Below, in pieces: positions 1-64,000 of a stretch of DNA of 64,000 nt. The notes beneath the pieces are model-generated. The model saw only the letters and a program-made list of their open reading frames with translations. It had not been told where the DNA came from and ran no database searches. Every line of letters starts with the position of its first letter. The stretch's first letter is position 1. Both the position numbers and the translations under genes were made by a program. The stretch comes from Planctomycetaceae bacterium (GTDB lineage Bacteria > Planctomycetota > Planctomycetia > Planctomycetales > Planctomycetaceae), in contig JAKFWA010000010.1 in NCBI GenBank assembly GCA_021732995.1, forward strand, positions 1 through 64,000, in the 5' to 3' direction.

Positions 1-39
1 CATCAGGTCCCTGTCGCTCCCGCAACCCCTCACCCACAG

Positions 40-69
40 CCCCTCTCCCCAGAGTACTGGGGCGAGGGG
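40..69. repeat. GC-rich palindrome upstream of the kinase gene
   Basis: A 13-bp stem (CCCCTCTCCCCAG at 40-52, CTGGGGCGAGGGG at 57-69) has one T.C mismatch and a 4-nt loop AGTA. It lies about 65 bp before the kinase start and has no T run on either side, so it looks more like an intergenic palindromic repeat than an intrinsic terminator. It could still form the 3' end of a transcript from a gene left of the window. Confidence 0.5.
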
Positions 70-134
70 AGCACGAATGATAAGCGCTAAGACCAGACTG
101 AGTTTCGACTACTTTGACCTGCGTGATTCTTCCT

Positions 135-2789
135 ATGCGTGACGTGCCCTCACAAAATGCCGATTCCAAAGCCGACTCAACCGCGAGCAGCGAGCAAACG
201 ACTGCGCTCTGGATCGGACGCCTGTCGGCTCGTGACTGCACGCGAGCGGTCCTGACAGCGGCCCGCGCAGTCTGGGTCTGGCACGAAGGGGATCGTCAGC
301 ATCGCGCGATTCGACTGGAAGCGCTCCACTGGGCTCGCGATGCCGAAGCGCCGGATCTGTCCGAACCGTCGCCCGATCCGATTGAATTTGGCGGACCGGT
401 CATTGACCCCGATCAATGCCCGCCCGAGCTGCGCAATTCAAAGAGTATTCTGATCCCGGTCTCGCTCGACGCAACGCGTGAGGTGCTCAGCGCGCACAAC
501 CTGTTCTTTCCGCCGGAACGGATTGATGTCTATCAACTCGGAACATTGTTGTGTCGGCTGGTGACCGGTCAGTCGATCCGGTCGTACTTGAGCAGCCCGG
601 CGACAATGAGCCGTGTGCCGCGTCCGATCCGCAACGTCATCGATCGCTGCATCGGCTATGACGAATCGACTCGCATCGAATCGGTTGCGGTGCTGGTCGA
701 AGTGCTCGTCGAAACCATCGAAGAGCGGGGGCTGACATCCGAAACGCCCGCCGCGAAACCGCGTGATACGGAAGTAGTCACGCACAGCGAGACGCGCATC
801 CGTCGGCGTCGTGCCCCGGCGTTTCAGCAACTAGGACACTTTGAAGTCTTCGAGGAAATCGGTCACGGCGGCATGGGTGTGGTGTATCGCGGTCTGGATC
901 GGTCTCTGGACCGCACGGTCGCGCTGAAGGTGCTGCACCCGCGTTTTTCAAACGATCCCACGTTCGTGAAGCGCTTCAAAGCCGAAGCAGCCGCCGCTGC
1001 GAAGTTGAGTCATCCGCATCTCGTCCCGATTTACTTCATCGGTGAAGATGCCGGACGCCACTTCTACGCCATGCAGTTTGTGGACGGCGAGTCGCTCGCG
1101 GAACGTCTGCATCGAGTCGGCCGTCTGCCGCGCGATGAAGTGCTGGCGATTATGCAGCAGGTGCTGCTCGGCCTCGCTGCCGCGCATCGGCAAGGCTTCG
1201 TGCATCGCGACATCAAGCCGGGCAACATTCTGCTGGACCGCCAGAACGGTTCCGCGTTGCTGACCGACTTCGGCCTGGCGCGCGGTCCGGTGCCTGATGA
1301 GCCCTCCGACCCGAACCTGGTGATGGGCACTGCCGAGTACATGTCTCCTGAGCAGGCTCAGGGTGAGACGGTCGACGTGCGTTCGGACCTCTATTCGGTC
1401 GGCATTCTGCTCTATCAACTATTGAGCGGTCGCACGCCGTTTGATGCGAACACACCGTCGAGCCAGTTGATTCATCACGTCTGCGAGCAACCACAGCCGT
1501 TGGCTCAAGTCGCTCCGGATGTTGAACCTCAGCTCGTGCGCATCGTCGAAAAGCTGTTGCGCAAGCGGCCGCAGGATCGCTTTCAGACGGTCGAAGAGCT
1601 GCTCGTCGAACTGCAGCAACTGCCGGGACAGGCATCCGTCGCAATGCCTGGCTTCCCGCCGTCACGCGCACTTGAACCGGCGCGAGTTCCGCCGACACGG
1701 CAAACGAATCGGCATGTCATCGCCATCGTCAGCGTGCTGTTGCTCGGAGTGGTGTTGTGGGCGGCTCGCCCACAGCAGAAGGTCAGCGGCTTCAGCGTCA
1801 GCCTGACGCCGCACGCCGATCCAGTCTGGTCGTTGGCCTTTAGCGCCGATGGCAAAGTTGTTGTCTCTGGCGGAGGACGCAGCTCTTCGTTGAAGGATGC
1901 AGGCGATACGAGTCTGCGACTTTGGGATGCCGCAACCGGTCGCATGCTGCGGCAGTCAGAACGCCTGCCAATCGGGCCCGAGCGCCTGGTCGTTACCGGC
2001 GACGCACAGCGCGTGGTCGCTCTGGGAGCGGCTCGTGAAGACACCAGCACGATCGTCGTGTGGGACCTGGAATCCGGACGTCAGGAAGCTCCCACCTTCG
2101 ATGACCCGTTCGCCTTTCACTTCGATGCCGCGCGACTCAACCCGCACACGCTCATCGCTGCAGGTAACCGCGGGCTCGTGGAACTAAGCCTCAGCCAGAA
2201 TGCTGACCAGTCAATCCGCAAACGCATCCTGCGTTCGTGGCCGAGCCCCATTCGAGCAATCTGCGTCAGTGGCGAACCGGGTGATCCCGTCGTCTTCGCG
2301 TCGTCGGAGCCGGCTGAGGAACCTGTTGTTGTGCAGTTCTCCGGCCGCAGCCTGCGTGAGCGATCCCGCATGCACGGTTTCGGCGGCCCCGTGATCGCCC
2401 TCGAGGCGACTCCAGATGGTCGAACTCTGGTCACCCGCTCAACCGAGACTAAGGACTCGGCCTCCATCGGCGACTGGGTGCAGGCGTGGGATGTCCCTTC
2501 GCGCAAACTCCTGTGGACTCGCGGACCATTCGCCCCCGGCAGCCGCGCATTGGGCCTCAGCCGCGACGGCCAGCGACTCATCACCATTGCCGAGTCCGTG
2601 ACGCTGGGCGGCGACACCGTTGACCCCAGCCCTCAATCCGCCGCCGTGCTGGAAGTCGCCACTGGCCGCGAAGTCTGCCGCGTCCAGACAGGCAACTCCC
2701 ACTTGCACGCCGCCGCCATCTCCCCCGACGGCACCCTTGCCGTCCTCGGCGACGCCACCGGCCGAGTCGTCTTCTGCCGCCTGCCGTGA
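135..2789 (+). CDS. Ser/Thr protein kinase with N-terminal pseudokinase remnant and C-terminal WD40-like propeller
   Basis: Membrane-anchored Hanks-type protein kinase of about 884 residues. Residues 236-510 form a complete kinase: glycine loop GHGGMGVVY (243-251), catalytic Lys265 in VALKVL, HRDIKPGN (357-364), DFG (378-380) and MSPE (403-406). A transmembrane helix follows at about 527-545, then roughly 340 residues with WD40-like blades (SLAFSADGKVVVSGG, LRLWDAATGR), expected to lie outside the cytoplasm. Residues about 122-195 (FFPPERIDVYQLGTLLCRL and onward) resemble a second kinase C-lobe without catalytic motifs. The start is uncertain: ATG at 135 is preferred over an in-frame TTG at 114, but neither has a clear ribosome-binding site. 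Kinase-WD40 fusions are common in planctomycetes; the substrate is unknown. Confidence 0.88.
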   Translation: MRDVPSQNADSKADSTASSEQTTALWIGRLSARDCTRAVLTAARAVWVWHEGDRQHRAIRLEALHWARDAEAPDLSEPSPDPIEFGGPVIDPDQCPPELRNSKSILIPVSLDATREVLSAHNLFFPPERIDVYQLGTLLCRLVTGQSIRSYLSSPATMSRVPRPIRNVIDRCIGYDESTRIESVAVLVEVLVETIEERGLTSETPAAKPRDTEVVTHSETRIRRRRAPAFQQLGHFEVFEEIGHGGMGVVYRGLDRSLDRTVALKVLHPRFSNDPTFVKRFKAEAAAAAKLSHPHLVPIYFIGEDAGRHFYAMQFVDGESLAERLHRVGRLPRDEVLAIMQQVLLGLAAAHRQGFVHRDIKPGNILLDRQNGSALLTDFGLARGPVPDEPSDPNLVMGTAEYMSPEQAQGETVDVRSDLYSVGILLYQLLSGRTPFDANTPSSQLIHHVCEQPQPLAQVAPDVEPQLVRIVEKLLRKRPQDRFQTVEELLVELQQLPGQASVAMPGFPPSRALEPARVPPTRQTNRHVIAIVSVLLLGVVLWAARPQQKVSGFSVSLTPHADPVWSLAFSADGKVVVSGGGRSSSLKDAGDTSLRLWDAATGRMLRQSERLPIGPERLVVTGDAQRVVALGAAREDTSTIVVWDLESGRQEAPTFDDPFAFHFDAARLNPHTLIAAGNRGLVELSLSQNADQSIRKRILRSWPSPIRAICVSGEPGDPVVFASSEPAEEPVVVQFSGRSLRERSRMHGFGGPVIALEATPDGRTLVTRSTETKDSASIGDWVQAWDVPSRKLLWTRGPFAPGSRALGLSRDGQRLITIAESVTLGGDTVDPSPQSAAVLEVATGREVCRVQTGNSHLHAAAISPDGTLAVLGDATGRVVFCRLP

Positions 2790-3034
2790 GAGGACCTCGA
2801 CCCGCCCTCGCCGCCGGGAGAAGTCACCTCAATGGCGGCCGTTGCATGCATCCCCTTATGAAATAATAATTTACGCATTTCCGCCTCCACGCGTCAGCTC
2901 TCACATCTTTGGGAATTTGGATTGAGTTCTTAGAATCGTCGCAGTTGAGCTACGAATGCTGTTCACTCGCGACATGCACTCCGTGGTAAGAGTGTTTCCC
3001 TGCTGAAAACATCAGAATTCCCGGAGCGCACTCC

Positions 3035-6000
3035 ATGAAGCGAATGGGCCAATCGCTTGTTCTGTGGGCAATGTCTTCATCAGCAAACCGGCAGCGCCGC
3101 AAGCTGATGCGCGCGAATCGCTCCGCTGAGTTGCTCGAAGTTCGAGCCATGCTCGATGCCAGTTCGACGCTGGTTGCGATGGAGCAGCCTGCCGAGGATG
3201 AAGGCCGAACTCTGGAGGTAGAATCGGAAGAGACCGTTGATCCCGTCATCTTCTACACGCTGGGAGGTGCCGCATCTGCCCCGCCGCCCGTTACACAGTT
3301 TGAGTCACGTGAGCAGTTCGGGGAGTATCTGATCGAGCGCGCCCTACAGCGTTACGAGGGCTACTTCGACCAACCTCAGTGGTTCTATCGAGGTCCGATC
3401 TTCGCGCTGGCGGATGGTGGCTTTCAGGCAACGGCGCTGAACGACGCGCGTTCGCTCGACTTCTCGGAAACCAACACGCAAGTGGATGGTGTTGATGAAG
3501 GCGACATCATCGAGTCCGACGGGAATTACTTGTACGTGTTGAATGGGCAGGATCTGCTGATCGTCAAAGCGGTTCCAGCCGGAGATCTGCAACAGACGGC
3601 CCGAGTCAGAATTGATGGCTCACCGGTGGCCGAGTACCTCGACGGAAATCGCCTGACGGTGATCTCGTCCGAATTCGCCTATGCCAATTATTACTCTCTC
3701 CCATTTCGAGGTCGCTTTTATTCGCCGGGATCGAGTTCGACCATCGTCAGTACCTTCGATATCACCGATCGGGCGAACCCCACTCTGGTGAAGCAGGCGA
3801 CGATTGATGGCAGCTATATCGACTCACGCTCTATCAATGGTCAGGTTCACCTCATCACGACGAACGACGTATCGCTGCCCGAACCCGAGTTGGACGGAAC
3901 GACGACGATTGACGTACCGATTTACTACCCGATCGGCATCGCCATCGACGAACCATTCACTAGTTTCAGTGAGGTCGAGGCACCGACCGGCGAGGTGGAC
4001 GCGCCGTTATCAATCATGCCAACTGGGATCGGAACTCCCATTACAGAGACGGTCGAAGTCGAGAAGTATGAATCACGGGAGAGCTATATCGCTCGCATTC
4101 GAGAAACTCTGGATGAACTGATCGACGAGATCGTGCCCAGGTACGAGGTCGTCACATCAGGTGGTCTGGCGGCAGAAGGAGCGATCAGCGAGATCGAATC
4201 TATTTCGCGCATTGCCGATGCGAATTCAGACTCGTTGATGTCGGTGATTACCATCGACACGCGCGATACGCAACCTGGGCTCGTCAGTTCGAGTTCGCTG
4301 TTTGCAAGCTACTCCAACGGCATCTACGCGAATCGCGATCATCTCTATGTGTTCTCTCCCATCTGGGAAGCGGAGCACGCGCAGACTCGAGTTCTGGAAT
4401 TCGCCTGGGCGAACGGTGACCGCGAAATTGAATTGCTCGCCACCGGTGTCATTGATGGCACGTTGCTGAACCAATTCTCGGCCGATGAGTTTGAAGGCAA
4501 ATTGCGAGTTGCAACCACAACATCGTCTTTCGCCAACAACACCTTTACTCAGGCGAATAACCTTGTGGTGCTGGAGAACGTAAATGGCACGCTGACGCAA
4601 GTTGGCGCCGTCGAGAACTTCGCGGCCAACGAGCAAATCTACTCCGTGCGATTCAACGGCGACCAGGCTTTCGTCGTCACCTTCCGGCGAATCGATCCAC
4701 TGTTTGTGTTCGATCTCAGCGATCCGACGGCGCCTGTTATTACCGGCGAACTCGAAGTGCCGGGCTATTCAAGCTATCTGCAATTGATTGATCAGAATCA
4801 CCTGCTTGCAATTGGTCGCAGTACGACAGACGCAGCGACCAAGGTTGCCTTGTACGACGTGAGTGATCCGGCCAATCCGGTCGAGGTTGATGAGGACATT
4901 CTGCCGAGTTGGACATGGTCGATTGCAGAATGGGACCACAAGGCCGTGGGCTACTTCGGAGCGAAACAGACCCTTGCGATTCCCGTCTCGTCTTATGATC
5001 CCAATGCGGGCGGTTCGCGCAATGAACTGTTTGTCTTCAAGGTCGACGTTTCTCAGACGGGTGAGAACGCAATTCGCCAAATTGGTACGGTCACCGACGA
5101 TTCTTACATCGTACGTTCAGCCTACATCGGTGATACCCTCTATACGATTTCGGGGAACTCCGTAATCGCCTCTCAACTGACGCGGCCCTCTCAAATCATT
5201 GACACTTTTGATATTGCTGCCGACTTCGACACGCCCGAAATCGATATCGAGCCAATCTTTACTGAAGTCGACGACGGCGCGAGCGACTGGGATTATACCA
5301 ACGCTCCTGATACGGCCGAAGAAGCAGATGACCTGTTGGCACTCGGGGCGAGGAACTTGCTCACCGGCCAAGTGCGGATCACGCTGTTGCAGTCAGATGG
5401 AGATATCAATGTTTCATTGGCAAACGGATCAGTGATCGCCTCCAGCCAGGGGCACGATACTGAAACCGTTTCCCTCTCAGGAACGGAATCATTGGTCATC
5501 GACGGCACCGAAGCTGCAGATCGTATCAACTTGAACTTCGGCAATCCCGGAACTAACTCGCTGGGTGAAATAGTCGTCAGCGGCAAGCTTGGCAACGACC
5601 GGATCAACATCACGAGCGTTGCGGCAACGTTGAATGGGCTGGTAATGGTCAATGGCGATGAGGGCCACGACACCATCACAGTCGCGCCAACCGTGCGGAC
5701 CACTGCGAAGATCAGCGGCGGATTGGGGCGAGATACGCTTACTGGCGGAGCCGGTCGGGACTGGATTCACGGTGGCCCCAACAATGACGTCATCGAAGGC
5801 GGCGCTGGTGACGATACGCTGAATGGTGGCGGCGGTAGCGACTTCCTGTACGGCCGAAATGGCAGCGATTCGATGATCGGCGGTGGCGGTGAAGATTATC
5901 TCAACGGCGGCAACGGCAACGATACCGTCGATGGCGGTGAAGGAGCCGACAACATTCGGGGCAGCTTCGGCAGCGACTTGCTGAAGGGCGGCAACGGCAA

Positions 6001-6349
6001 CGATTACATCCGCGGCGACGAGGGTGATGACACCATCTTGGGCGGAGCCGGAAACGATCGCCTCGGTGGTGGTGTTGGCAATGATGCGATTGCCGGCGGT
6101 GACGGCGATGACCAACTGTTCGGTGACGATGGCAAGGATTCCTTGCTGGGAGGCGCTGGCAACGATGCTCTGCGTGGCGGCATCGGCAAGGACGTGTGTC
6201 TGGGACAGGATGGCGACGACTTCGTGGATGGCGAGGCAACGGTCGGCGACACCGTTTCAGGCGGCGAAGGGACCGATCTGGTTTTTGGCCGTCAGATCGA
6301 GATCGATGAAGCCTTCATCTTCCGCGCTGCGTGGGTCAACTTGATTTAG
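3035..6349 (+). CDS. Secreted beta-propeller protein with C-terminal RTX calcium-binding repeats
   Basis: 1104-residue surface or secreted protein. The N-terminus is basic and carries SAELLEVRAMLDAS (about 30-43), the LExR-type motif seen near the start of many planctomycete exoproteins. Residues from about 146 (TNTQVDGVDEGDIIESDGNY) match the hallmark of the Beta_propel family of secreted propellers and continue to about 740. Residues about 890-1085 are nonapeptide RTX repeats of GGxGxDxxx type (GGAGDDTLNGGGGSDFL), which bind calcium and usually mark proteins secreted by type I systems. A GGAG-type ribosome site precedes ATG 3035. No transporter gene is adjacent. The role is probably cell-surface adhesion or matrix; the exact function is unknown. 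Confidence 0.82.
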   Translation: MKRMGQSLVLWAMSSSANRQRRKLMRANRSAELLEVRAMLDASSTLVAMEQPAEDEGRTLEVESEETVDPVIFYTLGGAASAPPPVTQFESREQFGEYLIERALQRYEGYFDQPQWFYRGPIFALADGGFQATALNDARSLDFSETNTQVDGVDEGDIIESDGNYLYVLNGQDLLIVKAVPAGDLQQTARVRIDGSPVAEYLDGNRLTVISSEFAYANYYSLPFRGRFYSPGSSSTIVSTFDITDRANPTLVKQATIDGSYIDSRSINGQVHLITTNDVSLPEPELDGTTTIDVPIYYPIGIAIDEPFTSFSEVEAPTGEVDAPLSIMPTGIGTPITETVEVEKYESRESYIARIRETLDELIDEIVPRYEVVTSGGLAAEGAISEIESISRIADANSDSLMSVITIDTRDTQPGLVSSSSLFASYSNGIYANRDHLYVFSPIWEAEHAQTRVLEFAWANGDREIELLATGVIDGTLLNQFSADEFEGKLRVATTTSSFANNTFTQANNLVVLENVNGTLTQVGAVENFAANEQIYSVRFNGDQAFVVTFRRIDPLFVFDLSDPTAPVITGELEVPGYSSYLQLIDQNHLLAIGRSTTDAATKVALYDVSDPANPVEVDEDILPSWTWSIAEWDHKAVGYFGAKQTLAIPVSSYDPNAGGSRNELFVFKVDVSQTGENAIRQIGTVTDDSYIVRSAYIGDTLYTISGNSVIASQLTRPSQIIDTFDIAADFDTPEIDIEPIFTEVDDGASDWDYTNAPDTAEEADDLLALGARNLLTGQVRITLLQSDGDINVSLANGSVIASSQGHDTETVSLSGTESLVIDGTEAADRINLNFGNPGTNSLGEIVVSGKLGNDRINITSVAATLNGLVMVNGDEGHDTITVAPTVRTTAKISGGLGRDTLTGGAGRDWIHGGPNNDVIEGGAGDDTLNGGGGSDFLYGRNGSDSMIGGGGEDYLNGGNGNDTVDGGEGADNIRGSFGSDLLKGGNGNDYIRGDEGDDTILGGAGNDRLGGGVGNDAIAGGDGDDQLFGDDGKDSLLGGAGNDALRGGIGKDVCLGQDGDDFVDGEATVGDTVSGGEGTDLVFGRQIEIDEAFIFRAAWVNLI

Positions 6350-6359
6350 TGTTGGACGT

Positions 6360-6375
6360 GTCGCGCAGGCGCGAC
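6360..6375. repeat. Small hairpin after the RTX gene
   Basis: GTCGCG (6360-6365), loop CAGG, CGCGAC (6370-6375), 11 bp after the stop codon of the propeller/RTX gene. The stem is short and no T run follows, so terminator function is only possible. Confidence 0.3.
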
Positions 6376-6560
6376 TGCGCGCCATCAGCGGTTATGCGGA
6401 ATTCTCCAGCAGCGGAGACCCTGTGCGATTTGCTTTGTGCGAGCTTTCTCAGTGAGATAGTCATGCCGGGCGCGGTGAAAGATCGAAGAGAAATGGCCGA
6501 TGTTTGGTGCCTCGGCCTGCCCTTGGTGTGCGCATCTCTCTGACGAAAGCTTGGGGGTTT

Positions 6561-7412
6561 ATGGCGTCTGCATCACTTCAATCGCCTGTGGCGGTTGATT
6601 CGTTTCAGTTCACCCGTTTGATCGACGGGCTGCCAACACGGATGACATCGCTGACCGACGCGATGGGTGGTGCGGATCTCACGGGTCAAGTCTGGTTGTT
6701 CGTCTCGCCGCACGATGACGACCTTGCCATCGGCGCTGGTCTGCTGATGCAGGCCGCTGTGCAGAACGGCGTGGACGTCCAATGCCTGATCGTGACCGAC
6801 GGGTGTTTGGGCTACTGCTGTGAAACTCAGAAGGCGGGCATCGTCGAGATCCGACGCCGCGAAACGATTCACTCTTTTGAGATGCTGGGGATCCCGGAAT
6901 CGAAGGTGACTTTCCTGGGCTTTCCGGATGGCGGGCTGACGAAGTTCATCGGGCGTCGCGAGGCGCAAGCCGGTGAACCATCCATCGCGGGACACACCGG
7001 GTTGCAAAATTCCTTTACGCATTTCCTGCGTGAACTGCGTCCGGTGCATGTCTTCGTGCCGACGAAGACCGATCTGCATCCGGATCACCAGATCACTCAC
7101 AATGAGTTGATGATCAGCCTCTTCCATTCATCCGGACGCATCTGGCCGGAGTTGGGAGATCCGTTACCGGTGCCTCAGGTTCATGAACTGGCGATCTACT
7201 GCGACTTCCCCAGCGAGCCTCATCTGGAAGTCATCGGCAGTCAGGCCGCGTTAGAAACGAAGCTGGCCAGCATTGCCGCTTACGAGTCTCAACTGCAGAT
7301 TGCGGAACTAGTGGAATCGCAGCGGCGATCGGGGCCGTTCGAGTACATTCGGGATGTTCACTTCCGGCTTTATTCACCTGACCGGTATCGCACGTTATTT
7401 TCAGGTCGATAA
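6561..7412 (+). CDS. PIG-L family deacetylase
   Basis: About 283 residues, the usual length for the LmbE/PIG-L zinc-dependent N-acetyl-sugar deacetylases. The zinc-site motif SPHDDD (His51, Asp52, Asp53) and the second His motif HPDH (173-176) are both present. ATG 6561 is chosen because TTGGGGG lies just upstream; an in-frame codon at 6504 would only add an unconserved leader. Family members remove acetyl groups from GlcNAc-type substrates in lipid, thiol or glycan pathways; the substrate here cannot be read from sequence. It is followed 38 bp later by an AlgH gene and then FxsA, all on the same strand, so co-transcription is plausible. Confidence 0.85.
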   Translation: MASASLQSPVAVDSFQFTRLIDGLPTRMTSLTDAMGGADLTGQVWLFVSPHDDDLAIGAGLLMQAAVQNGVDVQCLIVTDGCLGYCCETQKAGIVEIRRRETIHSFEMLGIPESKVTFLGFPDGGLTKFIGRREAQAGEPSIAGHTGLQNSFTHFLRELRPVHVFVPTKTDLHPDHQITHNELMISLFHSSGRIWPELGDPLPVPQVHELAIYCDFPSEPHLEVIGSQAALETKLASIAAYESQLQIAELVESQRRSGPFEYIRDVHFRLYSPDRYRTLFSGR

Positions 7413-7450
7413 GAACGATCTGTTGCGCGTAGAGATAAGGCCTCCGGTTC

Positions 7451-8017
7451 ATGTTCAGCTCGTTGAAGGGACACTTCCTGATTTCGGCCAAGCACTTGAA
7501 GGATGAAAACTTCTTCAAGACGGTCGTGCTCATGATCGAGCACAACGAAGAAGGCGCGATGGGTGTCGTCATCAACCGGCCGCTGGATATCACCATTTAC
7601 AAGGCACTGCAGGCTCACTTCGAGATGCCCGAAACGGACCGCCTGCTCTATAGCGGCGGTCCGGTCGAAGAGAACGCGCTGCTGATTGTGCATAACTCGA
7701 CCGACCACGATCAGGAAATGGGAGCGGTCTTGCCGGATGTGTTTGTCGGCACCAGCGCGGATATCTTCGATCGCGTCGTGAAAAGCCTTTCGGGCGACGA
7801 TCTCGATTTGCGGTTCAAGATCTTCGCAGGCTACGCGGGTTGGAGCGGCGGTCAACTCGAAGGCGAAATCAATCGCGGCGACTGGTTTACGATGCCCGCC
7901 TCGTCGGACTACGTCTTTCGCCATGACCCTTACAACGTCTGGGACGACGTGCTTCGTGAGTTCCAGTCGCAACACCGCATTTTGAAGAATCAGGCCGGCT
8001 CCAGCGAGTTGAACTAG
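7451..8017 (+). CDS. YqgE/AlgH family protein
   Basis: 188 residues, the normal length of the UPF0301 YqgE/AlgH family. It shows the family start (FLISAKHLKDENFFKTVVLM), the MGVVINRPL motif and the later YSGGPVE and FAGYAGWSGGQLE segments. The family is cytoplasmic and widespread, named from a role reported in alginate gene expression in Pseudomonas, but its biochemical activity is unsettled. It sits between the PIG-L gene (38 bp upstream) and the FxsA gene (15 bp downstream), which suggests one transcript. Confidence 0.9.
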   Translation: MFSSLKGHFLISAKHLKDENFFKTVVLMIEHNEEGAMGVVINRPLDITIYKALQAHFEMPETDRLLYSGGPVEENALLIVHNSTDHDQEMGAVLPDVFVGTSADIFDRVVKSLSGDDLDLRFKIFAGYAGWSGGQLEGEINRGDWFTMPASSDYVFRHDPYNVWDDVLREFQSQHRILKNQAGSSELN

Positions 8018-8032
8018 CAAGGTGAGCCCGTC

Positions 8033-8521
8033 ATGTTGCAGTTGTTCTTCCTTCTGACGCTGATTCCGTTCATAGAACTGTATCTGCTGTTTAAGTTCAC
8101 AGAGCGATTCGATTTCGGAACGACCGTGCTGATGATTGTTGGCACGGGCATGTTGGGAGCCTATCTGTCAAAGCGGCAAGGCGCTCAGGCCATGCTGGAG
8201 ATCCGCCGCCAGATGAGCCAGGGGCAGATGCCGACCGAAGCCCTGTTCGACGGCATGATGATCTTCATTGCGGGCATCCTGCTGGTGACTCCGGGCGTAC
8301 TCACTGACTTTCTTGGCCTGCTGCTGCTGGTCCCGCCGATTCGCCGGGTGATGCGAATCATTCTGGTCGCTGAATTCAAACGCCGGACGGTCATGCACGT
8401 GCATACGACATTCACGTCGTCCGTGCAGCAGCCAATTCAACCAAGGCCGGACAGCGACATCATCGACGCCGAGTTCGAACGCCACTCCGACCCGCCTCTA
8501 CCGCCGCCGAAGCTGGATTGA
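8033..8521 (+). CDS. FxsA family inner-membrane protein
   Basis: 162-residue membrane protein of the FxsA family. It has hydrophobic helices at about 1-20, 28-46 and 72-100, the conserved start LFFLLTLIPFIELYLLFK, the segment MLGAYLSKRQG, and a polar C-terminal tail ending in a proline-rich segment. In E. coli FxsA influences phage F exclusion, but the physiological role in most bacteria is unknown. It begins 15 bp after the AlgH gene. Its stop lies only 7 bp from the stop of the convergent histidine kinase gene. Confidence 0.85.
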   Translation: MLQLFFLLTLIPFIELYLLFKFTERFDFGTTVLMIVGTGMLGAYLSKRQGAQAMLEIRRQMSQGQMPTEALFDGMMIFIAGILLVTPGVLTDFLGLLLLVPPIRRVMRIILVAEFKRRTVMHVHTTFTSSVQQPIQPRPDSDIIDAEFERHSDPPLPPPKLD

Positions 8522-8528
8522 ATCCGCC

Positions 8529-9362
8529 TCAGGCGCTCGACCGGCGAGTTGGCCAGTGAGTATGGATTGCAAGACCACCGAGTTCACTGGTCGCAGGGGT
8601 AAAATTGCCACCGTTTTGTCTGGCGATGACAAAACACTTCGTCAGGCCGAACCCGAGACCACGCCCCGCTGCGCGACCGGAGAAAAATGGATCACACAGG
8701 TGATCCTGTTCGCGCTCTGTAACTCCGGGGCCATCGTCTTCGATAGAGAAGCGGAGTAACTGTCCTCGCGTCGTTGATTCCGATGCCAACGTCAGACGCA
8801 CTCGCAACGGAGACTGCGGGATCTCGAAGACGTTCCGCAGCAGAGTCGAGACGACGACTCGAAACTGCTCACGGTCCGCGAACAGGCTCAGGCCGGTTTC
8901 GAAGTGATGCTCTGTTTCGATTCCTTTGTTAGCAAAGCGATCGGACCAAGCCGCCAGCACGTGCTGCACTTCTTCAACAGGATTCAACGGCTCCGGTTTC
9001 GGTTGCGGCGGGCGGGCGAATGTCATCGCGTCGCCGATCATGTCGCGGATGCGGTAGGCCTGACCGCCGATCGTCTCGAGCGATCGGCGGCGTTCGGGAT
9101 CGGTTTCGGACTTAAGCAGCAGCGCTGCCCGACCTGCAATCGTGGCGGCCGGGTTGTTGATCTCATGACCGGCACCGGCGGCGAACTCGGCGATCGCTTC
9201 CAGCTTTGACGCATCAAGCACTTGCCTTAGCTTCGTGACATCGATGTCGTTTACTGTCAGTTCGGTATCCGCAAGTAAACGGCCTGACTCGCACAGTTGG
9301 GCGATCAGCTCTAGGCATGCTTCTGCGATCGGATCCGGCGGATGGGGTTTGGGTTCTGACAT
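8529..9362 (-). CDS. Histidine kinase without a recognisable sensor domain
   Basis: 277-residue soluble kinase. The H-box is around FAAGAGHEINNPAATIAG with phospho-accepting His66. The ATPase domain shows an N-box (VSTLLRNVFEIP), the G1 box FSIEDDGPGV, and a second glycine box RGLGFGLTKCF. There is no transmembrane segment and no PAS or HAMP domain; only about 55 residues precede the H-box, so input probably comes from a partner protein. ATG 9362 is used; a TTG two codons upstream is possible. It lies 150 bp downstream of the response regulator gene on the same strand, so the two are the obvious cognate pair. Confidence 0.88.
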   Translation of the reverse strand: MSEPKPHPPDPIAEACLELIAQLCESGRLLADTELTVNDIDVTKLRQVLDASKLEAIAEFAAGAGHEINNPAATIAGRAALLLKSETDPERRRSLETIGGQAYRIRDMIGDAMTFARPPQPKPEPLNPVEEVQHVLAAWSDRFANKGIETEHHFETGLSLFADREQFRVVVSTLLRNVFEIPQSPLRVRLTLASESTTRGQLLRFSIEDDGPGVTEREQDHLCDPFFSGRAAGRGLGFGLTKCFVIARQNGGNFTPATSELGGLAIHTHWPTRRSSA

Positions 9363-9460
9363 GCTCAACCAAAAACGATGCCCGAAGCACCTGTGAGAAA
9401 CTCACAAGCAGTTCGGGCACGAAAATCCGACCGCAAGCAGGCCGGACAATGTGTCTGGCT

Positions 9461-9480
9461 GTCGGACAGGATTGTCCGAC
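9461..9480. promoter_or_regulatory. Perfect 8-bp inverted repeat between regulator and kinase genes
   Basis: GTCGGACA (9461-9468), loop GGAT, TGTCCGAC (9473-9480), located 33 bp after the response regulator stop and about 100 bp before the kinase start. A related imperfect copy, GCCGGACA...TGTCTGGC, lies just to its left (about 9441-9459). No T run follows on the minus strand, so this may be a transcript-processing or attenuation hairpin, or a binding site, rather than an intrinsic terminator. Confidence 0.4.
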
Positions 9481-9512
9481 TTACAGGTCTGTCAGCTCAG
9501 TCAAAAGAGCCA

Positions 9513-10094
9513 CTAACCAGCGGTTACGGGCTCAACGTCCAGCAGGCGGCAGATGCGATCGATGAGCTTCTCAACTTCGAACGGCTTCTGCAGGAAATCG
9601 TCGGCGCCGGACTCACGCAGTTCGTCGATCTTGTCCTGCTCAACCATACCGCTGATGCAGATGATCTTGCAGTCGTCCAGCGTCGTGTCGTTGCGCACAC
9701 GCTGGCAGACTTCGCGACCGTTGATATCGGGCAGCATGACGTCCAGCACCATCACGTCGGGATGATACTCGCGGACCATCATGCCAGCATCGAAGCCGTT
9801 GTTCGCCGTGCGGACTTCAAAGCGGCCGTCCGATTCGAGCACGTCCTTGATGAGTTCGACGAGTTCGACATCGTCATCAACGACGAGGGCCTTGCGACGT
9901 CCGCTTTCGAGGGCGTCGGTCGGGATGCCATTCTCTTTCATGAACTTATAAAGGATGTCGCGCGGAATGCGGCGGAACCGCGAACCGGGAACGCGGAAAC
10001 CCTTGAGCTGGCCAGAATCGAAGCACCGGATGATGGTTTGTTGGCTGACCTTACAGATTTTTGCTGCTTCACCAGTTGTGAAAACTGTCTTCAT
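9513..10094 (-). CDS. Response regulator with N-terminal excisionase-type HTH and C-terminal receiver
   Basis: 193 residues. Residues 1-57 are a MerR/excisionase-like winged helix (TTGEAAKICKVSQQTIIRCF, then GFRVPGSRFRRIPRDIL), expected to bind DNA. Residues 68-188 form a CheY-like receiver: acidic pocket Asp73-75, phosphorylation site Asp118 in VMVLDVMLPD, and Lys170 in LQKPF. The domain order is the reverse of the usual OmpR or NarL types. An AAGGATGG ribosome site precedes ATG 10094. It is followed on the same strand by a sensor-less histidine kinase, likely its phosphodonor. An inverted repeat 137 bp upstream of the start may be an autoregulatory site. Confidence 0.88.
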   Translation of the reverse strand: MKTVFTTGEAAKICKVSQQTIIRCFDSGQLKGFRVPGSRFRRIPRDILYKFMKENGIPTDALESGRRKALVVDDDVELVELIKDVLESDGRFEVRTANNGFDAGMMVREYHPDVMVLDVMLPDINGREVCQRVRNDTTLDDCKIICISGMVEQDKIDELRESGADDFLQKPFEVEKLIDRICRLLDVEPVTAG

Positions 10095-10715
10095 CGCGTT
10101 CGTCCATCCTTTGGAACTGATCGGGTTGGCCGGCCTGTTTGCTGAGAGTTCCTGATCTCAGTAAGGGCGGACCTGGAAGACTGCCACTCGATCCTTCGGG
10201 TGCCAAACTCAGTGAGATGTATCGACTTTGCGGATTCTATCGATGAATCCGATTCTTCCGGGCTTAACGGATATGCCGATTGTATCCAGCTTCCTAACTC
10301 GGTCAATATGCGTTGTTTCCACCAATCACCCCGATGTCTCAGGGGTTCCAAGAGTCCCACGACAGTGGCAAAGGTCCTGACGGACAAAGACTTGCGACAA
10401 TAGGAGTGCTGGGGAGTTCTGCACAACGCGGTAGTTTCCTGGACGCAGCGAACTTCCCAGTTTGAAAGAATTCCTGCTGGAAGTTGCAGGCGACGTTGGA
10501 CATGCTCGAACCGTTCAGTTGAATTGATCTGGGTTCGTGCACACCTCTTTCCATACAGAAAGTGAACTCCAGACAAGCGCGCCTTGTTTCAAGCGGATTG
10601 GCGTGCGATCCGACGAACCCCAGTCGTCAGTCTCGGCATTAGGTCATAAGTCTCGCCGTGTGTTCTCTCCATCACTGGTTGCAGACCCGCTGGAACAAGT
10701 TGTGAATCAAACAGG
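10095..10715. other. 621-bp divergent intergenic region
   Basis: Separates the minus-strand response regulator from the plus-strand ECF sigma factor, so it should hold both promoters. Short open frames on both strands show no conserved protein features or ribosome sites. The only structured element noted is the inverted repeat at 10231-10251. Confidence 0.5.
10231..10251. promoter_or_regulatory. Candidate operator: inverted repeat
   Basis: CGGATTC (10231-10237), 7-bp centre TATCGAT, GAATCCG (10245-10251). The 7-bp arms are perfect, and a 6-bp palindrome ATCGAT lies in the spacer. It sits 137 bp before the response regulator start. The dyad form and intergenic position suit a dimeric regulator, but no second copy was found. 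Confidence 0.35.
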
Positions 10716-11333
10716 ATGACGACCGTGCCTCTGCCCTTTGATGCCCCGACATCGACTACCTGGCTGCAGGGCGTACAAGCTCGGGACCCGTTGGCCTGGC
10801 AGCGGCTGACCGATTTGTATGGTCCGCTGGTTTTCCACTGGGGGCGGCGGCATGGACTGTCACCCGAAGATGCTGGCGACCTCGTTCAAGATGTCTTCTC
10901 AGCAGTCGCCGGTGCGATTCACCGCTTTCTGCGGGGGAACGAACATGGAACCTTTCGCGGTTGGTTATGGACGATCGCGCGCAACAAGTTGAGAGATCAC
11001 TTTCGGAAAATCGCTGCGGCCGGAAACGCGGCAGCCGAAGGGGGGACTCAGGCTTTGGAACGCCTGAATGCGATACCGGAAGCCTGGTCGGATCAATCTC
11101 AGGACGTGAGCGATCAGGCTCAATTGACGAATCTGTTTCAACGAGCATTGGAGCTAGTCCGCAACGAGTTCGAAGATCGCACGTGGCAGGCGTTCTGGCT
11201 GGTGACGGTCGAGCTCAAGACGACGGACGAAGTCGCCCAGCACCTGGGGCTGACTGCGAACTCAGTTCGACAGGCAAAGTCACGTGTTTTGCGCAAACTG
11301 CGTCGCGAGCTGGGCGACTTTGAGGACAAGTGA
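10716..11333 (+). CDS. ECF-type RNA polymerase sigma factor
   Basis: 205 residues. Region 2 is seen in the segment from RDPLAWQRLTDLYGPLVFHW through DAGDLVQDVF and GTFRGWLWTIARNKLRDHF. Region 4 is seen in FWLVTVELKTTDEVAQHLG followed by TANSVRQAKSRVLRKLRREL, the helix-turn-helix that reads the -35 element. Length and the RDPxAWxRLxxLYGPLV opening match the large planctomycete ECF groups. No anti-sigma factor gene is adjacent. The next gene, 226 bp downstream on the same strand, encodes a membrane-anchored repeat protein, so that protein or the actin beyond it might be in the regulon; this is inference. Confidence 0.9.
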   Translation: MTTVPLPFDAPTSTTWLQGVQARDPLAWQRLTDLYGPLVFHWGRRHGLSPEDAGDLVQDVFSAVAGAIHRFLRGNEHGTFRGWLWTIARNKLRDHFRKIAAAGNAAAEGGTQALERLNAIPEAWSDQSQDVSDQAQLTNLFQRALELVRNEFEDRTWQAFWLVTVELKTTDEVAQHLGLTANSVRQAKSRVLRKLRRELGDFEDK

Positions 11334-11559
11334 GCAATCACCAATGGGTCGCGGCTTGCCCCCATCTTTGATGGTTCTCCCAATCTAACAAGCCTCGGTG
11401 GGCCTGCCCGCAGGATCGTTACAGGCAGCAGAAACCGTTTAAGTTCGCACTGGCGAGCCGCCGACATCTGATGAAGACCGCTTGCGGTTTGAGTGCGCGG
11501 CCTCTTGCGCCCCGCAGAAGCAGGCTTTGAGTTCACGGATGATCGAGGAAACACCGGCT

Positions 11560-13293
11560 ATGTCCGAATTCCCAACTCGCAACGCAGCGATGGATCGCTG
11601 TTCACCGAATTCCACGGCTTCGCCCAAGCTCGGGATCTACATGAGCTTGCTCGTGGCGGCCTCTCTGGCTTCCACCGCGACGGCACAAGAGAACGACGGA
11701 CCGCTCGGCGGACTGCGTTTTCCGCAGATCTTCCGGAAGTCTGAGGCGCAGAACCCGCCAGCCAGTGCGAAGAAGCCGGTCGAAGAAAACCGATTCATTG
11801 CTCGAGCTCGCCAATTGATGGTGGATGCTCGCCGCTTCGAGTCGTTGGGCCAGTACGACGCCGCGTTTGATACGGCGACGAAAGCTCAAAGCGTCTACGA
11901 AGCTTCCATGCGGACGACTAACGCCGAATGGCCGACTCACGAGCAAACTCCAAGCGAGTATATTCGCGATCTGGAAAAGCGCCTGTCGGTCATCCAACGC
12001 ACGCAGACTCAACAGAATGCCGCGCGGACTCCAGGAACTGTGCCGACGAGCCGCGCTCCACAAGGTCCCGTTGGCGTTGCAGCGACGGAGCCACGGGCCA
12101 CGCAGCCACGTGCGACGCAACGGCCGAGCACGACGGCCAATGCTCCGAGCACAATGGCCAACGCACCGGTCGCGAACTTCGAACCGCAACGACCTCAACC
12201 CCAGCGTCCGATCGCTCGTACTGAGGCCGCTCCGACTGAAGCCGCTACGGCCGGTTTCATTGGTCAGACAGGCGGCATTCTCGAGGCGACCAAACGCGGA
12301 CGTCAGCTCTTGGAGACCGCCGAAGCTGCGAACGAGGTTGTGGGAGTCTTCAAAGGCACACAACCGCGTCAGCCCGCGACCGAGCAAACTGCCGAGCATG
12401 AAGCTGCTTCTGAACAACCGGAAGCAACTAAGGCCGAGCGTTCTTTGAACGTCGCTCGATCCGTGCTGGATCGCATCGACAACCTGCAGACGTGGCAGCC
12501 AGTTTCGGGCGAGAAACCAGCGACGCAACCTACTGACGCTGGCACCCACGATTCCTCGGATCCGCCACTGCCAACTGGCAACCACACGGCAGGCGGTAAG
12601 GCTTCGAAGCCTGCGGAACTCCCCGAGCAGATCGACGCCACCTCAGGCATCGCCGACAGCCTTGTCGGACCGATTCCCACTCATATCGAGAAGCACCCGA
12701 CGTCGCAGTCTGGACCATTGGAGATTGGCGGATCGCACGCGGGAACTCCTAAGGAAGCCAAGCACAACTCGGCAAAGCCCTTGCTCGGCTCGGCAAGTGA
12801 CGATCAGCACGGAACAGCGTTGCTGTTGCCGCCGCTGTCCGCAGAACCCGCCAAGCCAACGACAGAAGCCACCGGCGAACGTTCCCTGTGGCTGGTCGGT
12901 ACCGTGCAAACGATTTCGACGTTCCTGGGCGTGTTGTTCGCTGGAATGGTCCTGCTTGCCGTGCGTCAACTGCTTAAGCAGCAGAGCGCTGCTCCGGAAG
13001 CTGTACCTGCTCAACCAGTTCCTCAAGCTACTGCGGTTATCGAAGAGGTTCAGCCCCAACCGATCGCCGCGGCTCCGGAAGCATCAGAGTCGCCCGAAGC
13101 GGCTGAAGAGCCACTGCCTTCACGAGAAGCTGTCTCGCAGAAGCCTTCTCTCCGAGTGGTCAGCGCCGCGAACGACGACGATTCGGTGGCCGACGGATCC
13201 AAGCATGAGGCTGAGGTGGTCAAGAGCGTGTTTGAACAAAACGTGAAGCTGATGGAATCGCTTCACAACCTGTCGGACTCAGCAGCAGCATAA
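11560..13293 (+). CDS. Membrane-anchored protein with one TPR-like helical repeat; possible actin adaptor
   Basis: About 577 residues, not a family I can name. ATG 11560 is chosen because GAGGAA lies 11 bp upstream and a signal peptide-like segment follows (LGIYMSLLVAASLASTATA). Residues about 76-143 form a helical hairpin (ARARQLMVDARRFESLGQYD, then A-rich helix and PSEYIRDLEKRL) that matches the repeats of the giant secretin at 33322. A long Pro/Ala/Thr/Gln-rich linker follows. A transmembrane helix lies at about 443-468 (LVGTVQTISTFLGVLFAGMV), then a roughly 105-residue acidic tail ending in a predicted helix (VVKSVFEQNVKLMESLHNL). The tail should be cytoplasmic. The MamK-like actin gene begins 105 bp downstream, so the tail is a candidate filament contact. 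Confidence 0.72.
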   Translation: MSEFPTRNAAMDRCSPNSTASPKLGIYMSLLVAASLASTATAQENDGPLGGLRFPQIFRKSEAQNPPASAKKPVEENRFIARARQLMVDARRFESLGQYDAAFDTATKAQSVYEASMRTTNAEWPTHEQTPSEYIRDLEKRLSVIQRTQTQQNAARTPGTVPTSRAPQGPVGVAATEPRATQPRATQRPSTTANAPSTMANAPVANFEPQRPQPQRPIARTEAAPTEAATAGFIGQTGGILEATKRGRQLLETAEAANEVVGVFKGTQPRQPATEQTAEHEAASEQPEATKAERSLNVARSVLDRIDNLQTWQPVSGEKPATQPTDAGTHDSSDPPLPTGNHTAGGKASKPAELPEQIDATSGIADSLVGPIPTHIEKHPTSQSGPLEIGGSHAGTPKEAKHNSAKPLLGSASDDQHGTALLLPPLSAEPAKPTTEATGERSLWLVGTVQTISTFLGVLFAGMVLLAVRQLLKQQSAAPEAVPAQPVPQATAVIEEVQPQPIAAAPEASESPEAAEEPLPSREAVSQKPSLRVVSAANDDDSVADGSKHEAEVVKSVFEQNVKLMESLHNLSDSAAA

Positions 13294-13398
13294 GTGGTGC
13301 TGGAGTCGTCTCGCGGGCCATCAATTTCACTAACAAGCTGTTCCCGAAATTCCTGAGTGCGCTCTCGAACGGCAGACGATCAACAGAGGAGTTGAGTT

Positions 13399-14490
13399 GT
13401 GAACCAGGTGGCCACATTCATCGGACTGGACCTCGGCAGTTTCAAGTCTGCAGTTGCAGCGTCCAACGGGCGCCGCACGGCGGTTCCGAGTGTGCTCGGC
13501 TGGCCCAGCAATGAAGAGGCCCGCGAGAAACTCGGTCGCGACTTCGTGTGTGGTGGCGAACTCACCAAACAGGCTGTGCCGCTGGACGTGATCTGGCCCT
13601 TCCGCCGTGGTCTGCAGAAGGTCCTTGATCTGTCTGAGATGAACTTCACGCCCGAGGCCGTTGAGAAGCACCGCGATGCCGCGCGGTTGATTGCCAGGCA
13701 CATCATCTCGCTCACGACTCCGAATCCCGGCAGCACCATCTATGGCATCGTGACCACGCCCGGTCACACCTCTCTGGCTTGCAAACAGGCTCTCTACGAT
13801 GCGGTAAGAGATCACGTTGATGCTGTCATGTTCGTTCCGGAAGCGTTCTGCATCGCGTTCGGAGCCGGTCAGACTGACGACTGTCTGGTGATCGATCTGG
13901 GTGCCGGGAAGATTGATATCTGCCCGCTGACAGATGGCTACCCGGCGGAACATTGCCAGATCACGCTGACTCATGGCTGTGAGCACATCGAGTCGGAACT
14001 GGTGACGCAGATGAAGCTGGCTTTCCCGGACGTGGACTTGCCGCAGAACGCGGCTCGCCAGATCAAGGAGAGCGTCGGATGCCTGCCGAAGCCGGCCGAT
14101 ACGGCGCGAGCCCGGCTGAACTCAGCCACGTCGAGCCAGGAAGTGGATGTGACCGAGCCGTTGCGGATCGCCTGTCGCAAACTGATTCCCACAATCGTGG
14201 GCGCGGTGCGGGAGGTCATTGGCAAGTTTGAACCGACCGCTCAGCGCAGGCTGCTGTCGAACGTGTTGCTGACGGGAGCGGGCAGCCAATTGAAGGGCTT
14301 CCCCGAACTGCTGACGGCGGCCCTGGTGCCCGTCGGCGAGTCCCATATCACGGTGGTCAGCGACCCGGTGTTCGGCGCGGCAACCGGAGCCTTGAAGCTC
14401 AGCATGGCGATGCCCTTGCAGTACTGGGAGCAAGTTCGCGTTCAGCAGACCCTGCACGCTCCGGTTGAGACCGCTCGCCGCGCCGCCTGA
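13399..14490 (+). CDS. MamK/MreB-like bacterial actin
   Basis: 363-residue ATPase of the actin/Hsp70 fold. Phosphate-1 motif FIGLDLGSFKSAVAASNGR (Asp11), followed by VPSVLGWPSNEEAREKLGRD, resembles MamK (…SVVGYPKD…LLGR) more than MreB. Phosphate-2 is LVIDLGAGKIDIC (Asp166), and the adenosine motif is LLTGAGSQLKGFPELL (from 289). The GTG start is supported by AGAGGAG 7 bp upstream. MamK-type actins form filaments that position magnetosomes, and relatives occur in bacteria without magnetosomes. No magnetosome genes are visible here. The upstream single-pass membrane protein is the best partner candidate. PilM- or FtsA-like assignment is less likely because of the MamK-like segment after phosphate-1. 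Confidence 0.78.
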   Translation: MNQVATFIGLDLGSFKSAVAASNGRRTAVPSVLGWPSNEEAREKLGRDFVCGGELTKQAVPLDVIWPFRRGLQKVLDLSEMNFTPEAVEKHRDAARLIARHIISLTTPNPGSTIYGIVTTPGHTSLACKQALYDAVRDHVDAVMFVPEAFCIAFGAGQTDDCLVIDLGAGKIDICPLTDGYPAEHCQITLTHGCEHIESELVTQMKLAFPDVDLPQNAARQIKESVGCLPKPADTARARLNSATSSQEVDVTEPLRIACRKLIPTIVGAVREVIGKFEPTAQRRLLSNVLLTGAGSQLKGFPELLTAALVPVGESHITVVSDPVFGAATGALKLSMAMPLQYWEQVRVQQTLHAPVETARRAA

Positions 14491-15036
14491 TTGGGCTGGG
14501 TGCGAGTCGGCGCGTGAACAGCTACGTCGCGCCCATCGGACAGGCAGTGGTCGGTGCTGATGGCTTAGCACGTCAGAGCAGGTGCCCATTGAAACGTCTG
14601 TGCGCAATTGCTGTTTTGCGTGGCGTTTGTAGCTTGGAACAAGCGGGTCTTGCAGACCTTTGAGGCCAGTCGACGGGGTATTGTTCGGCCAGATCCTGCG
14701 GTATCCCGATCGCGGTTTGCACGCCCAAGATTTCTGAGGGCGTTCGGAGCTGTTTAGCACGCTACACGTGGTCTGCCTCGGACTCGCTCATCCCAGTGCC
14801 TATAGACCGTGCAGTAGAGTTGATGGGCGTGGCAGTCGCCTGCGGCTCGAAAACTGTGAAATGCTGTTTTTCAGGGGCAAACGTACGATCTGAAGAGTGA
14901 TTTCGTTCGCGGCACACCCCTTGCTTTCCATCCAGTGACGTCGGCTGGAAGTATAGCCGGGGACGGTCTGCGTGGGATCGGCTTCGGACGAGCGCCTATG
15001 CTTCCAGTCGACGTTTTTCTTTTATATTTTCGGCGT
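14491..15036. other. 546-bp convergent intergenic region with small hairpins
   Basis: Lies between the 3' ends of the actin gene and the FtsW-like gene. No convincing coding frame or T-run terminator was seen. Two adjacent small hairpins lie at 14632-14644 (GCTTG gaa CAAGC) and 14646-14658 (GGTCT tgc AGACC), which looks like a remnant of an intergenic repeat. A weak GGCGCG/CGCGCC pair occurs near 14510-14535. Confidence 0.45.
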
Positions 15037-16173
15037 TTAGGGGCGCAGCACGATGTCGTCGGTTGATTCGTCAGCCCGCGACAGACTCACCATCACCCCG
15101 AACGAAAGAATACTGACGAACAGGCTGGTTCCCCCGTAACTAACTAGTGGATGGGGAACTCCTGTGGTCGGCACCAGTGCCGTGACCACCGCCGCGTTCA
15201 GGGTCGCCTGGATGACCATCTGAGAAATCAACGTCATGCCAGCAATGTAGGCGAAGCAGTTGCGGTGAAGTCTCGCGAACAGCCGCGAACCTGCCCAGAA
15301 GATTCCGCACCATAGAGCTGCGAGTCCCACTGTTCCCGCGAGCCCCAGTTCCTCTCCGACCACCGCGAAGACGAAGTCCGTGTTCGACTCCGGCAGGAAG
15401 CTGAGTTTCTGAGAACCTCGCCCCAGGCCGACACCCCATAGTCCGCCGTGTCCGAGCGTCAGCAGCGATTGTTTCAGTTGCCAGGCGTCGCTGTTACCAA
15501 TGTCGGTCCAAACAGAGACAAAGTCCGTGATGCGTCGCATGCGGTAGCTGTGCGCGATGATGGCGTAGACCACTGCAGGAACAGCCAGCGTCACTCCAAT
15601 CAGGTAGTTGCGGATCGGCCAGCCGCCGTAATAGAGGCTCAATGCCGCAGAACCCGCGACGAAGAGCGAGGTTCCCAGGTCCGGTTCTGTGAGAACCAGC
15701 CCGACGGCGAGAGCCACCGGAATCCCGAACGGAATTGTTCCGCGGAACCACGTCGCCAGAGTCTCTCGCCGATTCACCACCATGCGAGCGATGAGCAGCG
15801 GCATCGCCAGTTTTGCGAGTTCCGAAGGCTGCAACGACCAGCCACCGAAACGCAGCCAGCGGCGCGCGCCTTTAACGGATGTGCCGATTCCCGGAATCAA
15901 CACGGCGATCAGCAGCAGGATAGTCCCGCAGAAGATCCACGGCGCCGCTCGATACCAGAACCGCGCCGGCAACGTCGCGGCGATGGACGCTGCCACGACA
16001 GCGGTCGCCAGGAAGGTGAGGTGTTTGGTGAGATAGACGCGTTCGAAATTGGTCGGCCACGACGTGATGCTGGCGCTATGCACCATCAACACGCCGAATC
16101 CGAGCAGGACGCACGTCAGCGCCCAGAAGAAGCCACGCTCATCGGCAGCGCGGCGTGACTCTGCAAGATTCAT
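15037..16173 (-). CDS. SEDS peptidoglycan polymerase, FtsW/RodA/SpoVE family
   Basis: 378-residue polytopic membrane protein with about ten hydrophobic helices. SEDS signatures are visible: SWTDIG-like loop with LTLGHGGLWGVGLGRGSQKL, then FLPESNTDFVFAVVGEELG, and the terminal PLVSYGGTSLFVSILSFGV. These proteins polymerise lipid II glycan strands together with a class B PBP during division or elongation. FtsW rather than RodA is favoured by the PESNTDFVFAVVGEELG segment, but no mur/fts cluster surrounds it to confirm. Planctomycetes generally lack FtsZ, so an FtsW-like protein here is of interest. The gene lies 157 bp downstream of the antiporter gene on the same strand. Confidence 0.88.
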   Translation of the reverse strand: MNLAESRRAADERGFFWALTCVLLGFGVLMVHSASITSWPTNFERVYLTKHLTFLATAVVAASIAATLPARFWYRAAPWIFCGTILLLIAVLIPGIGTSVKGARRWLRFGGWSLQPSELAKLAMPLLIARMVVNRRETLATWFRGTIPFGIPVALAVGLVLTEPDLGTSLFVAGSAALSLYYGGWPIRNYLIGVTLAVPAVVYAIIAHSYRMRRITDFVSVWTDIGNSDAWQLKQSLLTLGHGGLWGVGLGRGSQKLSFLPESNTDFVFAVVGEELGLAGTVGLAALWCGIFWAGSRLFARLHRNCFAYIAGMTLISQMVIQATLNAAVVTALVPTTGVPHPLVSYGGTSLFVSILSFGVMVSLSRADESTDDIVLRP

Positions 16174-16330
16174 GAGGAAGGCCGATCAAGCCGTGAAACT
16201 ACCGCAGAAACCCGCTCGGTTCCTACGACGCAAGCCTCGATTCCAAGAAGGCTAGATCGGCCGCCGCGCTCCTGAAGCTTGATGCGGACCAGAATCCCCG
16301 TCATCAACCGGACAGATGGCAGGGGCGATA

Positions 16331-17713
16331 TCATCGGAAAATGACGAACGTCACCACGATGAAGATCGGAATCAGCACAGCCCCTGAATACATCATGTAG
16401 CCGAAGAAGCTCGGCATTTTGACGCCGTTCTCCTCGGCGATAGCCTTCACCATGAAGTTGGGCCCATTGCCGATGTAGGTGTTCGCTCCCATGAACACCG
16501 CGCCGCAGGAAATCGCGGCCAGCAACCGCACGGCCTCGTCGCCGGTCTTCAATAACTCTGCCATGTAGGCCCCGTCGATCGCCACGCCTTTCAGGCCGCA
16601 CGCAGTCGCAGCGAAAGTGAGGTACGTCGGCGCGTTGTCCAGAAAGCTCGATAGTGCACCCGTCGCCCAGAAGAATTGCCAAGGCTGATCGAGTCCAAAG
16701 GCGATGCCGAAGACGTCACGCTCGCCCTTACCCCAGGCATTAAGAATGAGCAGTGCGGGAGCCATGGTGATGAAGATGCCGGCGAACAACACGGCCACTT
16801 CGATGATGGGCCCAAACGTGAACTTGTTCTTCTCGCGGTTCACCTTAGACGTGCTGAAGTAAGCCCCGATTCCTAGCGCCAACATCAAAACTTCCTGCAC
16901 GCCGTAAGGCCAGTGCATGGCTCCGGCGAAGTAGATGACCGCAACGACGCCCAGCAGGAACAGGAAGTTATGAGCTCCATGAATTCTCAAGGGTTCGTGA
17001 TGCTGTACCTCTTCTAGCAACGCTTCCTTGCCTGCCATTTCGTCTTTGGACAGAGCCCGCTGGTCCCAGATGTTGAAAATCACGAGGAGGACCATGTTCG
17101 TAAGCAGCCAGGGCTTCCATAGGGTCAGCGTCCATTCAAACGGCACGCCCTTCAGATAGCCCAGGAACAGCGGCGGATCGCCTAGCGGAGTCAACAAACC
17201 ACCGCAGTTCGACACAATGAAGATAAAGAAGATGACGATATGCGTCCGGTGCTGGCGTTTAGCGTTGGCCCGCAGCAGCGGACGGATCAGCAAGACGGAA
17301 GCACCGGTCGTTCCAATCAGATTCGCCAGCGCTCCGCCCAAAGCCAGTATGCCCGTATTCACCAGCGGCGTTCCCGACAGTGATCCCTGCATGTAGACGC
17401 CGCCGGTAATGACGAACAGAGACGCCAGCAAGATGATGAACGAAGCGTACTCTTCAGCTTTCTCAATCAGGTTCTCGATGCCCGCAGCACCTTTGACTGA
17501 AAAGAGATAAATCACAATCGGCAACGCAAGCCCGAAAGAGATGATCGCCTTGTTGCGGTTGTGCTCCCACCAATGCCCGGCGAACAGCGGCAGAATCGCA
17601 ATGCAGAGTAGCAGGCAGGTGAACGGCAGCAGCGTCCACAGTCCAAGCTCCACACCGAGATTCGCATGCTCCTCGGCCAGCAACTGAAAGACGGGCATAG
17701 CGGTATGAAGCAC
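16331..17713 (-). CDS. Sodium:proton antiporter, NhaD/CitMHS-like
   Basis: 460-residue polytopic membrane transporter of the ion-transporter superfamily. Family segments include LFVITGGVYMQGSLSGTPLV, GALANLIGTTGASVLLIRPL, SNCGGLLTPLGDPPLFLGYL and SFLDNAPTYLTF; the paired GTTGAS and DNAPTY loops are typical of the two inverted repeats forming the transport site. The likely role is Na+/H+ exchange for pH and sodium homeostasis. The GTG start at 17713 is chosen because GAGGAG lies 7 bp upstream; an ATG at 17698 has no such site. Confidence 0.85.
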   Translation of the reverse strand: MLHTAMPVFQLLAEEHANLGVELGLWTLLPFTCLLLCIAILPLFAGHWWEHNRNKAIISFGLALPIVIYLFSVKGAAGIENLIEKAEEYASFIILLASLFVITGGVYMQGSLSGTPLVNTGILALGGALANLIGTTGASVLLIRPLLRANAKRQHRTHIVIFFIFIVSNCGGLLTPLGDPPLFLGYLKGVPFEWTLTLWKPWLLTNMVLLVIFNIWDQRALSKDEMAGKEALLEEVQHHEPLRIHGAHNFLFLLGVVAVIYFAGAMHWPYGVQEVLMLALGIGAYFSTSKVNREKNKFTFGPIIEVAVLFAGIFITMAPALLILNAWGKGERDVFGIAFGLDQPWQFFWATGALSSFLDNAPTYLTFAATACGLKGVAIDGAYMAELLKTGDEAVRLLAAISCGAVFMGANTYIGNGPNFMVKAIAEENGVKMPSFFGYMMYSGAVLIPIFIVVTFVIFR

Positions 17714-18194
17714 TCAGGTTCTCCTCAGATGGCAATCGCGGAAACTGGCGAAGCGGGTCAGACTCTGTTCGATCGTCGAGTTCTCAGCAGGGTCAGCACG
17801 TGGACCTCGCCACCGGGCAACCCACGTGCCGAACGGAATATTCTTCGCTGACTGTAATCGAGCGTTCGGTGGAGATCACCGTCGCGGATTGGATTCCGAC
17901 ACTGGCCGGAACAGTTGCGACCGACGACGCCGAGGCTATTTTCTCGCTGTTCCCAGCGTCAGAAACGCCGGGCCGCGTTCCTCAGGGACATCAAACCCTG
18001 GAAGCTCTGCCGCTTCTAGCGACAACCGGCTGCGTGCATCCGGAAGTTTTGGATCGGCAGTCGCTGCATAACTTTGCGGCATTCCGTCCTTGAACCCTCA
18101 ATCAAGAAGGCGTGCTGGCTCACGGCAGTCAGCGCTTTCACCCCGTTGAAGCCGATCCCGGTGCGTGTCGAATCTGTTTGCTGCCTTGAACGGG
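17714..18194. other. 481-bp intergenic region
   Basis: Between the 3' end of mch and the start of the antiporter gene, both on the minus strand. It should contain the antiporter promoter. Short frames of 60-97 codons on the plus strand show no conserved features. No hairpin with a T run was found. Confidence 0.45.
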
Positions 18195-19142
18195 TCACAC
18201 TCCGAAGGACGTTCGCAGGACCGCATGATTCACGCTGCCAAAACGGAAGGCGCTACCGGTCTCAACATTGTGGAACACGATCTCAGCCGGACTGAACAGC
18301 AGCGGATCGATCTTGTAGAAGTCGTGATTGGCCTCTTTGAAGATGTCGATGAAGGGTTTGCCGTAGCAGTTGGCGGCGGAGGATGGCACCTTCGGGCCGA
18401 GTTCGCGAATGGACTCGTCGTCACCTGTAACCCACAGTGTCACGCGGCCTCCGTACAGGATCGCGTCGTTCGTGCGGCCGATGCCGGCGAGATCGTCCTT
18501 CGCGACCGGCGGCAGCGGCGCTGAACCGAATCCATGACGGACTCGACGAACATCGAAGCCGAGTTCAAACAGTTTGTGCATCGCCGTTTCGACGGATCGC
18601 GCGACGACCTGAATCGTTCCCGCGACGCTGGCCGTTGGTGCCACCAGCAACGTGACCGAAGCGGGGGACATCTTGCAGCGATCTGCCAGGTAGTCCGCGA
18701 CGGCTTCATCCGGCAGCTTGCCGGTTTCAAGTACACCCACGATGGCGTAGGCGGTCTCGCGATATTCCATCTTCTGAAACAGTTCTTCACGCGCAGCGAC
18801 GGCGCGCATCGGGCCTGATCCCATCGCGAAATACTTGCCAACGCTGATGCGCCAACCGGCGTACTGACTGAATAGGCACGCTGACAACGGCTCATCTGTC
18901 GTGACTTCCACGTGCGGCCAGCCAATGCCGTCGACCAGCCCCTGTGTTACTCGCACGTCAGCTCGGCCCGATAGACACACGCGGGCCAGCAACAGCCCGG
19001 CCTCGATCGATCCTGGCTGCGTCACGCCCGCGTCAATGACTCGCGCCCCGTTGGCCAGTTGAGTCCGTTGGATACCGGGACAGTTGAGATGTTGTTCCAC
19101 AACTGCCTGAGCGGACTGGGTCAAAGAGTTTCGAGTAGCCAT
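18195..19142 (-). CDS. mch: Methenyltetrahydromethanopterin cyclohydrolase
   Basis: About 315 residues with ATG 19142 (MATRNSLTQ), the normal family length; reading frames opening upstream of it would add an unconserved leader. Family segments include ARVCLSGRADV, VTTDEPLSACLFSQYAGWRI, FAMGSGPMRAVAAREELF and the C-terminal NHDFYKIDPLLFSPAEIVFHN. The enzyme interconverts methenyl- and formyl-tetrahydromethanopterin in the C1 transfer pathway, used by methylotrophs and found in planctomycetes. No other C1 genes (fae, mtdB, fhc) are in the window; the neighbours are an antiporter and a DUF885 protein, so the pathway genes are apparently scattered. Confidence 0.9.
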   Translation of the reverse strand: MATRNSLTQSAQAVVEQHLNCPGIQRTQLANGARVIDAGVTQPGSIEAGLLLARVCLSGRADVRVTQGLVDGIGWPHVEVTTDEPLSACLFSQYAGWRISVGKYFAMGSGPMRAVAAREELFQKMEYRETAYAIVGVLETGKLPDEAVADYLADRCKMSPASVTLLVAPTASVAGTIQVVARSVETAMHKLFELGFDVRRVRHGFGSAPLPPVAKDDLAGIGRTNDAILYGGRVTLWVTGDDESIRELGPKVPSSAANCYGKPFIDIFKEANHDFYKIDPLLFSPAEIVFHNVETGSAFRFGSVNHAVLRTSFGV

Positions 19143-19289
19143 AGAAAATGAAGATCTCAGTTGAAGCTCAAGAAGACGACAGCGAGTCCAGGTTTCAAAA
19201 GAATGCCTCGTCCCGAACACGTTGCTCACAGCGGATGCGCATGATATCGAGGCTACACCCAAATGATGACTCACCACTAACGGGCGTCT

Positions 19290-21017
19290 TTATAACGCCG
19301 ATTTCCACTGCGACTTGTCTTTCAGCATGATCTGCCGCAGCAGCGGAATCTGAGGCATGCCATGACTGAGCATGGTGTCGTGAAAACGCTGCATCGAGAA
19401 CTTATCACCTTCCTGTTTCTGCCAGTCTTCACGCAGTTTGAAGATCATCAGCTTCCCGAGCGAGTAGTTGAGGTAGCCGGGATCGAAGCTGCCGCGAGTG
19501 GCTTCCTGCCGCGCCGGCTGTTCCGCGTAATAGCAATTGTCCTGAAAGAACTTCGTCGCTTCGTCGATGGTCATGTCGCCGCAGTGCATCTGGATCGAGC
19601 AGCACAAACGGCAATAGCGGAGCAGCGATTCATCTGCTTGAGCCATCCGGTACTTGGCGGCCTGAATCTTGTCCTGTGCCGCGAAGCCTTCGTCCAGAAC
19701 CATCTGCTCGGTGTAGTGTGCCCAGCCTTCGACGAAGGCATAACTGCCGAGAATCTTCCGCAGACGACTGGCCGGCGACGCATTCAAATGCAGATGTTGC
19801 ACGTAGTGGCCGGGATAGGCTTCGTGAATCGAGAGCACGTCGCTGGTGTAATAGTTGAACGCGGTCAGCCATTCCTTTTGCTGGGCCGAGGTCCAATTCG
19901 GATCGACCGGCGTGACGTAGTAGAACGCTTCCTTGCCAGCCTTCTCGAACGGGCCGGGGGAATCCATCGACGCGAAGCTCGTTGCCCGACTGTAGGACGG
20001 CGTTTCAGTGACAACCGCCCGCACTTCTGAAGGGATCGAACAGATGCGGCGGTCGAGTATGAATTGCCGGATTGAATCCGTGTTCTTCGCGATGTCGGGA
20101 ATCAGGTTCGCCGCCGTCGGATGATCGTTCTGTATCGTCGCGAAGACTTCCATCACCGGCTTGTTCGGATCGATCACTTTGCCCGCGGCGCGAAAGACTT
20201 CCTGCTCGCGCTTCAACTCCCGCATGCCGATTTCGAGGATCTGTTCTGGCGTGGCGTCGACGAGTTCCTGCTCGCGAATCAACCGGCTGAACTTGTCCCG
20301 CCCCAGCGCAAACCGCTGCTGAGCGTGCGGCATTTGCTCGGTTTCCAGCCATTTCGAATAACCTCGCAATTCACGCAGGGCAATTCCGTTAGCGACCTCG
20401 AACTCGGCGAGCAAGGACTTGTCAGTGATGCCCTTGATGGCCTCAAGCATGTCCTTTTCCAGAAAGTCCGCCGCGCCATCAGTGACTTTGATAGCCGTCT
20501 CAACGAAGGCCCGTGGCAATGGCTTTCTGAGGTTCGCTCGCGCTGCGGCAAAGAGCTGCGGAGTCTGCCGCTCGATCGCAATGATGGACTTCAATCTCGA
20601 TTCCAGCGGCGCCCAGGACCGCGTGAGATAGACGCTCGGCTTGAAAGCTCGCGGGTAGGCCATCGGGTTCCGAAAGAAACTTTCGCTGCCATCAAACCGA
20701 AAGAGTTCTTCTTTGACGGCCGCTCGCAGGATCTGATAGTCGATGCGCAACTCATCGCTGAGTTTGTCAGCCGGAAAGTCTGCCAGCCGCTGATCGAAGG
20801 ACTTCAGTCGCGAGTACTCCCGGTCCAGGGCTTCACGACGAAAGTCTGCGAGCCGACCGTCGTACTCGTGGAAGCCGAGCTTCACGGCGGTGGTCGGGTA
20901 AAACGCAAAGTAACCCTGCAGGTACTCTTCAGAGACCGCCTGGAACTTCTGATCTGCCTCGGCCGCAAACAACGGTGCGGACATCATGACGAGTATCGCC
21001 AGCAACAACGCCACCAT
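19290..21017 (-). CDS. DUF885 family exported peptidase-like protein
   Basis: About 575 residues. ATG 21017 is preceded by AAGGAG and opens a signal peptide (MVALLLAILVMMSAPLFAAE). The central motif IHEAYPGHYVQ (His398, Glu399, His404) has the HExxxGH form of the DUF885 family, which is thought to be a zinc-peptidase-like group. Downstream, SYAFVEGWAHYTEQMVLDEG is also characteristic. The product is expected in the periplasm or at the envelope. It lies 89 bp downstream of a DUF1559 gene and 147 bp upstream of mch, all on the minus strand; the gaps allow separate promoters. Confidence 0.85.
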   Translation of the reverse strand: MVALLLAILVMMSAPLFAAEADQKFQAVSEEYLQGYFAFYPTTAVKLGFHEYDGRLADFRREALDREYSRLKSFDQRLADFPADKLSDELRIDYQILRAAVKEELFRFDGSESFFRNPMAYPRAFKPSVYLTRSWAPLESRLKSIIAIERQTPQLFAAARANLRKPLPRAFVETAIKVTDGAADFLEKDMLEAIKGITDKSLLAEFEVANGIALRELRGYSKWLETEQMPHAQQRFALGRDKFSRLIREQELVDATPEQILEIGMRELKREQEVFRAAGKVIDPNKPVMEVFATIQNDHPTAANLIPDIAKNTDSIRQFILDRRICSIPSEVRAVVTETPSYSRATSFASMDSPGPFEKAGKEAFYYVTPVDPNWTSAQQKEWLTAFNYYTSDVLSIHEAYPGHYVQHLHLNASPASRLRKILGSYAFVEGWAHYTEQMVLDEGFAAQDKIQAAKYRMAQADESLLRYCRLCCSIQMHCGDMTIDEATKFFQDNCYYAEQPARQEATRGSFDPGYLNYSLGKLMIFKLREDWQKQEGDKFSMQRFHDTMLSHGMPQIPLLRQIMLKDKSQWKSAL

Positions 21018-21106
21018 GAGTGCTCCTTCATCGCGATAGAGTGATCCCACGCTCGAGCGGTCTCACAGAAGCTGGCAAAGGTCGCGAAGAAGAGCAAGCA
21101 CACAGG

Positions 21107-22135
21107 CTAAAACTCTCCGAGCGTTACGCCATCACTGCGGCGCATCAGGTTGATCCACGTGTTGGGGTCAACGGCATTGCTGACAAAGCGGACGGACGCA
21201 TCACCCAATAACACTTGAGTGCCACCAGGGTGATAGCTGCTAAAGCCGGCGCTTGTTTCTTTGCGGATTGTTCCCACGGCGCTGAGATCTCGACCGGAAA
21301 CTGTCTTGTTCACGAGGATGCCACGCACTTTTGGCGGTACTTGATTGAAGCCGTTGAGCTTCCCGGCCCAGTTCAACTGACCTTCAGGCAGAAAATCGGT
21401 GATATCTCCATCAGTGGCAGTTGCCACAATGGCCAGTGGATTCGTGCCTCGCGGGATTCCCGCCCAGTAAGAATTGAATGGACCGTCCATTCGTTCCAGG
21501 GGCCAGGCATGTCCCGCGTCAGGCAGCATGCGTTCTCCGAGGAGGACCACGTTAGTTACACCATCTCGAATGTCGCGGATACGGACTTTAGAATTGCAGC
21601 CAAAGATCCCCTGATTGCCAGTGTCGTCGTGGTAGAGCGTGGGGATGCCAACACCATAGTTACCGACATAGTTTGTTGTAGTGATGGCGGGCACAGAACT
21701 GACTCGATCCACGGGGTCGCCAAAGCTCGATGGGCACCGCAGCCAGGTAAGTTCCGTTGCGGCAAACGCAACTGGCGCGTGCTGCGACTCGGCTTGAAAA
21801 GATGGGTCGTCAGCGTCGAACCGAATCTTTTTGTAGAGTGGCGCCTGATCGAAGAACGGCAGAACGTAAGTCGTCCAACCATAGGCTGACTGCTCTTGAT
21901 CTCCCGAAGATGGACCTCGCACTGAGACCCACCCGGGTGGAAATGTGTGGTGGACCTCCTCGTAGTTGTGCAGAGCTAACCCCAACTGCTTCAACCTGTT
22001 CTTGCAGTCACTCCGTGGCGAAGCTTCGCGTGTCCTCTGAACTGCCGGTAGCAACAGGGCGCAGAGGACCAGAATGATGATAGTTGAGACGGCCAGTTCG
22101 ACGGCTGTAAACCCGCTTCGATTTCTGGTGTGCAT
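21107..22135 (-). CDS. DUF1559 prepilin-like protein (copy 2)
   Basis: About 342 residues. It opens with a type IV prepilin-like signal (RSGFTAVELAVSTIIILVL) with Glu at +5 of the cleavage site, followed by CKNRLKQLGLALHNYEEVHH and FPPGWVSV, the DUF1559 core. It ends with LLGDASVRFVSNAVD, the family's C-terminal H-X9-DG-like motif. ATG 22135 follows an AGGGAG site at 7 bp; a GTG one codon upstream is possible. DUF1559 proteins are hugely amplified in planctomycetes and are presumed exported pseudopilin-like proteins of unknown function. It is a close paralogue of the gene 109 bp upstream. Confidence 0.9.
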   Translation of the reverse strand: MHTRNRSGFTAVELAVSTIIILVLCALLLPAVQRTREASPRSDCKNRLKQLGLALHNYEEVHHTFPPGWVSVRGPSSGDQEQSAYGWTTYVLPFFDQAPLYKKIRFDADDPSFQAESQHAPVAFAATELTWLRCPSSFGDPVDRVSSVPAITTTNYVGNYGVGIPTLYHDDTGNQGIFGCNSKVRIRDIRDGVTNVVLLGERMLPDAGHAWPLERMDGPFNSYWAGIPRGTNPLAIVATATDGDITDFLPEGQLNWAGKLNGFNQVPPKVRGILVNKTVSGRDLSAVGTIRKETSAGFSSYHPGGTQVLLGDASVRFVSNAVDPNTWINLMRRSDGVTLGEF

Positions 22136-22244
22136 CACAGTGCTCCCTAAAACAGGATCTGTCCTGCCGAGGCTGAATCAGTCTGCGAAAGCGCCGCGCC
22201 GGCGATTTGTCGAATCGCGGCGCGGCATTCCTGAAGTTCGACGC

Positions 22245-23294
22245 CTAGAACTCTCCGATTGTCATACCATCCTTCCGGCGCATTAAATTGATATACGTGG
22301 TGGGATCGACAGTGTCATTCACGAACCGAACGCTTGCGTCGCCGAGCAGAATGGACGTTCCACCGCGATGATAGCTGCTGAAGCCGGCACCGACGTTCGC
22401 CCGGGAGTTGCCGCGTAGATCGACCCAGTCGCCGGTCGTGAGTCGATTGGGCAGGATCATGCGAACTTTCGGCGGCGAGCCACTCACTCCATTCAAGTTT
22501 CCCTGAGTGTTCAGGACGCTTGTCTGGTCATCACCGGACTCGCTGAGATCTCCCGTGGTCGCTGTAGCCACGATGGCGAGCGGGCTGGTGTCGCGTGGAA
22601 TGCCCGCCCAGTACGAGTTAAACGGACCATCCAATTCATTGGCCCGCCACGCTCGACCGTTGCGAGGTTGCATTCTCTCTCCGAGCAGAACGACGTTTGT
22701 CGTGCCGTCGCGAATATCGCGCATTCTCACCTTCGAGTTACAGCCGAAGATACCCTGCAACGCGCTGCCTGGATGCTCCAGTGTTGGTACTCCGACTCCA
22801 AAGTTCCCGACAAATTCGGTTGTCGCCATTAGCGGAACGGAGCTTGTTGTATCCTGTGAATCCCCAACGCTCGCCGGACAACGGTACGCCGGTAGGATTG
22901 TCGCAAAATAAGATTCCGGCTTCCGTTGTGCCTGAGCTTGAAAGGATGGATCGCCGAGATCCTCCGGTTGCCTTTCGGCCTGAATCTTCTTGTAGAGCGG
23001 CGCGTTATCCAGGAACGGTAGAATATACGTTCCCCATCCGTAGGCTGATTGTTCCTGCTCTCCGGAATCAGGGCCGCGCACTGCGATCCAGCCGGGAGGA
23101 AACGTCTTATGAGTTTCCTCGTAGTTGTGCAGTGCGAGGCCGATCTGCTTCAGCTTGTTCTTGCAGTCACTCCGCCGATAGTCCGACCGGGATTGAGTCA
23201 TCATCGGCAGCGCCAGTGCTGCGGCGATGATGAGGATGGTCAGAATGACGCCGACATCGATCAGCGTCACCCCCTTTCGATCTGGAACCTTCAT
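22245..23294 (-). CDS. DUF1559 prepilin-like protein (copy 1)
   Basis: 349 residues with the same plan as its neighbour: an N-terminal hydrophobic helix after KGVTLIDVGVILTILIIAAA, then SDCKNKLKQIGLALHNYEET, FPPGWIAVRGP and a terminal LLGDASVRFVNDTVDPTTY. The prepilin +5 position is Asp (VTLID) rather than the conserved Glu of copy 2. AAGGGG lies upstream of ATG 23294. The two copies are tandem, 109 bp apart, and clearly share ancestry (for example the GIFGCNSKVR and RDI.DG.TNVVLLGERM stretches), indicating local duplication. Confidence 0.9.
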   Translation of the reverse strand: MKVPDRKGVTLIDVGVILTILIIAAALALPMMTQSRSDYRRSDCKNKLKQIGLALHNYEETHKTFPPGWIAVRGPDSGEQEQSAYGWGTYILPFLDNAPLYKKIQAERQPEDLGDPSFQAQAQRKPESYFATILPAYRCPASVGDSQDTTSSVPLMATTEFVGNFGVGVPTLEHPGSALQGIFGCNSKVRMRDIRDGTTNVVLLGERMQPRNGRAWRANELDGPFNSYWAGIPRDTSPLAIVATATTGDLSESGDDQTSVLNTQGNLNGVSGSPPKVRMILPNRLTTGDWVDLRGNSRANVGAGFSSYHRGGTSILLGDASVRFVNDTVDPTTYINLMRRKDGMTIGEF

Positions 23295-23518
23295 GACATA
23301 CCCCTTGGAAAAACAGAAATGAAGAACACCCGCCGAGATGCCTCGGCCTTACGTTGTCACGCAAACGCGTGATAGAATTGCGGTCAGGCTACCAAGGCCG
23401 AAATGACAGCGCCAATTCTATTCTTCAGCGATTTTTCCTCGGGATCAGACAAGTGCTTCAGAGAAGCTCCGCGGTTGTGTTCGTCGACCGAATAACGCCC
23501 TTTCGGTGCGCGGCAGTA

Positions 23519-24430
23519 TCAAGGCTGTTTCGGTGGGGGTGTTTCCTGAGCGGTACCTTTCAGGAAGTCACGCATCAGCTCCACTCGTCGAGCATCAAAG
23601 AAGGCAGAGCCGCCGTGTGCTGCGCCGTGCACCACTTCAAACTGCACGGGCCTGCGAGCCTGCTTGTAGCGGGCATGCAGTTCGTGCGACTGGTTGATCG
23701 GCACCTGCGGGTCTTGATCTCCGTGAATCAATAGCAGCGGCGGATCTTTGTCGTCGACGTGCGCTACCGGACTGGCCAGCTTCGCGAGTTCTGGCACATC
23801 GACGGGCTGACCTCCCAGCAAGAGCTGCAGCGCCGGAACCCGCACGCTTAGCCCGTGCGGCGTCGATTGAGTCAGTATCGTGTCGAAGTTCGTCGGCCCG
23901 AAGAGATCGATAATCGCCTGCACCGACGATGATTGATCAAGATGCTCGCCGACCTTGCCTTCCAGTTCCGCGTGCCCGTTCGTGACTCCCACCAGAGCCG
24001 CGAGATGGCCTCCCGCAGAACTGCCTGCAATGGAGACTTGCCGCGCATCGAGACCGTAGTGTGACTGCTTTGCTCGCAGGAAACGGATCGCCGCTTTGAT
24101 GTCATGTACCTGAGCCGGAAACCGCGCCACGGGTGAGAGTCGATAATCAACACTCGCGATCGCATAGCCGTCCGGGATCAAAGCCCCGAGCGGCATGTCA
24201 TTCTTTGAACCGGCCCGCCAGGCGCCGCCGTGAACCCAAACGATGAGCTTCGGTGCCGTCGCAGACTTCGCGGGCATGTGGAGGTCCAGTTGCAGAGTCT
24301 GGCCATTGACCGTCGCATACGTGATGTCTACTTGCTTAACGACATCGGCGGCGCGAACCGAGGCTTGCCAGCAGATCATCGCGATGACTGCAGTCACGCA
24401 AGCCGGTACAAACCGTTGAAACAGGTTCAT
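23519..24430 (-). CDS. Alpha/beta-hydrolase esterase (exported)
   Basis: About 303 residues; ATG 24430 is preceded by AAAGGA and opens a signal peptide (FVPACVTAVIAMICWQASVRAA). Catalytic features of the BD-FAE/lipase group: oxyanion HGGAWRAGS, nucleophile GSSAGGHLAAL, acid in HGDQDPQVPI and His in VVHGAAHGGSAFF. Family members hydrolyse short-chain or carbohydrate esters outside the cytoplasm. It is divergent from a small lipoprotein gene with only 32 bp between the start codons. Confidence 0.87.
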   Translation of the reverse strand: MNLFQRFVPACVTAVIAMICWQASVRAADVVKQVDITYATVNGQTLQLDLHMPAKSATAPKLIVWVHGGAWRAGSKNDMPLGALIPDGYAIASVDYRLSPVARFPAQVHDIKAAIRFLRAKQSHYGLDARQVSIAGSSAGGHLAALVGVTNGHAELEGKVGEHLDQSSSVQAIIDLFGPTNFDTILTQSTPHGLSVRVPALQLLLGGQPVDVPELAKLASPVAHVDDKDPPLLLIHGDQDPQVPINQSHELHARYKQARRPVQFEVVHGAAHGGSAFFDARRVELMRDFLKGTAQETPPPKQP

Positions 24431-24462
24431 GGAAGTCCTTTGAACGGATCGCGGAACAGCGC
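24431..24462. promoter_or_regulatory. Very short divergent intergenic region
   Basis: Only 32 bp separate the start codons of the esterase (minus) and the lipoprotein (plus). There is no room for two non-overlapping promoters, so at least one must lie inside the neighbouring coding sequence, unless one start has been called wrongly. Confidence 0.4.
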
Positions 24463-24852
24463 ATGCGTCTTTCACGATATTCGACACTCAGCATGGTACT
24501 TGCTGTGCTCGTTGTTAGCAGCGGCTGCGGGTCGCAGTCAGGTCTCGCGGTGCGAGGGCTCGTCACGTTCCAGGGGCGGCCAGTCACTGCTGAGCTCTCT
24601 TTTGAGCAACTGACTGCGGATGGGAAACCGCAAGGTCGCGCTGTCTCCGCGAATGCCGATGGTCGTGGTCGTTTCAACGCACAACTGGCTTCGACGGAGC
24701 ACACTCGAGTTCGAATTGTCGTTCGCGTCACTGCGGCGACTGAGACCTCGCTGCCCGCTGGTTTCGATGGTGCACCGCTGGGGCCGAAAACTGTGCAACT
24801 CGAACGAGATCTCTCCGCGAACCAATCGTTGATATTCGTGCTGACTCAGTAG
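24463..24852 (+). CDS. Small predicted lipoprotein
   Basis: 129 residues. The N-terminus is a lipoprotein signal with lipobox VVSSGC (Cys22). The mature part contains a beta-rich stretch (LAVRGLVTFQGRPVTAELSF, then DGRGRFNAQL) like the carboxypeptidase-regulatory-like fold common in planctomycete lipoproteins. No enzymatic motif is visible. It is followed 133 bp downstream by an M28 peptidase on the same strand. Confidence 0.7.
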   Translation: MRLSRYSTLSMVLAVLVVSSGCGSQSGLAVRGLVTFQGRPVTAELSFEQLTADGKPQGRAVSANADGRGRFNAQLASTEHTRVRIVVRVTAATETSLPAGFDGAPLGPKTVQLERDLSANQSLIFVLTQ

Positions 24853-24985
24853 GAACGTGAAACTCGCCAGAGCAGTTTTGAGTAGCAGTTGTCTGATTAC
24901 AAGTCCGTACAGGTTATTGTAGAACCTGCATGTGTTCGTCTTTGCAGGAATGCTGAACGGTCCGGATAGTCGCAGGAGGTGCGCG

Positions 24986-26125
24986 ATGGAGAGCCGTCGT
25001 GTTGTGTATTTTGCCTGGATGACGGTGATGGTGATTGCCGGACAATCCACCATTTGGTCGCAAGAGCTGCCATCGAAGAGTGATGGCAAGCAATCTCCAC
25101 TGTTGGGCAGAGCACCCGTTGTTCGCTTCGCTGGTGAGAGTTTCCGCGGAGAGCTGCCCAAATTGACCGAGGATGAGGCGCGGCTTGCGAAGACACTGAG
25201 GAAATCTGTTGAAGTGCTGGCGACGGATATCGGGGAACGGAATCTCCGTGAGTATGATAATTTGAAGACAGCAGCCAGTTGGCTGGAGAAAATGCTCGGA
25301 GTGGCGGGGTACCAAGTCGAACGGCACACGTACAAGGTTGATGGTCGTGAGTGTTCCAATTTGATCGTCGAACGCCTCGGTAAAAAACGCCCCGATGAGA
25401 TCACACTGGTCGGCGCTCACTACGACAGTGCGCCGGGAACACCGGGGGCGAACGACAACGGTTCGGGCACCGCCGCACTGCTGGAACTTGCTACTCGCTT
25501 CGCGAAAAGCGAACCAGCCGGCACGTTGCGATTCGTGTTCTTTGTGAATGAAGAGCCTCCGTACTTTCAAACCGCGAGCATGGGTTCGCTGGTCTATGCG
25601 CGCCGGTGTAAAGAACGCAAAGAGAATCTGACTGCCGTGTTGAGTCTTGAAACGATCGGCTACTACTCGGACGAAGAAGGCAGTCAGAAATATCCCCCTC
25701 CACTGGGCGCTGTTTTCCCGAAGGCAGGCAACTTCATTGGCTTCGTCGGTAACGTGGATTCCGGCCCGCTGGTGCATCGCGTTTTGACGTCCTTCCGAAA
25801 GCACGCGCAATTTCCGTCGGAAGCAACGTCGTTACCCGCAGTTATTCAAGGCGTTGGCTGGTCTGATCAATGGTCCTTCTGGGAATTTCAGTATCAAGGT
25901 GTGATGATCAGTGATACCGCAACATTTCGTTACCCGCACTATCACTTATCAACCGACACGCCCGACAAGCTCGACTATGAGCGGATGGCTCGCGTGGTCG
26001 CCGGACTGGAGAAGGTCATTAAGGAACTCGCCAATCCCCCGGAACCCGCCGAGGATCGTGAACCCGGCAAGCTCCAGAAGCTGATTCCGCCGTCAAAACT
26101 GGTGCCAAAGAAAAGCCGCGACTAG
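24986..26125 (+). CDS. M28 family zinc metallopeptidase
   Basis: About 379 residues. ATG 24986 is fixed by a strong AGGAGG site 6 bp upstream and opens a signal-like segment (VVYFAWMTVMVIAGQSTIW). M28 zinc-site motifs are in order: GAHYDSAPGTPGANDNGSG, FFVNEEPPYF, and the C-terminal RYPHYHLSTDTPDKLDYERM. It is therefore likely an exported aminopeptidase. Its 3' end is 31 bp from the convergent ThuA gene. Confidence 0.88.
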   Translation: MESRRVVYFAWMTVMVIAGQSTIWSQELPSKSDGKQSPLLGRAPVVRFAGESFRGELPKLTEDEARLAKTLRKSVEVLATDIGERNLREYDNLKTAASWLEKMLGVAGYQVERHTYKVDGRECSNLIVERLGKKRPDEITLVGAHYDSAPGTPGANDNGSGTAALLELATRFAKSEPAGTLRFVFFVNEEPPYFQTASMGSLVYARRCKERKENLTAVLSLETIGYYSDEEGSQKYPPPLGAVFPKAGNFIGFVGNVDSGPLVHRVLTSFRKHAQFPSEATSLPAVIQGVGWSDQWSFWEFQYQGVMISDTATFRYPHYHLSTDTPDKLDYERMARVVAGLEKVIKELANPPEPAEDREPGKLQKLIPPSKLVPKKSRD

Positions 26126-26156
26126 TCGCTTGGAGCCTGCGAGACCGTGACGACGC

Positions 26157-27032
26157 TCATTCGCCGGGTGGCTTCGCGGGCAGTCCGAAGTCCGCGTCGG
26201 TCACGCTGACATCTGCTCCGGCGGCGGGAATGTCGCGATTGCACGACCAGAGCACGGCTTGAGTTGCCAGGCGGCGATAGCTTTCGTGCTTCCAGTTGTC
26301 GTGAAAGTGAAAGCCGCTGAAGCCGAAGGATCGGCCGCCGTCGGGACGCTCCCAAGCCCAGGCCACCGGGTACGATTCGCCGTCGATGTTGACTTTCACC
26401 AGCGGCACGTGTTTGTCGAGCGAGGCCGGTAACTTGAGCTTGAAGTAGAACTCCTCGTGGACTTCAACCGGAGTAACGCCCCGCAGGATGGGGTGCGTCG
26501 TGTTGTCGAGTTCCGGCTTCAGGCTGATGACTTTGTAGCGTCGATCCGGTCCGCCGTGGCAACCGCCGAACAGTTCGACGAAGCGCGGGATGTTCTCAGC
26601 GTCTTTAGCGCCCATGCCCCAATGCAGGCACACCAAGCCGCCCTTGCGTTTCGCGAGCGCTTGAAACGCGGCTAGGCGCTCCGGCCGAGCCTGAATCCAT
26701 TTGGCGCCCTCGGAAACAAACAGCACGGCTGCGTCCGCGTTTTCCAGCAGAGTCGGCCCGTCAGCCCATTCGCCGTCGGCACTCACCACAATGGTCTGAA
26801 TCTGCGGATGGCGGCTCAGCAGTTTGGCCAGCAAGGTTGTGCCGGCTCGGTATTCGTGCGTCGAAACCGGGTGCCCGTCCGGTCCTTGTCCGATCAACAA
26901 GATTCGCGTGCGGTTCGCCGCCGCAGGCTCCGCAGCGAGGGTCGTCTCGCAACTCAAGAAACTCGCCAATCCAGCCAGCAGGCTGGTGAGTAGACGCAGC
27001 ATCCCAAACGGTAGCCGAAAGGTGCGTGGCAT
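26157..27032 (-). CDS. Exported ThuA-domain protein (copy 1)
   Basis: About 291 residues. ATG 27032 is set by AGGAG upstream and starts a signal peptide (LRLLTSLLAGLASFLSCETTLAA). The ThuA/glutamine amidotransferase-like core includes RILLIGQGPDG, ADAAVLFVSEGAKW, GGLVCLHWGMGAKD, LFGGCHGGPDRRYKVI, HPILRGVTPVEVHEEFYFKL and VAWAWERPDGGRSFGFSGFH. ThuA-like proteins are linked to trehalose or other sugar catabolism in rhizobia; in planctomycetes they are multicopy and exported, with unknown substrate. A second ThuA protein is at 53537. Confidence 0.87.
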   Translation of the reverse strand: MPRTFRLPFGMLRLLTSLLAGLASFLSCETTLAAEPAAANRTRILLIGQGPDGHPVSTHEYRAGTTLLAKLLSRHPQIQTIVVSADGEWADGPTLLENADAAVLFVSEGAKWIQARPERLAAFQALAKRKGGLVCLHWGMGAKDAENIPRFVELFGGCHGGPDRRYKVISLKPELDNTTHPILRGVTPVEVHEEFYFKLKLPASLDKHVPLVKVNIDGESYPVAWAWERPDGGRSFGFSGFHFHDNWKHESYRRLATQAVLWSCNRDIPAAGADVSVTDADFGLPAKPPGE

Positions 27033-27413
27033 GAGGCAACTCCTGAGATCAGGAACCAGTTGAACGCGAGCGTGGCAAATTTGAACAACTTTGCGACAGA
27101 ACTTGGAGCGACATCCCATCAAAACCCGTTTGCCCGGCGGGCAACGCAGGATCGCCAACTGACTGTGAAACAGGACCAGATTCGTTAGCATCCTCCCCCT
27201 TGAAACCGTGAGTTGAAGACACCGCCCGGGACTATCCACCAGATAAGCCGCTCGGACGGAATCCTCTACGCATTGTTTCTTCCTCGACTCAGCATGCTGA
27301 GACCGCGTCTGTCCTGCAACTGGTTGCGTGAGCCTCTTTCGCCACCGCCAAATGACAAGCACGCTGGCACATGCGAGTCGTTTTCCGTCCTATCGCTCGC
27401 AGAAGAGATGTTT
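27033..27413. other. 381-bp divergent intergenic region
   Basis: Between the divergent ThuA and SEC-C genes; it should contain promoters for both. The plus-strand frame of the SEC-C gene is open back to 27213, but this upstream part has no conserved features or ribosome site. No hairpin or repeat was noted. Confidence 0.4.
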
Positions 27414-29579
27414 ATGGCATCACCAGTTTCGGACGTGTACGCACCGTGTCCGTGCGGCAGCGGCAAGAAGATCAAGTTCTGCTGCAGCGCGGCCATCAAG
27501 GAACTCGATCGAGTCGCCCAACTTCATGAGAAAGGTCAGCTCGACGGAGCCCTCGCGACGCTCAACAAGATCAACGAACGCTTCCCGGAAGCGCCGATTG
27601 TGCCCCTCACCCGGGCTCAACTCCTGATGGAGGGCGAACGATTCACCGACGCAGCCACCGAGATGCGGATCTTCCTGATCTCGCATCCGGACAACGGCAA
27701 CGGCACGGCTCTGCTGGCCTTCGCTCACTTCATGGACGTCGGCTTCCATCAGGCCAAGCCGGAAATCCATCGGGCGTTTCAGGTTTCGGCACAGGTCGCT
27801 CCGGACGTGCTGGCTTCGCTGGCGATTCAAATCGGCAATGAAGTCTTCAACCACAATCCGATGTCCGCACGCGAGCACTTCGCGCTGGCTTTGCGTCTGA
27901 CGACCGACGGTCAGGAACGACAGGCTCTGTTCAGCCAGTTGATGAAGCTGGATGGGTCGGTCCGCATTCCGTTCCCGATGCGCGGTTCTCATCAGCTTGA
28001 GAAAGTCGACGCGCCGGAAGGCAGCGAGAAGGAACTGCGGAACGCGTACCGCCTGTCAGCCGCTGGTTGCTGGGGCATCGCTGGCAAGCTGTTCCAGAAG
28101 GTGGGCGAGAAGCTGACCGACAGTTGGGCCCTGTGGAAGAACATCGGCCTGTGCCGCGTTTGGGATGATGACCTGACCGGCGGCGCGGAAGCTCTGCACA
28201 AGGCCGCCGAACTGGCTCCCGACTATGAGTCTGCCGTTGAATGCGAAACGGTCGCTCAACTGAGCAGTCTGCACGAAGTCGAAGAAACCGTGCCGGTCAA
28301 GATGCTGAGCTATCGCGTGAAGTCCGCATCGAAGGTGTTGACGACGCTGGACGCTCAGCCGCTGCTGTCACGGGACACCGCTCGTTCTCAACAACAGGAA
28401 CTCGTCGGCCACTACTACGTGCTGGATCGCGCGCTGGTCGGTCCTGACACGCCGATCACCGATGACAACGCCTCGACGATCCTGGGGGAGATTCAGGTCT
28501 ACGACGTTCCGCAGGAAGAAGGCTCGTTCTCCTCGCTGGCGATCATCGCGATCGACGGGGCTGACAAGGAGACGGTGACGAAGCTCATCGAGCCGTTGAT
28601 TCAGGACGAGATTATCGCTGTTACCCATGACCATGATCACGATCATGGCCATGACTGCGGTCACGATCACGACGATCCAGCGCCGACCATGCGCGGAGAG
28701 CGCAACTTCCGCATGGCGCTCAGGGAACTGCTGCCGCTGCAGCGCACGGAGTACTACGGCGACCGCTTAAAGGGGCGCGAACGCCGGGCGCGAACTCGTG
28801 CGGTTGCTCGCCGCTTTGTCGAGCAATCCTGGTTGCAGACCCCGCTTAAGCGGTTGAACGGCAAGACCCCACGCGAAGCTGCAAGCGACGCCTCTCTGAA
28901 GGCCAAGCTCGCGGCGGCAGTGCTGGTGCTGGAGTCGATGGACTATGGTGTCACGCTGGCTACGGACTTCAACAAGCTGCGCGCCGATCTGAACATCGAA
29001 GCGTTCAAGCCGCTGCCGATTGCCGATCAGTCGCTGAACTCGTTGAGCGTCATTCAGTCGCATCGTCTGGCGCTGAAGGAACTGAACGACGAGCAACTCG
29101 GTCACGTGCTGCACCGTGCGCTACTGATTCGTCACATCCCGTTTGCATACACCGTGCTGCAGGAAGCTCAGCAGCGAGGGCTCGAAAAGCTGCAGGGCAT
29201 GGATCAGGTCGCGTTCGCTCAGACGATGTCCGAGATCTCGCGAGAACTCGGGCACGATGACGAAGGTCTGAACTGGGCCAAGGTCGCTCGCGAACTGGCC
29301 GAACAGGGCGAGGATTTCCGTCGCAAACTCACGAACGCGACTCGCGAATTCGAGTTCCGCAGCGAAGATCCCAACGATCCCGAGTTGCCGAACATCATCG
29401 ACCGGTTGTGGAACTACTACGGTTCGAAGCTGCCGGAGTTGCGAGAGTCGCTCAAGGTCGTGCTGGCCGATCTGAAGCTGCCGATTCCGGGCGAAACGGC
29501 TTCTGGCATCGTGCTGCCTGACTCCATGGTCGTGGGTGCTGGAGCGTCGAGCGGTTCGAAGCTCTGGCTGCCGGAATAA
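27414..29579 (+). CDS. SEC-C motif protein with helical repeats and a His/Asp-rich metal-binding insert
   Basis: About 721 residues. ATG 27414 is chosen because AGAAGAG lies 6 bp upstream; ATG 27408 is in frame but too close to that site. Residues 12-24 (CPCGSGKKIKFCC) are a SEC-C zinc-binding motif, known from the SecA C-terminus where it contacts SecB and ribosomes. TPR-like helices follow (LDGALATLNKINERFPEAPI and similar). Residues about 405-420 are HDHDHDHGHDCGHDHD, a likely nickel- or zinc-binding stretch. The C-terminal half is helical without known motifs. No secretion signal is present, so it is cytoplasmic. Unknown function; a role in translation, translocation or metal storage is possible. 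Confidence 0.78.
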   Translation: MASPVSDVYAPCPCGSGKKIKFCCSAAIKELDRVAQLHEKGQLDGALATLNKINERFPEAPIVPLTRAQLLMEGERFTDAATEMRIFLISHPDNGNGTALLAFAHFMDVGFHQAKPEIHRAFQVSAQVAPDVLASLAIQIGNEVFNHNPMSAREHFALALRLTTDGQERQALFSQLMKLDGSVRIPFPMRGSHQLEKVDAPEGSEKELRNAYRLSAAGCWGIAGKLFQKVGEKLTDSWALWKNIGLCRVWDDDLTGGAEALHKAAELAPDYESAVECETVAQLSSLHEVEETVPVKMLSYRVKSASKVLTTLDAQPLLSRDTARSQQQELVGHYYVLDRALVGPDTPITDDNASTILGEIQVYDVPQEEGSFSSLAIIAIDGADKETVTKLIEPLIQDEIIAVTHDHDHDHGHDCGHDHDDPAPTMRGERNFRMALRELLPLQRTEYYGDRLKGRERRARTRAVARRFVEQSWLQTPLKRLNGKTPREAASDASLKAKLAAAVLVLESMDYGVTLATDFNKLRADLNIEAFKPLPIADQSLNSLSVIQSHRLALKELNDEQLGHVLHRALLIRHIPFAYTVLQEAQQRGLEKLQGMDQVAFAQTMSEISRELGHDDEGLNWAKVARELAEQGEDFRRKLTNATREFEFRSEDPNDPELPNIIDRLWNYYGSKLPELRESLKVVLADLKLPIPGETASGIVLPDSMVVGAGASSGSKLWLPE

Positions 29580-29750
29580 ACATCATTTGTGAATCACCAG
29601 TGGCCCACTCATTGAACATGGGTGGGCTCTGGTGCTTGAATTCAGTCGCTCAACAAGCGTTTGATACATCAGAGTCATTGCCGCAGCGCCTCTTTGAGAT
29701 CTCGTCTGGATCGTCGGGTGTTGCGACGACAACGTCATTGAGGGTTCGTC

Positions 29751-31052
29751 ATGGCTGCGAAAGAAAAGATCGTTCTGGCTTATTCAGGTGGTCTCGACAC
29801 CACCGTGATTCTGCATTGGCTGGCCGAGCAGAACTACGATGTGATTGCGTATCTGCTCGACATCGGGCAGCAGGTCGAAGACTTGCACGCCATCGGTGAA
29901 CGAGCCAAACGCAACGGCGCTTCAACCTATGTCGCGGTCAACGCTCAGGAAGAGTTCCTGCAGGACTACTTCCTGCCGTGCCTGCATTCCAACGCGGCCT
30001 ACGAAGGCCGTTATCTAATGGGTACGTCGATCGCGCGGCCACTCATCGCCAAGCATCAAGTGCGGATCGCACACGAAACCGGAGCTCGCGTGGTGTGCCA
30101 CGGAGCGACCGGCAAGGGCAACGATCAGGTTCGTTTTGAGCTGGGTTATCAGGCTCTGGATGCCAGCTTGCGCTGCCTGGCTCCGTGGAAGAACACCGAT
30201 TTCATCAACCAGTTCTCGGCCGGCCGCAGAAGCATGCTGGACTATGTCCAGAAGCATGGTCTGGAAGCCAAAGCCAGCAAGAAGATGCCGTGGTCTTCGG
30301 ACGACAATCTGCTGCACATCTCGTACGAAGCAGGCATTCTCGAAGATCCGTGGCTGGGTGCTCCAGCCGAAATCTTTGAGCGCATGGTTCATCCGACCAA
30401 GGCTCCGGACAAGGTCGAGCGCTTCATCATTCACTGGGACGCTGGTGTGCCGGTGAAGGTGACTGCGGTGATCGAAAAGCTCGGCACGTTTGAAGGCGTT
30501 GAGGTTCCTACCTTCGAATCCGGCGCGACGCTGGCTGAAGGCCTGCTGGCGGTCTTCAAGTACGTTGACACTGCGGCCTCACGCAACGGTGTTGGTTCGC
30601 TCGGCATGGTTGAAACGCGGTACGTCGGCATGAAGTCACGCGGCGAGTATCACGCTCCGGGTCACACGGTCCTGCGAGACGCTCATCGCGACCTGGAAGG
30701 CCTCTGCCTCACCGGCAGCGTGTTGATGGAAAAAGAACGTCGCATGCCGGACTTCGCCGGGCTGGTTTACAACGGCTACTGGTTCGATCCGGTCTCTGAA
30801 GCACATCGCGCGTTCTTCAGCAACACACAGCGTTTTGTGACGGGCGAAACGCGAGTGGCGCTCTACAAGGGCAACGTCATCGTCGAAGGCCGCCGCTCAC
30901 AATACAGCCTCTATGATGCGTCCGTGGCCACGATGGACGGTGAAAGCGAAAGCTATCGCCAGGAAGACGCCAAGGGCTTCATCCGCCTGCACGGCCTGCC
31001 TCTGCGAGTCCGTCGCAAGGTGCAAGGCCCACCAGCCGGTGGCGACGTTTAA
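29751..31052 (+). CDS. argG: Argininosuccinate synthase
   Basis: 433 residues. It catalyses ATP-dependent condensation of citrulline and aspartate, the penultimate step of arginine synthesis. ATP-binding loop AYSGGLDTTVILHWL is at residues 10-24; citrulline/aspartate-binding segments include YEGRYLMGTSIARPLIA, HGATGKGNDQVRFELGY and SSDDNLLHISYEAG. It is monocistronic in appearance: 171 bp upstream spacing and a strong terminator downstream. Another arginine gene, argC, lies 11 kb away on the same strand but in a different transcription unit. Confidence 0.95.
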   Translation: MAAKEKIVLAYSGGLDTTVILHWLAEQNYDVIAYLLDIGQQVEDLHAIGERAKRNGASTYVAVNAQEEFLQDYFLPCLHSNAAYEGRYLMGTSIARPLIAKHQVRIAHETGARVVCHGATGKGNDQVRFELGYQALDASLRCLAPWKNTDFINQFSAGRRSMLDYVQKHGLEAKASKKMPWSSDDNLLHISYEAGILEDPWLGAPAEIFERMVHPTKAPDKVERFIIHWDAGVPVKVTAVIEKLGTFEGVEVPTFESGATLAEGLLAVFKYVDTAASRNGVGSLGMVETRYVGMKSRGEYHAPGHTVLRDAHRDLEGLCLTGSVLMEKERRMPDFAGLVYNGYWFDPVSEAHRAFFSNTQRFVTGETRVALYKGNVIVEGRRSQYSLYDASVATMDGESESYRQEDAKGFIRLHGLPLRVRRKVQGPPAGGDV

Positions 31053-31083
31053 CGAATCGCGATTTCGACTGCGGCCATCGTCG

Positions 31084-31126
31084 CCTTTCGCTCCGCGAAA
31101 GGGTGCGTTCTCTCGCGGAGCGAGAG
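31084..31126. repeat. Tandem hairpins with alternative long-range pairing
   Basis: CCTTTCG/CGAAAGG (31084-31102, loop CTCCG) and CTCTCG/CGAGAG (31110-31126, loop CGGAG). In addition TCGCTCCGCGA (31088-31098) is the exact reverse complement of TCGCGGAGCGA (31113-31123), so the two loops can pair with each other. It lies in the argG 3' region just before the terminator and looks like a mobile palindromic repeat. Confidence 0.55.
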
Positions 31127-31145
31127 ACGACAATCAAGAATCTTC

Positions 31146-31180
31146 AAAGCCCGAGACCGATGTCTCGGGCTTTGTTCTTT
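31146..31180 (+). terminator. Intrinsic terminator of argG
   Basis: Perfect 12-bp stem AAAGCCCGAGAC (31146-31157), loop CGAT, GTCTCGGGCTTT (31162-31173), followed by GTTCTTT. It is about 95 bp after the argG stop. The A-rich left edge means it could also act for the convergent minus-strand gene. Confidence 0.88.
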
Positions 31181-31233
31181 CGGTGGCCGACACAATCCAT
31201 CAGTGCGCAAGCTCGCGCAGAATCTGCTGAAAA

Positions 31234-32508
31234 TCAGCGAGAATACCACAGTAGCAGTTTACCAAGTTCACCCGTGCGGGCGAGAAAGTTCACGCGTTGT
31301 CGGAAGCCGCGCGAGCCGAAGATTGGTGAGAAGCCGTGATGGTGATCTGCGATCGCTAATGCTCGCTGGATGTCTTCAAGAGTGAGTTGATTGCGGTCGT
31401 TGCTGGCAGCCAGCCAGCGGGCGATCCAGAGGATTGCGGGCACGATTAACACCAACGATTGAAAGCCTTCCACAAAAGGCACGTCGTAGTAGGCTCGGCC
31501 GCAGAAATGCAGACCTTGCAGCTTCACTCGCAGGTAACGTGTCAGCAATTCGTCGGTGCCCTCTGGAAGCTCGCCCCAGCTCTGTTCCAGGCGTTCAAAT
31601 GGCACTTCGGCAAAGCACTCTTGCAACTTGGGCGTTTTTCCTTGCCCTTGAGCGAATTTCAGAGCCGCTCGCAGCAGTTGCCAGCGATGCCACCAGCCTG
31701 CGTCCAGATCGGCGACCGTGTCTTTGCGGGCGTAGTGAGCAACCAGCAAGCGGAATTGAATCGCTGCGATGGGCTGTGGTGCTGATGGCTCAGGCACGCC
31801 CTCTTCAGCTGCGGTGGCAACCAGCAGTTCCAGCAGTTCATCCAGTCGCTGTCCGCGAATGACTTTCAAAGAAGCCTGCGACAACAGATCCGCGACGCGC
31901 AACAGCATGAACAGCTTAGGAATCAGCGGGGTTTCTTCGTCAGTGACGAGTTCATCAAACGTGTTCGTGATCCGCCACAGATCATCCCAATCGACTGTTT
32001 CGCGATTGGTGATGCCGGGCGGCGGCAGCTTCTCAATGCCCTCTGGCACAACCAGCTTGGCGATCTGATTGATCTCGCCTTTGTTCTGAGTGCAGGCACG
32101 TCCCTTGTTCGCCACGACAGACGGACAACTGAACCTCAAACTGACGGTGATCCTGCGGCCGCCGGGATGAAACGCGTAGGGATAGATGCGGCAGGCCAAG
32201 GGCTTGGCCGCTTCGCCGAACTTCGCATGAATGCGGCATAGCCCGCGATCGTCCAAGAACACACACGCCCCATCGGGACGATGAGCCAGCCGATGCCCGC
32301 GCTTCCACCAAGTCCCGCCGTGCGGCACGACAACCGGTTGACCGGGCGGAATACCGTCAGCCTCGGTCCACTTTTGATCGAGGATGCGTTGCCGCTCTGC
32401 TTCGGTGATCTCAATGAGGTGCTGCTTGCAACAGCCTGAGCAGTTGTGGCAGCTCCAGTTCTGAATCGTCGGCAGCGTGATCGGCAGCATGAGGCGTGTG
32501 GCTTGCAT
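31234..32508 (-). CDS. YkgJ-type cysteine-cluster protein (flagellin N-methylase-like)
   Basis: About 424 residues. The N-terminal cysteine cluster CHNCSGCCKQHLIEIT (about 20-35), GLCRIHAKFGEAAKPLACRI and later SCPSVV match the YkgJ/FliB family, whose cysteines are thought to bind a metal or Fe-S cluster. FliB-like members methylate flagellin lysines, but many homologues are uncharacterised and no flagellar genes are near. The C-terminal 250 residues are helical and lack recognisable motifs. ATG 32508 is used (TTG precedes it); no good ribosome site is visible. Confidence 0.75.
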   Translation of the reverse strand: MQATRLMLPITLPTIQNWSCHNCSGCCKQHLIEITEAERQRILDQKWTEADGIPPGQPVVVPHGGTWWKRGHRLAHRPDGACVFLDDRGLCRIHAKFGEAAKPLACRIYPYAFHPGGRRITVSLRFSCPSVVANKGRACTQNKGEINQIAKLVVPEGIEKLPPPGITNRETVDWDDLWRITNTFDELVTDEETPLIPKLFMLLRVADLLSQASLKVIRGQRLDELLELLVATAAEEGVPEPSAPQPIAAIQFRLLVAHYARKDTVADLDAGWWHRWQLLRAALKFAQGQGKTPKLQECFAEVPFERLEQSWGELPEGTDELLTRYLRVKLQGLHFCGRAYYDVPFVEGFQSLVLIVPAILWIARWLAASNDRNQLTLEDIQRALAIADHHHGFSPIFGSRGFRQRVNFLARTGELGKLLLWYSR

Positions 32509-33321
32509 CAAGGGAGTAGGTCTGTGGCCGCAACCTTAAAAACGTCAGTGGATTGCGTCCACGACGCCGTGATGTTGGAAGGTGGCAGGTGTTGCATCTT
32601 CGCGAACCACGGAGCCAATGGTCACGGTAATTCCGGTTAAACAGGAAGACTGCTGGCCGTCATCCTCGCATTCACCCTGATCGGATGCTGATTCGAAAAC
32701 AGAAAAATCCCGAAGCGACGTAAGTCCAACTTCAGCCGCGTTCGCTGCGAGCTGGCAGGTTGCGGTTTATCCCTATTTTTAGGGACTTTTGTGACATGGC
32801 TGAATCTCCCTCAAGCCGTAGCGGAATCACCCGCGCCAGTCGGTTTTTGTATGAATCCCGGAGCCTCTGAGTGAATTGGCTCAAGACCGCTGTTGACCTC
32901 TTTTCGCCACCTGACATATCAATCCACCACTTCACATCCCCGATTGGGGCCGACACTCAATTCGCGCGGTTCGCCGGGCGAAGCACACACCTCTCCTCAC
33001 AGTGTCACTCAATCGGTCGCCGGTCCATCCGGCACAGCGTCATCCCCTCACTTGTTACTTCCCCAAATCAGTTCCCGTGTTGGCCGTGATTGGCCAGCTC
33101 ATCGTGCAATGCATCAAACACCGGTCTGAGTCCCCTCAGTCCAGCGTCTGTCTGCGTTCGTTGTGTGTTTTGATCTCAATATCCAGTTGAGTCATTCACT
33201 CCCCGGCACAACAGATGTGTGTTCGAGACAAAGCACAACACGTTTGTGGTCAATTCTTCTGGCACGGACGCCAGGCACCCCATGCAAGTCATCTCGCGGT
33301 TTGGTCAAGGAGGAACTTACC
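32509..33321. other. 813-bp intergenic region / secretin leader
   Basis: Divergent region between the cysteine-cluster gene and the giant secretin gene. The secretin frame is open back to 33163, but the supported start is 33322, leaving a potentially long 5' leader. Small frames of 60-78 codons on both strands show no conserved features. No hairpin with a T run was identified. Confidence 0.45.
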
Positions 33322-36300
33322 TTGCGTAAGCTATCCGGACTCTTCATCGTCGCGGCCGTTACTGGCGCGATCTGGTGGCAATCTCCCGGGCACACCACTA
33401 GGACGCTGTCTGCACAGACGGGCCGTTCCGGCTCTGAGTCAAAGACATCGTCGAACGAGCAGCTCGCTCGTGACCTCATGAAAGACGCACGGCAACGCGC
33501 CTCCAAAGGCGACATTGTCGGTGCCAAACGGAAAGCCACTGAGGCTTCCCGTTATCCAGTGAAATGGAGCAAGGACGAGCTGAGCCCCAGCCAGTTCCTG
33601 GCTCAACTGGATGGACAGGCACCTGCGTCCGGACGTCCGGCGACCATGAACCCCGGTTCGGTTTCGGGACGACCAACGTCTCGCCGTTCCGATGTGGTCA
33701 CCGCCGACGCCGTTGAGGAGCCCGCTCAGATTGAGCGAGTCCAATACGAGGCTCAGCCAGTCGCTGCCGGACCTTACCAACGTCCGCAGGCGACGCAGCC
33801 TCAGTATGGCGCTCAGCCTCAGTACGAGGCCCGGCCGCAATACGGGAATCAACCGCAGCAGCAGTCGCAATACTTGGGGCAGCCCGAGTACTCGACGGCT
33901 CGCTCCAACGCCACCGCGGCCACGTACACGGGACCAAATCCCAACGTGAAGGCCCGCGTGGACGACTATATGAACCGGGCCAACAACGCCTGGCTCGATG
34001 GTGACACCGACGAAGCCGTTCGCTACGCCAGCCTGGCGGCAGTGCTCGGCGAAGGTGTTACGTTCCGAGCTGGCGAAGAAACGCCCGAAGCGTTCATCGC
34101 CAAAGTGCGAACGCGACGCGCTCCAGCTCGGCCTAATGTTGCGGCTCAACCGCAACAGATGCAGCCACAGCCGCAGCCTCAACCTGCTGTGCGAGCGGTG
34201 AATGGTTATGAAGACTTCGGCGGCGCGGAACTCGCTCAGGCGGCCGAACCTCGCAAGCTCAATACGTTCCCGGCGGCCCGTAGTGCTCAAGAAGCGACTC
34301 AGCCGGCGATGCAACCGCAAGCTCCGGCTCCGCGTGCTCTGCCACCCGCGGCTCAACCCGCCCCAAGACCGGCAGCACAACAGCCAGCCGCTCAGCAACC
34401 GGTTGTTCGTCAGCCGATCACTCGCGAGCCCGCGCTCTCGGAAATCGACTTTGATGAGCCGGCGCCAGTGCGGACGCCAACCCGGACAACTCCGGCCGCA
34501 GCACCTGTCGTTGAGAAGCCAGTCGCGAAGCCGCAGCAAGCGAAGCCTGCTCCGATGCCATTGAACTTCGATGACGAAGAACCGGCTCGGCCAGTTAATC
34601 CGCGTCCAGTCGCCCAGCAGCCACAACCGGCTCGAACGTCGACGCTGCCTGCTCCGAAGAAGACAGAGCCCGCAGCTCAGTTCTCGAATTCGAAGCCCAT
34701 CGCCGCTGCAAAGCAGCCTGAGGCGACGAACCCGGCACCGCAAGTTGCCGCTCAAGCTGCGGCAGCGAAGAAATCAGCCTCAACGCTGATGGCCGCCGCG
34801 AAGCAGGAACTGTCGAACGGAAACTTCGATCTGGCTTATGAAAAGGCCGTGCTGGCTAGCCAGATGGATGTCGCCTGGGGCGTCTTTGATGAACGTCCAC
34901 AGCAATTAATGACGCAAATTGAACGCCAGCAGCGCCGAGCTGCCGAAGAGGCCGAGCAATTTGCTCAGGTCGAAGCGGCCAAGGCTGCTGAAGCGGCACA
35001 CGCGGCAGCTTCCAGAGCGACCGCAGCCGTGAAATCTGCCGTGCCCACCCGGTCCGCCGTGGAAGGTGCGCTCGCAGCGTCCTTCAATGATGAAGTCACC
35101 ACCGCGAAGCGCGTGGCCAAGAAGGTTGTCGAGATTCCAGACTCCGCCGAAGAGCACGTTGCTCAGCCGCAATCTCGCGGCCAGATCAGCGAGACTCAAC
35201 ACGCGAAGCAACTGGTTGCCGAAGCCCGTCAACTGCTCCGAGATGGACAGTACGACGAAGCTCGTGCCACAGCCTTGAAAGCACAATCGCTCGGCCAAAG
35301 CTTCGGGATCTTTGATGATCGTCCGGAGACCGTGCTGAAAGATATCGACCGCCGGGCTGACTCTGTCACCTTGACCAAGGCGACCGAACCGCAACCAGCG
35401 GCGCGGAACGTGGCCAAGACCGGACTCGGTCCAGCAACCGATGCACAATCCGATCAGAGCGACCGTCGTGCCCAGGCTCAGAAGCTGCTGGCAGGTGCCA
35501 AGCAGGCCGCTGCAACCGGCGACCTCGACCGCGCTCGTCAGATGGCCGAGCAGGCTCAAGGTCTGAACACGACCTACGACATCTTCGACGAACGTCCCGA
35601 GATCGTGCTGGCGGACATCGAACGCATCGCCAGCCGTAAGCAACCGGGCCGTCAGGCCGGGTCCAACGGGGCGCTCAATCAGGAGACTCCGCGAGCGGCG
35701 CTCACTCAGAAGACGAACCTGATGCCGGATCGCCTGATGCCGGACATGGAAGCACCCACACCGCAGAAGACGGCTGCCAAGCGTCCGTCCTTCGAGGGCA
35801 CCGATACGCCAGCAGTGGCGAAGAGCACTCCCTCAGCGACATCTCGCCAGGCTGCGGCTTTGCTGAATGAAGCCCGAAGCCTGCTGAAGCAGGGCAAGTA
35901 CGAGGAAGCCAAAGCCAAGGCCGAGCAGGCCCAGCAATTGGATGTCAGCTACGATCTCTTCGCCGATCAGCCGCAGATTGTTATGGCTGAGATCGCGAAG
36001 GTTGAGAATCAGAAGATCGCTGGCAACCGCAAGGGCCGCACGGTCCCGACGTTGCCGGATGCGAGTGAAGACCCCGCACCTCGCGGTCAGGTGGCTGGTC
36101 GTGATGCGGAACCGATCTCGGCTCCTGGTGCCGACGATGAACCACGCAGCCCAACCGCGAACTCGCAGCGTGAACAAGCTCGCCAACTGCTGGCACAGGC
36201 TCGTCAGGATCTCGAACAGGGACGTCTGATCGAAGCCCGCCGCAAGGCTGAATACGTCCGCGACATGGAACTGACCTTCGGAACCTTTGACGATCGACCG

Positions 36301-39300
36301 GAAGCCGTTCTGGCTCTGGTAGCTCAGCATGGTCCGCAGAACCAGATGGTCGCCGACGCCAGTGGTGAACCTGAGATGCTGCCTTTCAACGGCAACACTC
36401 GCTCGATGCCTGCCTCCTTCCGCAACGGCGACGCGACCAGTGCGGTGCATCCGTCCGGCGTGTCAGCGAACGATCTGTTCCGCCAGGGACAGACCGCGCT
36501 CAAGGCTGGCGATCGTAATGGGGCGTACAAGTCGTTCCTGGCTGCTCACCAATCCGGTCAGAAGCTGGATACCTTCAAAGCCCAACAGTTGCAGGACTAC
36601 CTGCGTGATCTGTCTCCACGAAATGGTGGCGCCAAGATTCAACTGACCTCAGGTCAGGTGGAAGGCGAACCGGGGCCGCTGTTGCCGGAAGGCGAACCGC
36701 TCGACAACGCTCGACCGATCGACGTCGCCGCACAACGTGATCAGATCAAGTTCGACCGTCTCCGCAGCGAAGTGCTCAACGCGATGCTGCGAGCCGACAC
36801 TCTGAAGGACAAACGACCCGACGAAGCGATTGACGTGCTCGACAAGGCGATGGCCGAAGTTGAGAACGCCGGCTTCGACGCTCAACGCGTTGCTCCGCTG
36901 ATGGGTCAATTGCGTAAGACTCGCGGATCAGTCGAAGGATTGATGGCTCAGAAGGCCCCAATCATCGAACTGGAACGCCGCAACGCGGAAGTCAAGAAAG
37001 ACATTGAAGCTGGACGTAACAACGCGATTCGTGTCCGCAAGGAATTCGCTCAACTGGTTGACGACTTCAACCGTGCGAACGACGCTCGCGACTACGCCAA
37101 GGCTCATTTGATTGCCAAGCAGGCTCGCGAACTGAACCCGGAAGATCCTGTCGCGGTCGATATGTTCTATCGGTCTCAGTTGCAGATGCGTGTGGACAGC
37201 AACGACAAACTGAAGGAACGTAAAGAGGATGCCTTCTGGCGAACTCTCGATCAGGTTGAACGCGGTCTGGCGGACAACCGGGTTGACGTGGATGAGAAGG
37301 GCTTCAAGTTTTCCGACGACTGGACGTCGAGAAGTGCAAGGCGGCGTCAGAGCTACCAACCAGACGCTCGTCCGAAGAGTGAGGACGAACGCCGGATTGA
37401 AGAAAGCCTCAGCAAGAAGATCTCGCTGCACTTTGACAACGCTCCGTTGATGGAAGTCATCAAGTACATCAGCACAACTCAGGGCATCAACGTGGCTCTG
37501 GACCGTGCCGGACTTGAGGAAGAAGGCATCACGACGAATACGCCGATCACCATCGACCTCGACAACATCATGGTGAAGAGTGCGTTGAAGCTGATGCTGG
37601 AACCGTTGCACCTGGGCTACAACGTCGAAGACGACGTGCTCAAGGTCACCAGCCACATCCGCCAGCAAGGCAAACTGGTCGCCGCCGCTTACCCTGTGGC
37701 GGACCTGGTGGTCGCGATGCGAGGCATCGCGAACAGGCAGACGGGACCATTCTCCTCGGAAGTGTTCGGCGGTCAGATGTCAGTCTCGCCGGTATCTGGA
37801 GCCCGCAACAGCGGTCAGTTCCAGGTGGCGGCGGGCGGCAGCAACGCCCTGGGCCTGGCGAGTGGCAATGGTCTGGACGTGGACCTGGGTAGTCAGGGCC
37901 AGCGTCAACAGTACGACTTTAACACTCTGGTTGATTTGATTACCTCGGTGGTTGAGCCGGGCTCGTGGCAGGAACTGGGTGGTCAGGGTCAGATTCGCAC
38001 CAACGAAACGACCTTGAGCCTCGTCATCCGTCAGACCCAGCAGGTGCACCAGGAAATCGCGGATCTGCTCGAACAGCTCCGACGTCTGCAGGACCTGCAG
38101 ATCACGATTGAAGTTCGATTGATCAACGTGAGCGATCGATTCTTCGAGCAGATCGGTGTGGACTTCGACTTCGACTTCCAGGACACCGTGGGCGGCCCAC
38201 TGTTCAACTCGACGACCGGTGGTGCGGGCGGCGGCGGTGGTGGTGGTCAGCAAGCTCAAGGCGGCGGTTTGACTCCGCTACCACCGTTCGGTTCCCAGAC
38301 TCCAGCTCAACAGCAGGGTAACCAGCAGGGTGGCCAGGCTCAGCAAGGACAGCAGCAGCAAGGTGGACAGGCTCAAGCGGGTGCCGCGGGTCAAACCTTC
38401 ACCTTCCCGACGAACCGTAACCTGATGGAACGTGACAACTGGGGCCGCAACGGCACAGTGATTGGTCTGGCTAACCAGAGTGGAACGTTCACTCCGGACC
38501 TGGACCTGGCGTTCCGACAAGGTTCGTTCGACCTCGGTCTGCCTGACTTCGGTAATCCTCAAGCGACTGCCGGTATTCAGGTCGGTATGGCGATCCTCAG
38601 CGACATCGAAACGTTCTTCTTCATCCAGGCAGCTCAGGGTGATGAACGAGCCAACTTGCTGTTCGCTCCGAAGATCACGATGTTCAATGGTGACCTCGCA
38701 ACCATCACGGATTCGACGCAACGACCGTTCGTGGCGTCTCTGCAACCCACCGTTGGTGCTTTCTCGGTCGGTTTCGCTCCGGTGATCTCGGTCATCAACG
38801 ACGGTATCACACTCTCGGTGCAAGCTGTGGCTTCGGCTGACCGACGCTTCGTCCGACTGGCGGTCTCGCCGAACTTCAACAACCTGATCGAAATCCAGAC
38901 CTTCAGCTTTGCGACGGGTGGCCTCGGCGGTGCCGGTGGTGGCCAGCAGCAGCAAGGCGGTGGCCAGCAGGGTGGCGGCCTCGGTGGCGGCCTCGGTGGT
39001 GGTGGCCTCGGTGGCGGCGGTGGTGGTGGTGGCTTGTTCGGTGTCGGTGGTATCGGTGGCGGTCCCGCCATGCAGATGGCCAAGACATCCACGAGCCGTC
39101 CGATCGGCCGCTTCGGTCGAGGTATCTCCGGAATGGATCTCCACGCCAACAACCCGATGATGGGCTTCGGCGGTATCGGTGGTGGTGGCTTCGGTGGTGG
39201 TGGTCTCGGTGGTGGCGGTGGTGCTCAAGGTCAGCAGCAGGGCAACCAGCAGGGCCAGCAAGGCCAGGGTGGTGGTGGTGGCACTGGTGCGACGACCGTG

Positions 39301-39564
39301 CAGCAGCCGATCATCGAAACCATCAACGTCACGACGACTGTCAGCGTGCCGGACGGTGGAACGGTGCTCCTGGGCGGTATCAAACGCCTGAAGGAAGGCC
39401 GCAACATGACCGGCGTCCCGATCCTCAACAAGATCCCCTACATCAGCCGACTCTTCAAGAACTCTGGTGTGGGTCGTGAAACGGAAAGCCTGATGCTGAT
39501 GGTTACTCCTCGAATCATCATCTTCGAAGAGGAAGAAGAACTGCTCGGCATCGAGCTCGATTAA
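33322..39564 (+). CDS. Giant secretin (GspD/PilQ-like) with about eight TPR-like helical repeats
   Basis: About 2080 residues, three times a normal secretin. The TTG start at 33322 is supported by AAGGAGGA 8 bp upstream and opens a signal segment (RKLSGLFIVAAVTGAIWW). Residues about 46-1100 hold about eight copies of a 50-58-residue helical hairpin ending in FDDRPExVLxxI (e.g. 625-678, 713-771, 840-895, 948-1004), separated by Pro/Gln/Ala-rich linkers. Helical segments follow to about 1350, then an STN-like domain (LHFDNAPLMEVIKYISTTQG), an N-type domain and the secretin core (LLFAPKITMFNGDLATI, PDGGTVLLGGIKRLKEGRNM, GVPILNKIPYISRLFKNSG). Two Gly/Gln-rich inserts (about 1634-1692 and 1867-1990) interrupt the core. 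It probably forms an outer-membrane channel of a type II or type IV pilus system. A terminator follows. Confidence 0.88.
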   Translation: MRKLSGLFIVAAVTGAIWWQSPGHTTRTLSAQTGRSGSESKTSSNEQLARDLMKDARQRASKGDIVGAKRKATEASRYPVKWSKDELSPSQFLAQLDGQAPASGRPATMNPGSVSGRPTSRRSDVVTADAVEEPAQIERVQYEAQPVAAGPYQRPQATQPQYGAQPQYEARPQYGNQPQQQSQYLGQPEYSTARSNATAATYTGPNPNVKARVDDYMNRANNAWLDGDTDEAVRYASLAAVLGEGVTFRAGEETPEAFIAKVRTRRAPARPNVAAQPQQMQPQPQPQPAVRAVNGYEDFGGAELAQAAEPRKLNTFPAARSAQEATQPAMQPQAPAPRALPPAAQPAPRPAAQQPAAQQPVVRQPITREPALSEIDFDEPAPVRTPTRTTPAAAPVVEKPVAKPQQAKPAPMPLNFDDEEPARPVNPRPVAQQPQPARTSTLPAPKKTEPAAQFSNSKPIAAAKQPEATNPAPQVAAQAAAAKKSASTLMAAAKQELSNGNFDLAYEKAVLASQMDVAWGVFDERPQQLMTQIERQQRRAAEEAEQFAQVEAAKAAEAAHAAASRATAAVKSAVPTRSAVEGALAASFNDEVTTAKRVAKKVVEIPDSAEEHVAQPQSRGQISETQHAKQLVAEARQLLRDGQYDEARATALKAQSLGQSFGIFDDRPETVLKDIDRRADSVTLTKATEPQPAARNVAKTGLGPATDAQSDQSDRRAQAQKLLAGAKQAAATGDLDRARQMAEQAQGLNTTYDIFDERPEIVLADIERIASRKQPGRQAGSNGALNQETPRAALTQKTNLMPDRLMPDMEAPTPQKTAAKRPSFEGTDTPAVAKSTPSATSRQAAALLNEARSLLKQGKYEEAKAKAEQAQQLDVSYDLFADQPQIVMAEIAKVENQKIAGNRKGRTVPTLPDASEDPAPRGQVAGRDAEPISAPGADDEPRSPTANSQREQARQLLAQARQDLEQGRLIEARRKAEYVRDMELTFGTFDDRPEAVLALVAQHGPQNQMVADASGEPEMLPFNGNTRSMPASFRNGDATSAVHPSGVSANDLFRQGQTALKAGDRNGAYKSFLAAHQSGQKLDTFKAQQLQDYLRDLSPRNGGAKIQLTSGQVEGEPGPLLPEGEPLDNARPIDVAAQRDQIKFDRLRSEVLNAMLRADTLKDKRPDEAIDVLDKAMAEVENAGFDAQRVAPLMGQLRKTRGSVEGLMAQKAPIIELERRNAEVKKDIEAGRNNAIRVRKEFAQLVDDFNRANDARDYAKAHLIAKQARELNPEDPVAVDMFYRSQLQMRVDSNDKLKERKEDAFWRTLDQVERGLADNRVDVDEKGFKFSDDWTSRSARRRQSYQPDARPKSEDERRIEESLSKKISLHFDNAPLMEVIKYISTTQGINVALDRAGLEEEGITTNTPITIDLDNIMVKSALKLMLEPLHLGYNVEDDVLKVTSHIRQQGKLVAAAYPVADLVVAMRGIANRQTGPFSSEVFGGQMSVSPVSGARNSGQFQVAAGGSNALGLASGNGLDVDLGSQGQRQQYDFNTLVDLITSVVEPGSWQELGGQGQIRTNETTLSLVIRQTQQVHQEIADLLEQLRRLQDLQITIEVRLINVSDRFFEQIGVDFDFDFQDTVGGPLFNSTTGGAGGGGGGGQQAQGGGLTPLPPFGSQTPAQQQGNQQGGQAQQGQQQQGGQAQAGAAGQTFTFPTNRNLMERDNWGRNGTVIGLANQSGTFTPDLDLAFRQGSFDLGLPDFGNPQATAGIQVGMAILSDIETFFFIQAAQGDERANLLFAPKITMFNGDLATITDSTQRPFVASLQPTVGAFSVGFAPVISVINDGITLSVQAVASADRRFVRLAVSPNFNNLIEIQTFSFATGGLGGAGGGQQQQGGGQQGGGLGGGLGGGGLGGGGGGGGLFGVGGIGGGPAMQMAKTSTSRPIGRFGRGISGMDLHANNPMMGFGGIGGGGFGGGGLGGGGGAQGQQQGNQQGQQGQGGGGGTGATTVQQPIIETINVTTTVSVPDGGTVLLGGIKRLKEGRNMTGVPILNKIPYISRLFKNSGVGRETESLMLMVTPRIIIFEEEEELLGIELD
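38221..38395 (+). repeat. Gly/Gln-rich low-complexity insert 1 in the secretin core
   Basis: Codes for runs such as GGAGGGGGGGQQAQGGG and QQGNQQGGQAQQGQQQQGG. The DNA is built of short ggt/ggc/cag codon repeats. It lies inside the secretin domain between strands and is likely a surface-exposed flexible loop. Confidence 0.6.
38920..39290 (+). repeat. Gly/Gln-rich low-complexity insert 2 in the secretin core
   Basis: Contains tandem short repeats such as GGTGGCCTCGGTGGCGGC and codes for GGLGGGGLGGGGGGGGLFG and GGGFGGGGLGGGGGAQGQQQ, broken by a non-repetitive segment (MAKTSTSRPIGRFGRGISGM). It directly precedes the conserved C-terminal secretin signature. Confidence 0.6.
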
Positions 39565-39600
39565 CTCTGAGTCGGCAACGACTCAAACCAAGACGGGGTG

Positions 39601-39648
39601 CCAAGGCCGTCGTGAACAGCGGGAGTTCACGGCGGTCCTTGGTTTTTT
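39601..39648 (+). terminator. Intrinsic terminator of the secretin gene
   Basis: Long stem CCAAGGCCGTCGTGAAC (39601-39617), loop AGCGGGA, GTTCACGGCGGTCCTTGG (39625-39642) with one G.T pair and one bulged T, followed by TTTTTT (39643-39648). A smaller TGAGTC/GACTCA hairpin precedes it at 39568-39585. Confidence 0.9.
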
Positions 39649-39819
39649 ACGGGTACAAACAATCGCCACATTTCTGCTGGCGGCGCCAAAGGAGTCGAAG
39701 AGAGCTTGAAACCTCCCTGCCGAAACCGGACATTGCGGGTGTTCTGAACGGCGACCGAAACGGGTCTTGCTACGGGCTTCAGAGCAATCGGCTGAAGTGT
39801 TCGATCGGGGAGTTGAGTG

Positions 39820-41766
39820 ATGAAACGCTGGATGTCCGTGTGCCTGCTGCTGACCGTGCTCGCATCAGGATTCGCGACGCTGGACCTGGCTGGTTCCAGC
39901 GCGGATGCCGCTCAAAAGAGCAGCAAGCCGCTGGTCAAAGGCAAGAAGGGTGGCAAACCCCAACCGGCCAAGACAAACCTCCCTACTCAAGCTGCCAAGA
40001 CCGAATTCATTGAGGTCGCCAAAGTCGACCCGGCGCTGCGTGAAACTGCCCTGCGGTCCGCCGAAAAGATCGATCGCCTGGTCGAAGGATCTTTGAAATC
40101 CGCCAACCAAAAGCCAAACGATCTGTCTTCGGATTCTGAGTTCGTCCGCCGCGTGTATCTGGATGTGACCGGGACCATTCCCACGGCGAAGCAGGCCGCG
40201 TCCTTTCTGGCCATTCGCGGTGAAAGCAAGCGAGCTCTGCTGGTCGACCAACTGCTGAACCGCCCCGGCTACGCCAGTCACTTCTTCAATTACTGGGCGG
40301 ACATCCTGCGGCTGGTCGATCGCGCGAACAATAACAATTACGTGCGACCGTACGGGGACTGGGTCAAAGAGTGCCTGCGCGAGAACGTCGCTTTCGACGA
40401 AATGGTTTATGAGATGCTGACCGCCGATGGCCGCATCTTCGAGACACCGGCCGTCGGCTATGTCCTGCGAGATCAGGGCATGCCACTGGATAACCTCAAC
40501 AACACCGTGCGAATCTTCCTGGGTACGCGCATCGGTTGTGCTCAATGCCACGACCACCCGTTCGACCGCTGGACTCAGAAGGAATTCTACCAACTCGCAG
40601 CGTTCACCGGTGGAGTGGAGTATCGCGCCGAACAGAAGTTGTTGACCAAGACCAATGAGAAAGACATCGACAAGCTGTTTGGCCCCAATACGCAGGAGAA
40701 CCGGCAGGCTCGCAACATTCTGCGACTGAACCGCCCCGGCATCTGGGACAACGGCAAGAAGCAGTTGAAGTATCCCGAGCATTACCAGTACTCAAACGCC
40801 AAAGCTGGCGATCTGGTCACTCCCGCGGTGATCTTCGGAGCGGCAGCGCCGACCAAGATCGATCCCAAGGACCGTCGCGAAATCTTCGCTGACTGGGTCA
40901 CTGACAAGAACAACCCGCGCTTTGCGATGACGATTGCGAATCGTCTCTGGAAGCGCATGCTGGGCGTTGGCCTCTTTGAACCTGAAGACGATTTGCGGGA
41001 CGACACCAAGCCGACGAACCCGGAACTGATGGACTTTCTGGTCAGCGAGATGCGGCGGGTTGATTTCAACCTCAAGGAATTTCAACGCATCATTCTGCTG
41101 ACCAAGACCTATCAGCGTCAGGCGTTCTACGGAAACCGCGATCCAGAAAAGCCGTACCTGTTCCCCGGACCGATGCTGCGTCGCATGACCGCAGAGCAGG
41201 TGTGGGACTCGCTGCTGACGCTGACGATGGAAGATCCTGAGAAAGTGCTGCGTCCGGAAGACGACAAGTATCAGGAGATCGTGGCCCTGCAGCCGGGAAC
41301 GACAGCCGAAGACGTTGTGGATCGCGCCAAGAAACTGGACGAGTACAACAAGGAAGAAGGCAAGGCCCGACAGAAGCGGCTCTACAAGGGCAACGAACTG
41401 GTGCGAGCTTCAGAACTGCCGCAACCGCTGCCCGGCGGGCACTTCCTGCGCGAGTTCGGGCAGAGTGATCGCGGCGTGATTTCCGACAGCCACACCGATG
41501 GCACCGTGCCGCAACTGCTGGCCATGTTCAACGGCCCGGTAACGCACATGATGCTGGAAGAAGGCTCGGTGATCTTCAATGAAGTCGTGGCGAAGAAGAC
41601 ACCTCAAGAGCAGGTGGACACGATCTTCCTCAGCCTGCTGTCTCGACATCCCACTGAGTCGGAAAAAGTCACCGCGCTCAAGGAGATTCGTGAAGCGAAG
41701 GCGGCCGGCTACGGCAACATCATCTGGGCGTTGCTCAATACCCGCGAGTTCCTGTTCATTCAGTAG
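39820..41766 (+). CDS. DUF1549/DUF1553 protein with CxxCH motif
   Basis: About 648 residues, ATG 39820 after GGGGAG (a GTG one codon earlier is possible), with a signal peptide (VCLLLTVLASGFATLDLAGS). DUF1549 is recognised by FVRRVYLDVTGTIPTAKQAA and VDQLLNRPGYASHFFNYWAD. Around residue 240 IGCAQCHDHPFDRWTQKEFY carries a CxxCH heme-type motif. DUF1553 follows (FADWVTDKNNPRFAMTIANR, then DDLRDDTKPTNPELMDFLV and the terminal LNTREFLFIQ). This is a large planctomycete-expanded family, exported and of unknown biochemical role; links to polysaccharide use have been proposed. The gene sits between the secretin terminator and a small receiver-like gene. Confidence 0.9.
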   Translation: MKRWMSVCLLLTVLASGFATLDLAGSSADAAQKSSKPLVKGKKGGKPQPAKTNLPTQAAKTEFIEVAKVDPALRETALRSAEKIDRLVEGSLKSANQKPNDLSSDSEFVRRVYLDVTGTIPTAKQAASFLAIRGESKRALLVDQLLNRPGYASHFFNYWADILRLVDRANNNNYVRPYGDWVKECLRENVAFDEMVYEMLTADGRIFETPAVGYVLRDQGMPLDNLNNTVRIFLGTRIGCAQCHDHPFDRWTQKEFYQLAAFTGGVEYRAEQKLLTKTNEKDIDKLFGPNTQENRQARNILRLNRPGIWDNGKKQLKYPEHYQYSNAKAGDLVTPAVIFGAAAPTKIDPKDRREIFADWVTDKNNPRFAMTIANRLWKRMLGVGLFEPEDDLRDDTKPTNPELMDFLVSEMRRVDFNLKEFQRIILLTKTYQRQAFYGNRDPEKPYLFPGPMLRRMTAEQVWDSLLTLTMEDPEKVLRPEDDKYQEIVALQPGTTAEDVVDRAKKLDEYNKEEGKARQKRLYKGNELVRASELPQPLPGGHFLREFGQSDRGVISDSHTDGTVPQLLAMFNGPVTHMMLEEGSVIFNEVVAKKTPQEQVDTIFLSLLSRHPTESEKVTALKEIREAKAAGYGNIIWALLNTREFLFIQ

Positions 41767-41817
41767 GCCGCTAAGGCGGGCCGTTGATCGCGGCACCACA
41801 GTTCACGAAAGGTCGGA

Positions 41818-42195
41818 GTGTCCCATTCGCCCGCTGAGTCGCCGTCCGTCGAGGTCGTCGTGTTGTGCAGCGACCTGTTTTTCGGGTCGCAGATTGATGG
41901 GGCAGCTCAGATCTCGCAGGTGCCGACTCGACTGGTCGACGACGTCGCAGGCGCAGTGGCGGCGATCCGGTCAGCAGACGTTAAACTCCTGATCGTGGAT
42001 CTGGAGAACCCCGGTCTGGAGTTAAACTCTCTGATTGAGCAACTTGGTGCGAACCGTCCGCGGTTGCTGGGTTTCTATCCTCACGTTCGCAAAGATCGGC
42101 TGGCTGCAGCGGAAGCGGCCGGCTTTGACGAAGTCATCAGCCGCGGGCAGTTTTCCGCTCAGCTCGTCGAGATTCTAAAGTCCGTCCGAAAGTAA
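41818..42195 (+). CDS. Small receiver-like protein
   Basis: 125 residues, GTG start at 41818 with AAAGG upstream. The fold pattern resembles a CheY receiver: [10 protein letters not shown] (strand 1), [10 protein letters not shown] with Asp61 at the phosphorylation-site position, RLLGFYPHV (strand 4) and [11 protein letters not shown] (strand 5). The acidic pair normally after strand 1 is reduced to a single Asp and the usual Lys before the last helix is replaced by Arg/Gly, so phosphorylation is doubtful. It ends 14 bp before argC, so the two are probably co-transcribed. Confidence 0.7.
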
Positions 42196-42209
42196 AAGGT
42201 CAAGAAGAC

Positions 42210-43220
42210 ATGGTGCGTGCCGCAATTCTGGGAGCGACGGGTTACACAGCTCTGGAAGTCATCAAGCTGCTGCTGCGAAACCCGGAAGTGCAAGTCACGG
42301 CCGCGACCACACGGCAGGAAGGCTCTCCGTCCATTGCCAGCATTCATCAGTCGTTGACCGGGCGTCTGGATCTGAAGTGCGAGGACTTGTCGCCGCAGCA
42401 GATCGCCGAGCGCGCCGACTACGCGTTTTGTTGCCTGCCGCACGGCGCGAGTACCGCCGTCATTCCTCAACTGCTGGATGCGGGCGTGAAGGTCGTGGAC
42501 CTGAGTGCCGACTATCGACTTGATGACGCCGCCGTCTATCGCGAGTGGTACGGGCAGGAACACGGCGACCCGGCGCGATTAGGCAAAGTGGTCTACGGTC
42601 TGCCCGAGTTGTTCGGTGACCGCATTCCCGGCCAGAACCTGATTGCGAATCCTGGCTGCTACACCAGCACGGCCATTCTGGCACTGGCTCCCTTGCTGGT
42701 CCGAAAACTGGTCGAACCGACCGGTATCATCGTCGATGCCAAGAGCGGCGTGTCCGGCGCAGGCCGAGCCCCCAAACAGAACTTTCTCTACTGCGAAGTG
42801 AACGAAAGCTTGTCGGCGTACGGTGTCGGCAAGCATCGGCATCAGCCCGAGATCGAGCAGATTCTTTCGACAGCCAGCGGTCAGTCGGTCGACGTGATCT
42901 TCACGCCGCACCTCATTCCGATGGATCGCGGCATACTTGCAACGATCTATGCCAAGCCGACCTCTACAGCGACAGACAAAGAATTGCTGGCCACGATGCG
43001 TGAGTTCTACGCCGGCAAGCCCTTCATTCGCGTTGTGGACCACCTGCCCGCGACCAAAGACGTTTCAGGAACGAACTTCGTCCACATCACCGTGCGACGC
43101 ACGAAGGGTTATCTGACGCTCGTCGCAGTGCTCGACAACTTGATCAAGGGCGCTTCCGGCGTCGCGGTCCAGAACTTCAATCTGATGGCCGGCTTCCCGG
43201 AGACGACAGGGCTGCTTTAA
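42210..43220 (+). CDS. argC: N-acetyl-gamma-glutamyl-phosphate reductase
   Basis: 336 residues. It performs the NADPH-dependent reduction of N-acetylglutamyl phosphate, the third step of arginine and ornithine synthesis. The N-terminal Rossmann motif is [18 protein letters not shown]; the catalytic Cys150 lies in [15 protein letters not shown]; further family segments are [15 protein letters not shown] and [17 protein letters not shown]. The stop is 3 bp from the stop of the convergent RTX/SGNH gene. Confidence 0.95.
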
Positions 43221-43223
43221 CGG

Positions 43224-46202
43224 CTAGTCGATCAGCAGTTGTTGCAGTTCCGGAATCGACTGCGTGAGTTCCTCGCGGATGAGGTCGGCGATTTCGCCCG
43301 CCCCCCACGGCGAGAAATGAACCATGTCGCCTGCGCTGAACAACACGAGCGTGCCGAGAACTCCCAACTCCTGTTGCAATTGCAGGGTTGCCGCGTGTGC
43401 ATCAATGCGCAGGACATCCAGCGGTGATGAGTCTTCGCTCAGCATCGCGTCCGCGTAGTCCTGCATATCGGACGCAACAAGCTGTCCAGTCAGGTCCAGC
43501 GTGAACTTCGGAGTGGGCGTTACCAGAACAGGACGAACAGTGCGCGCCAACGGATTACCTGCGGCGTCTACGGTCGGCTGCCCCTGAGCTTCTGACACCA
43601 TCCGCGCCAGGTTGCTCTCGTACTCTGCTAACGATTGAGCGGCAGGCTTCGGCGGCTTCTGGCGATTGACTTCGTAGTACTCGTTGCGACCGAATTGCAT
43701 CAACACGTAGTCCGGCCGCGAATCCAGCACGACGCGCCAGCGTCCTTCGTCGTAGAACTCCTTCGCCGTGCGCCCGGAAATGGCCTGGTTCACGACGACG
43801 ACTTGAGCAGCGTCAAAGCCCTCGACTAGAGACTGTCCCCAACCACCCAGAGAGTTCTCGACCAGATCTCCTGACAAGTCTCGGACGAGCGAATAACTCT
43901 GCGCTGTGGAATCTCCGATCACCACGATGCGCATCGGATTGACCGAGTGCCGATCAACGCTGACGTCAAAGTCTTCGACATCACCCGTCGACGAGCCGAC
44001 GTTCAGAATGTCTGCGCCCGAGCCACTCAGCAACGTGTCGTTCAGTCGGCTGCCAATCAGCGTGTCGTTGCCGTCACCGCCTTCGAGCGACACCGGAACG
44101 AGCGATTCCCGGGCGTCGATCACGTTGTTGCTGGGGCCGCCGATGACCTGCACGAGTTCGGCGGTGTCATCGAAGATCCGCGTGCCCATCACGGCTTCCG
44201 CGCCCAGCAACGCATAGCGGGCGACGGTCACGGTGCTGTCTGTCGTCTCCGAGATCGTGTCGTTGCCGGCCTGGCCATACAGGTAGTCGATTAAACCACC
44301 ACCACCAGTGAGAGTGTCGTCACCCTCGTTGCCGTAGAGCGTATCGTTGGAGGGTAGGTTGATCCCGTCGAAGACGGCATCATCGCCCCACATCCGATCA
44401 TTGCCGCGACCTCCCAGCAGCGTATCGCGCCCGGCCTGTCCATAGAGGGAATCGTTACCACGCCCGCCGACCAGACTATCTGCCCCGCCCGCGCCGTGAA
44501 TCGACAAAGGCAGGTCAGAATTGCTGGCGTCAATGCGATTGGCTCCGTCGCTGCCCACGATCTTCGCCGCTTCGATTCGCGTCAGCAGATCAGCGCCAAA
44601 GGACGTTACACCGGACGCATTGCGAATTGTGAGTGCTGTCGCTGTGGCATCGACATAGGCCAAAGCGAGATCCAGTGACTCGACCACGACATCGCCCATG
44701 CCGTCGCCGCCATCGACGCTATCGGTGCCCAATCCGCCGCCAAGGCTGTCCGCACCGGCTCCGGCATCGAGCGTGTCGTTACCATCGTTGCCATACATGA
44801 CATCGTTGCCGTCATTGCCGAACACCAGATCGTTGCCCGGCAAAGATGACGCGTCGCTAGTCAGATCATCGCCGAAGATCCGGTCGTTGCCTCGACCGCC
44901 CAGCACGACGTCGTTGCCATTCTGACCGTAGATGGTGTCATTCCGCAGTCCACCGTTAATGGTGTCTGCACCGTTGCCGCCAAAGATCGACAGCGGCAGC
45001 GTCGAGGTACTGCCATTGATGGTGTTCGCTCGGTCGTCACCGAAAATGCGAACCAGCTCAATCTCGGACAGTTGATCCGAGCCGTAAGGCGTCAGCCCGT
45101 TGCTATCTCGGATTTGCAGGCGTGTGGGCGACGCATCGATCACGACACTCAGATAGCTGAGGTTCTCGACAGCCAGATCGACGTCTCCACTGCCGCCAGT
45201 CAACGTGTCGTCATCGAGTCCACCGCTGAGGCTGTCGATACCCGCTCCGCCATCCAGCACATCGTTGCCCCCTTCACCGAGCAGACGATCCTGGTCGCTA
45301 TCACCGGACAGCGTGTCGCCACCAAGTCCGCCGAGCAGTTGATCGTTACCCTCGTCGCCTCGCAGTCGGTCGTTGTCCTGAGCACCCACAAGGATGTCAT
45401 CGCCGGGACCGCCCCACAGGTCATCGTTGTGCTGGTCGCCGAAGAGCAAATCCCGACCAGCTTCCCCGAACAGGACGTCCCGCCCTTCGCCACCACGAGC
45501 TACGTCAGCATCCGAACCGCCTCGCAACGTGTCGTCGCCACCGTGACCATTGAGGAAGTTCGGATCGTCGCCGCCCTCAAGGCTGTCGTTCCCGCCGTTG
45601 CCGTAAAGGGAGTCCACTCCACCGTCACCATGCAGTGTGTCGTTGCCGGCATCGCCAGTGACCAGATCGTTCCCGGCACCCGCGCTGATGCTGTCGTTCT
45701 GGGAACCGCCATAGAGGCTGTCATCGCCGACACCACCGCTGATGCTGTCATTTCCCGCTGAACCAAAAACGCAGTCATCTCCCGCACCGCCGACCAGGAC
45801 GTCGGGTCCAGGCGAACCGCTGATTGAATCGTTCCCATCCCCGCCGTTGATGCTGACGTGCCGCGCGTTGAGAAAGCCAGTCAGGTCGATGACATCCTGG
45901 CCGGCATCTCCCTGAATACTGATCTCGGTGATGAGCGCCGCGTCGCTGCTACTGAGCACCTCGTCCTGTGCGAGGTTGCCTGCGGCGTCAAATCGCGCGA
46001 TGCGGGTGGCGCCTGAATCTGCCTGATAGGTCATGGCCAGCGTGTGAGCCGCTGGAATCGCGATGCTCAAGGCCGTCGGACAGACACGTGCTTCGAGCCT
46101 CTGCAGTGGTGAGTTCAACCCGCAACTGACAACCGGAATGTGAGCGCGTGGCATTCTTCGTCGCAGTCGACGCAGCGAAGTCAACCAGTCCATCAGTCCC
46201 AT
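43224..46202 (-). CDS. RTX-repeat surface protein fused to an SGNH/GDSL esterase
   Basis: 992 residues. The N-terminus carries the LExR-type planctomycete exoprotein motif (LQRLEARVCPTALSIA, about 33-48). Residues about 75-745 are RTX calcium-binding nonapeptides (GGxGNDxLxG) in blocks divided by three related spacers (for example LSEIELVRIFGDDRANTING and LTRIEAAKIVGSDGANRIDA). Residues about 757-992 are an SGNH hydrolase: GDSTAQSYS (nucleophile Ser), LGGWGQ, GRNEYYEVN and DMVHFSPWGAGEIADLI (Asp-His pair), similar to rhamnogalacturonan acetylesterases. A calcium-dependent secreted polysaccharide deacetylase anchored at the surface is the likely role. No type I transporter is adjacent. Confidence 0.85.
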   Translation of the reverse strand: MGLMDWLTSLRRLRRRMPRAHIPVVSCGLNSPLQRLEARVCPTALSIAIPAAHTLAMTYQADSGATRIARFDAAGNLAQDEVLSSSDAALITEISIQGDAGQDVIDLTGFLNARHVSINGGDGNDSISGSPGPDVLVGGAGDDCVFGSAGNDSISGGVGDDSLYGGSQNDSISAGAGNDLVTGDAGNDTLHGDGGVDSLYGNGGNDSLEGGDDPNFLNGHGGDDTLRGGSDADVARGGEGRDVLFGEAGRDLLFGDQHNDDLWGGPGDDILVGAQDNDRLRGDEGNDQLLGGLGGDTLSGDSDQDRLLGEGGNDVLDGGAGIDSLSGGLDDDTLTGGSGDVDLAVENLSYLSVVIDASPTRLQIRDSNGLTPYGSDQLSEIELVRIFGDDRANTINGSTSTLPLSIFGGNGADTINGGLRNDTIYGQNGNDVVLGGRGNDRIFGDDLTSDASSLPGNDLVFGNDGNDVMYGNDGNDTLDAGAGADSLGGGLGTDSVDGGDGMGDVVVESLDLALAYVDATATALTIRNASGVTSFGADLLTRIEAAKIVGSDGANRIDASNSDLPLSIHGAGGADSLVGGRGNDSLYGQAGRDTLLGGRGNDRMWGDDAVFDGINLPSNDTLYGNEGDDTLTGGGGLIDYLYGQAGNDTISETTDSTVTVARYALLGAEAVMGTRIFDDTAELVQVIGGPSNNVIDARESLVPVSLEGGDGNDTLIGSRLNDTLLSGSGADILNVGSSTGDVEDFDVSVDRHSVNPMRIVVIGDSTAQSYSLVRDLSGDLVENSLGGWGQSLVEGFDAAQVVVVNQAISGRTAKEFYDEGRWRVVLDSRPDYVLMQFGRNEYYEVNRQKPPKPAAQSLAEYESNLARMVSEAQGQPTVDAAGNPLARTVRPVLVTPTPKFTLDLTGQLVASDMQDYADAMLSEDSSPLDVLRIDAHAATLQLQQELGVLGTLVLFSAGDMVHFSPWGAGEIADLIREELTQSIPELQQLLID

Positions 46203-46833
46203 CGTGGTCTCACACTCACATTGGCGGCTATGCGATGCTGAAGAAACTCATCCAATCAACGTTGAGCAATTTGCCTCCATCAGCGAGGCTGTTCGTATGG
46301 CACCGAGACGCTCTTGCGGTAGGCAGAACGGTCGTTGCGACCGGCAATGTCACAAAGTTCCGAAGAGTCGCCCGACCTACCTGTCAAACAGGTATCTGCC
46401 GCAGCCGGAATTGTCTGTCCCTAAGATCGGCAGTTCGCCTCCGGATGGTTGCATGATTGGCACCGGTTCATCTTCGATCCCGCCGCTGGACTAGCCGGAA
46501 CGCCAAAGTTCCGCGCCCAGGAAAGGATCGACCGCTCCTTGCCGGGGCAGAGGCACGTCAAGCGGACAGACAACTGTTCAAAGCCTTTTCAACCAATTTG
46601 AAATCGTTGTCCGAAACGGCAAGGTGCGCTTTGACGCCCTCTTCCAGCGGCCCCTATATTCGAAGATCAACTTTTCCTGATGAGTTGGCTTTGCCGACTC
46701 ATCACCAGCCATAAAGTCTCCCCAAACAGCCCGCACGTTTCCGCCAGCGCGTTCATGCCTTGTCTTGCTTGTGACTGGTTCCGCTGAAACAGGCTCATGA
46801 GCACCTCACTGCGACACACCTTCGGAGCATTGC
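46203..46833. other. 631-bp divergent intergenic region
   Basis: Separates the divergent RTX-esterase and PPC genes and should hold both promoters. Overlapping small frames (61-102 codons) have Arg/Ser-rich, unconserved products and no ribosome sites. The one clear structure is the hairpin at 46678-46704. Confidence 0.45.
46678..46704. repeat. 12-bp hairpin upstream of the PPC gene
   Basis: TGATGAGTTGGC (46678-46689), loop TTT, GCCGACTCATCA (46693-46704); eleven Watson-Crick pairs and one T.G pair. No T run follows on either strand. It lies about 130 bp before the PPC-domain gene and may be an intergenic repeat or a leader structure. Confidence 0.5.
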
Positions 46834-49173
46834 ATGCCTGCTCGTTCTTTCTCTGCCAAGTGGAGTGTGGTGGCACTCACCGGACTGGTCTCGCTGACAA
46901 ACTCGACCACCGTGTTTGCTCAAGCAGCCCCGACGATTGGTTCCACATCACCTCAGGCTGTCGCTCCGGGCGGGTCCACGAACTTGAAAGTTCGCGGCGC
47001 CAACCTCGCCGGCGCAACTCAGCTCTGGAGCAGTTTCGCGGGCGAAAGTTCGCTGGCCGCTGATGTTGCGGACAACGGCAAGAACGCTGGAGAAGTCACG
47101 TTCAAAGTCGCCCTGCCATCAAACGCTCCGGTTGGCATCTACGGCGTGCGAGTCGCCACTCCCGGCGGAACATCGCCGCTGCGGTTGGTGATGGTCGACG
47201 ACCTCCCGTCCGTCGCCGCGACCGGGCAGAACGTAAAGCCCGAGTCGGCTCAGGAATTGACTCTGCCAGCAGCCGTAGATGGCTCCATCCCGTCGCTCGG
47301 TATGCACTACTACAAGTTCAAGGCGGAAGCCGGTCAGCAGATTTCGATTGAGGTCGTTGCTCGGCGGCTTGGCTCGGCGCTCGATCCGATTGTTCGGTTG
47401 CTCAATGCCAAAGGCCGCGAACTGGCCTACAGCGATGACGCGCCCGGCCTGCGATCGGACTCTCAGTTTAGCTACACGTTCAAGGACGCCGGTGACTACG
47501 TCGTCGAACTGCGCGACATCCAGTATCGCGGCGGCGATTTCCCGTACCGGCTGCGCATTGGTGACTTCCCCCAGATTTCCGCTCCGTTCCCGATGAGCGT
47601 TCAGCGCGGTCAAACGGCGAAGGTCACGCTCAGTGGCCCGAACGCAGCGGACGTTGCGCCAGTCGATGTCGCCGCGCCGGCTGATCCGACCGTGAACTGG
47701 GTCACCGTTTCCGGCAAGCGACCGAACGGCAAGAGCAGTGGCTTCACGTTGCTGAAGGTCAGCGATCGCCCCGAAGCGGTTGAGACCGAACCCAACAACG
47801 AACTCGCTCAAGCGACCCGTGTTGAACTCACTCAAGGCATGAACGGCCGCATCGAGAAAGCGGGCGACGTTGACCACTACATCTTCGCCGCCAAGAAGGG
47901 CCAGGCGGTTACCTTCAAGGCCATTACGCAACGCTCGGGTGCTCCAACGGCGGTCTATCTGCGGCTGTTGAATAAATCCGGTGGCCAGATTGCGGCCAAG
48001 GAAGACTTCGGAGCCGGCGACGCAGCGTTCAACGCGACATTCCCTGAAGACGGGGAATACGTCCTGGCCGTCGAAGACCTGCATCGTCGCGGCGGTGCCG
48101 AGTTCATCTACCGGGTGGAAGTCGATCCGACACAACCGGGCTTTGAACTGAACGTCTCGGCCAACACGATCAATATCGGCGCGACGTCCACAGCGGCGAT
48201 CTACGTGAATGCCACTCGGCAGAACTACGCGGGACCGATTCAGGTCTCCGTCGAAGGACTACCCGAAGGCGTCACCGTGGTGCCAACGGTACTGGGACCG
48301 GGAGCGGTTACCACCGTTCTGACGGTGCGTAGCAACGCAGAAGCCGCGACAAATCGCTCCGTCCCGGTCCGAGTTGTTGGCACCGCGAAGATCGGCGAGC
48401 GCGAGGTGAAAGTCGCAGCCGACACGGAGCGTGCACTGAAGACCGCGTTCAGCAATGTGGCTTGGGCGCCCGCGAATCTGGACGAACACGTTGCTCTGGC
48501 CGTAGGAGCCAAGCCCGCTGTTCGCTTCCGAGCGGAACCCGCCGAAGTGGTCTTCGGTCCCAGCCTGCAAGCGAACGTGAAGCTGATTGTCGATCGCAAT
48601 CAGGGATTTGATGAAGTCGTCAACTTTGCCGTGATTACTCAAGCCGCTGCGCCCCCAGTTCCCGTGATGGGTGGCCTGCCCGCCAATGTCACTGCTGAGC
48701 TGAAGCCGATCGCCAAGGGCACGAACGAAATTGAGATCGTGCTGAAGGCTACCGACAAAGCCGCGTTGGGCGATTTCACCCTGGCCTTCAACGGCACGAT
48801 CAAGCAGGGAAATCAGACTGTGACGGAAGCAGTTCCGGGCATCACACTGAAACTGCAGGAACATCTGAAGGTCACCGCAATGCCCGTCGCCGACAAAGTT
48901 GCCGCAGGCGGGACGATCAACATGAAGGTCACGATCGCTCGAAACCCCGCGCTGAAGGGTGATGCGGTGGTGACATTTGCAAATCTTCCCAAGGGTGTGA
49001 CCGCGGCAGCGGCTACAATTCCAGCGGACAAGAATGAGGTCGAAGTTGCGCTCACAGTTGCGGCCGACGCCGCCAAAGGGGCAGTGAATAACATTCAGGC
49101 GAAGGCCGAAATCACCGTGGGACAAGCCAAGTTCGCGGGAACCTCAGCCAACGCGGCCCTGACAGTGGAATGA
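46834..49173 (+). CDS. Exported PPC-domain protein
   Basis: 779 residues; ATG 46834 follows GGAG at 6 bp and a signal peptide (SVVALTGLVSLTNSTTVFAQ). An IPT-like Ig domain comes first (PTIGSTSPQAVAPGGSTNLK), then two bacterial pre-peptidase C-terminal domains (HYYKFKAEAGQQISIEVVAR with DAGDYVVELRDIQYRGGDFP; DHYIFAAKKGQAVTFKAITQ with EDGEYVLAVEDLHRRGGAEF), then Ig-like modules. No protease domain is present. It is 63 bp upstream of a Big/DUF1549/DUF1553 gene, a pairing seen often in planctomycetes, suggesting that the two exported proteins work together. Confidence 0.83.
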   Translation: MPARSFSAKWSVVALTGLVSLTNSTTVFAQAAPTIGSTSPQAVAPGGSTNLKVRGANLAGATQLWSSFAGESSLAADVADNGKNAGEVTFKVALPSNAPVGIYGVRVATPGGTSPLRLVMVDDLPSVAATGQNVKPESAQELTLPAAVDGSIPSLGMHYYKFKAEAGQQISIEVVARRLGSALDPIVRLLNAKGRELAYSDDAPGLRSDSQFSYTFKDAGDYVVELRDIQYRGGDFPYRLRIGDFPQISAPFPMSVQRGQTAKVTLSGPNAADVAPVDVAAPADPTVNWVTVSGKRPNGKSSGFTLLKVSDRPEAVETEPNNELAQATRVELTQGMNGRIEKAGDVDHYIFAAKKGQAVTFKAITQRSGAPTAVYLRLLNKSGGQIAAKEDFGAGDAAFNATFPEDGEYVLAVEDLHRRGGAEFIYRVEVDPTQPGFELNVSANTINIGATSTAAIYVNATRQNYAGPIQVSVEGLPEGVTVVPTVLGPGAVTTVLTVRSNAEAATNRSVPVRVVGTAKIGEREVKVAADTERALKTAFSNVAWAPANLDEHVALAVGAKPAVRFRAEPAEVVFGPSLQANVKLIVDRNQGFDEVVNFAVITQAAAPPVPVMGGLPANVTAELKPIAKGTNEIEIVLKATDKAALGDFTLAFNGTIKQGNQTVTEAVPGITLKLQEHLKVTAMPVADKVAAGGTINMKVTIARNPALKGDAVVTFANLPKGVTAAAATIPADKNEVEVALTVAADAAKGAVNNIQAKAEITVGQAKFAGTSANAALTVE

Positions 49174-49236
49174 TGAAGTTGTAAGACTGAGTTGGAACGA
49201 CAAGTTATCCGCTCCTTCCCTGGGAAAGGACGTCAC

Positions 49237-51693
49237 ATGATTTCGATTCGTGGATGGCTGGTTCGGACGGCTTGCGGAATCGCTCTGTTGAGCGGTGTTT
49301 CGCAAGCGGCAGATCAGGAACTGCCGACCGAGCTGACTATTGAAGTCGGGAAGTTTGAACTGACCGGCAGCCGGTCGCAGCAGCAACTGGTCGTCAGTGG
49401 CAAGTTTGCGAACGGACAGGTTCGCGACGTGACGGATCGAGTTGAGTTCAGCTCATCTCAGCCGCAGGTCATTGCGATCAGCGGGCAACTCGCGAAGCCT
49501 GCCGCCGACGGTACAGCAGTCATCAGCGCCAAGCTCGGCAATGCTTCAGCGACGGTTGAAGCCACCGTCAAAGACTTCGGCAAGACGCAACCCGTCAGCT
49601 TCAAGAACGACACACTCGCCGCCCTGACGAAGGCCGGTTGCAACATGGGAGCCTGTCACGGCTCGCCATCCGGCAAGGGCGGTTTCCGTCTGTCTCTGCG
49701 TGGCTTCGATCCGCCGCTCGATATCCTGACGCTGCGCAGCGAGTTCTTTGGTCGCCGCACGAATCCTCTGAAGCCATCCGAAAGCCTGATCCTGCAGAAG
49801 GCTCTGATGGAAGTGGCTCACGGTGGCGGCAAGCGACTCAACAAGGGTGATGCGGCGTACCTCGCGCTGCACGACTGGATCAAGGAAGGCCTGCAACTGG
49901 ACGCAGCCGAAGTGCCCGATCTGGTAAAGGTCGAAGTCGGCCCCGCGGTTCGCACACTGAATCATCCGGCGTCCCGACAGCAACTCTTCGTGAAGGGTAC
50001 GTTCAGCAACGGCGCGACGCGCGACCTGACGGCCCTGACGGTGTTCAGCTCGTCGAACGAATCAGTCGCGACGGTCACGCCAAACGGTCTGGTCGAAAAG
50101 ATCGGTCGCGGTGAGACTGCCATTCTCGCCCGCTATCTCGACAAGATGGCAACGTCTTACGTCACGTTCCTTGAAGACGTCCCCGGCTTCCAGTGGAGCA
50201 ATCCGCCGGAGCAGAATTTTGTCGACAACCTGATTTTCAAGAAGCAGAAACAACTACAGATTCTGCCGTCCGACGTTTGCTCGGATGAAGAATTCCTGCG
50301 TCGCTCGTACCTCGATCTGACCGGACGTCTGCCGAAGATCGAAGAGACTCAAGCATTCATGGCCGAGGCCTCACCAGACAAGCGAGCCAAACTGGTCGAT
50401 CAATTGCTCGACAGTGATGACTTTGCCGAATTCTGGACGCTGAAGTGGTCCGACGTGTTGCGATCGAATAACGCGAAGGTCACCGCTACGGGAGCCCAGA
50501 AGTTCCAGCGCTGGATCTATGACGGCGTTCGAAACGATCGCGGATTGGATGTGTTTGCTCGCGAACTGCTGACGGCTACCGGCAGCGTCTACGAGAACCC
50601 TCCAGCCAACTACTGGCGCGCCAGCCGTGATCCTCAGGACGCGACCGAAACGACTGCTCAACTCTTCCTTGGCATTCGCATTCAATGTGCGAAGTGTCAC
50701 AACCATCCGTTCGAACGCTGGAGCCAAGACAATTACTACGGCATCGGCGCCGCGTTCTCACGCATTGGTCGTCAGAAGATTGGTGATGCTCCGGCCAACC
50801 AGCCATTTGACGAAGTGATCTACGTAACGAAGAGCGGTGAAAGCACTCAGCCGCGCACTGGCAAGCAGATGAAAGTGCACCTGCTCTTGAAGGGTGATGT
50901 CGATGTGCCTGCGGACTCCGATCGTCGAGCGGTCTTCGCCGAATGGCTGACAGCCGGGGATAACCCGTTCTTTGCCAAGGCAAGCGTCAACAGGATCTGG
51001 GGCCATCTGATGGGCCGCGGCATCGTGGAACCCGTCGATGACTTCCGCGACTCCAACCCGCCGTCGAATGCCGAGTTGCTCGACGAACTGGCCAAGCAGT
51101 TCGTGCAGAACAAGTTCAGTCAGAAGTGGGCGATTCGCACCATCATGACCAGCCGCACGTATCAACTGTCGTCCAAGAAGAACAACTTCAACGCGAACGA
51201 CGAGATCTACCATTCGCACGCGACGACTCGTCTGCTGTCCGCCGAGCAACTGCTCGACGCGATCTGTCAGGTGACGGCCGTCAGCGAAAGCTTTGGCGGT
51301 TCACCCGTCGGCACGCGAGCCGTCCAGTTGGCCTCACCGCCAACGGACCACTACTTCCTCAAGGTGTTCGGTCAACCACAACGTGAAATGGCTTGTCAGT
51401 GCGAGCGGTCTTCAGACTCGAACCTGTCGCAAGCCCTGCAGATGATCAATGGCCCGACGGTTCACAACAAACTGCGAGACGCCAACGGCCGCATTCACTC
51501 GATGGTCAAAGCCGGTAAGACCGACGACGAGATCATCGCCACGCTGTATCTGGCTGCGTTGAGTCGCAACCCGGTAGCTGCCGAAGTGGAAGCCGCCAAG
51601 AAGCACATCGCCAACAACCAGGACCGCTCACTGGCTTTGGAAGACGTAGGTTGGGCGATCCTGAACTCGAAGGAGTTCCTGTTCCAGCATTAA
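49237..51693 (+). CDS. Big-domain DUF1549/DUF1553 protein with two CxxCH-like sites
   Basis: About 818 residues; ATG 49237 follows GGGAAAGGA and a signal peptide (IRGWLVRTACGIALLSGVSQ). Domain order: Ig-like Big domain (FANGQVRDVTDRVEFSSSQP), a cytochrome-like segment with GCNMGACHGSPSGKGGF, a second Big domain (FSNGATRDLTALTVFSSSNE), DUF1549 (EEFLRRSYLDLTGRLPKIEE), the CxxCH site in IQCAKCHNHPFERW (about residue 483) and DUF1553 (VFAEWLTAGDNPFFAKASVN to the terminal LNSKEFLFQH). It is presumably co-transcribed with the PPC gene, as 63 bp separates them and a strong terminator follows this gene. The exact function is unknown. Confidence 0.9.
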   Translation: MISIRGWLVRTACGIALLSGVSQAADQELPTELTIEVGKFELTGSRSQQQLVVSGKFANGQVRDVTDRVEFSSSQPQVIAISGQLAKPAADGTAVISAKLGNASATVEATVKDFGKTQPVSFKNDTLAALTKAGCNMGACHGSPSGKGGFRLSLRGFDPPLDILTLRSEFFGRRTNPLKPSESLILQKALMEVAHGGGKRLNKGDAAYLALHDWIKEGLQLDAAEVPDLVKVEVGPAVRTLNHPASRQQLFVKGTFSNGATRDLTALTVFSSSNESVATVTPNGLVEKIGRGETAILARYLDKMATSYVTFLEDVPGFQWSNPPEQNFVDNLIFKKQKQLQILPSDVCSDEEFLRRSYLDLTGRLPKIEETQAFMAEASPDKRAKLVDQLLDSDDFAEFWTLKWSDVLRSNNAKVTATGAQKFQRWIYDGVRNDRGLDVFARELLTATGSVYENPPANYWRASRDPQDATETTAQLFLGIRIQCAKCHNHPFERWSQDNYYGIGAAFSRIGRQKIGDAPANQPFDEVIYVTKSGESTQPRTGKQMKVHLLLKGDVDVPADSDRRAVFAEWLTAGDNPFFAKASVNRIWGHLMGRGIVEPVDDFRDSNPPSNAELLDELAKQFVQNKFSQKWAIRTIMTSRTYQLSSKKNNFNANDEIYHSHATTRLLSAEQLLDAICQVTAVSESFGGSPVGTRAVQLASPPTDHYFLKVFGQPQREMACQCERSSDSNLSQALQMINGPTVHNKLRDANGRIHSMVKAGKTDDEIIATLYLAALSRNPVAAEVEAAKKHIANNQDRSLALEDVGWAILNSKEFLFQH

Positions 51694-51720
51694 TCGCCCA
51701 GCTCGCTGAGCGATCGAATC

Positions 51721-51758
51721 AAGGACCACTCGCCACAACGAGTGGTCCTTTTCTTTTT
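51721..51758 (+). terminator. Intrinsic terminator after the Big/DUF1549 gene
   Basis: Perfect 12-bp stem AAGGACCACTCG (51721-51732), loop CCACAA, CGAGTGGTCCTT (51739-51750), then TTCTTTTT (51751-51758). It lies 27 bp after the stop codon. Confidence 0.92.
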
Positions 51759-52081
51759 GAGTGAGTTCCATCGTGGTTGGAGTCAGGCCAGCCTTGGAGT
51801 GCTCCGGCTTGACGGAGCCCTCCATCCCTTGCGGCGAGGTGACTACGAATGCCAACGGACCTGAGCCGTGAAGCATGCGCTATCGAAAAGAGGCTTCATC
51901 CGAAGGCGTGTGGACGTTCGCATCCGACTCTTCAGCCAGACTACTTTCCGCAAACAATGGAGGGCTGAGTCAAGCCTCAGCACTCCAGGGTTAGCCAGTG
52001 CGCAGGGATGTACGGATAGGAACGCGCAAGTGGTGGGAGAGAGAGGTAATGAAGGCGAGCAAGGTCTGCTTGCGAATCGTC
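51759..52081. other. 323-bp convergent intergenic region with an imperfect inverted repeat
   Basis: CCTTGGAGTGCTCCGGCTTGA (51792-51812) matches the reverse complement of 51970-51990 at about 18 of 21 positions. The arms are about 157 bp apart and enclose no coding frame with support. This could be a degenerate pair of a dispersed intergenic repeat. Confidence 0.45.
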
Positions 52082-53296
52082 TCAATAATCCGCAATCGCA
52101 CCATCGGGATGCCTGCCGCGAGTTGGCCACTCCGGCGGTGAAGGCTTCTTGGAGAGTTCCAACAGCACTGCTTCATCGACCTCGCAGCCGATGCCCGGTT
52201 CCTGCGGCAGTGAAGCGTAGCCGTCCATGTCGACCGTCCAGCTCTTTTTCATCAGACCCGGCGGAGTGATGCTCGGGTAGTACTCGTGAATCAGGAAGAA
52301 CGGGATCGACGCGCTGACATGCAGGCTGGCGGTCGCTCCCATGTCCGTCGTGACGCAGTGAGGCGCCAGCGGCACGTGATAGGCTTCGCCGAGGATTGCA
52401 ATCTTCCTCATCTGCGAGATGCCGCCGGTGTGAGCACAGTCCACCTGCAGAATGTCCGCGACGCCTTCTTGGAGATACGCGATCACTTCCCAGATCGTCC
52501 GAGCCTGCTCACCCACCGCGAGCGGAATCGCAATGTGCTGCTTGAGTCGTTTGAAGACCTCAATGTTGCCCGGCACTGCGGGCTCTTCGATGTAAAGCAG
52601 GTCATACGGCTTCACGGCAGCCGCGAACTGCATCAGGAACGGCGGTGGCATCGCGCAATGCGCGTCGAACATGATGAGTCCATCCGGCCCCAGCCGCTTG
52701 CGAGCATCCTCAACCTGTTTCACAAAGCCTTCGATCTGCTGCGGCGACCCAGCGAATGGCTGCGGTCCGGCTCCGATCTTGGTGGCTTTAGGACTCGGGT
52801 ACATCAGCACCTTGTCGCGCGTCGGACCTCCCAACAATCGATAGACCGGCACGCCCCACAGTTTGCCCGTGATGTCCCACAACGCCATGTCGATACCGGC
52901 CAGCGTGTGAGTCATGAATGGCCCGCCGCGCATATCCCGGTGCGAGCGATAGATCTTCTGCCAGAGATGCTCAATACGCGTCGGGTTCTCGCCGTCCAGC
53001 AGTTCGAAGATCGACCGTGCCAACGTTGCCGCCGTGTTCATTTCCAGTTGGTCGATCTCGCCCCAGCCAGTGATACCGTGATTGGTTTCCAGCTTGAGGA
53101 ACACTTTGCGACCAACCGGAGTCGCGGTCAGCTTCGTCAGTTTGATCGACGAAGTGCGGTCAGCCACATTCGCCGCCGGGTTGTTGCCGTTGTCCGCTCC
53201 CAGAGCAGCGTTCAAATCACCTTTGAAGGCCGCGGCCGTGAGACAGCCTGCGGTGAGCGTTCCCATGGATGTCAGCCAATCGCGTCGCGTAGTCAT
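52082..53296 (-). CDS. Enolase-superfamily dehydratase, mandelate racemase/galactonate dehydratase-like
   Basis: About 404 residues. ATG 53296 (MTTRRDWLTSMGTL) gives a Tat-type signal, so the enzyme is probably exported. Metal ligands Asp211 (LIMFDAHCA), Glu237 (YIEEPAVP) and Glu263 (AVGEQAR) are spaced 26 residues apart, as in the mandelate racemase group. The D-A-His213 pattern and a later PHCVTTDMG match the catalytic His positions of galactonate dehydratase. GGPFMTHTLAGIDMALWDI is also characteristic. The substrate is likely an aldonic or uronic acid, but cannot be assigned. The start is divergent from a ThuA gene. Confidence 0.87.
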   Translation of the reverse strand: MTTRRDWLTSMGTLTAGCLTAAAFKGDLNAALGADNGNNPAANVADRTSSIKLTKLTATPVGRKVFLKLETNHGITGWGEIDQLEMNTAATLARSIFELLDGENPTRIEHLWQKIYRSHRDMRGGPFMTHTLAGIDMALWDITGKLWGVPVYRLLGGPTRDKVLMYPSPKATKIGAGPQPFAGSPQQIEGFVKQVEDARKRLGPDGLIMFDAHCAMPPPFLMQFAAAVKPYDLLYIEEPAVPGNIEVFKRLKQHIAIPLAVGEQARTIWEVIAYLQEGVADILQVDCAHTGGISQMRKIAILGEAYHVPLAPHCVTTDMGATASLHVSASIPFFLIHEYYPSITPPGLMKKSWTVDMDGYASLPQEPGIGCEVDEAVLLELSKKPSPPEWPTRGRHPDGAIADY

Positions 53297-53536
53297 ACGA
53301 GAATCCTGTTGAAGCTGGTGCCGGTAATAAGCCAGAACGAACAACTCAGCGCGACTCGTATTGCATTAAGCCTCCACTCTGAAGTCTGGCCGTGACCGAA
53401 ACTGTCCAAGTGAATCGACTCGTCGCGTCTTCCGCGTGGCAACCGCACGCAAAGCGTCGTCGAACTTGGACTTCTTACTGTGGCTCCTATGATTCCCGTT
53501 GTGTTAGTCTCGGGAACATCCTTGAAGGAGCCACCT

Positions 53537-54406
53537 ATGAAGTTGACTCGTATTGTGCTGGGCGTTGTTGCGCTCGCGATAACCTGGTCTGCCATTGCCG
53601 TTGAAGCCGCCGAGCCCGCCAAGAAAGCCCGCGTGTTGATGCTCTCACAGAGCGTTGAGTTCACTCACGGCCCAGTGAAGCGTAAGGGTGATGAACTCAG
53701 CCTCGCTGAAGTCGCGATCACTCAACTCGGTCAGCAGTCGGGACTCTTCACCACGACCTGTTCGCAGCAGTTCACGGACTTCAATAAAGAGAACCTGAAG
53801 AACTACGACGTTGTGGTCTTCTACACGCAGTCAGCCAAGCCGCTGCCGATCAAAGCCGAAGACGCGAAGTACTTCTCTGATGAATGGCTAAAGCAGAAGG
53901 GCCATGCGGTCATCGGCTTCCACTCAGCGACGGATACCGCTCGCAACAATGATCCCAATGACAAGTGGTATCGCGACATTCTCGGCGGCACGTTCGCCGG
54001 TCATCCGTGGAACGCGGGCGAAACCGTGACCATCACCGTCCACGACACCAAGCATCCGGCGACGAAGATGCTGGGCGAAGAATTCCAGATCAAGGACGAG
54101 ATCTATCAGTACGACAACTTTGTGCCCGAGAACGTGCACGTGCTGATGAGCCTCAACATGGAGAAGTGCAAGACGAAGGCCGCGCGGCATGTGCCCGTCT
54201 CTTGGGTGCGAACCTTCGGCGATGGCCGGCTGTTCTACACCAACCTCGGTCATAATGATTCCACCTGGGCCGACAAGCGGTTCCAGGAGCACACGGAAGG
54301 TGGCATTCGCTGGGCGCTGGGTCTGGTCGAAGGCGACGCAACGCCGAATCCAGATGTCTCCAAGGCTCACGAAGAAAAGTCCAAGGCCGCTGCGGCAGCC
54401 AAGTAA
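53537..54406 (+). CDS. Exported ThuA-domain protein (copy 2)
   Basis: About 289 residues; ATG 53537 after AAGGAG, with a signal peptide (TRIVLGVVALAITWSAIAVEAA). The ThuA core includes ARVLMLSQSVEFTH, YDVVVFYTQSAKPLP, GHAVIGFHSATDT, HPATKMLGEEFQIKDEIYQY and PVSWVRTFGDGRLFYTNLGH. It is divergent from the enolase-superfamily gene, and both products are exported, which fits a joint role in sugar or sugar-acid metabolism (inference). It resembles the copy at 26157 in fold segments only. Confidence 0.88.
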   Translation: MKLTRIVLGVVALAITWSAIAVEAAEPAKKARVLMLSQSVEFTHGPVKRKGDELSLAEVAITQLGQQSGLFTTTCSQQFTDFNKENLKNYDVVVFYTQSAKPLPIKAEDAKYFSDEWLKQKGHAVIGFHSATDTARNNDPNDKWYRDILGGTFAGHPWNAGETVTITVHDTKHPATKMLGEEFQIKDEIYQYDNFVPENVHVLMSLNMEKCKTKAARHVPVSWVRTFGDGRLFYTNLGHNDSTWADKRFQEHTEGGIRWALGLVEGDATPNPDVSKAHEEKSKAAAAAK

Positions 54407-54426
54407 CGTTCGGGTTTCCGAAATGT

Positions 54427-54460
54427 CGTCTGTCCCCGGTCACCTGGTCGGGGACAGACG
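54427..54460. repeat. Perfect 12-bp palindromic repeat after the ThuA gene
   Basis: CGTCTGTCCCCG (54427-54438), 10-nt loop, CGGGGACAGACG (54449-54460). It starts 21 bp after the stop codon. There is no T run, so if it stops transcription it does not do so by the classical route; it looks like an intergenic palindromic repeat. Confidence 0.55.
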
Positions 54461-54546
54461 GACGTGCCATCGGGTGCGATAAGCTCCGGAAAAATCTCTG
54501 ATGCCTGCGGGCATCACTCAGCCTACTTTTGTGATGGCCAAATCTA

Positions 54547-54948
54547 ATGTTTGAAGTTTCCCAGCAGATTGAGTTTTGTTACGGCCATCGATTGCTGAAC
54601 TACGACGGCAAGTGCAAGCACCTCCACGGACACAACGGCAAAGCCGTGATCGTGCTGCAGGGCGAGCAACTCGACAGCCGCGGCATGCTGGTCGACTTTT
54701 CGGACATCAAAAAATCCGTGCGCACGTGGATCGATAATGAACTCGATCACCGCATGATCCTCTGTCAGGATGATCCGGTTGTGCCGTTTCTCAAGCAGCA
54801 GGGTGAGCCATTATTGCTGCTCAAGGAAAATCCCACGGCTGAGAACATTGCCAAGCTGATTTTTGAATACACTCGCCAACAGGGGTTCCCAGTCGTTGAA
54901 GTGCGACTCTGGGAAACTCCGAACGCATTCGCCACGTATCGCGACTGA
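54547..54948 (+). CDS. 6-pyruvoyltetrahydropterin synthase / QueD family enzyme
   Basis: 133 residues, normal for the family. Zinc ligands His14 (CYGHRLL), His27 and His29 (HLHGH) are present, and catalytic Cys23 lies in GKCKHLHGH, the CxxxHGH pattern of QueD-type enzymes. The terminal acid is in VRLWETPNAFATY. QueD makes 6-carboxytetrahydropterin from dihydroneopterin triphosphate for queuosine; other members serve pterin synthesis. No other queuosine genes are near. Because a methanopterin-dependent enzyme (Mch) is encoded in the same window, a pterin-cofactor role is also conceivable, but the Cys pattern favours QueD. Confidence 0.85.
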   Translation: MFEVSQQIEFCYGHRLLNYDGKCKHLHGHNGKAVIVLQGEQLDSRGMLVDFSDIKKSVRTWIDNELDHRMILCQDDPVVPFLKQQGEPLLLLKENPTAENIAKLIFEYTRQQGFPVVEVRLWETPNAFATYRD

Positions 54949-54995
54949 CGCGTCAACTTTGTGTGCCTTTCAGCGGCACGGCAGCGGGATCGACC

Positions 54996-56009
54996 ATGCA
55001 GCAACTGACTCGCCGACAGGCTCTGCGGACCATGTTCTGCGCCAGCGCCGCGCTGACGCTCAATCTGCAATCGCGCAGTCTGAGCGCTGCGGATTTCTCG
55101 TCGTGCGATCAGCATATGCTGTTGCTGGGAGATTTCGGCAGCGGCAACACCAAGCAACGCGAAGTTGCTGTGGCGATGCAGGAGTACGTCAAGAAGAACC
55201 AGCTCGCGACTTCCGGCATGATGCTGCTGGGCGATAACTTCTACAGCAAGATGGAAGGTGGAGTCCGGTCGCCGCGCTGGAAGACGGGCTTCGAAGACAT
55301 GTACCCGTCTAGTGTTTTTCCTGGGCCAGCGTGGGTGGTGCTGGGAAATCACGATTACGGCGACAACGCGGGCGGTGATCGCGTTCAACTCGAGTACGGA
55401 AAGCTCAACCCCTGGAGCCGCTGGACACTGCCCAGCAAGTGGTATCGCTTTGATTTCCCCGCTCACAATCCGATCGTCACGTTCCTGTGCCTCGACAGCA
55501 ATCTGCCCTCGCGCAGTATCAGCACGAGCACCAGCGCGGTCTTGAAGCCCGCGAAGGCTCCGACCACTCTGTCGAAAGAAGAAGAGGCGGCGCAACTCGC
55601 GTGGCTGAAGTGCGAACTGGTGAGACCGCGCGCTCGCTTCACGGTCGTCGCGGCACACCACCCGCTCTACAGCAACGGAGCCCACGGCGACGGCAAGACG
55701 CTCATCAATCAGTGGGGCGGCCTGTTGCAGCAGTACGGAGTGCATGCCTACCTGTGCGGCCACGATCACGACTTGCAGCACTTGGAGATCAAGGGACTCA
55801 ATACTTCCTTCGTACTCTCCGGCGGCGGTGGAGCAAAGATCCGCGACGTCAGCACCAAGCGACAGGCGGCCTTCGCGAAGACCGTCCACGGCTTCACACA
55901 CCTGCAGATCAACTGCGAGCGTCTGCTGTTCCGCCACATTGATCCCGCAGGCAATCAGTTACACGCCTTCACAAAGAAGGTTGATGGCAGTATCTCTGTG
56001 CTGAGTTAG
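54996..56009 (+). CDS. Tat-exported metallophosphoesterase, purple acid phosphatase-like
   Basis: About 337 residues. ATG 54996 gives a Tat signal (TRRQALRTMFCASAALTL). Metallophosphoesterase motifs appear in order: LLGDFGSG, MMLLGDNFYSKM, VVLGNHDYGDN, VVAAHHPLYSNGAHGD and CGHDHDLQH. This order and the GDNFY segment resemble tartrate-resistant acid phosphatases. It likely hydrolyses phosphomonoesters outside the cytoplasm. It starts 47 bp after the QueD gene. Confidence 0.86.
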   Translation: MQQLTRRQALRTMFCASAALTLNLQSRSLSAADFSSCDQHMLLLGDFGSGNTKQREVAVAMQEYVKKNQLATSGMMLLGDNFYSKMEGGVRSPRWKTGFEDMYPSSVFPGPAWVVLGNHDYGDNAGGDRVQLEYGKLNPWSRWTLPSKWYRFDFPAHNPIVTFLCLDSNLPSRSISTSTSAVLKPAKAPTTLSKEEEAAQLAWLKCELVRPRARFTVVAAHHPLYSNGAHGDGKTLINQWGGLLQQYGVHAYLCGHDHDLQHLEIKGLNTSFVLSGGGGAKIRDVSTKRQAAFAKTVHGFTHLQINCERLLFRHIDPAGNQLHAFTKKVDGSISVLS

Positions 56010-56083
56010 TCATCAGTGCCTTCGCTGTTTGAAATTCCGCCGTTGCTGAATTTCGCTCCGAGCCGGCTGTTGGAGGGAGAATC

Positions 56084-57643
56084 ATGCGTTCGCGGGCCTC
56101 TCGAGGATGGTTCTGCACATTCGCAGTCTCGCTGCTCTGTGCGTCGTTCTATGCAGGTTTTGTTACCGCGACCGGTCAATTGCATAAAGCTCTGGCAGTT
56201 AAGGCTGCATCTACCAATAGGCAGGCCGACTTGCGAGCCGAAGTTCGGATCAAGTCGTTCGGGCGCGACAAATGGATATATCACGAAGTAACATCTTCTA
56301 ATGAATGGGTAATCAGTCACCTTCATTCGTTATTTCCCGGCGGCAGAGGCGAGTTAATACCCAATCCCGAATCATTGAGACGGGATTTATTGCCTCGGAG
56401 CGAAGGTGACTGTTACCTGGTTGAGGTAGCTCCAAATGCTCGCGGCAACAAGGGGCAGTTCGTTGTATGGTCCAAAGACGGTGTTGAGTATTGGTCCGCG
56501 TCCAACGAAGAGCATCGAGTTTACGGCAGCTTCCGTTTGTTTCTGGAGTGGCTGCGGGTGCGTCGCGCCTTGGAACTGGACCGCGAGATCACTGCTGACG
56601 AGCGCGCTGCCTATGCTCAGGTCTTGATCAACAATTTGCGGCAGCAAGAATCTATCTATCTCCGCAGAGACGCAGTTAGCGACTTACTCAAGCTGGCGAT
56701 CAAAGACGTTCCTCAGCCTTGGCTATTCAGGCCTGAGCCTTCGAAGTTTCTCCGAGTCCATCGATTTGCTTGCGGCCCGTCAAAGTTTGACCCGCAAACG
56801 CTGCTGGAATTAAATAGGTTGAAGTTTGAAGAATTGCTTGATGACCGAGTCAATTCAGATATTTATCAGCTTTGGAATCTGACGGCGGACCAGCAGACAA
56901 TTGATCGCCTCGTCGAAAAACTTCGAGAAGCGACTACGCCCGGGGAAGCTGAGTGGTTGGAATGCAGCTTGAGAGCTTGCATCGGCTTGCCTGACGACGG
57001 ATGTCAGTTTCCACCTTTCTGTGTTGTAGGGAGAGATAACGCGCAACACGAACGGGAAGTATTAGAATCGCGAACTCGCATTTTGGCCTGGTACGACCAA
57101 TGGGCAGCACTCAGCCAATCCGCCCGCCAAGATGCCGTTGTAGCGATGTGGCTGGACGAGTTGGTGAATCCAAAACTAAGGCCGGAAGATGTGTTTGCGG
57201 CGGGGCAACTGGGACGACTTCAGAACCTCTTAGGACGCGGCACGGTGCTCCTGCCGACAATCGACGCTGCGCAACAACACACTGCGGACTTGTCTTTGCG
57301 AGGCTCGTTAGAGTTCGTCAAAGTGTTTTGGACTGGTGAACTCAACGAGCAACTGGTTACTGAACTTCTAGCAGGTGACGAGCATCAGCAATCCATCGCC
57401 TGCGACATCATCGCAGTGACGGGCAGTACATCGTGGAAAACCGAATTGAACGAACTGCTCAATTCCCAAAAGTTCGCGAACTCAAAGCGGCCTTGGATTC
57501 CGGTCGTTGAAAAAGCGGCGAGTGCCCTCGTGGTATGCCACGGTCGCGACTCGCTGCCACTAATCACTGCCGCGAAAAGCGTGAACCGCCACACGGTTCA
57601 ACGTGCGATTCAGCACTTGGAAGTCCCTTCGCAGCGATACTGA
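56084..57643 (+). CDS. Hypothetical exported protein
   Basis: 519 residues, no recognised family. ATG 56084 is preceded by GGAGGGAG and opens an uncleaved or cleaved signal (WFCTFAVSLLCASFYAGFVT). The middle and C-terminal parts are helix-rich with HEAT-like spacing (for example SLRGSLEFVKVFWTGELNEQ and QSIACDIIAVTGSTSW), but no motif was identified. The coding sequence is visibly richer in A and T at third codon positions than its neighbours, which may mean acquisition by transfer or simply weak expression. The 3' end is 10 bp from a convergent gene. Confidence 0.65.
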   Translation: MRSRASRGWFCTFAVSLLCASFYAGFVTATGQLHKALAVKAASTNRQADLRAEVRIKSFGRDKWIYHEVTSSNEWVISHLHSLFPGGRGELIPNPESLRRDLLPRSEGDCYLVEVAPNARGNKGQFVVWSKDGVEYWSASNEEHRVYGSFRLFLEWLRVRRALELDREITADERAAYAQVLINNLRQQESIYLRRDAVSDLLKLAIKDVPQPWLFRPEPSKFLRVHRFACGPSKFDPQTLLELNRLKFEELLDDRVNSDIYQLWNLTADQQTIDRLVEKLREATTPGEAEWLECSLRACIGLPDDGCQFPPFCVVGRDNAQHEREVLESRTRILAWYDQWAALSQSARQDAVVAMWLDELVNPKLRPEDVFAAGQLGRLQNLLGRGTVLLPTIDAAQQHTADLSLRGSLEFVKVFWTGELNEQLVTELLAGDEHQQSIACDIIAVTGSTSWKTELNELLNSQKFANSKRPWIPVVEKAASALVVCHGRDSLPLITAAKSVNRHTVQRAIQHLEVPSQRY

Positions 57644-57653
57644 AATTGCCAAT

Positions 57654-58616
57654 TCAGCCCTCGACCAGGCCGTCCATGCGGATGACTTCGAAGGCGTTGC
57701 CTTTGACTCGTTTGATCGTGCTCACCGCGTCGTTGTCCCATTTGGGATGGTGAGCGCCGCTGATGAACCAGTCGCTGCCGTTGTCCGCGAGGATCATGCC
57801 GTACTTCTTCAGAGCCCTCAGGATGACTTGAGCCTCAGAAGGAAATCGCGAGATATCAAAATCCTTGTTCAACCGAACGCGCATGCCCATCGGGGGCAAG
57901 TTCCTGTCCTTGGATTTACTCGCCCAGTGCGTCGCCGGAGGCACATAGCCTCGACGCGTCTTCCGGCAGGTGAAACGCAGTGCGTGGCGGATTTCTTTCT
58001 GTTCAACGACTTCATCGTAGCGCACCAGACCCGGCAAGATTGGCAGGCCAGCGGCGTCTGCAGAGGTCCAACCAGCGGGGCGGAGTTTGTTGGAGTTCAG
58101 GTCAAAGATCGCTCCTGAGCCGACCTTGAAGCCGTTGCCGTCACGGAAGCAATGAAACATTTCATAGAGCTTCCAGTTGTCTCGATCGACGACGAGGATG
58201 TGCCGATCACTGTCCGTCGGAGCATCCGCTCCACCCTCGATCGGCGCATCCAGCGGTACAGGGTACGGCCCGGGATCGCTTTCATCGGGGTACTCGAACT
58301 TCACGGGCACGCGCGGCTGGTTGCCTCCCACCACGACGTAATGAAAACCCATCGGGCGGTTTTCCCAGAACGAACCGAAGTCGGGATGCAGATGACGGTC
58401 CAGCCCGATGCTTTGCACCAAAGCCGCCGAGGCGGGATCAACCGGCGCGTTCGAGATGTCCTGATTCCACGGATTGTCGTCCGGGAAGAACCGTCGTCCT
58501 TTGAAGCCTACATCGACTCCCAGATCAGGCAGCGGCTTCTCGGCAGCCAGCCCTTCGAGGCCACTCATTGCTACCGAACTCATCAATGCCGTTGAGAGAA
58601 AGTCACGTCGATGCAT
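57654..58616 (-). CDS. Tat-exported protein of unknown function
   Basis: 320 residues. The N-terminus HRRDFLSTALMSSVAMSGLE is a Tat signal. The mature part has FFPDDNPWNQDISNAPVDP, FHYVVVGGNQPRVPVKF, RHILVVDRDNWKLYEMFHCF, PAGWTSADAAGLPILPGLVR and ALRFTCRKTRRGYVPPATHW, a pattern conserved enough to look like a real enzyme or binding domain, but I cannot name the family. No metal-binding or nucleophile motif stands out. Confidence 0.7.
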   Translation of the reverse strand: MHRRDFLSTALMSSVAMSGLEGLAAEKPLPDLGVDVGFKGRRFFPDDNPWNQDISNAPVDPASAALVQSIGLDRHLHPDFGSFWENRPMGFHYVVVGGNQPRVPVKFEYPDESDPGPYPVPLDAPIEGGADAPTDSDRHILVVDRDNWKLYEMFHCFRDGNGFKVGSGAIFDLNSNKLRPAGWTSADAAGLPILPGLVRYDEVVEQKEIRHALRFTCRKTRRGYVPPATHWASKSKDRNLPPMGMRVRLNKDFDISRFPSEAQVILRALKKYGMILADNGSDWFISGAHHPKWDNDAVSTIKRVKGNAFEVIRMDGLVEG

Positions 58617-58743
58617 GGTTCACCTGAGTGAGGATGAGCTGAGGAACTTCGATTGGACCAGAGGTACGCGATGAGTGAGATTGCTCAAGCAGCACATCGG
58701 AGCCGTAGGAAAGTAGTTGATTATCACAATTGAATAGACTCGA

Positions 58744-59898
58744 TCAGTCTTCGTCTTCGGCATAGAGCAGGAAGCCACCCGATCTGTCGAAGCCAACGAC
58801 TGCCATTTCCATCGTACTGCTTCCAATCGGGGTCCAGCTTGAACCCTTGCCGGTCGCGATGGATCCGTTTGCAAAAAGTCTGGCCGTGGACGTATCAAGG
58901 TTCCGAATGAGAGTCTCCGCTACGTGTTTGGCAACCTTCGAGTCAAGTAGTTGCGTGTCGTAGGCCAATGAGCGATGGAGTACGTAAGTGGCAAGTTCCA
59001 CTGCCGACTCTGATGACAGACTGCGCCACCCACGTGCGCCAATTGGTGTATAGCGAAACTGCTCAACGATCGCGTCAGCGGTTTCCCAAGGCTCCGCTGC
59101 GTTCACCGATACGTTCGAAACGAGCTGCAGTTGAACATGGCCGCGCAGCACTTCGGAGTCATCAATGAACGACTTGATCGCAGCCATATTTGGCAGGTCC
59201 GCGCTTAGACCTTCAAACAAGCTGCTGCCGATTCGTATCAGAGTTGCACCTTCTTCAATCGCGACTTCGAAGTCGCCGCTCATGCCCATGGAAAGGTGCG
59301 GAATATTGAGTCGTCCATCGCTCAGAGTCGTGAGTTCGTCGCGGAAGTCCTTGAGGGCACGGAACACCGGTCGGGCGTACTCCGGGTCTTCGGCCAGCGG
59401 AGCCATGGTCATGACTCCTTCGATCTTCAGCCCGGTGAAGCCCGTCAGCTTCGCGACATTTGCTCTGAGTTCACCTGGGTCAAAACCGTCCTTCGCAGCT
59501 TCGCGAGAAACATTGACTTCCAGCAGGACGCGCGGTTGCCGGCCTTGTTTGTGGGCTTCTTGCTCGATCTTCTCCAGCAAACGCAGACTGTCGACGGAAT
59601 GAATCAGTTTTACGACCGGTAGGACGACCTCCACCTTGTTGCGTTGCAGGTGTCCGATCAGATGCCAGTTCACGTCGCCGGGTAACTCGGCCGCGCGTTG
59701 AGCGAGCTGCTGTGGACGACTCTCCGCCAGTTCGACTTGTCCCAGCGAAATCAGGTCGCGCACCCAGGTGGGATCAGCATACTTCGTGACGGCCACCAGG
59801 TTGACAGCTTCCGGCGAACGACCGGCCCGCTGGCACGCGGCGCGGATACGCTCGCGGATCCGGATCAGGTTGGACTCAATGATGTCTCGTGAGGACAT
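58744..59898 (-). CDS. YggS/PROSC-family PLP homeostasis protein with extra C-terminal domain
   Basis: About 384 residues; YggS proteins are usually about 230. ATG 59898 is chosen because the family homology begins there (IIESNLIRIRERIRAACQRA); there is no clear ribosome site. PLP-binding Lys39 lies in LVAVTKYAD. Family segments include NWHLIGHLQRNKV, LIHSVDSLRLLEKI, LLEVNVSREAAKDG, LKIEGVMTMAPLAEDPE, LSMGMSGDFEVAIEEGATLI and RIGSSLFEG. The PLP-binding half ends near residue 229. Residues about 230-384 are an added domain (LRGHVQLQLVSNVSVNAAEP to SGGFLLYAEDED) that I do not recognise. YggS helps maintain free PLP and amino-acid balance. Confidence 0.87.
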   Translation of the reverse strand: MSSRDIIESNLIRIRERIRAACQRAGRSPEAVNLVAVTKYADPTWVRDLISLGQVELAESRPQQLAQRAAELPGDVNWHLIGHLQRNKVEVVLPVVKLIHSVDSLRLLEKIEQEAHKQGRQPRVLLEVNVSREAAKDGFDPGELRANVAKLTGFTGLKIEGVMTMAPLAEDPEYARPVFRALKDFRDELTTLSDGRLNIPHLSMGMSGDFEVAIEEGATLIRIGSSLFEGLSADLPNMAAIKSFIDDSEVLRGHVQLQLVSNVSVNAAEPWETADAIVEQFRYTPIGARGWRSLSSESAVELATYVLHRSLAYDTQLLDSKVAKHVAETLIRNLDTSTARLFANGSIATGKGSSWTPIGSSTMEMAVVGFDRSGGFLLYAEDED

Positions 59899-60037
59899 GA
59901 GAATTGTCGGCGATGAGGCGAGGCCAGATGACAACCGGCACCGGTGCCAGTAACTTCTTGGGGACATCATATCGATTCAGCAGCCGCATGGTGTGGGCTC
60001 TTGGCGATTCTTGCCACGCACTTAGAGGACTTTGCTC

Positions 60038-61186
60038 ATGTGGATTCGTCGCACGTTGCATTTGGCCAACCGACGTAGTGGTCGATGGGCTCAACCAGTT
60101 CTTCCACTGGTCGCCCTCACGGGGCTGGCGTTGTCGGGGTGTGGTGGTGGATCTTCCAGTGACGCAACCTCTTCGGTGCCCGCTACCGCGCCCAATGGCG
60201 CCCCGAATCCAGCGGTCGCCAGCACTGACCCGAACGCAGGGTTGGCCATGGCTGCTCAGCATGGAGCCGCCCCGGCAGGAGGAGCCCCCTCAACGACAAC
60301 GGCAGCACCCGATCCCGCCGCAGCGGCGGCCGCAACCGGTGCGCCAGCCGGTCACGGTGCGGCTACCTACCCAGGGGGCACCACACCTCCTCCAACCGGG
60401 TCCACCACCGGAGCGCCACCGGCGAGTCATTTCGCTGCGACTCCAGGAGGAACGACGCCTCCGGCGACGGCGTCCACGACGGGCGCCCCCGCCGGACATG
60501 CCGCAGCGACACCTGGCGGGACGACACCACCGGCCACCGCTTCAACGACCGGAGCACCTGCGGGTCACGCTGCCGCGACACCCGGCGGAACGACTCCACC
60601 TGCAACGGCTTCGACGACTGGTGCTCCTCCTGCAGGACACGCTGCTGCAACGGCGACACCGGGCGGAACAACACCTCCGGCAACAGCCGCGACCACAACC
60701 ATGCCGCCCGGAGCGACTCCAGGGGGGACGACTCCTCCTGGTACGACCCCGATGGCGACGGTACCCATGACTATGCCGAACGCAACTCCAATGCCCATGC
60801 CGGGTGCAGACGTGGCTGGCGCGGTGCCGGGCGCTCCTGGTGCCCCAGGGCAGCAGGTGCAGGCTCCGGCTCCGGGGACTCCGGAACATGCCGCGTTTCA
60901 GTTGGTGACTGCGGTCAGCAAAGGTGATTTTGATTCCGTTGAGCCATACATCAGCACGAGAGCCACTGGCCAGTTGAAGGAGTTGCGCACCAAGACGCTG
61001 TCTGACGCCAAGAAGCAGGAATTGAAAGAGAAGTTCGGGAAGCTGCAGCCGACGAGCGCCAAGGGTATTGGCGGTGGAAAGCAGTTTGCCCTGAGAAGCG
61101 GCAATACGCTTTTCACGTTCACGGTGAAGAAAGAGGGTGATGACTACAAAGTCACCGAGCTGATTTCCCGCGAACTCAAGCGCTAG
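60038..61186 (+). CDS. Lipoprotein with Ala/Pro/Thr/Gly tandem repeats
   Basis: About 382 residues; ATG 60038 follows AGAGGA. The signal peptide has lipobox LALSGC (Cys35). Residues about 100-235 hold five to six imperfect copies of a 23-25-residue unit (TGAPAGHAAATPGGTTPPAT), followed by Pro/Met-rich sequence. The C-terminal part (about 285-382, AFQLVTAVSKGDFDSVEPYI to VTELISRELKR) resembles small NTF2/DUF4878-like domains seen in planctomycete lipoproteins. The repeats probably form a flexible stalk that holds the C-terminal domain away from the membrane. Confidence 0.75.
   Translation: MWIRRTLHLANRRSGRWAQPVLPLVALTGLALSGCGGGSSSDATSSVPATAPNGAPNPAVASTDPNAGLAMAAQHGAAPAGGAPSTTTAAPDPAAAAAATGAPAGHGAATYPGGTTPPPTGSTTGAPPASHFAATPGGTTPPATASTTGAPAGHAAATPGGTTPPATASTTGAPAGHAAATPGGTTPPATASTTGAPPAGHAAATATPGGTTPPATAATTTMPPGATPGGTTPPGTTPMATVPMTMPNATPMPMPGADVAGAVPGAPGAPGQQVQAPAPGTPEHAAFQLVTAVSKGDFDSVEPYISTRATGQLKELRTKTLSDAKKQELKEKFGKLQPTSAKGIGGGKQFALRSGNTLFTFTVKKEGDDYKVTELISRELKR
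60335..60745 (+). repeat. Imperfect tandem repeat array inside the lipoprotein gene
   Basis: Five to six units of about 69-75 bp coding for TGAPAGHAAATPGGTTPPAT-like peptides. Units differ mainly at third codon positions and by small in-frame indels, so the peptide is maintained while the DNA has diverged. Confidence 0.7.
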
Positions 61187-61261
61187 CTGAATCGTCTTCT
61201 TCAGCATGCCGCTCGCGAGCGTGTCGGTCGGCGGCGTGAATCGTTTTATCACGGACTTGTT

Positions 61262-62638
61262 ATGGCATCACCGATTGCATATCCCGGCGAAGACCGTTCC
61301 AACGCCGCTCGTAAAGTCGTGGCGGATCAGGAACCGCTGGCACTGCGAACCTTCACTCCCACGCAAGCCGTGCTGGCCAAGTCAGCCGGGGTTTTTCACT
61401 GGACTCCCGAAGGACGCCGCCTCTACGACTACAGTTCGGGCGTGCTCGTCGCGAATCTGGGGCATAACCCCAAGAGCTGGTTGCAGCGGTTTGTGAAGTA
61501 TTTGGGTTGGGATAAGGACGTTTTCGACGGCGGCACCGGGTATCGGCAATCCGCTCCTCTGACCGCCTACAACGCGATCTCGGAAATCGAAACGCTCGCC
61601 GTACAGCGGCTGTTGAAGAGTGTTCGAACGACTCCGCTCGGTAAACGGCTCGACGGTGTGATGTGGGCTGCTTCGGGATCTGAAGCGGTCATCAAAGCTC
61701 TCTGGGCCTGCCTCTCACGCGATCCATCTCGCGACATCATCGTGGCGACGCGTTACGGCTTTCATGGGAAGAAGGGCTTGGCCGGGGCTGTCACGGGGTC
61801 CGAGAAAGACAAAGAGCGTGACCCACGCGTCCGATTTATCTCGTTCCCGATGGAAGAGATTGCGGACTGGAAGGAATACGGCCGCCCGCTTGATCTTTCA
61901 AAATACGTAGCGGAATTGGAAGCTCTCAAGAAAGAGCTGGGACCGCGACTGTGCTGCCTGATTACCGAACCCTACATCGGTGGCGGTGGCAGCTATCACC
62001 CGCCGGTCGAATACCTGCAGATGCTGCAGAAGTTCTGCCATGCCAATGACATGTGTTTCATCCTCGATGAAGTGCAGGCCAACTTCGGCCGCACTGGCCG
62101 CCTCTACGCCTTTGAGAAGTACGGGGTCGAGCCTGATTTTGTGACGATGGGCAAGGGTCTCGGTAACGGCGTGGCTGTCAGCGGTGTCGTGGGTCGATCA
62201 GATGTGATGGCGAACCTCAAGTACGGCGAAGTCTCTGATACGTGGAGCGCCAACCCGATGTCGATGGCGTCGGTTATCGCCACGCTGGACGAGTTCGAAG
62301 CCAGCGACGTGCTGGGGCACGCTGCCAAGCTGACACCGATGTTCTTTGAAGGCCTCGATCGCCTGAAGCAGACTGGCTTAGTCACGCGAGTTCGCGGTGA
62401 GGGGCTCGTCTTCGGCATCGAATGCGCCGACTTCAACGGCAAGCCCGCGAACGAAGTCGCGAACGCGATCGTTAAAGCATGTTATCTTGGCCTGCCGGGC
62501 CGCGATGGCATTCACTTCCTCGGGGCACTGGCCGGCAAGGTGCTGCGCGTGAGTCCGCCGCTGACGATGACCGTTGAAGAAACTCGGGACTCGTTGAACC
62601 TGCTGTTCGATATCTGCCAAACCGTTGCCAAGAGTTAG
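61262..62638 (+). CDS. Class III (PLP-dependent) aminotransferase
   Basis: 458 residues, ATG 61262. Class III signatures: FHWTPEGRRLYDYSSGVLVA near the start, WAASGSEAVIKALWACLSRD, CLITEPYIGGGGSYHPPVEY, CFILDEVQANFGRTGRLYAF and the PLP Lys298 in TMGKGLGNGVAVSG. Members use an amino group donor such as an omega-amino acid or ornithine; the acceptor and donor cannot be assigned from sequence. The upstream neighbour is the repeat lipoprotein, 76 bp away, with no obvious functional link. Confidence 0.88.
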   Translation: MASPIAYPGEDRSNAARKVVADQEPLALRTFTPTQAVLAKSAGVFHWTPEGRRLYDYSSGVLVANLGHNPKSWLQRFVKYLGWDKDVFDGGTGYRQSAPLTAYNAISEIETLAVQRLLKSVRTTPLGKRLDGVMWAASGSEAVIKALWACLSRDPSRDIIVATRYGFHGKKGLAGAVTGSEKDKERDPRVRFISFPMEEIADWKEYGRPLDLSKYVAELEALKKELGPRLCCLITEPYIGGGGSYHPPVEYLQMLQKFCHANDMCFILDEVQANFGRTGRLYAFEKYGVEPDFVTMGKGLGNGVAVSGVVGRSDVMANLKYGEVSDTWSANPMSMASVIATLDEFEASDVLGHAAKLTPMFFEGLDRLKQTGLVTRVRGEGLVFGIECADFNGKPANEVANAIVKACYLGLPGRDGIHFLGALAGKVLRVSPPLTMTVEETRDSLNLLFDICQTVAKS

Positions 62639-62695
62639 CTCTCGCCCCGTGTCTTTCTCGCGGGTGATGAGTTACGCAATCATGAGACGAGGTTC

Positions 62696-62730
62696 GCAGA
62701 GTTTCTCAGAGGCAGCTCCGAGAACTCTGC
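62696..62730. terminator. Hairpin in the convergent region after the aminotransferase gene
   Basis: GCAGAGTTTCTC (62696-62707) pairs with GAGAACTCTGC (62720-62730) with one bulge, between two convergent genes. No T run is seen on either strand, so termination here is only suggested by position. Confidence 0.4.
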
Positions 62731-62760
62731 AGAATGCGGAAGTTATCTGTGTCAGGTCTG

Positions 62761-64000
62761 CTACTTGATCTCGTACGGCGTAAGGCCTTTGTCTTTCGTT
62801 GACGGTAGAGTCGTGATCAAGAACATCTTCTTCTTCTCGTCGATCACGAGGCACATATCCGGGTACGCGCTTATGATCTGCTTGATCGCCGCGAAGCCTG
62901 TATCCTGCAGCTTGAAGGTCTGCGGCATGTTTTTGGTGTAGCCCTTGAACTTCAGGGCATCACCGTCGATGTCGTGGTCGCACTTGCATTCTTCCGCGAT
63001 GTACTTGAAGGCTTCCTGCAGAGGCGTGCGGGCGAATTCAACATCGATCTTCTTCTTCAGGCGATCAGCAATCAGATCGGGCAGGTTGTCGCTGCCACTG
63101 CTGCCTTTGGTGCCGGTGCCCGCGCCTTTGGAGAAGTCCGTGCGTGTGGACTCGTCCCAGGCGAACAACGCTCCGAGCGCCAAATTGGGAGCGGCTCGCT
63201 CTGGCAGCGAGGTTTCCATCAAGGTAAGCCGCGGGCCGACGCTGCTCTTGGTGGACTTCGCGAACACTTGAGTCATCGCCGGGAAGCGACCGATGATCTG
63301 GCGCGGGCCAGCGACTTTCGGATCCATTTTTTCGACAGCATGCCACAAGTCGAACGGCAGATCCTTCAACTTCTTTTGCATGTCTTTGCCGAGCTTCTGC
63401 TCGTTGATGCCGGTTTGATTCCGTATCGCCAATTGCGAATCGAACTTGTCCTTGCCGAGATTCAGACTCCAGACCACCGTCTCGATCTCGTCATCGTTGA
63501 ACCAGTCCAGCACGCGCGTCACAAAGTCGCGAGTCTCAACCGGGAACATCGCCTCTTCATGGCGACGGATGGATCGCGGTTCGAAGATCACGGAAATGTG
63601 CCGGTTCTGATCCGTCTTCGGCAGCAGCGCATCAATGCCAATTGATTGCGGATTCGCACTCTGAGCCCCATTCGCCATCGCGACGGACAGTTCTCCATTC
63701 GGGCAGATGGCGACGGTTCTCAGATCGTTCGGCTTGCGCATGAAGGTGTGCGTATCACCGACATAGACCGGGTAACCCTGCGAACGGTCTTCTTTGCCGC
63801 CGAAGTCATTGATGAACTGCGAAGGCGCAATATCGCTGGCGTATCGGACGACGACTCCCATTTTGGGAAACTCGCCGACGACTCCGGGCACAAAGCCAAT
63901 CAGGATCTGCTCAACCTGAGTCAGATCACGACGGCACATTTTTTTCAGATGCCCCTCGGTCCACACGGCCAGTGGTCCCAGGCAGTAACGAAACTCTTCC
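62761..64000 (-). CDS. Hypothetical protein with C-terminal STN-like domain (5' end beyond window)
   Basis: The minus-strand frame stays open to the window edge, so the start is outside and the N-terminus is missing; at least 413 residues are present. The central part includes VVWSLNLGKDKFD and KLKDLPFDLWHAVEKMDP. Near the C-terminus KIDVEFARTPLQEAFKYIA and FKLQDTGFAAIKQIISAYP resemble the small STN/secretin N-terminal domain found in planctomycete secretin-like proteins and in TonB receptors. No secretin core is present in the visible portion. The function is unknown. Confidence 0.65.
   Translation of the reverse strand, partial: EEFRYCLGPLAVWTEGHLKKMCRRDLTQVEQILIGFVPGVVGEFPKMGVVVRYASDIAPSQFINDFGGKEDRSQGYPVYVGDTHTFMRKPNDLRTVAICPNGELSVAMANGAQSANPQSIGIDALLPKTDQNRHISVIFEPRSIRRHEEAMFPVETRDFVTRVLDWFNDDEIETVVWSLNLGKDKFDSQLAIRNQTGINEQKLGKDMQKKLKDLPFDLWHAVEKMDPKVAGPRQIIGRFPAMTQVFAKSTKSSVGPRLTLMETSLPERAAPNLALGALFAWDESTRTDFSKGAGTGTKGSSGSDNLPDLIADRLKKKIDVEFARTPLQEAFKYIAEECKCDHDIDGDALKFKGYTKNMPQTFKLQDTGFAAIKQIISAYPDMCLVIDEKKKMFLITTLPSTKDKGLTPYEIK

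Follow-up and report, generated by a model that had tools for sequence, protein, structure and literature searches.

A MamK-like actin and its membrane partner in a planctomycete: a gene pair with a candidate C-terminal docking motif

The 64,000-nucleotide stretch of DNA analyzed here (the window; positions 1 to 64,000 of contig JAKFWA010000010.1, Planctomycetaceae bacterium assembly GCA_021732995.1) comes from a 9.39-Mb genome and carries a gene for a MamK-like actin preceded by a gene for a single-pass membrane protein. The two probably form a cytoskeletal module, in which the membrane partner docks onto the actin by its C-terminal helix and anchors it to a site on the envelope. The identity of the actin, the gene order, the predicted topology of the partner, the conservation of a short C-terminal motif, and the dependence of this motif on the actin are established by computation. 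An actin with an adaptor is a known kind of system; the partner and the motif of this pair appear to be undescribed. To our knowledge, cell division in planctomycetes proceeds without FtsZ, and little is known of the cytoskeleton of these bacteria. The absence of FtsZ, which an earlier, sequence-only reading of this DNA had assumed for the group, was borne out for the host, whose genome has no match to TIGR00065, a model that is positive in 13 of 14 control genomes.

Gene order and identity of the actin

The partner gene and the actin gene lie in this order on the forward strand with 105 bp between them (Table 1), as had been noted, and a promoter/terminator scan found nothing, with no terminator-like site in the gap. 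Relatives of the actin in genome contigs were not retrieved by a single-sequence search and were found by using an alignment with the MamK of AMB-1. MamK-like actins are present in 9 of 61 genomes of the same family, and wherever the sequence before the actin is available (10 copies in 8 genomes of the family), a partner-type protein is encoded directly upstream, at gaps ranging from -3 to 235 bp; in one further genome of the family, the contig ends. These upstream proteins are homologous or analogous and have the same general build. The adjacency is also kept in most of the Planctomycetota, and this conservation, together with the identity of the actin, supports the earlier proposal of a two-gene module. 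No other gene of the window around the actin is shared in the relatives, which makes the pair look like a module that stands by itself. Membership of the ECF sigma factor gene that lies upstream in the same operon was considered and dropped, as this neighbor is absent beside the actin in every relative. An FtsW/RodA-type gene adjoins the actin on the opposite strand (15037-16173, -), and this adjacency is not kept in the relatives. Elsewhere, the window carries a methenyl-tetrahydromethanopterin cyclohydrolase (MCH) gene (18195-19277, -) and an ORF of 1,104 aa in which a Beta_propel domain is fused to RTX calcium-binding repeats (3035-6349, +).

Table 1 Features of the actin-partner locus and of the secretin gene in the window
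Feature	Position	Strand	Remark
Membrane partner, 577 aa	11560..13293	+	ATG start; signal peptide and one transmembrane helix, predicted N-out/C-in
Partner, signal-peptide-like hydrophobic helix, residues 23-43	11626..11688	+	Ends ...TATAQ; predicted helix, hydropathy
Partner, extracytoplasmic three-helix domain, residues 78-155	11791..12024	+	pLDDT ~97
Partner, transmembrane helix, residues 441-476	12880..12987	+	Followed by R/K (positive inside); model, hydropathy
Partner, candidate docking motif KHEAEVVKSVFEQNVKLMESLHNL, residues 548-571	13201..13272	+	C-terminal amphipathic helix
Partner, C-terminal Ala-Ala	13285..13290	+	
MamK-like actin, 363 aa	13399..14490	+	GTG start behind GAGGAG
Actin, codon of K171 (phosphate-2 loop)	13909..13911	+	Thr in 145/147 relatives
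Actin, C-terminal Ala-Ala	14482..14487	+	
Secretin, 2133 aa	33163..39564	+	PF00263 1e-22; the partner's domain is repeated about seven times in the periplasmic part; possible distant component
Secretin, repeat region	33460-36267		

Both by sequence and by fold, the nearest bacterial actin is MamK. The product, for which an actin fold with a MamK-like N-terminal stretch had been proposed, is a full-length actin-fold protein that matches the NCBIfam MamK model at 2.5e-80 (270 bits, below the curated cut-off of 400 bits); the MamK likeness therefore holds but is not confined to the N terminus, as it spans residues 7 to 347. Scores were lower with BeeR (6e-34, 117.5 bits; below the curated cut-off of 530 bits), MreB (1e-5, 24 bits), FtsA (5e-5, 22.6 bits), PilM (0.03, 13.6 bits), and DnaK (10 bits), with neither FtsA nor PilM reaching the family cut-off, and the grouping with PilM, FtsA, or DnaK that had been named beforehand as evidence against the module was not found. 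A phmmer search of PDB returned MamK as the best sequences (5jyg at 1.5e-53). A Foldseek search with the AlphaFold2 model of the actin (32 input sequences, pLDDT 90.4) returned MamK first (5ljv; E 1.2e-32, TM 0.94, rmsd 2.0), followed by BeeR and then MreB. The window actin is the only MamK-like copy in the host genome, which encodes its own MreB on contig C68 and its own PilM on contig C32, both apart from the actin.

In a 97-row actin tree, MreB split off at an SH-aLRT of 100, and the window actin was placed inside a Planctomycetia clade with Limnoglobus roseus (SH-aLRT, 100); its exact position inside this clade is unsure, as the window actin and the copy of the same genus are on long branches. 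Magnetosome MamK of the alphaproteobacterial type formed its own clade (100), and the MamK of Desulfamplus and Nitrospirota formed another (100). Since the window actin lies apart from both, it is, on its sequence, a MamK-like actin and not a member of the magnetosome MamK. MamK-type actins in planctobacteria have already been mentioned (PMC7203096), and BeeR indicates that MamK relatives also occur outside magnetosomes (PMC11929497). Magnetotactic Planctomycetes have been reported (PMC7602337), which, along with the sequence similarity to MamK, would suit a magnetosome actin of a magnetotactic planctomycete; however, such an origin is scarcely credible given the separate clade and the neighboring genes examined with Pfam, which are ordinary and include no magnetosome gene. 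A search of the whole genome for the MCR domain was empty, as were the control searches. MamK-like actins were also observed in Poseidonia-type marine archaea (L175, L177-L182, L202-L204) and in one bin labelled Methanoperedens (L170), and those of L082, L083, L087, L093, and L099 have conserved '...EAAAA[SN]'-like ends and no recognizable neighboring partner.

The membrane partner and its C-terminal motif

The upstream protein had been described as a membrane protein with an extracytoplasmic helical repeat, one transmembrane helix, and an acidic cytoplasmic tail. The transmembrane helix (residues 454 to 472; wider bounds are given in Table 1) and the acidic tail (18 acidic and 7 basic residues) are both predicted, and the extracytoplasmic region is indeed helical; what had been called a repeat is a single three-helix TPR/MIT-like domain, followed by long, low-complexity, disordered linkers. 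These features predict an N-outside, C-inside topology, and the end of the tail is a confidently predicted helix (residues 541 to 576). Fold searches with the three-helix domain gave weak MIT/TPR-like matches (E 0.06 or worse), on account of which an ESCRT-like reading of the periplasmic domain was rejected. A similarity search with the whole protein recognizes only four of the same-family partners because the linkers diverge. The bulk of the partner is unrecognizable between genera, and the C-terminal amphipathic helix is kept, so that the tail, proposed earlier as filament binding, is the single conserved part of the protein. No curated Pfam or NCBIfam family matched the partner or the motif, and no description of either was found in Pfam, NCBIfam, or the papers searched. 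The Pfam WH2 model has no match in the partner at E values up to 1; the LLxxI...L[KR] pattern of the motif presumably resembles WH2. A second type of partner precedes the actin at L101, L106, L114, L116, L124, and L193, being long and acidic with repeated 'PDDxPWEP' and 'EPPPLxRK' stretches, and some of these planctomycete partners hold the docking motif further inside.

The motif, in its short form K-x-x-[LM][LM]-x-x-I-F-x-x-N-[LV]-x-L-[RQK], usually lies a few residues from the C terminus. The consensus over 92 nonredundant loci is K-[KR]-x-[LM][LM]-x-x-I-F-x-x-N-[LV]-x-L-[RQK]-x-x-L, and its Asn is invariant in all 92. As it was first spotted by eye in the same-family partners, it was tested outside the family. 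With a scoring matrix trained on the 10 same-family partners alone, 60 of the 133 upstream genes at unrelated loci scored higher than 99% of the control ORFs (p 4.5e-37 by the Mann-Whitney test), and a loose regular expression matched 104/145 upstream genes, 17/136 downstream genes, and 232/2347 other ORFs. Across the 9.4-Mb host genome, the motif profile has exactly one match, which is the partner (E 3.2e-8). In a sample of 392 Planctomycetota genomes, 144 (about a third) carry the actin and 94 have a motif match with an E value of at most 0.01; every one of these 94 is actin positive, and none of the 248 actin-less genomes carries the motif, these being raw counts that include shared ancestry. 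When the training genomes were left out, the motif was present in 79 of 129 actin-positive genomes versus 0 of 248 actin-less ones. Among the motif matches, 91 of 124 lie on the strand of the actin and at most 1.5 kb upstream of it (median, 166 bp). At about a third of the nonredundant actin loci, the upstream gene has no motif, which indicates that the actin does not need the motif everywhere. The partners of L043, L044, and L047 have two or more tandem copies, of the GGGLLAGLVRENQALR type.

The presence of the motif only in actin-bearing genomes points to a previously undescribed actin-docking tag, with putative binding. Some partners have a coiled coil in common besides the motif, which would also fit mere cotranscription, that is, a shared operon of proteins that do not interact and a motif that is an oligomerization or membrane-binding helix; however, this is improbable in view of the restriction of the motif to genomes with the actin (94 against 0/248) and the free replacement of the remainder of the partner.

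Outside the Planctomycetota, bins of Desulfamplus, Nitrospirota, Riflebacteria, Omnitrophota, Beggiatoa, and Zetaproteobacteria have a gene that ends in the motif directly before mamK. In four of five nontraining genomes of this kind (Beggiatoa, Zetaproteobacteria, Desulfamplus, and Omnitrophota), this gene is the best motif match genome-wide, as judged by matching contig coordinates. Several of the motif-bearing bins have names like those of the magnetotactic set in PMC7602337, from which we infer that they are magnetotactic; NCBIfam has no name for the motif-bearing protein upstream of mamK in these magnetotactic-type bins. Deep-branching magnetotactic bacteria assemble their chains by means of coiled-coil proteins and have no MamJ (PMC12748827). 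The gene upstream of the actin is mamJ, without the motif, in magnetospirilla; in marine archaea, other, unrelated genes occupy this position, and in a Nitrospirota/Acidobacteriota group it is held by an amidase-type gene. The motif-free upstream gene at L139-L141, L144-L147, L174, and L176 (Nitrospirota, Acidobacteriota, Desulfobulbaceae, and others) has a conserved cell wall amidase pattern, a call that NCBIfam confirmed for L139. Some planctomycete genomes encode further proteins that end in the motif, among them GGDEF proteins (L232:4043-5077, -; L231:9720-10712, +) encoded about 7 kb from a MamK-like actin, with Pfam GGDEF scores of 3.8e-13 and 6.5e-8, respectively, and other proteins of ~270 aa (L230 and L239).

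Proposed docking and the state of the actin

In the proposed mechanism, the MamK-like actin would polymerize or assemble in the cytoplasm, and the partner would cross the inner membrane, its N-terminal domain lying on the periplasmic side. The C-terminal amphipathic helix of the partner (K-x-x-LL-x-x-IF-x-x-N-x-x-L-R type) would dock onto the actin, most likely in a hydrophobic groove of the kind that is bound by ParR and arcadin-2 on theirs; the docked partner would then anchor the actin to a site on the envelope, perhaps a secretin machine. Filament formation, binding, the binding site, and anchoring are what we infer here. The 17-residue C-terminal peptide of arcadin-2 binds a hydrophobic groove of crenactin, as ParR does on its actin (PMC5173319). 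Groove-binding C-terminal helices can also depolymerize actins (PMC5173319), and the tail that bears the motif consists of one short helix, which raises the alternative that the partner controls assembly, its tail capping or sequestering the actin as arcadin-2 does crenactin and its membrane end confining the site. This alternative is unlikely: the partners are equipped with a membrane anchor or a long coiled coil, the motif is present at least twice in some of them, and other proteins are tagged with the same tail, all of which fit tethering better than sequestration.

The pair can be compared with several known systems. As in MamK-MamJ/MamY of the Magnetospirillum magnetoskeleton, a MamK-type actin has its partner gene directly upstream and the logic is that of a filament with an adaptor, but the window actin is in a separate clade and below the NCBIfam MamK cut-off, the genes examined at the position of MamJ have no motif, and no magnetosome genes were seen near the window pair. 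Deep-branching magnetotactic bacteria (Desulfamplus, Nitrospirota, Omnitrophota, and Riflebacteria bins) have the same C-terminal motif just upstream of mamK, although its carrier is a small coiled-coil protein with no transmembrane or periplasmic domain. BeeR of Verrucomicrobiota is likewise a nonmagnetosome MamK relative in nonmagnetotactic bacteria of the PVC group, whereas the BeeR score of the window actin (118 bits) is far below its MamK score (270 bits), and no partner of BeeR is described in PMC11929497. ParM-ParR and crenactin-arcadin-2 are each an actin with an adaptor encoded by a neighboring gene that binds by a C-terminal helix; the window adaptor differs in being membrane anchored, its binding is putative, and the likeness is one without shown sequence homology. 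MreB-RodZ is a bacterial actin tethered by a membrane protein, but the window actin is not MreB and its partner has no helix-turn-helix domain. PilM-PilN-PilQ shares a cytoplasmic actin fold, a short cytoplasmic peptide of a transmembrane protein, and a link to a secretin; in contrast, the window actin is not PilM, its partner's motif is C terminal, and the secretin link comes from a shared domain only.

The window actin is unusual at K171, A149, and A294 and retains E148, D166, and D173, and the copy of the same genus carries E148A, G170S, T171S, and D173N. ATP turnover may be altered in the host genus, as judged from these residues, and K171 and A294 in the phosphate loop of the window actin place ATP-driven polymerization in doubt. 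It is nevertheless rather doubtful that the actin of this genus lacks normal ATP turnover and is a static scaffold or a pseudo-actin like FtsA and PilM: the substitutions in both copies and their long branches favor this, whereas the three retained residues of the window copy, the intact ORF with its confidently predicted actin fold, and the continued conservation of the partner's motif speak against it. In addition, the same-family actins all end in Ala-Ala, as do most of the same-family partners. Among 116 proxy genes in 11 same-family loci, 16 have such ends, and all 16 are actin or partner genes, compared with 5 of 242 genes in a 400-kb sample of the host genome. Ala-Ala ends are known ClpXP degrons, and their presence on both proteins gives joint regulated proteolysis as a lead.

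A periplasmic domain shared with a giant secretin

The periplasmic domain of the partner is homologous to the N-terminal repeats of a giant secretin encoded in the same window (Table 1). A profile of the partner domain against the host genome found the partner first (E 9.9e-28) and the secretin next (7.9e-11), and the domain is nearly confined to these two proteins within the 9.4-Mb genome. Conversely, an HMM built from the secretin repeats alone and run against 1,563 ORFs gave as its best nonself matches seven actin partners and one other envelope protein, with E values of 1.7e-5 for the window partner, 3.9e-10 for the best (L029), and 0.04 for the weakest (L026). The domain, periplasmic in the secretin, is also predicted to face the periplasm in the partner, and this agreement supports the partner's topology. 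The secretin, whose repeats are TPR-like, is an orphan, the neighbors looked at being metabolic or PSCyt2/PSD1 genes and not secretion genes.

This homology suggests a possible coupling of the actin to a machine of the envelope. A link through the partner's periplasmic domain to the giant secretin, of a type II secretion or pilus-type machine, is possible, albeit tentative. The arrangement would be like PilM-PilN-PilQ with a MamK-type actin in place of PilM, and it draws on the shared module, its recovery of the seven actin partners, its near confinement to these proteins, and the agreement of the predicted topologies. However, shared domains may bind a common ligand instead of one another, the module is also present on a further envelope protein (C82, L253), the secretin gene is 19 kb off and outside the operon, the partners of L031 and L032 have no clear domain, and the host genome has a separate PilM.

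The docking module that we prefer adds to the sequence-only reading the short motif and its occurrence in other phyla and on other proteins, the secretin-type periplasmic domain, the Ala-Ala ends, and the changes in the ATPase loop. A broader reading, in which the motif is a general portable tag for MamK-type actins across phyla, from magnetotactic bacteria to nonmagnetic planctomycetes, and in which the actin positions a secretin-linked secretion or pilus machine of the envelope in the Planctomycetia, here in an FtsZ-less host, is offered as speculative. The motif of about 20 residues predicts actin partners from sequence alone, so that the function becomes open to testing. It singles out the membrane partner in this planctomycete and candidate partners elsewhere, including a GGDEF-domain protein, and for deep-branching magnetotactic bacteria it provides a candidate site of MamK binding.
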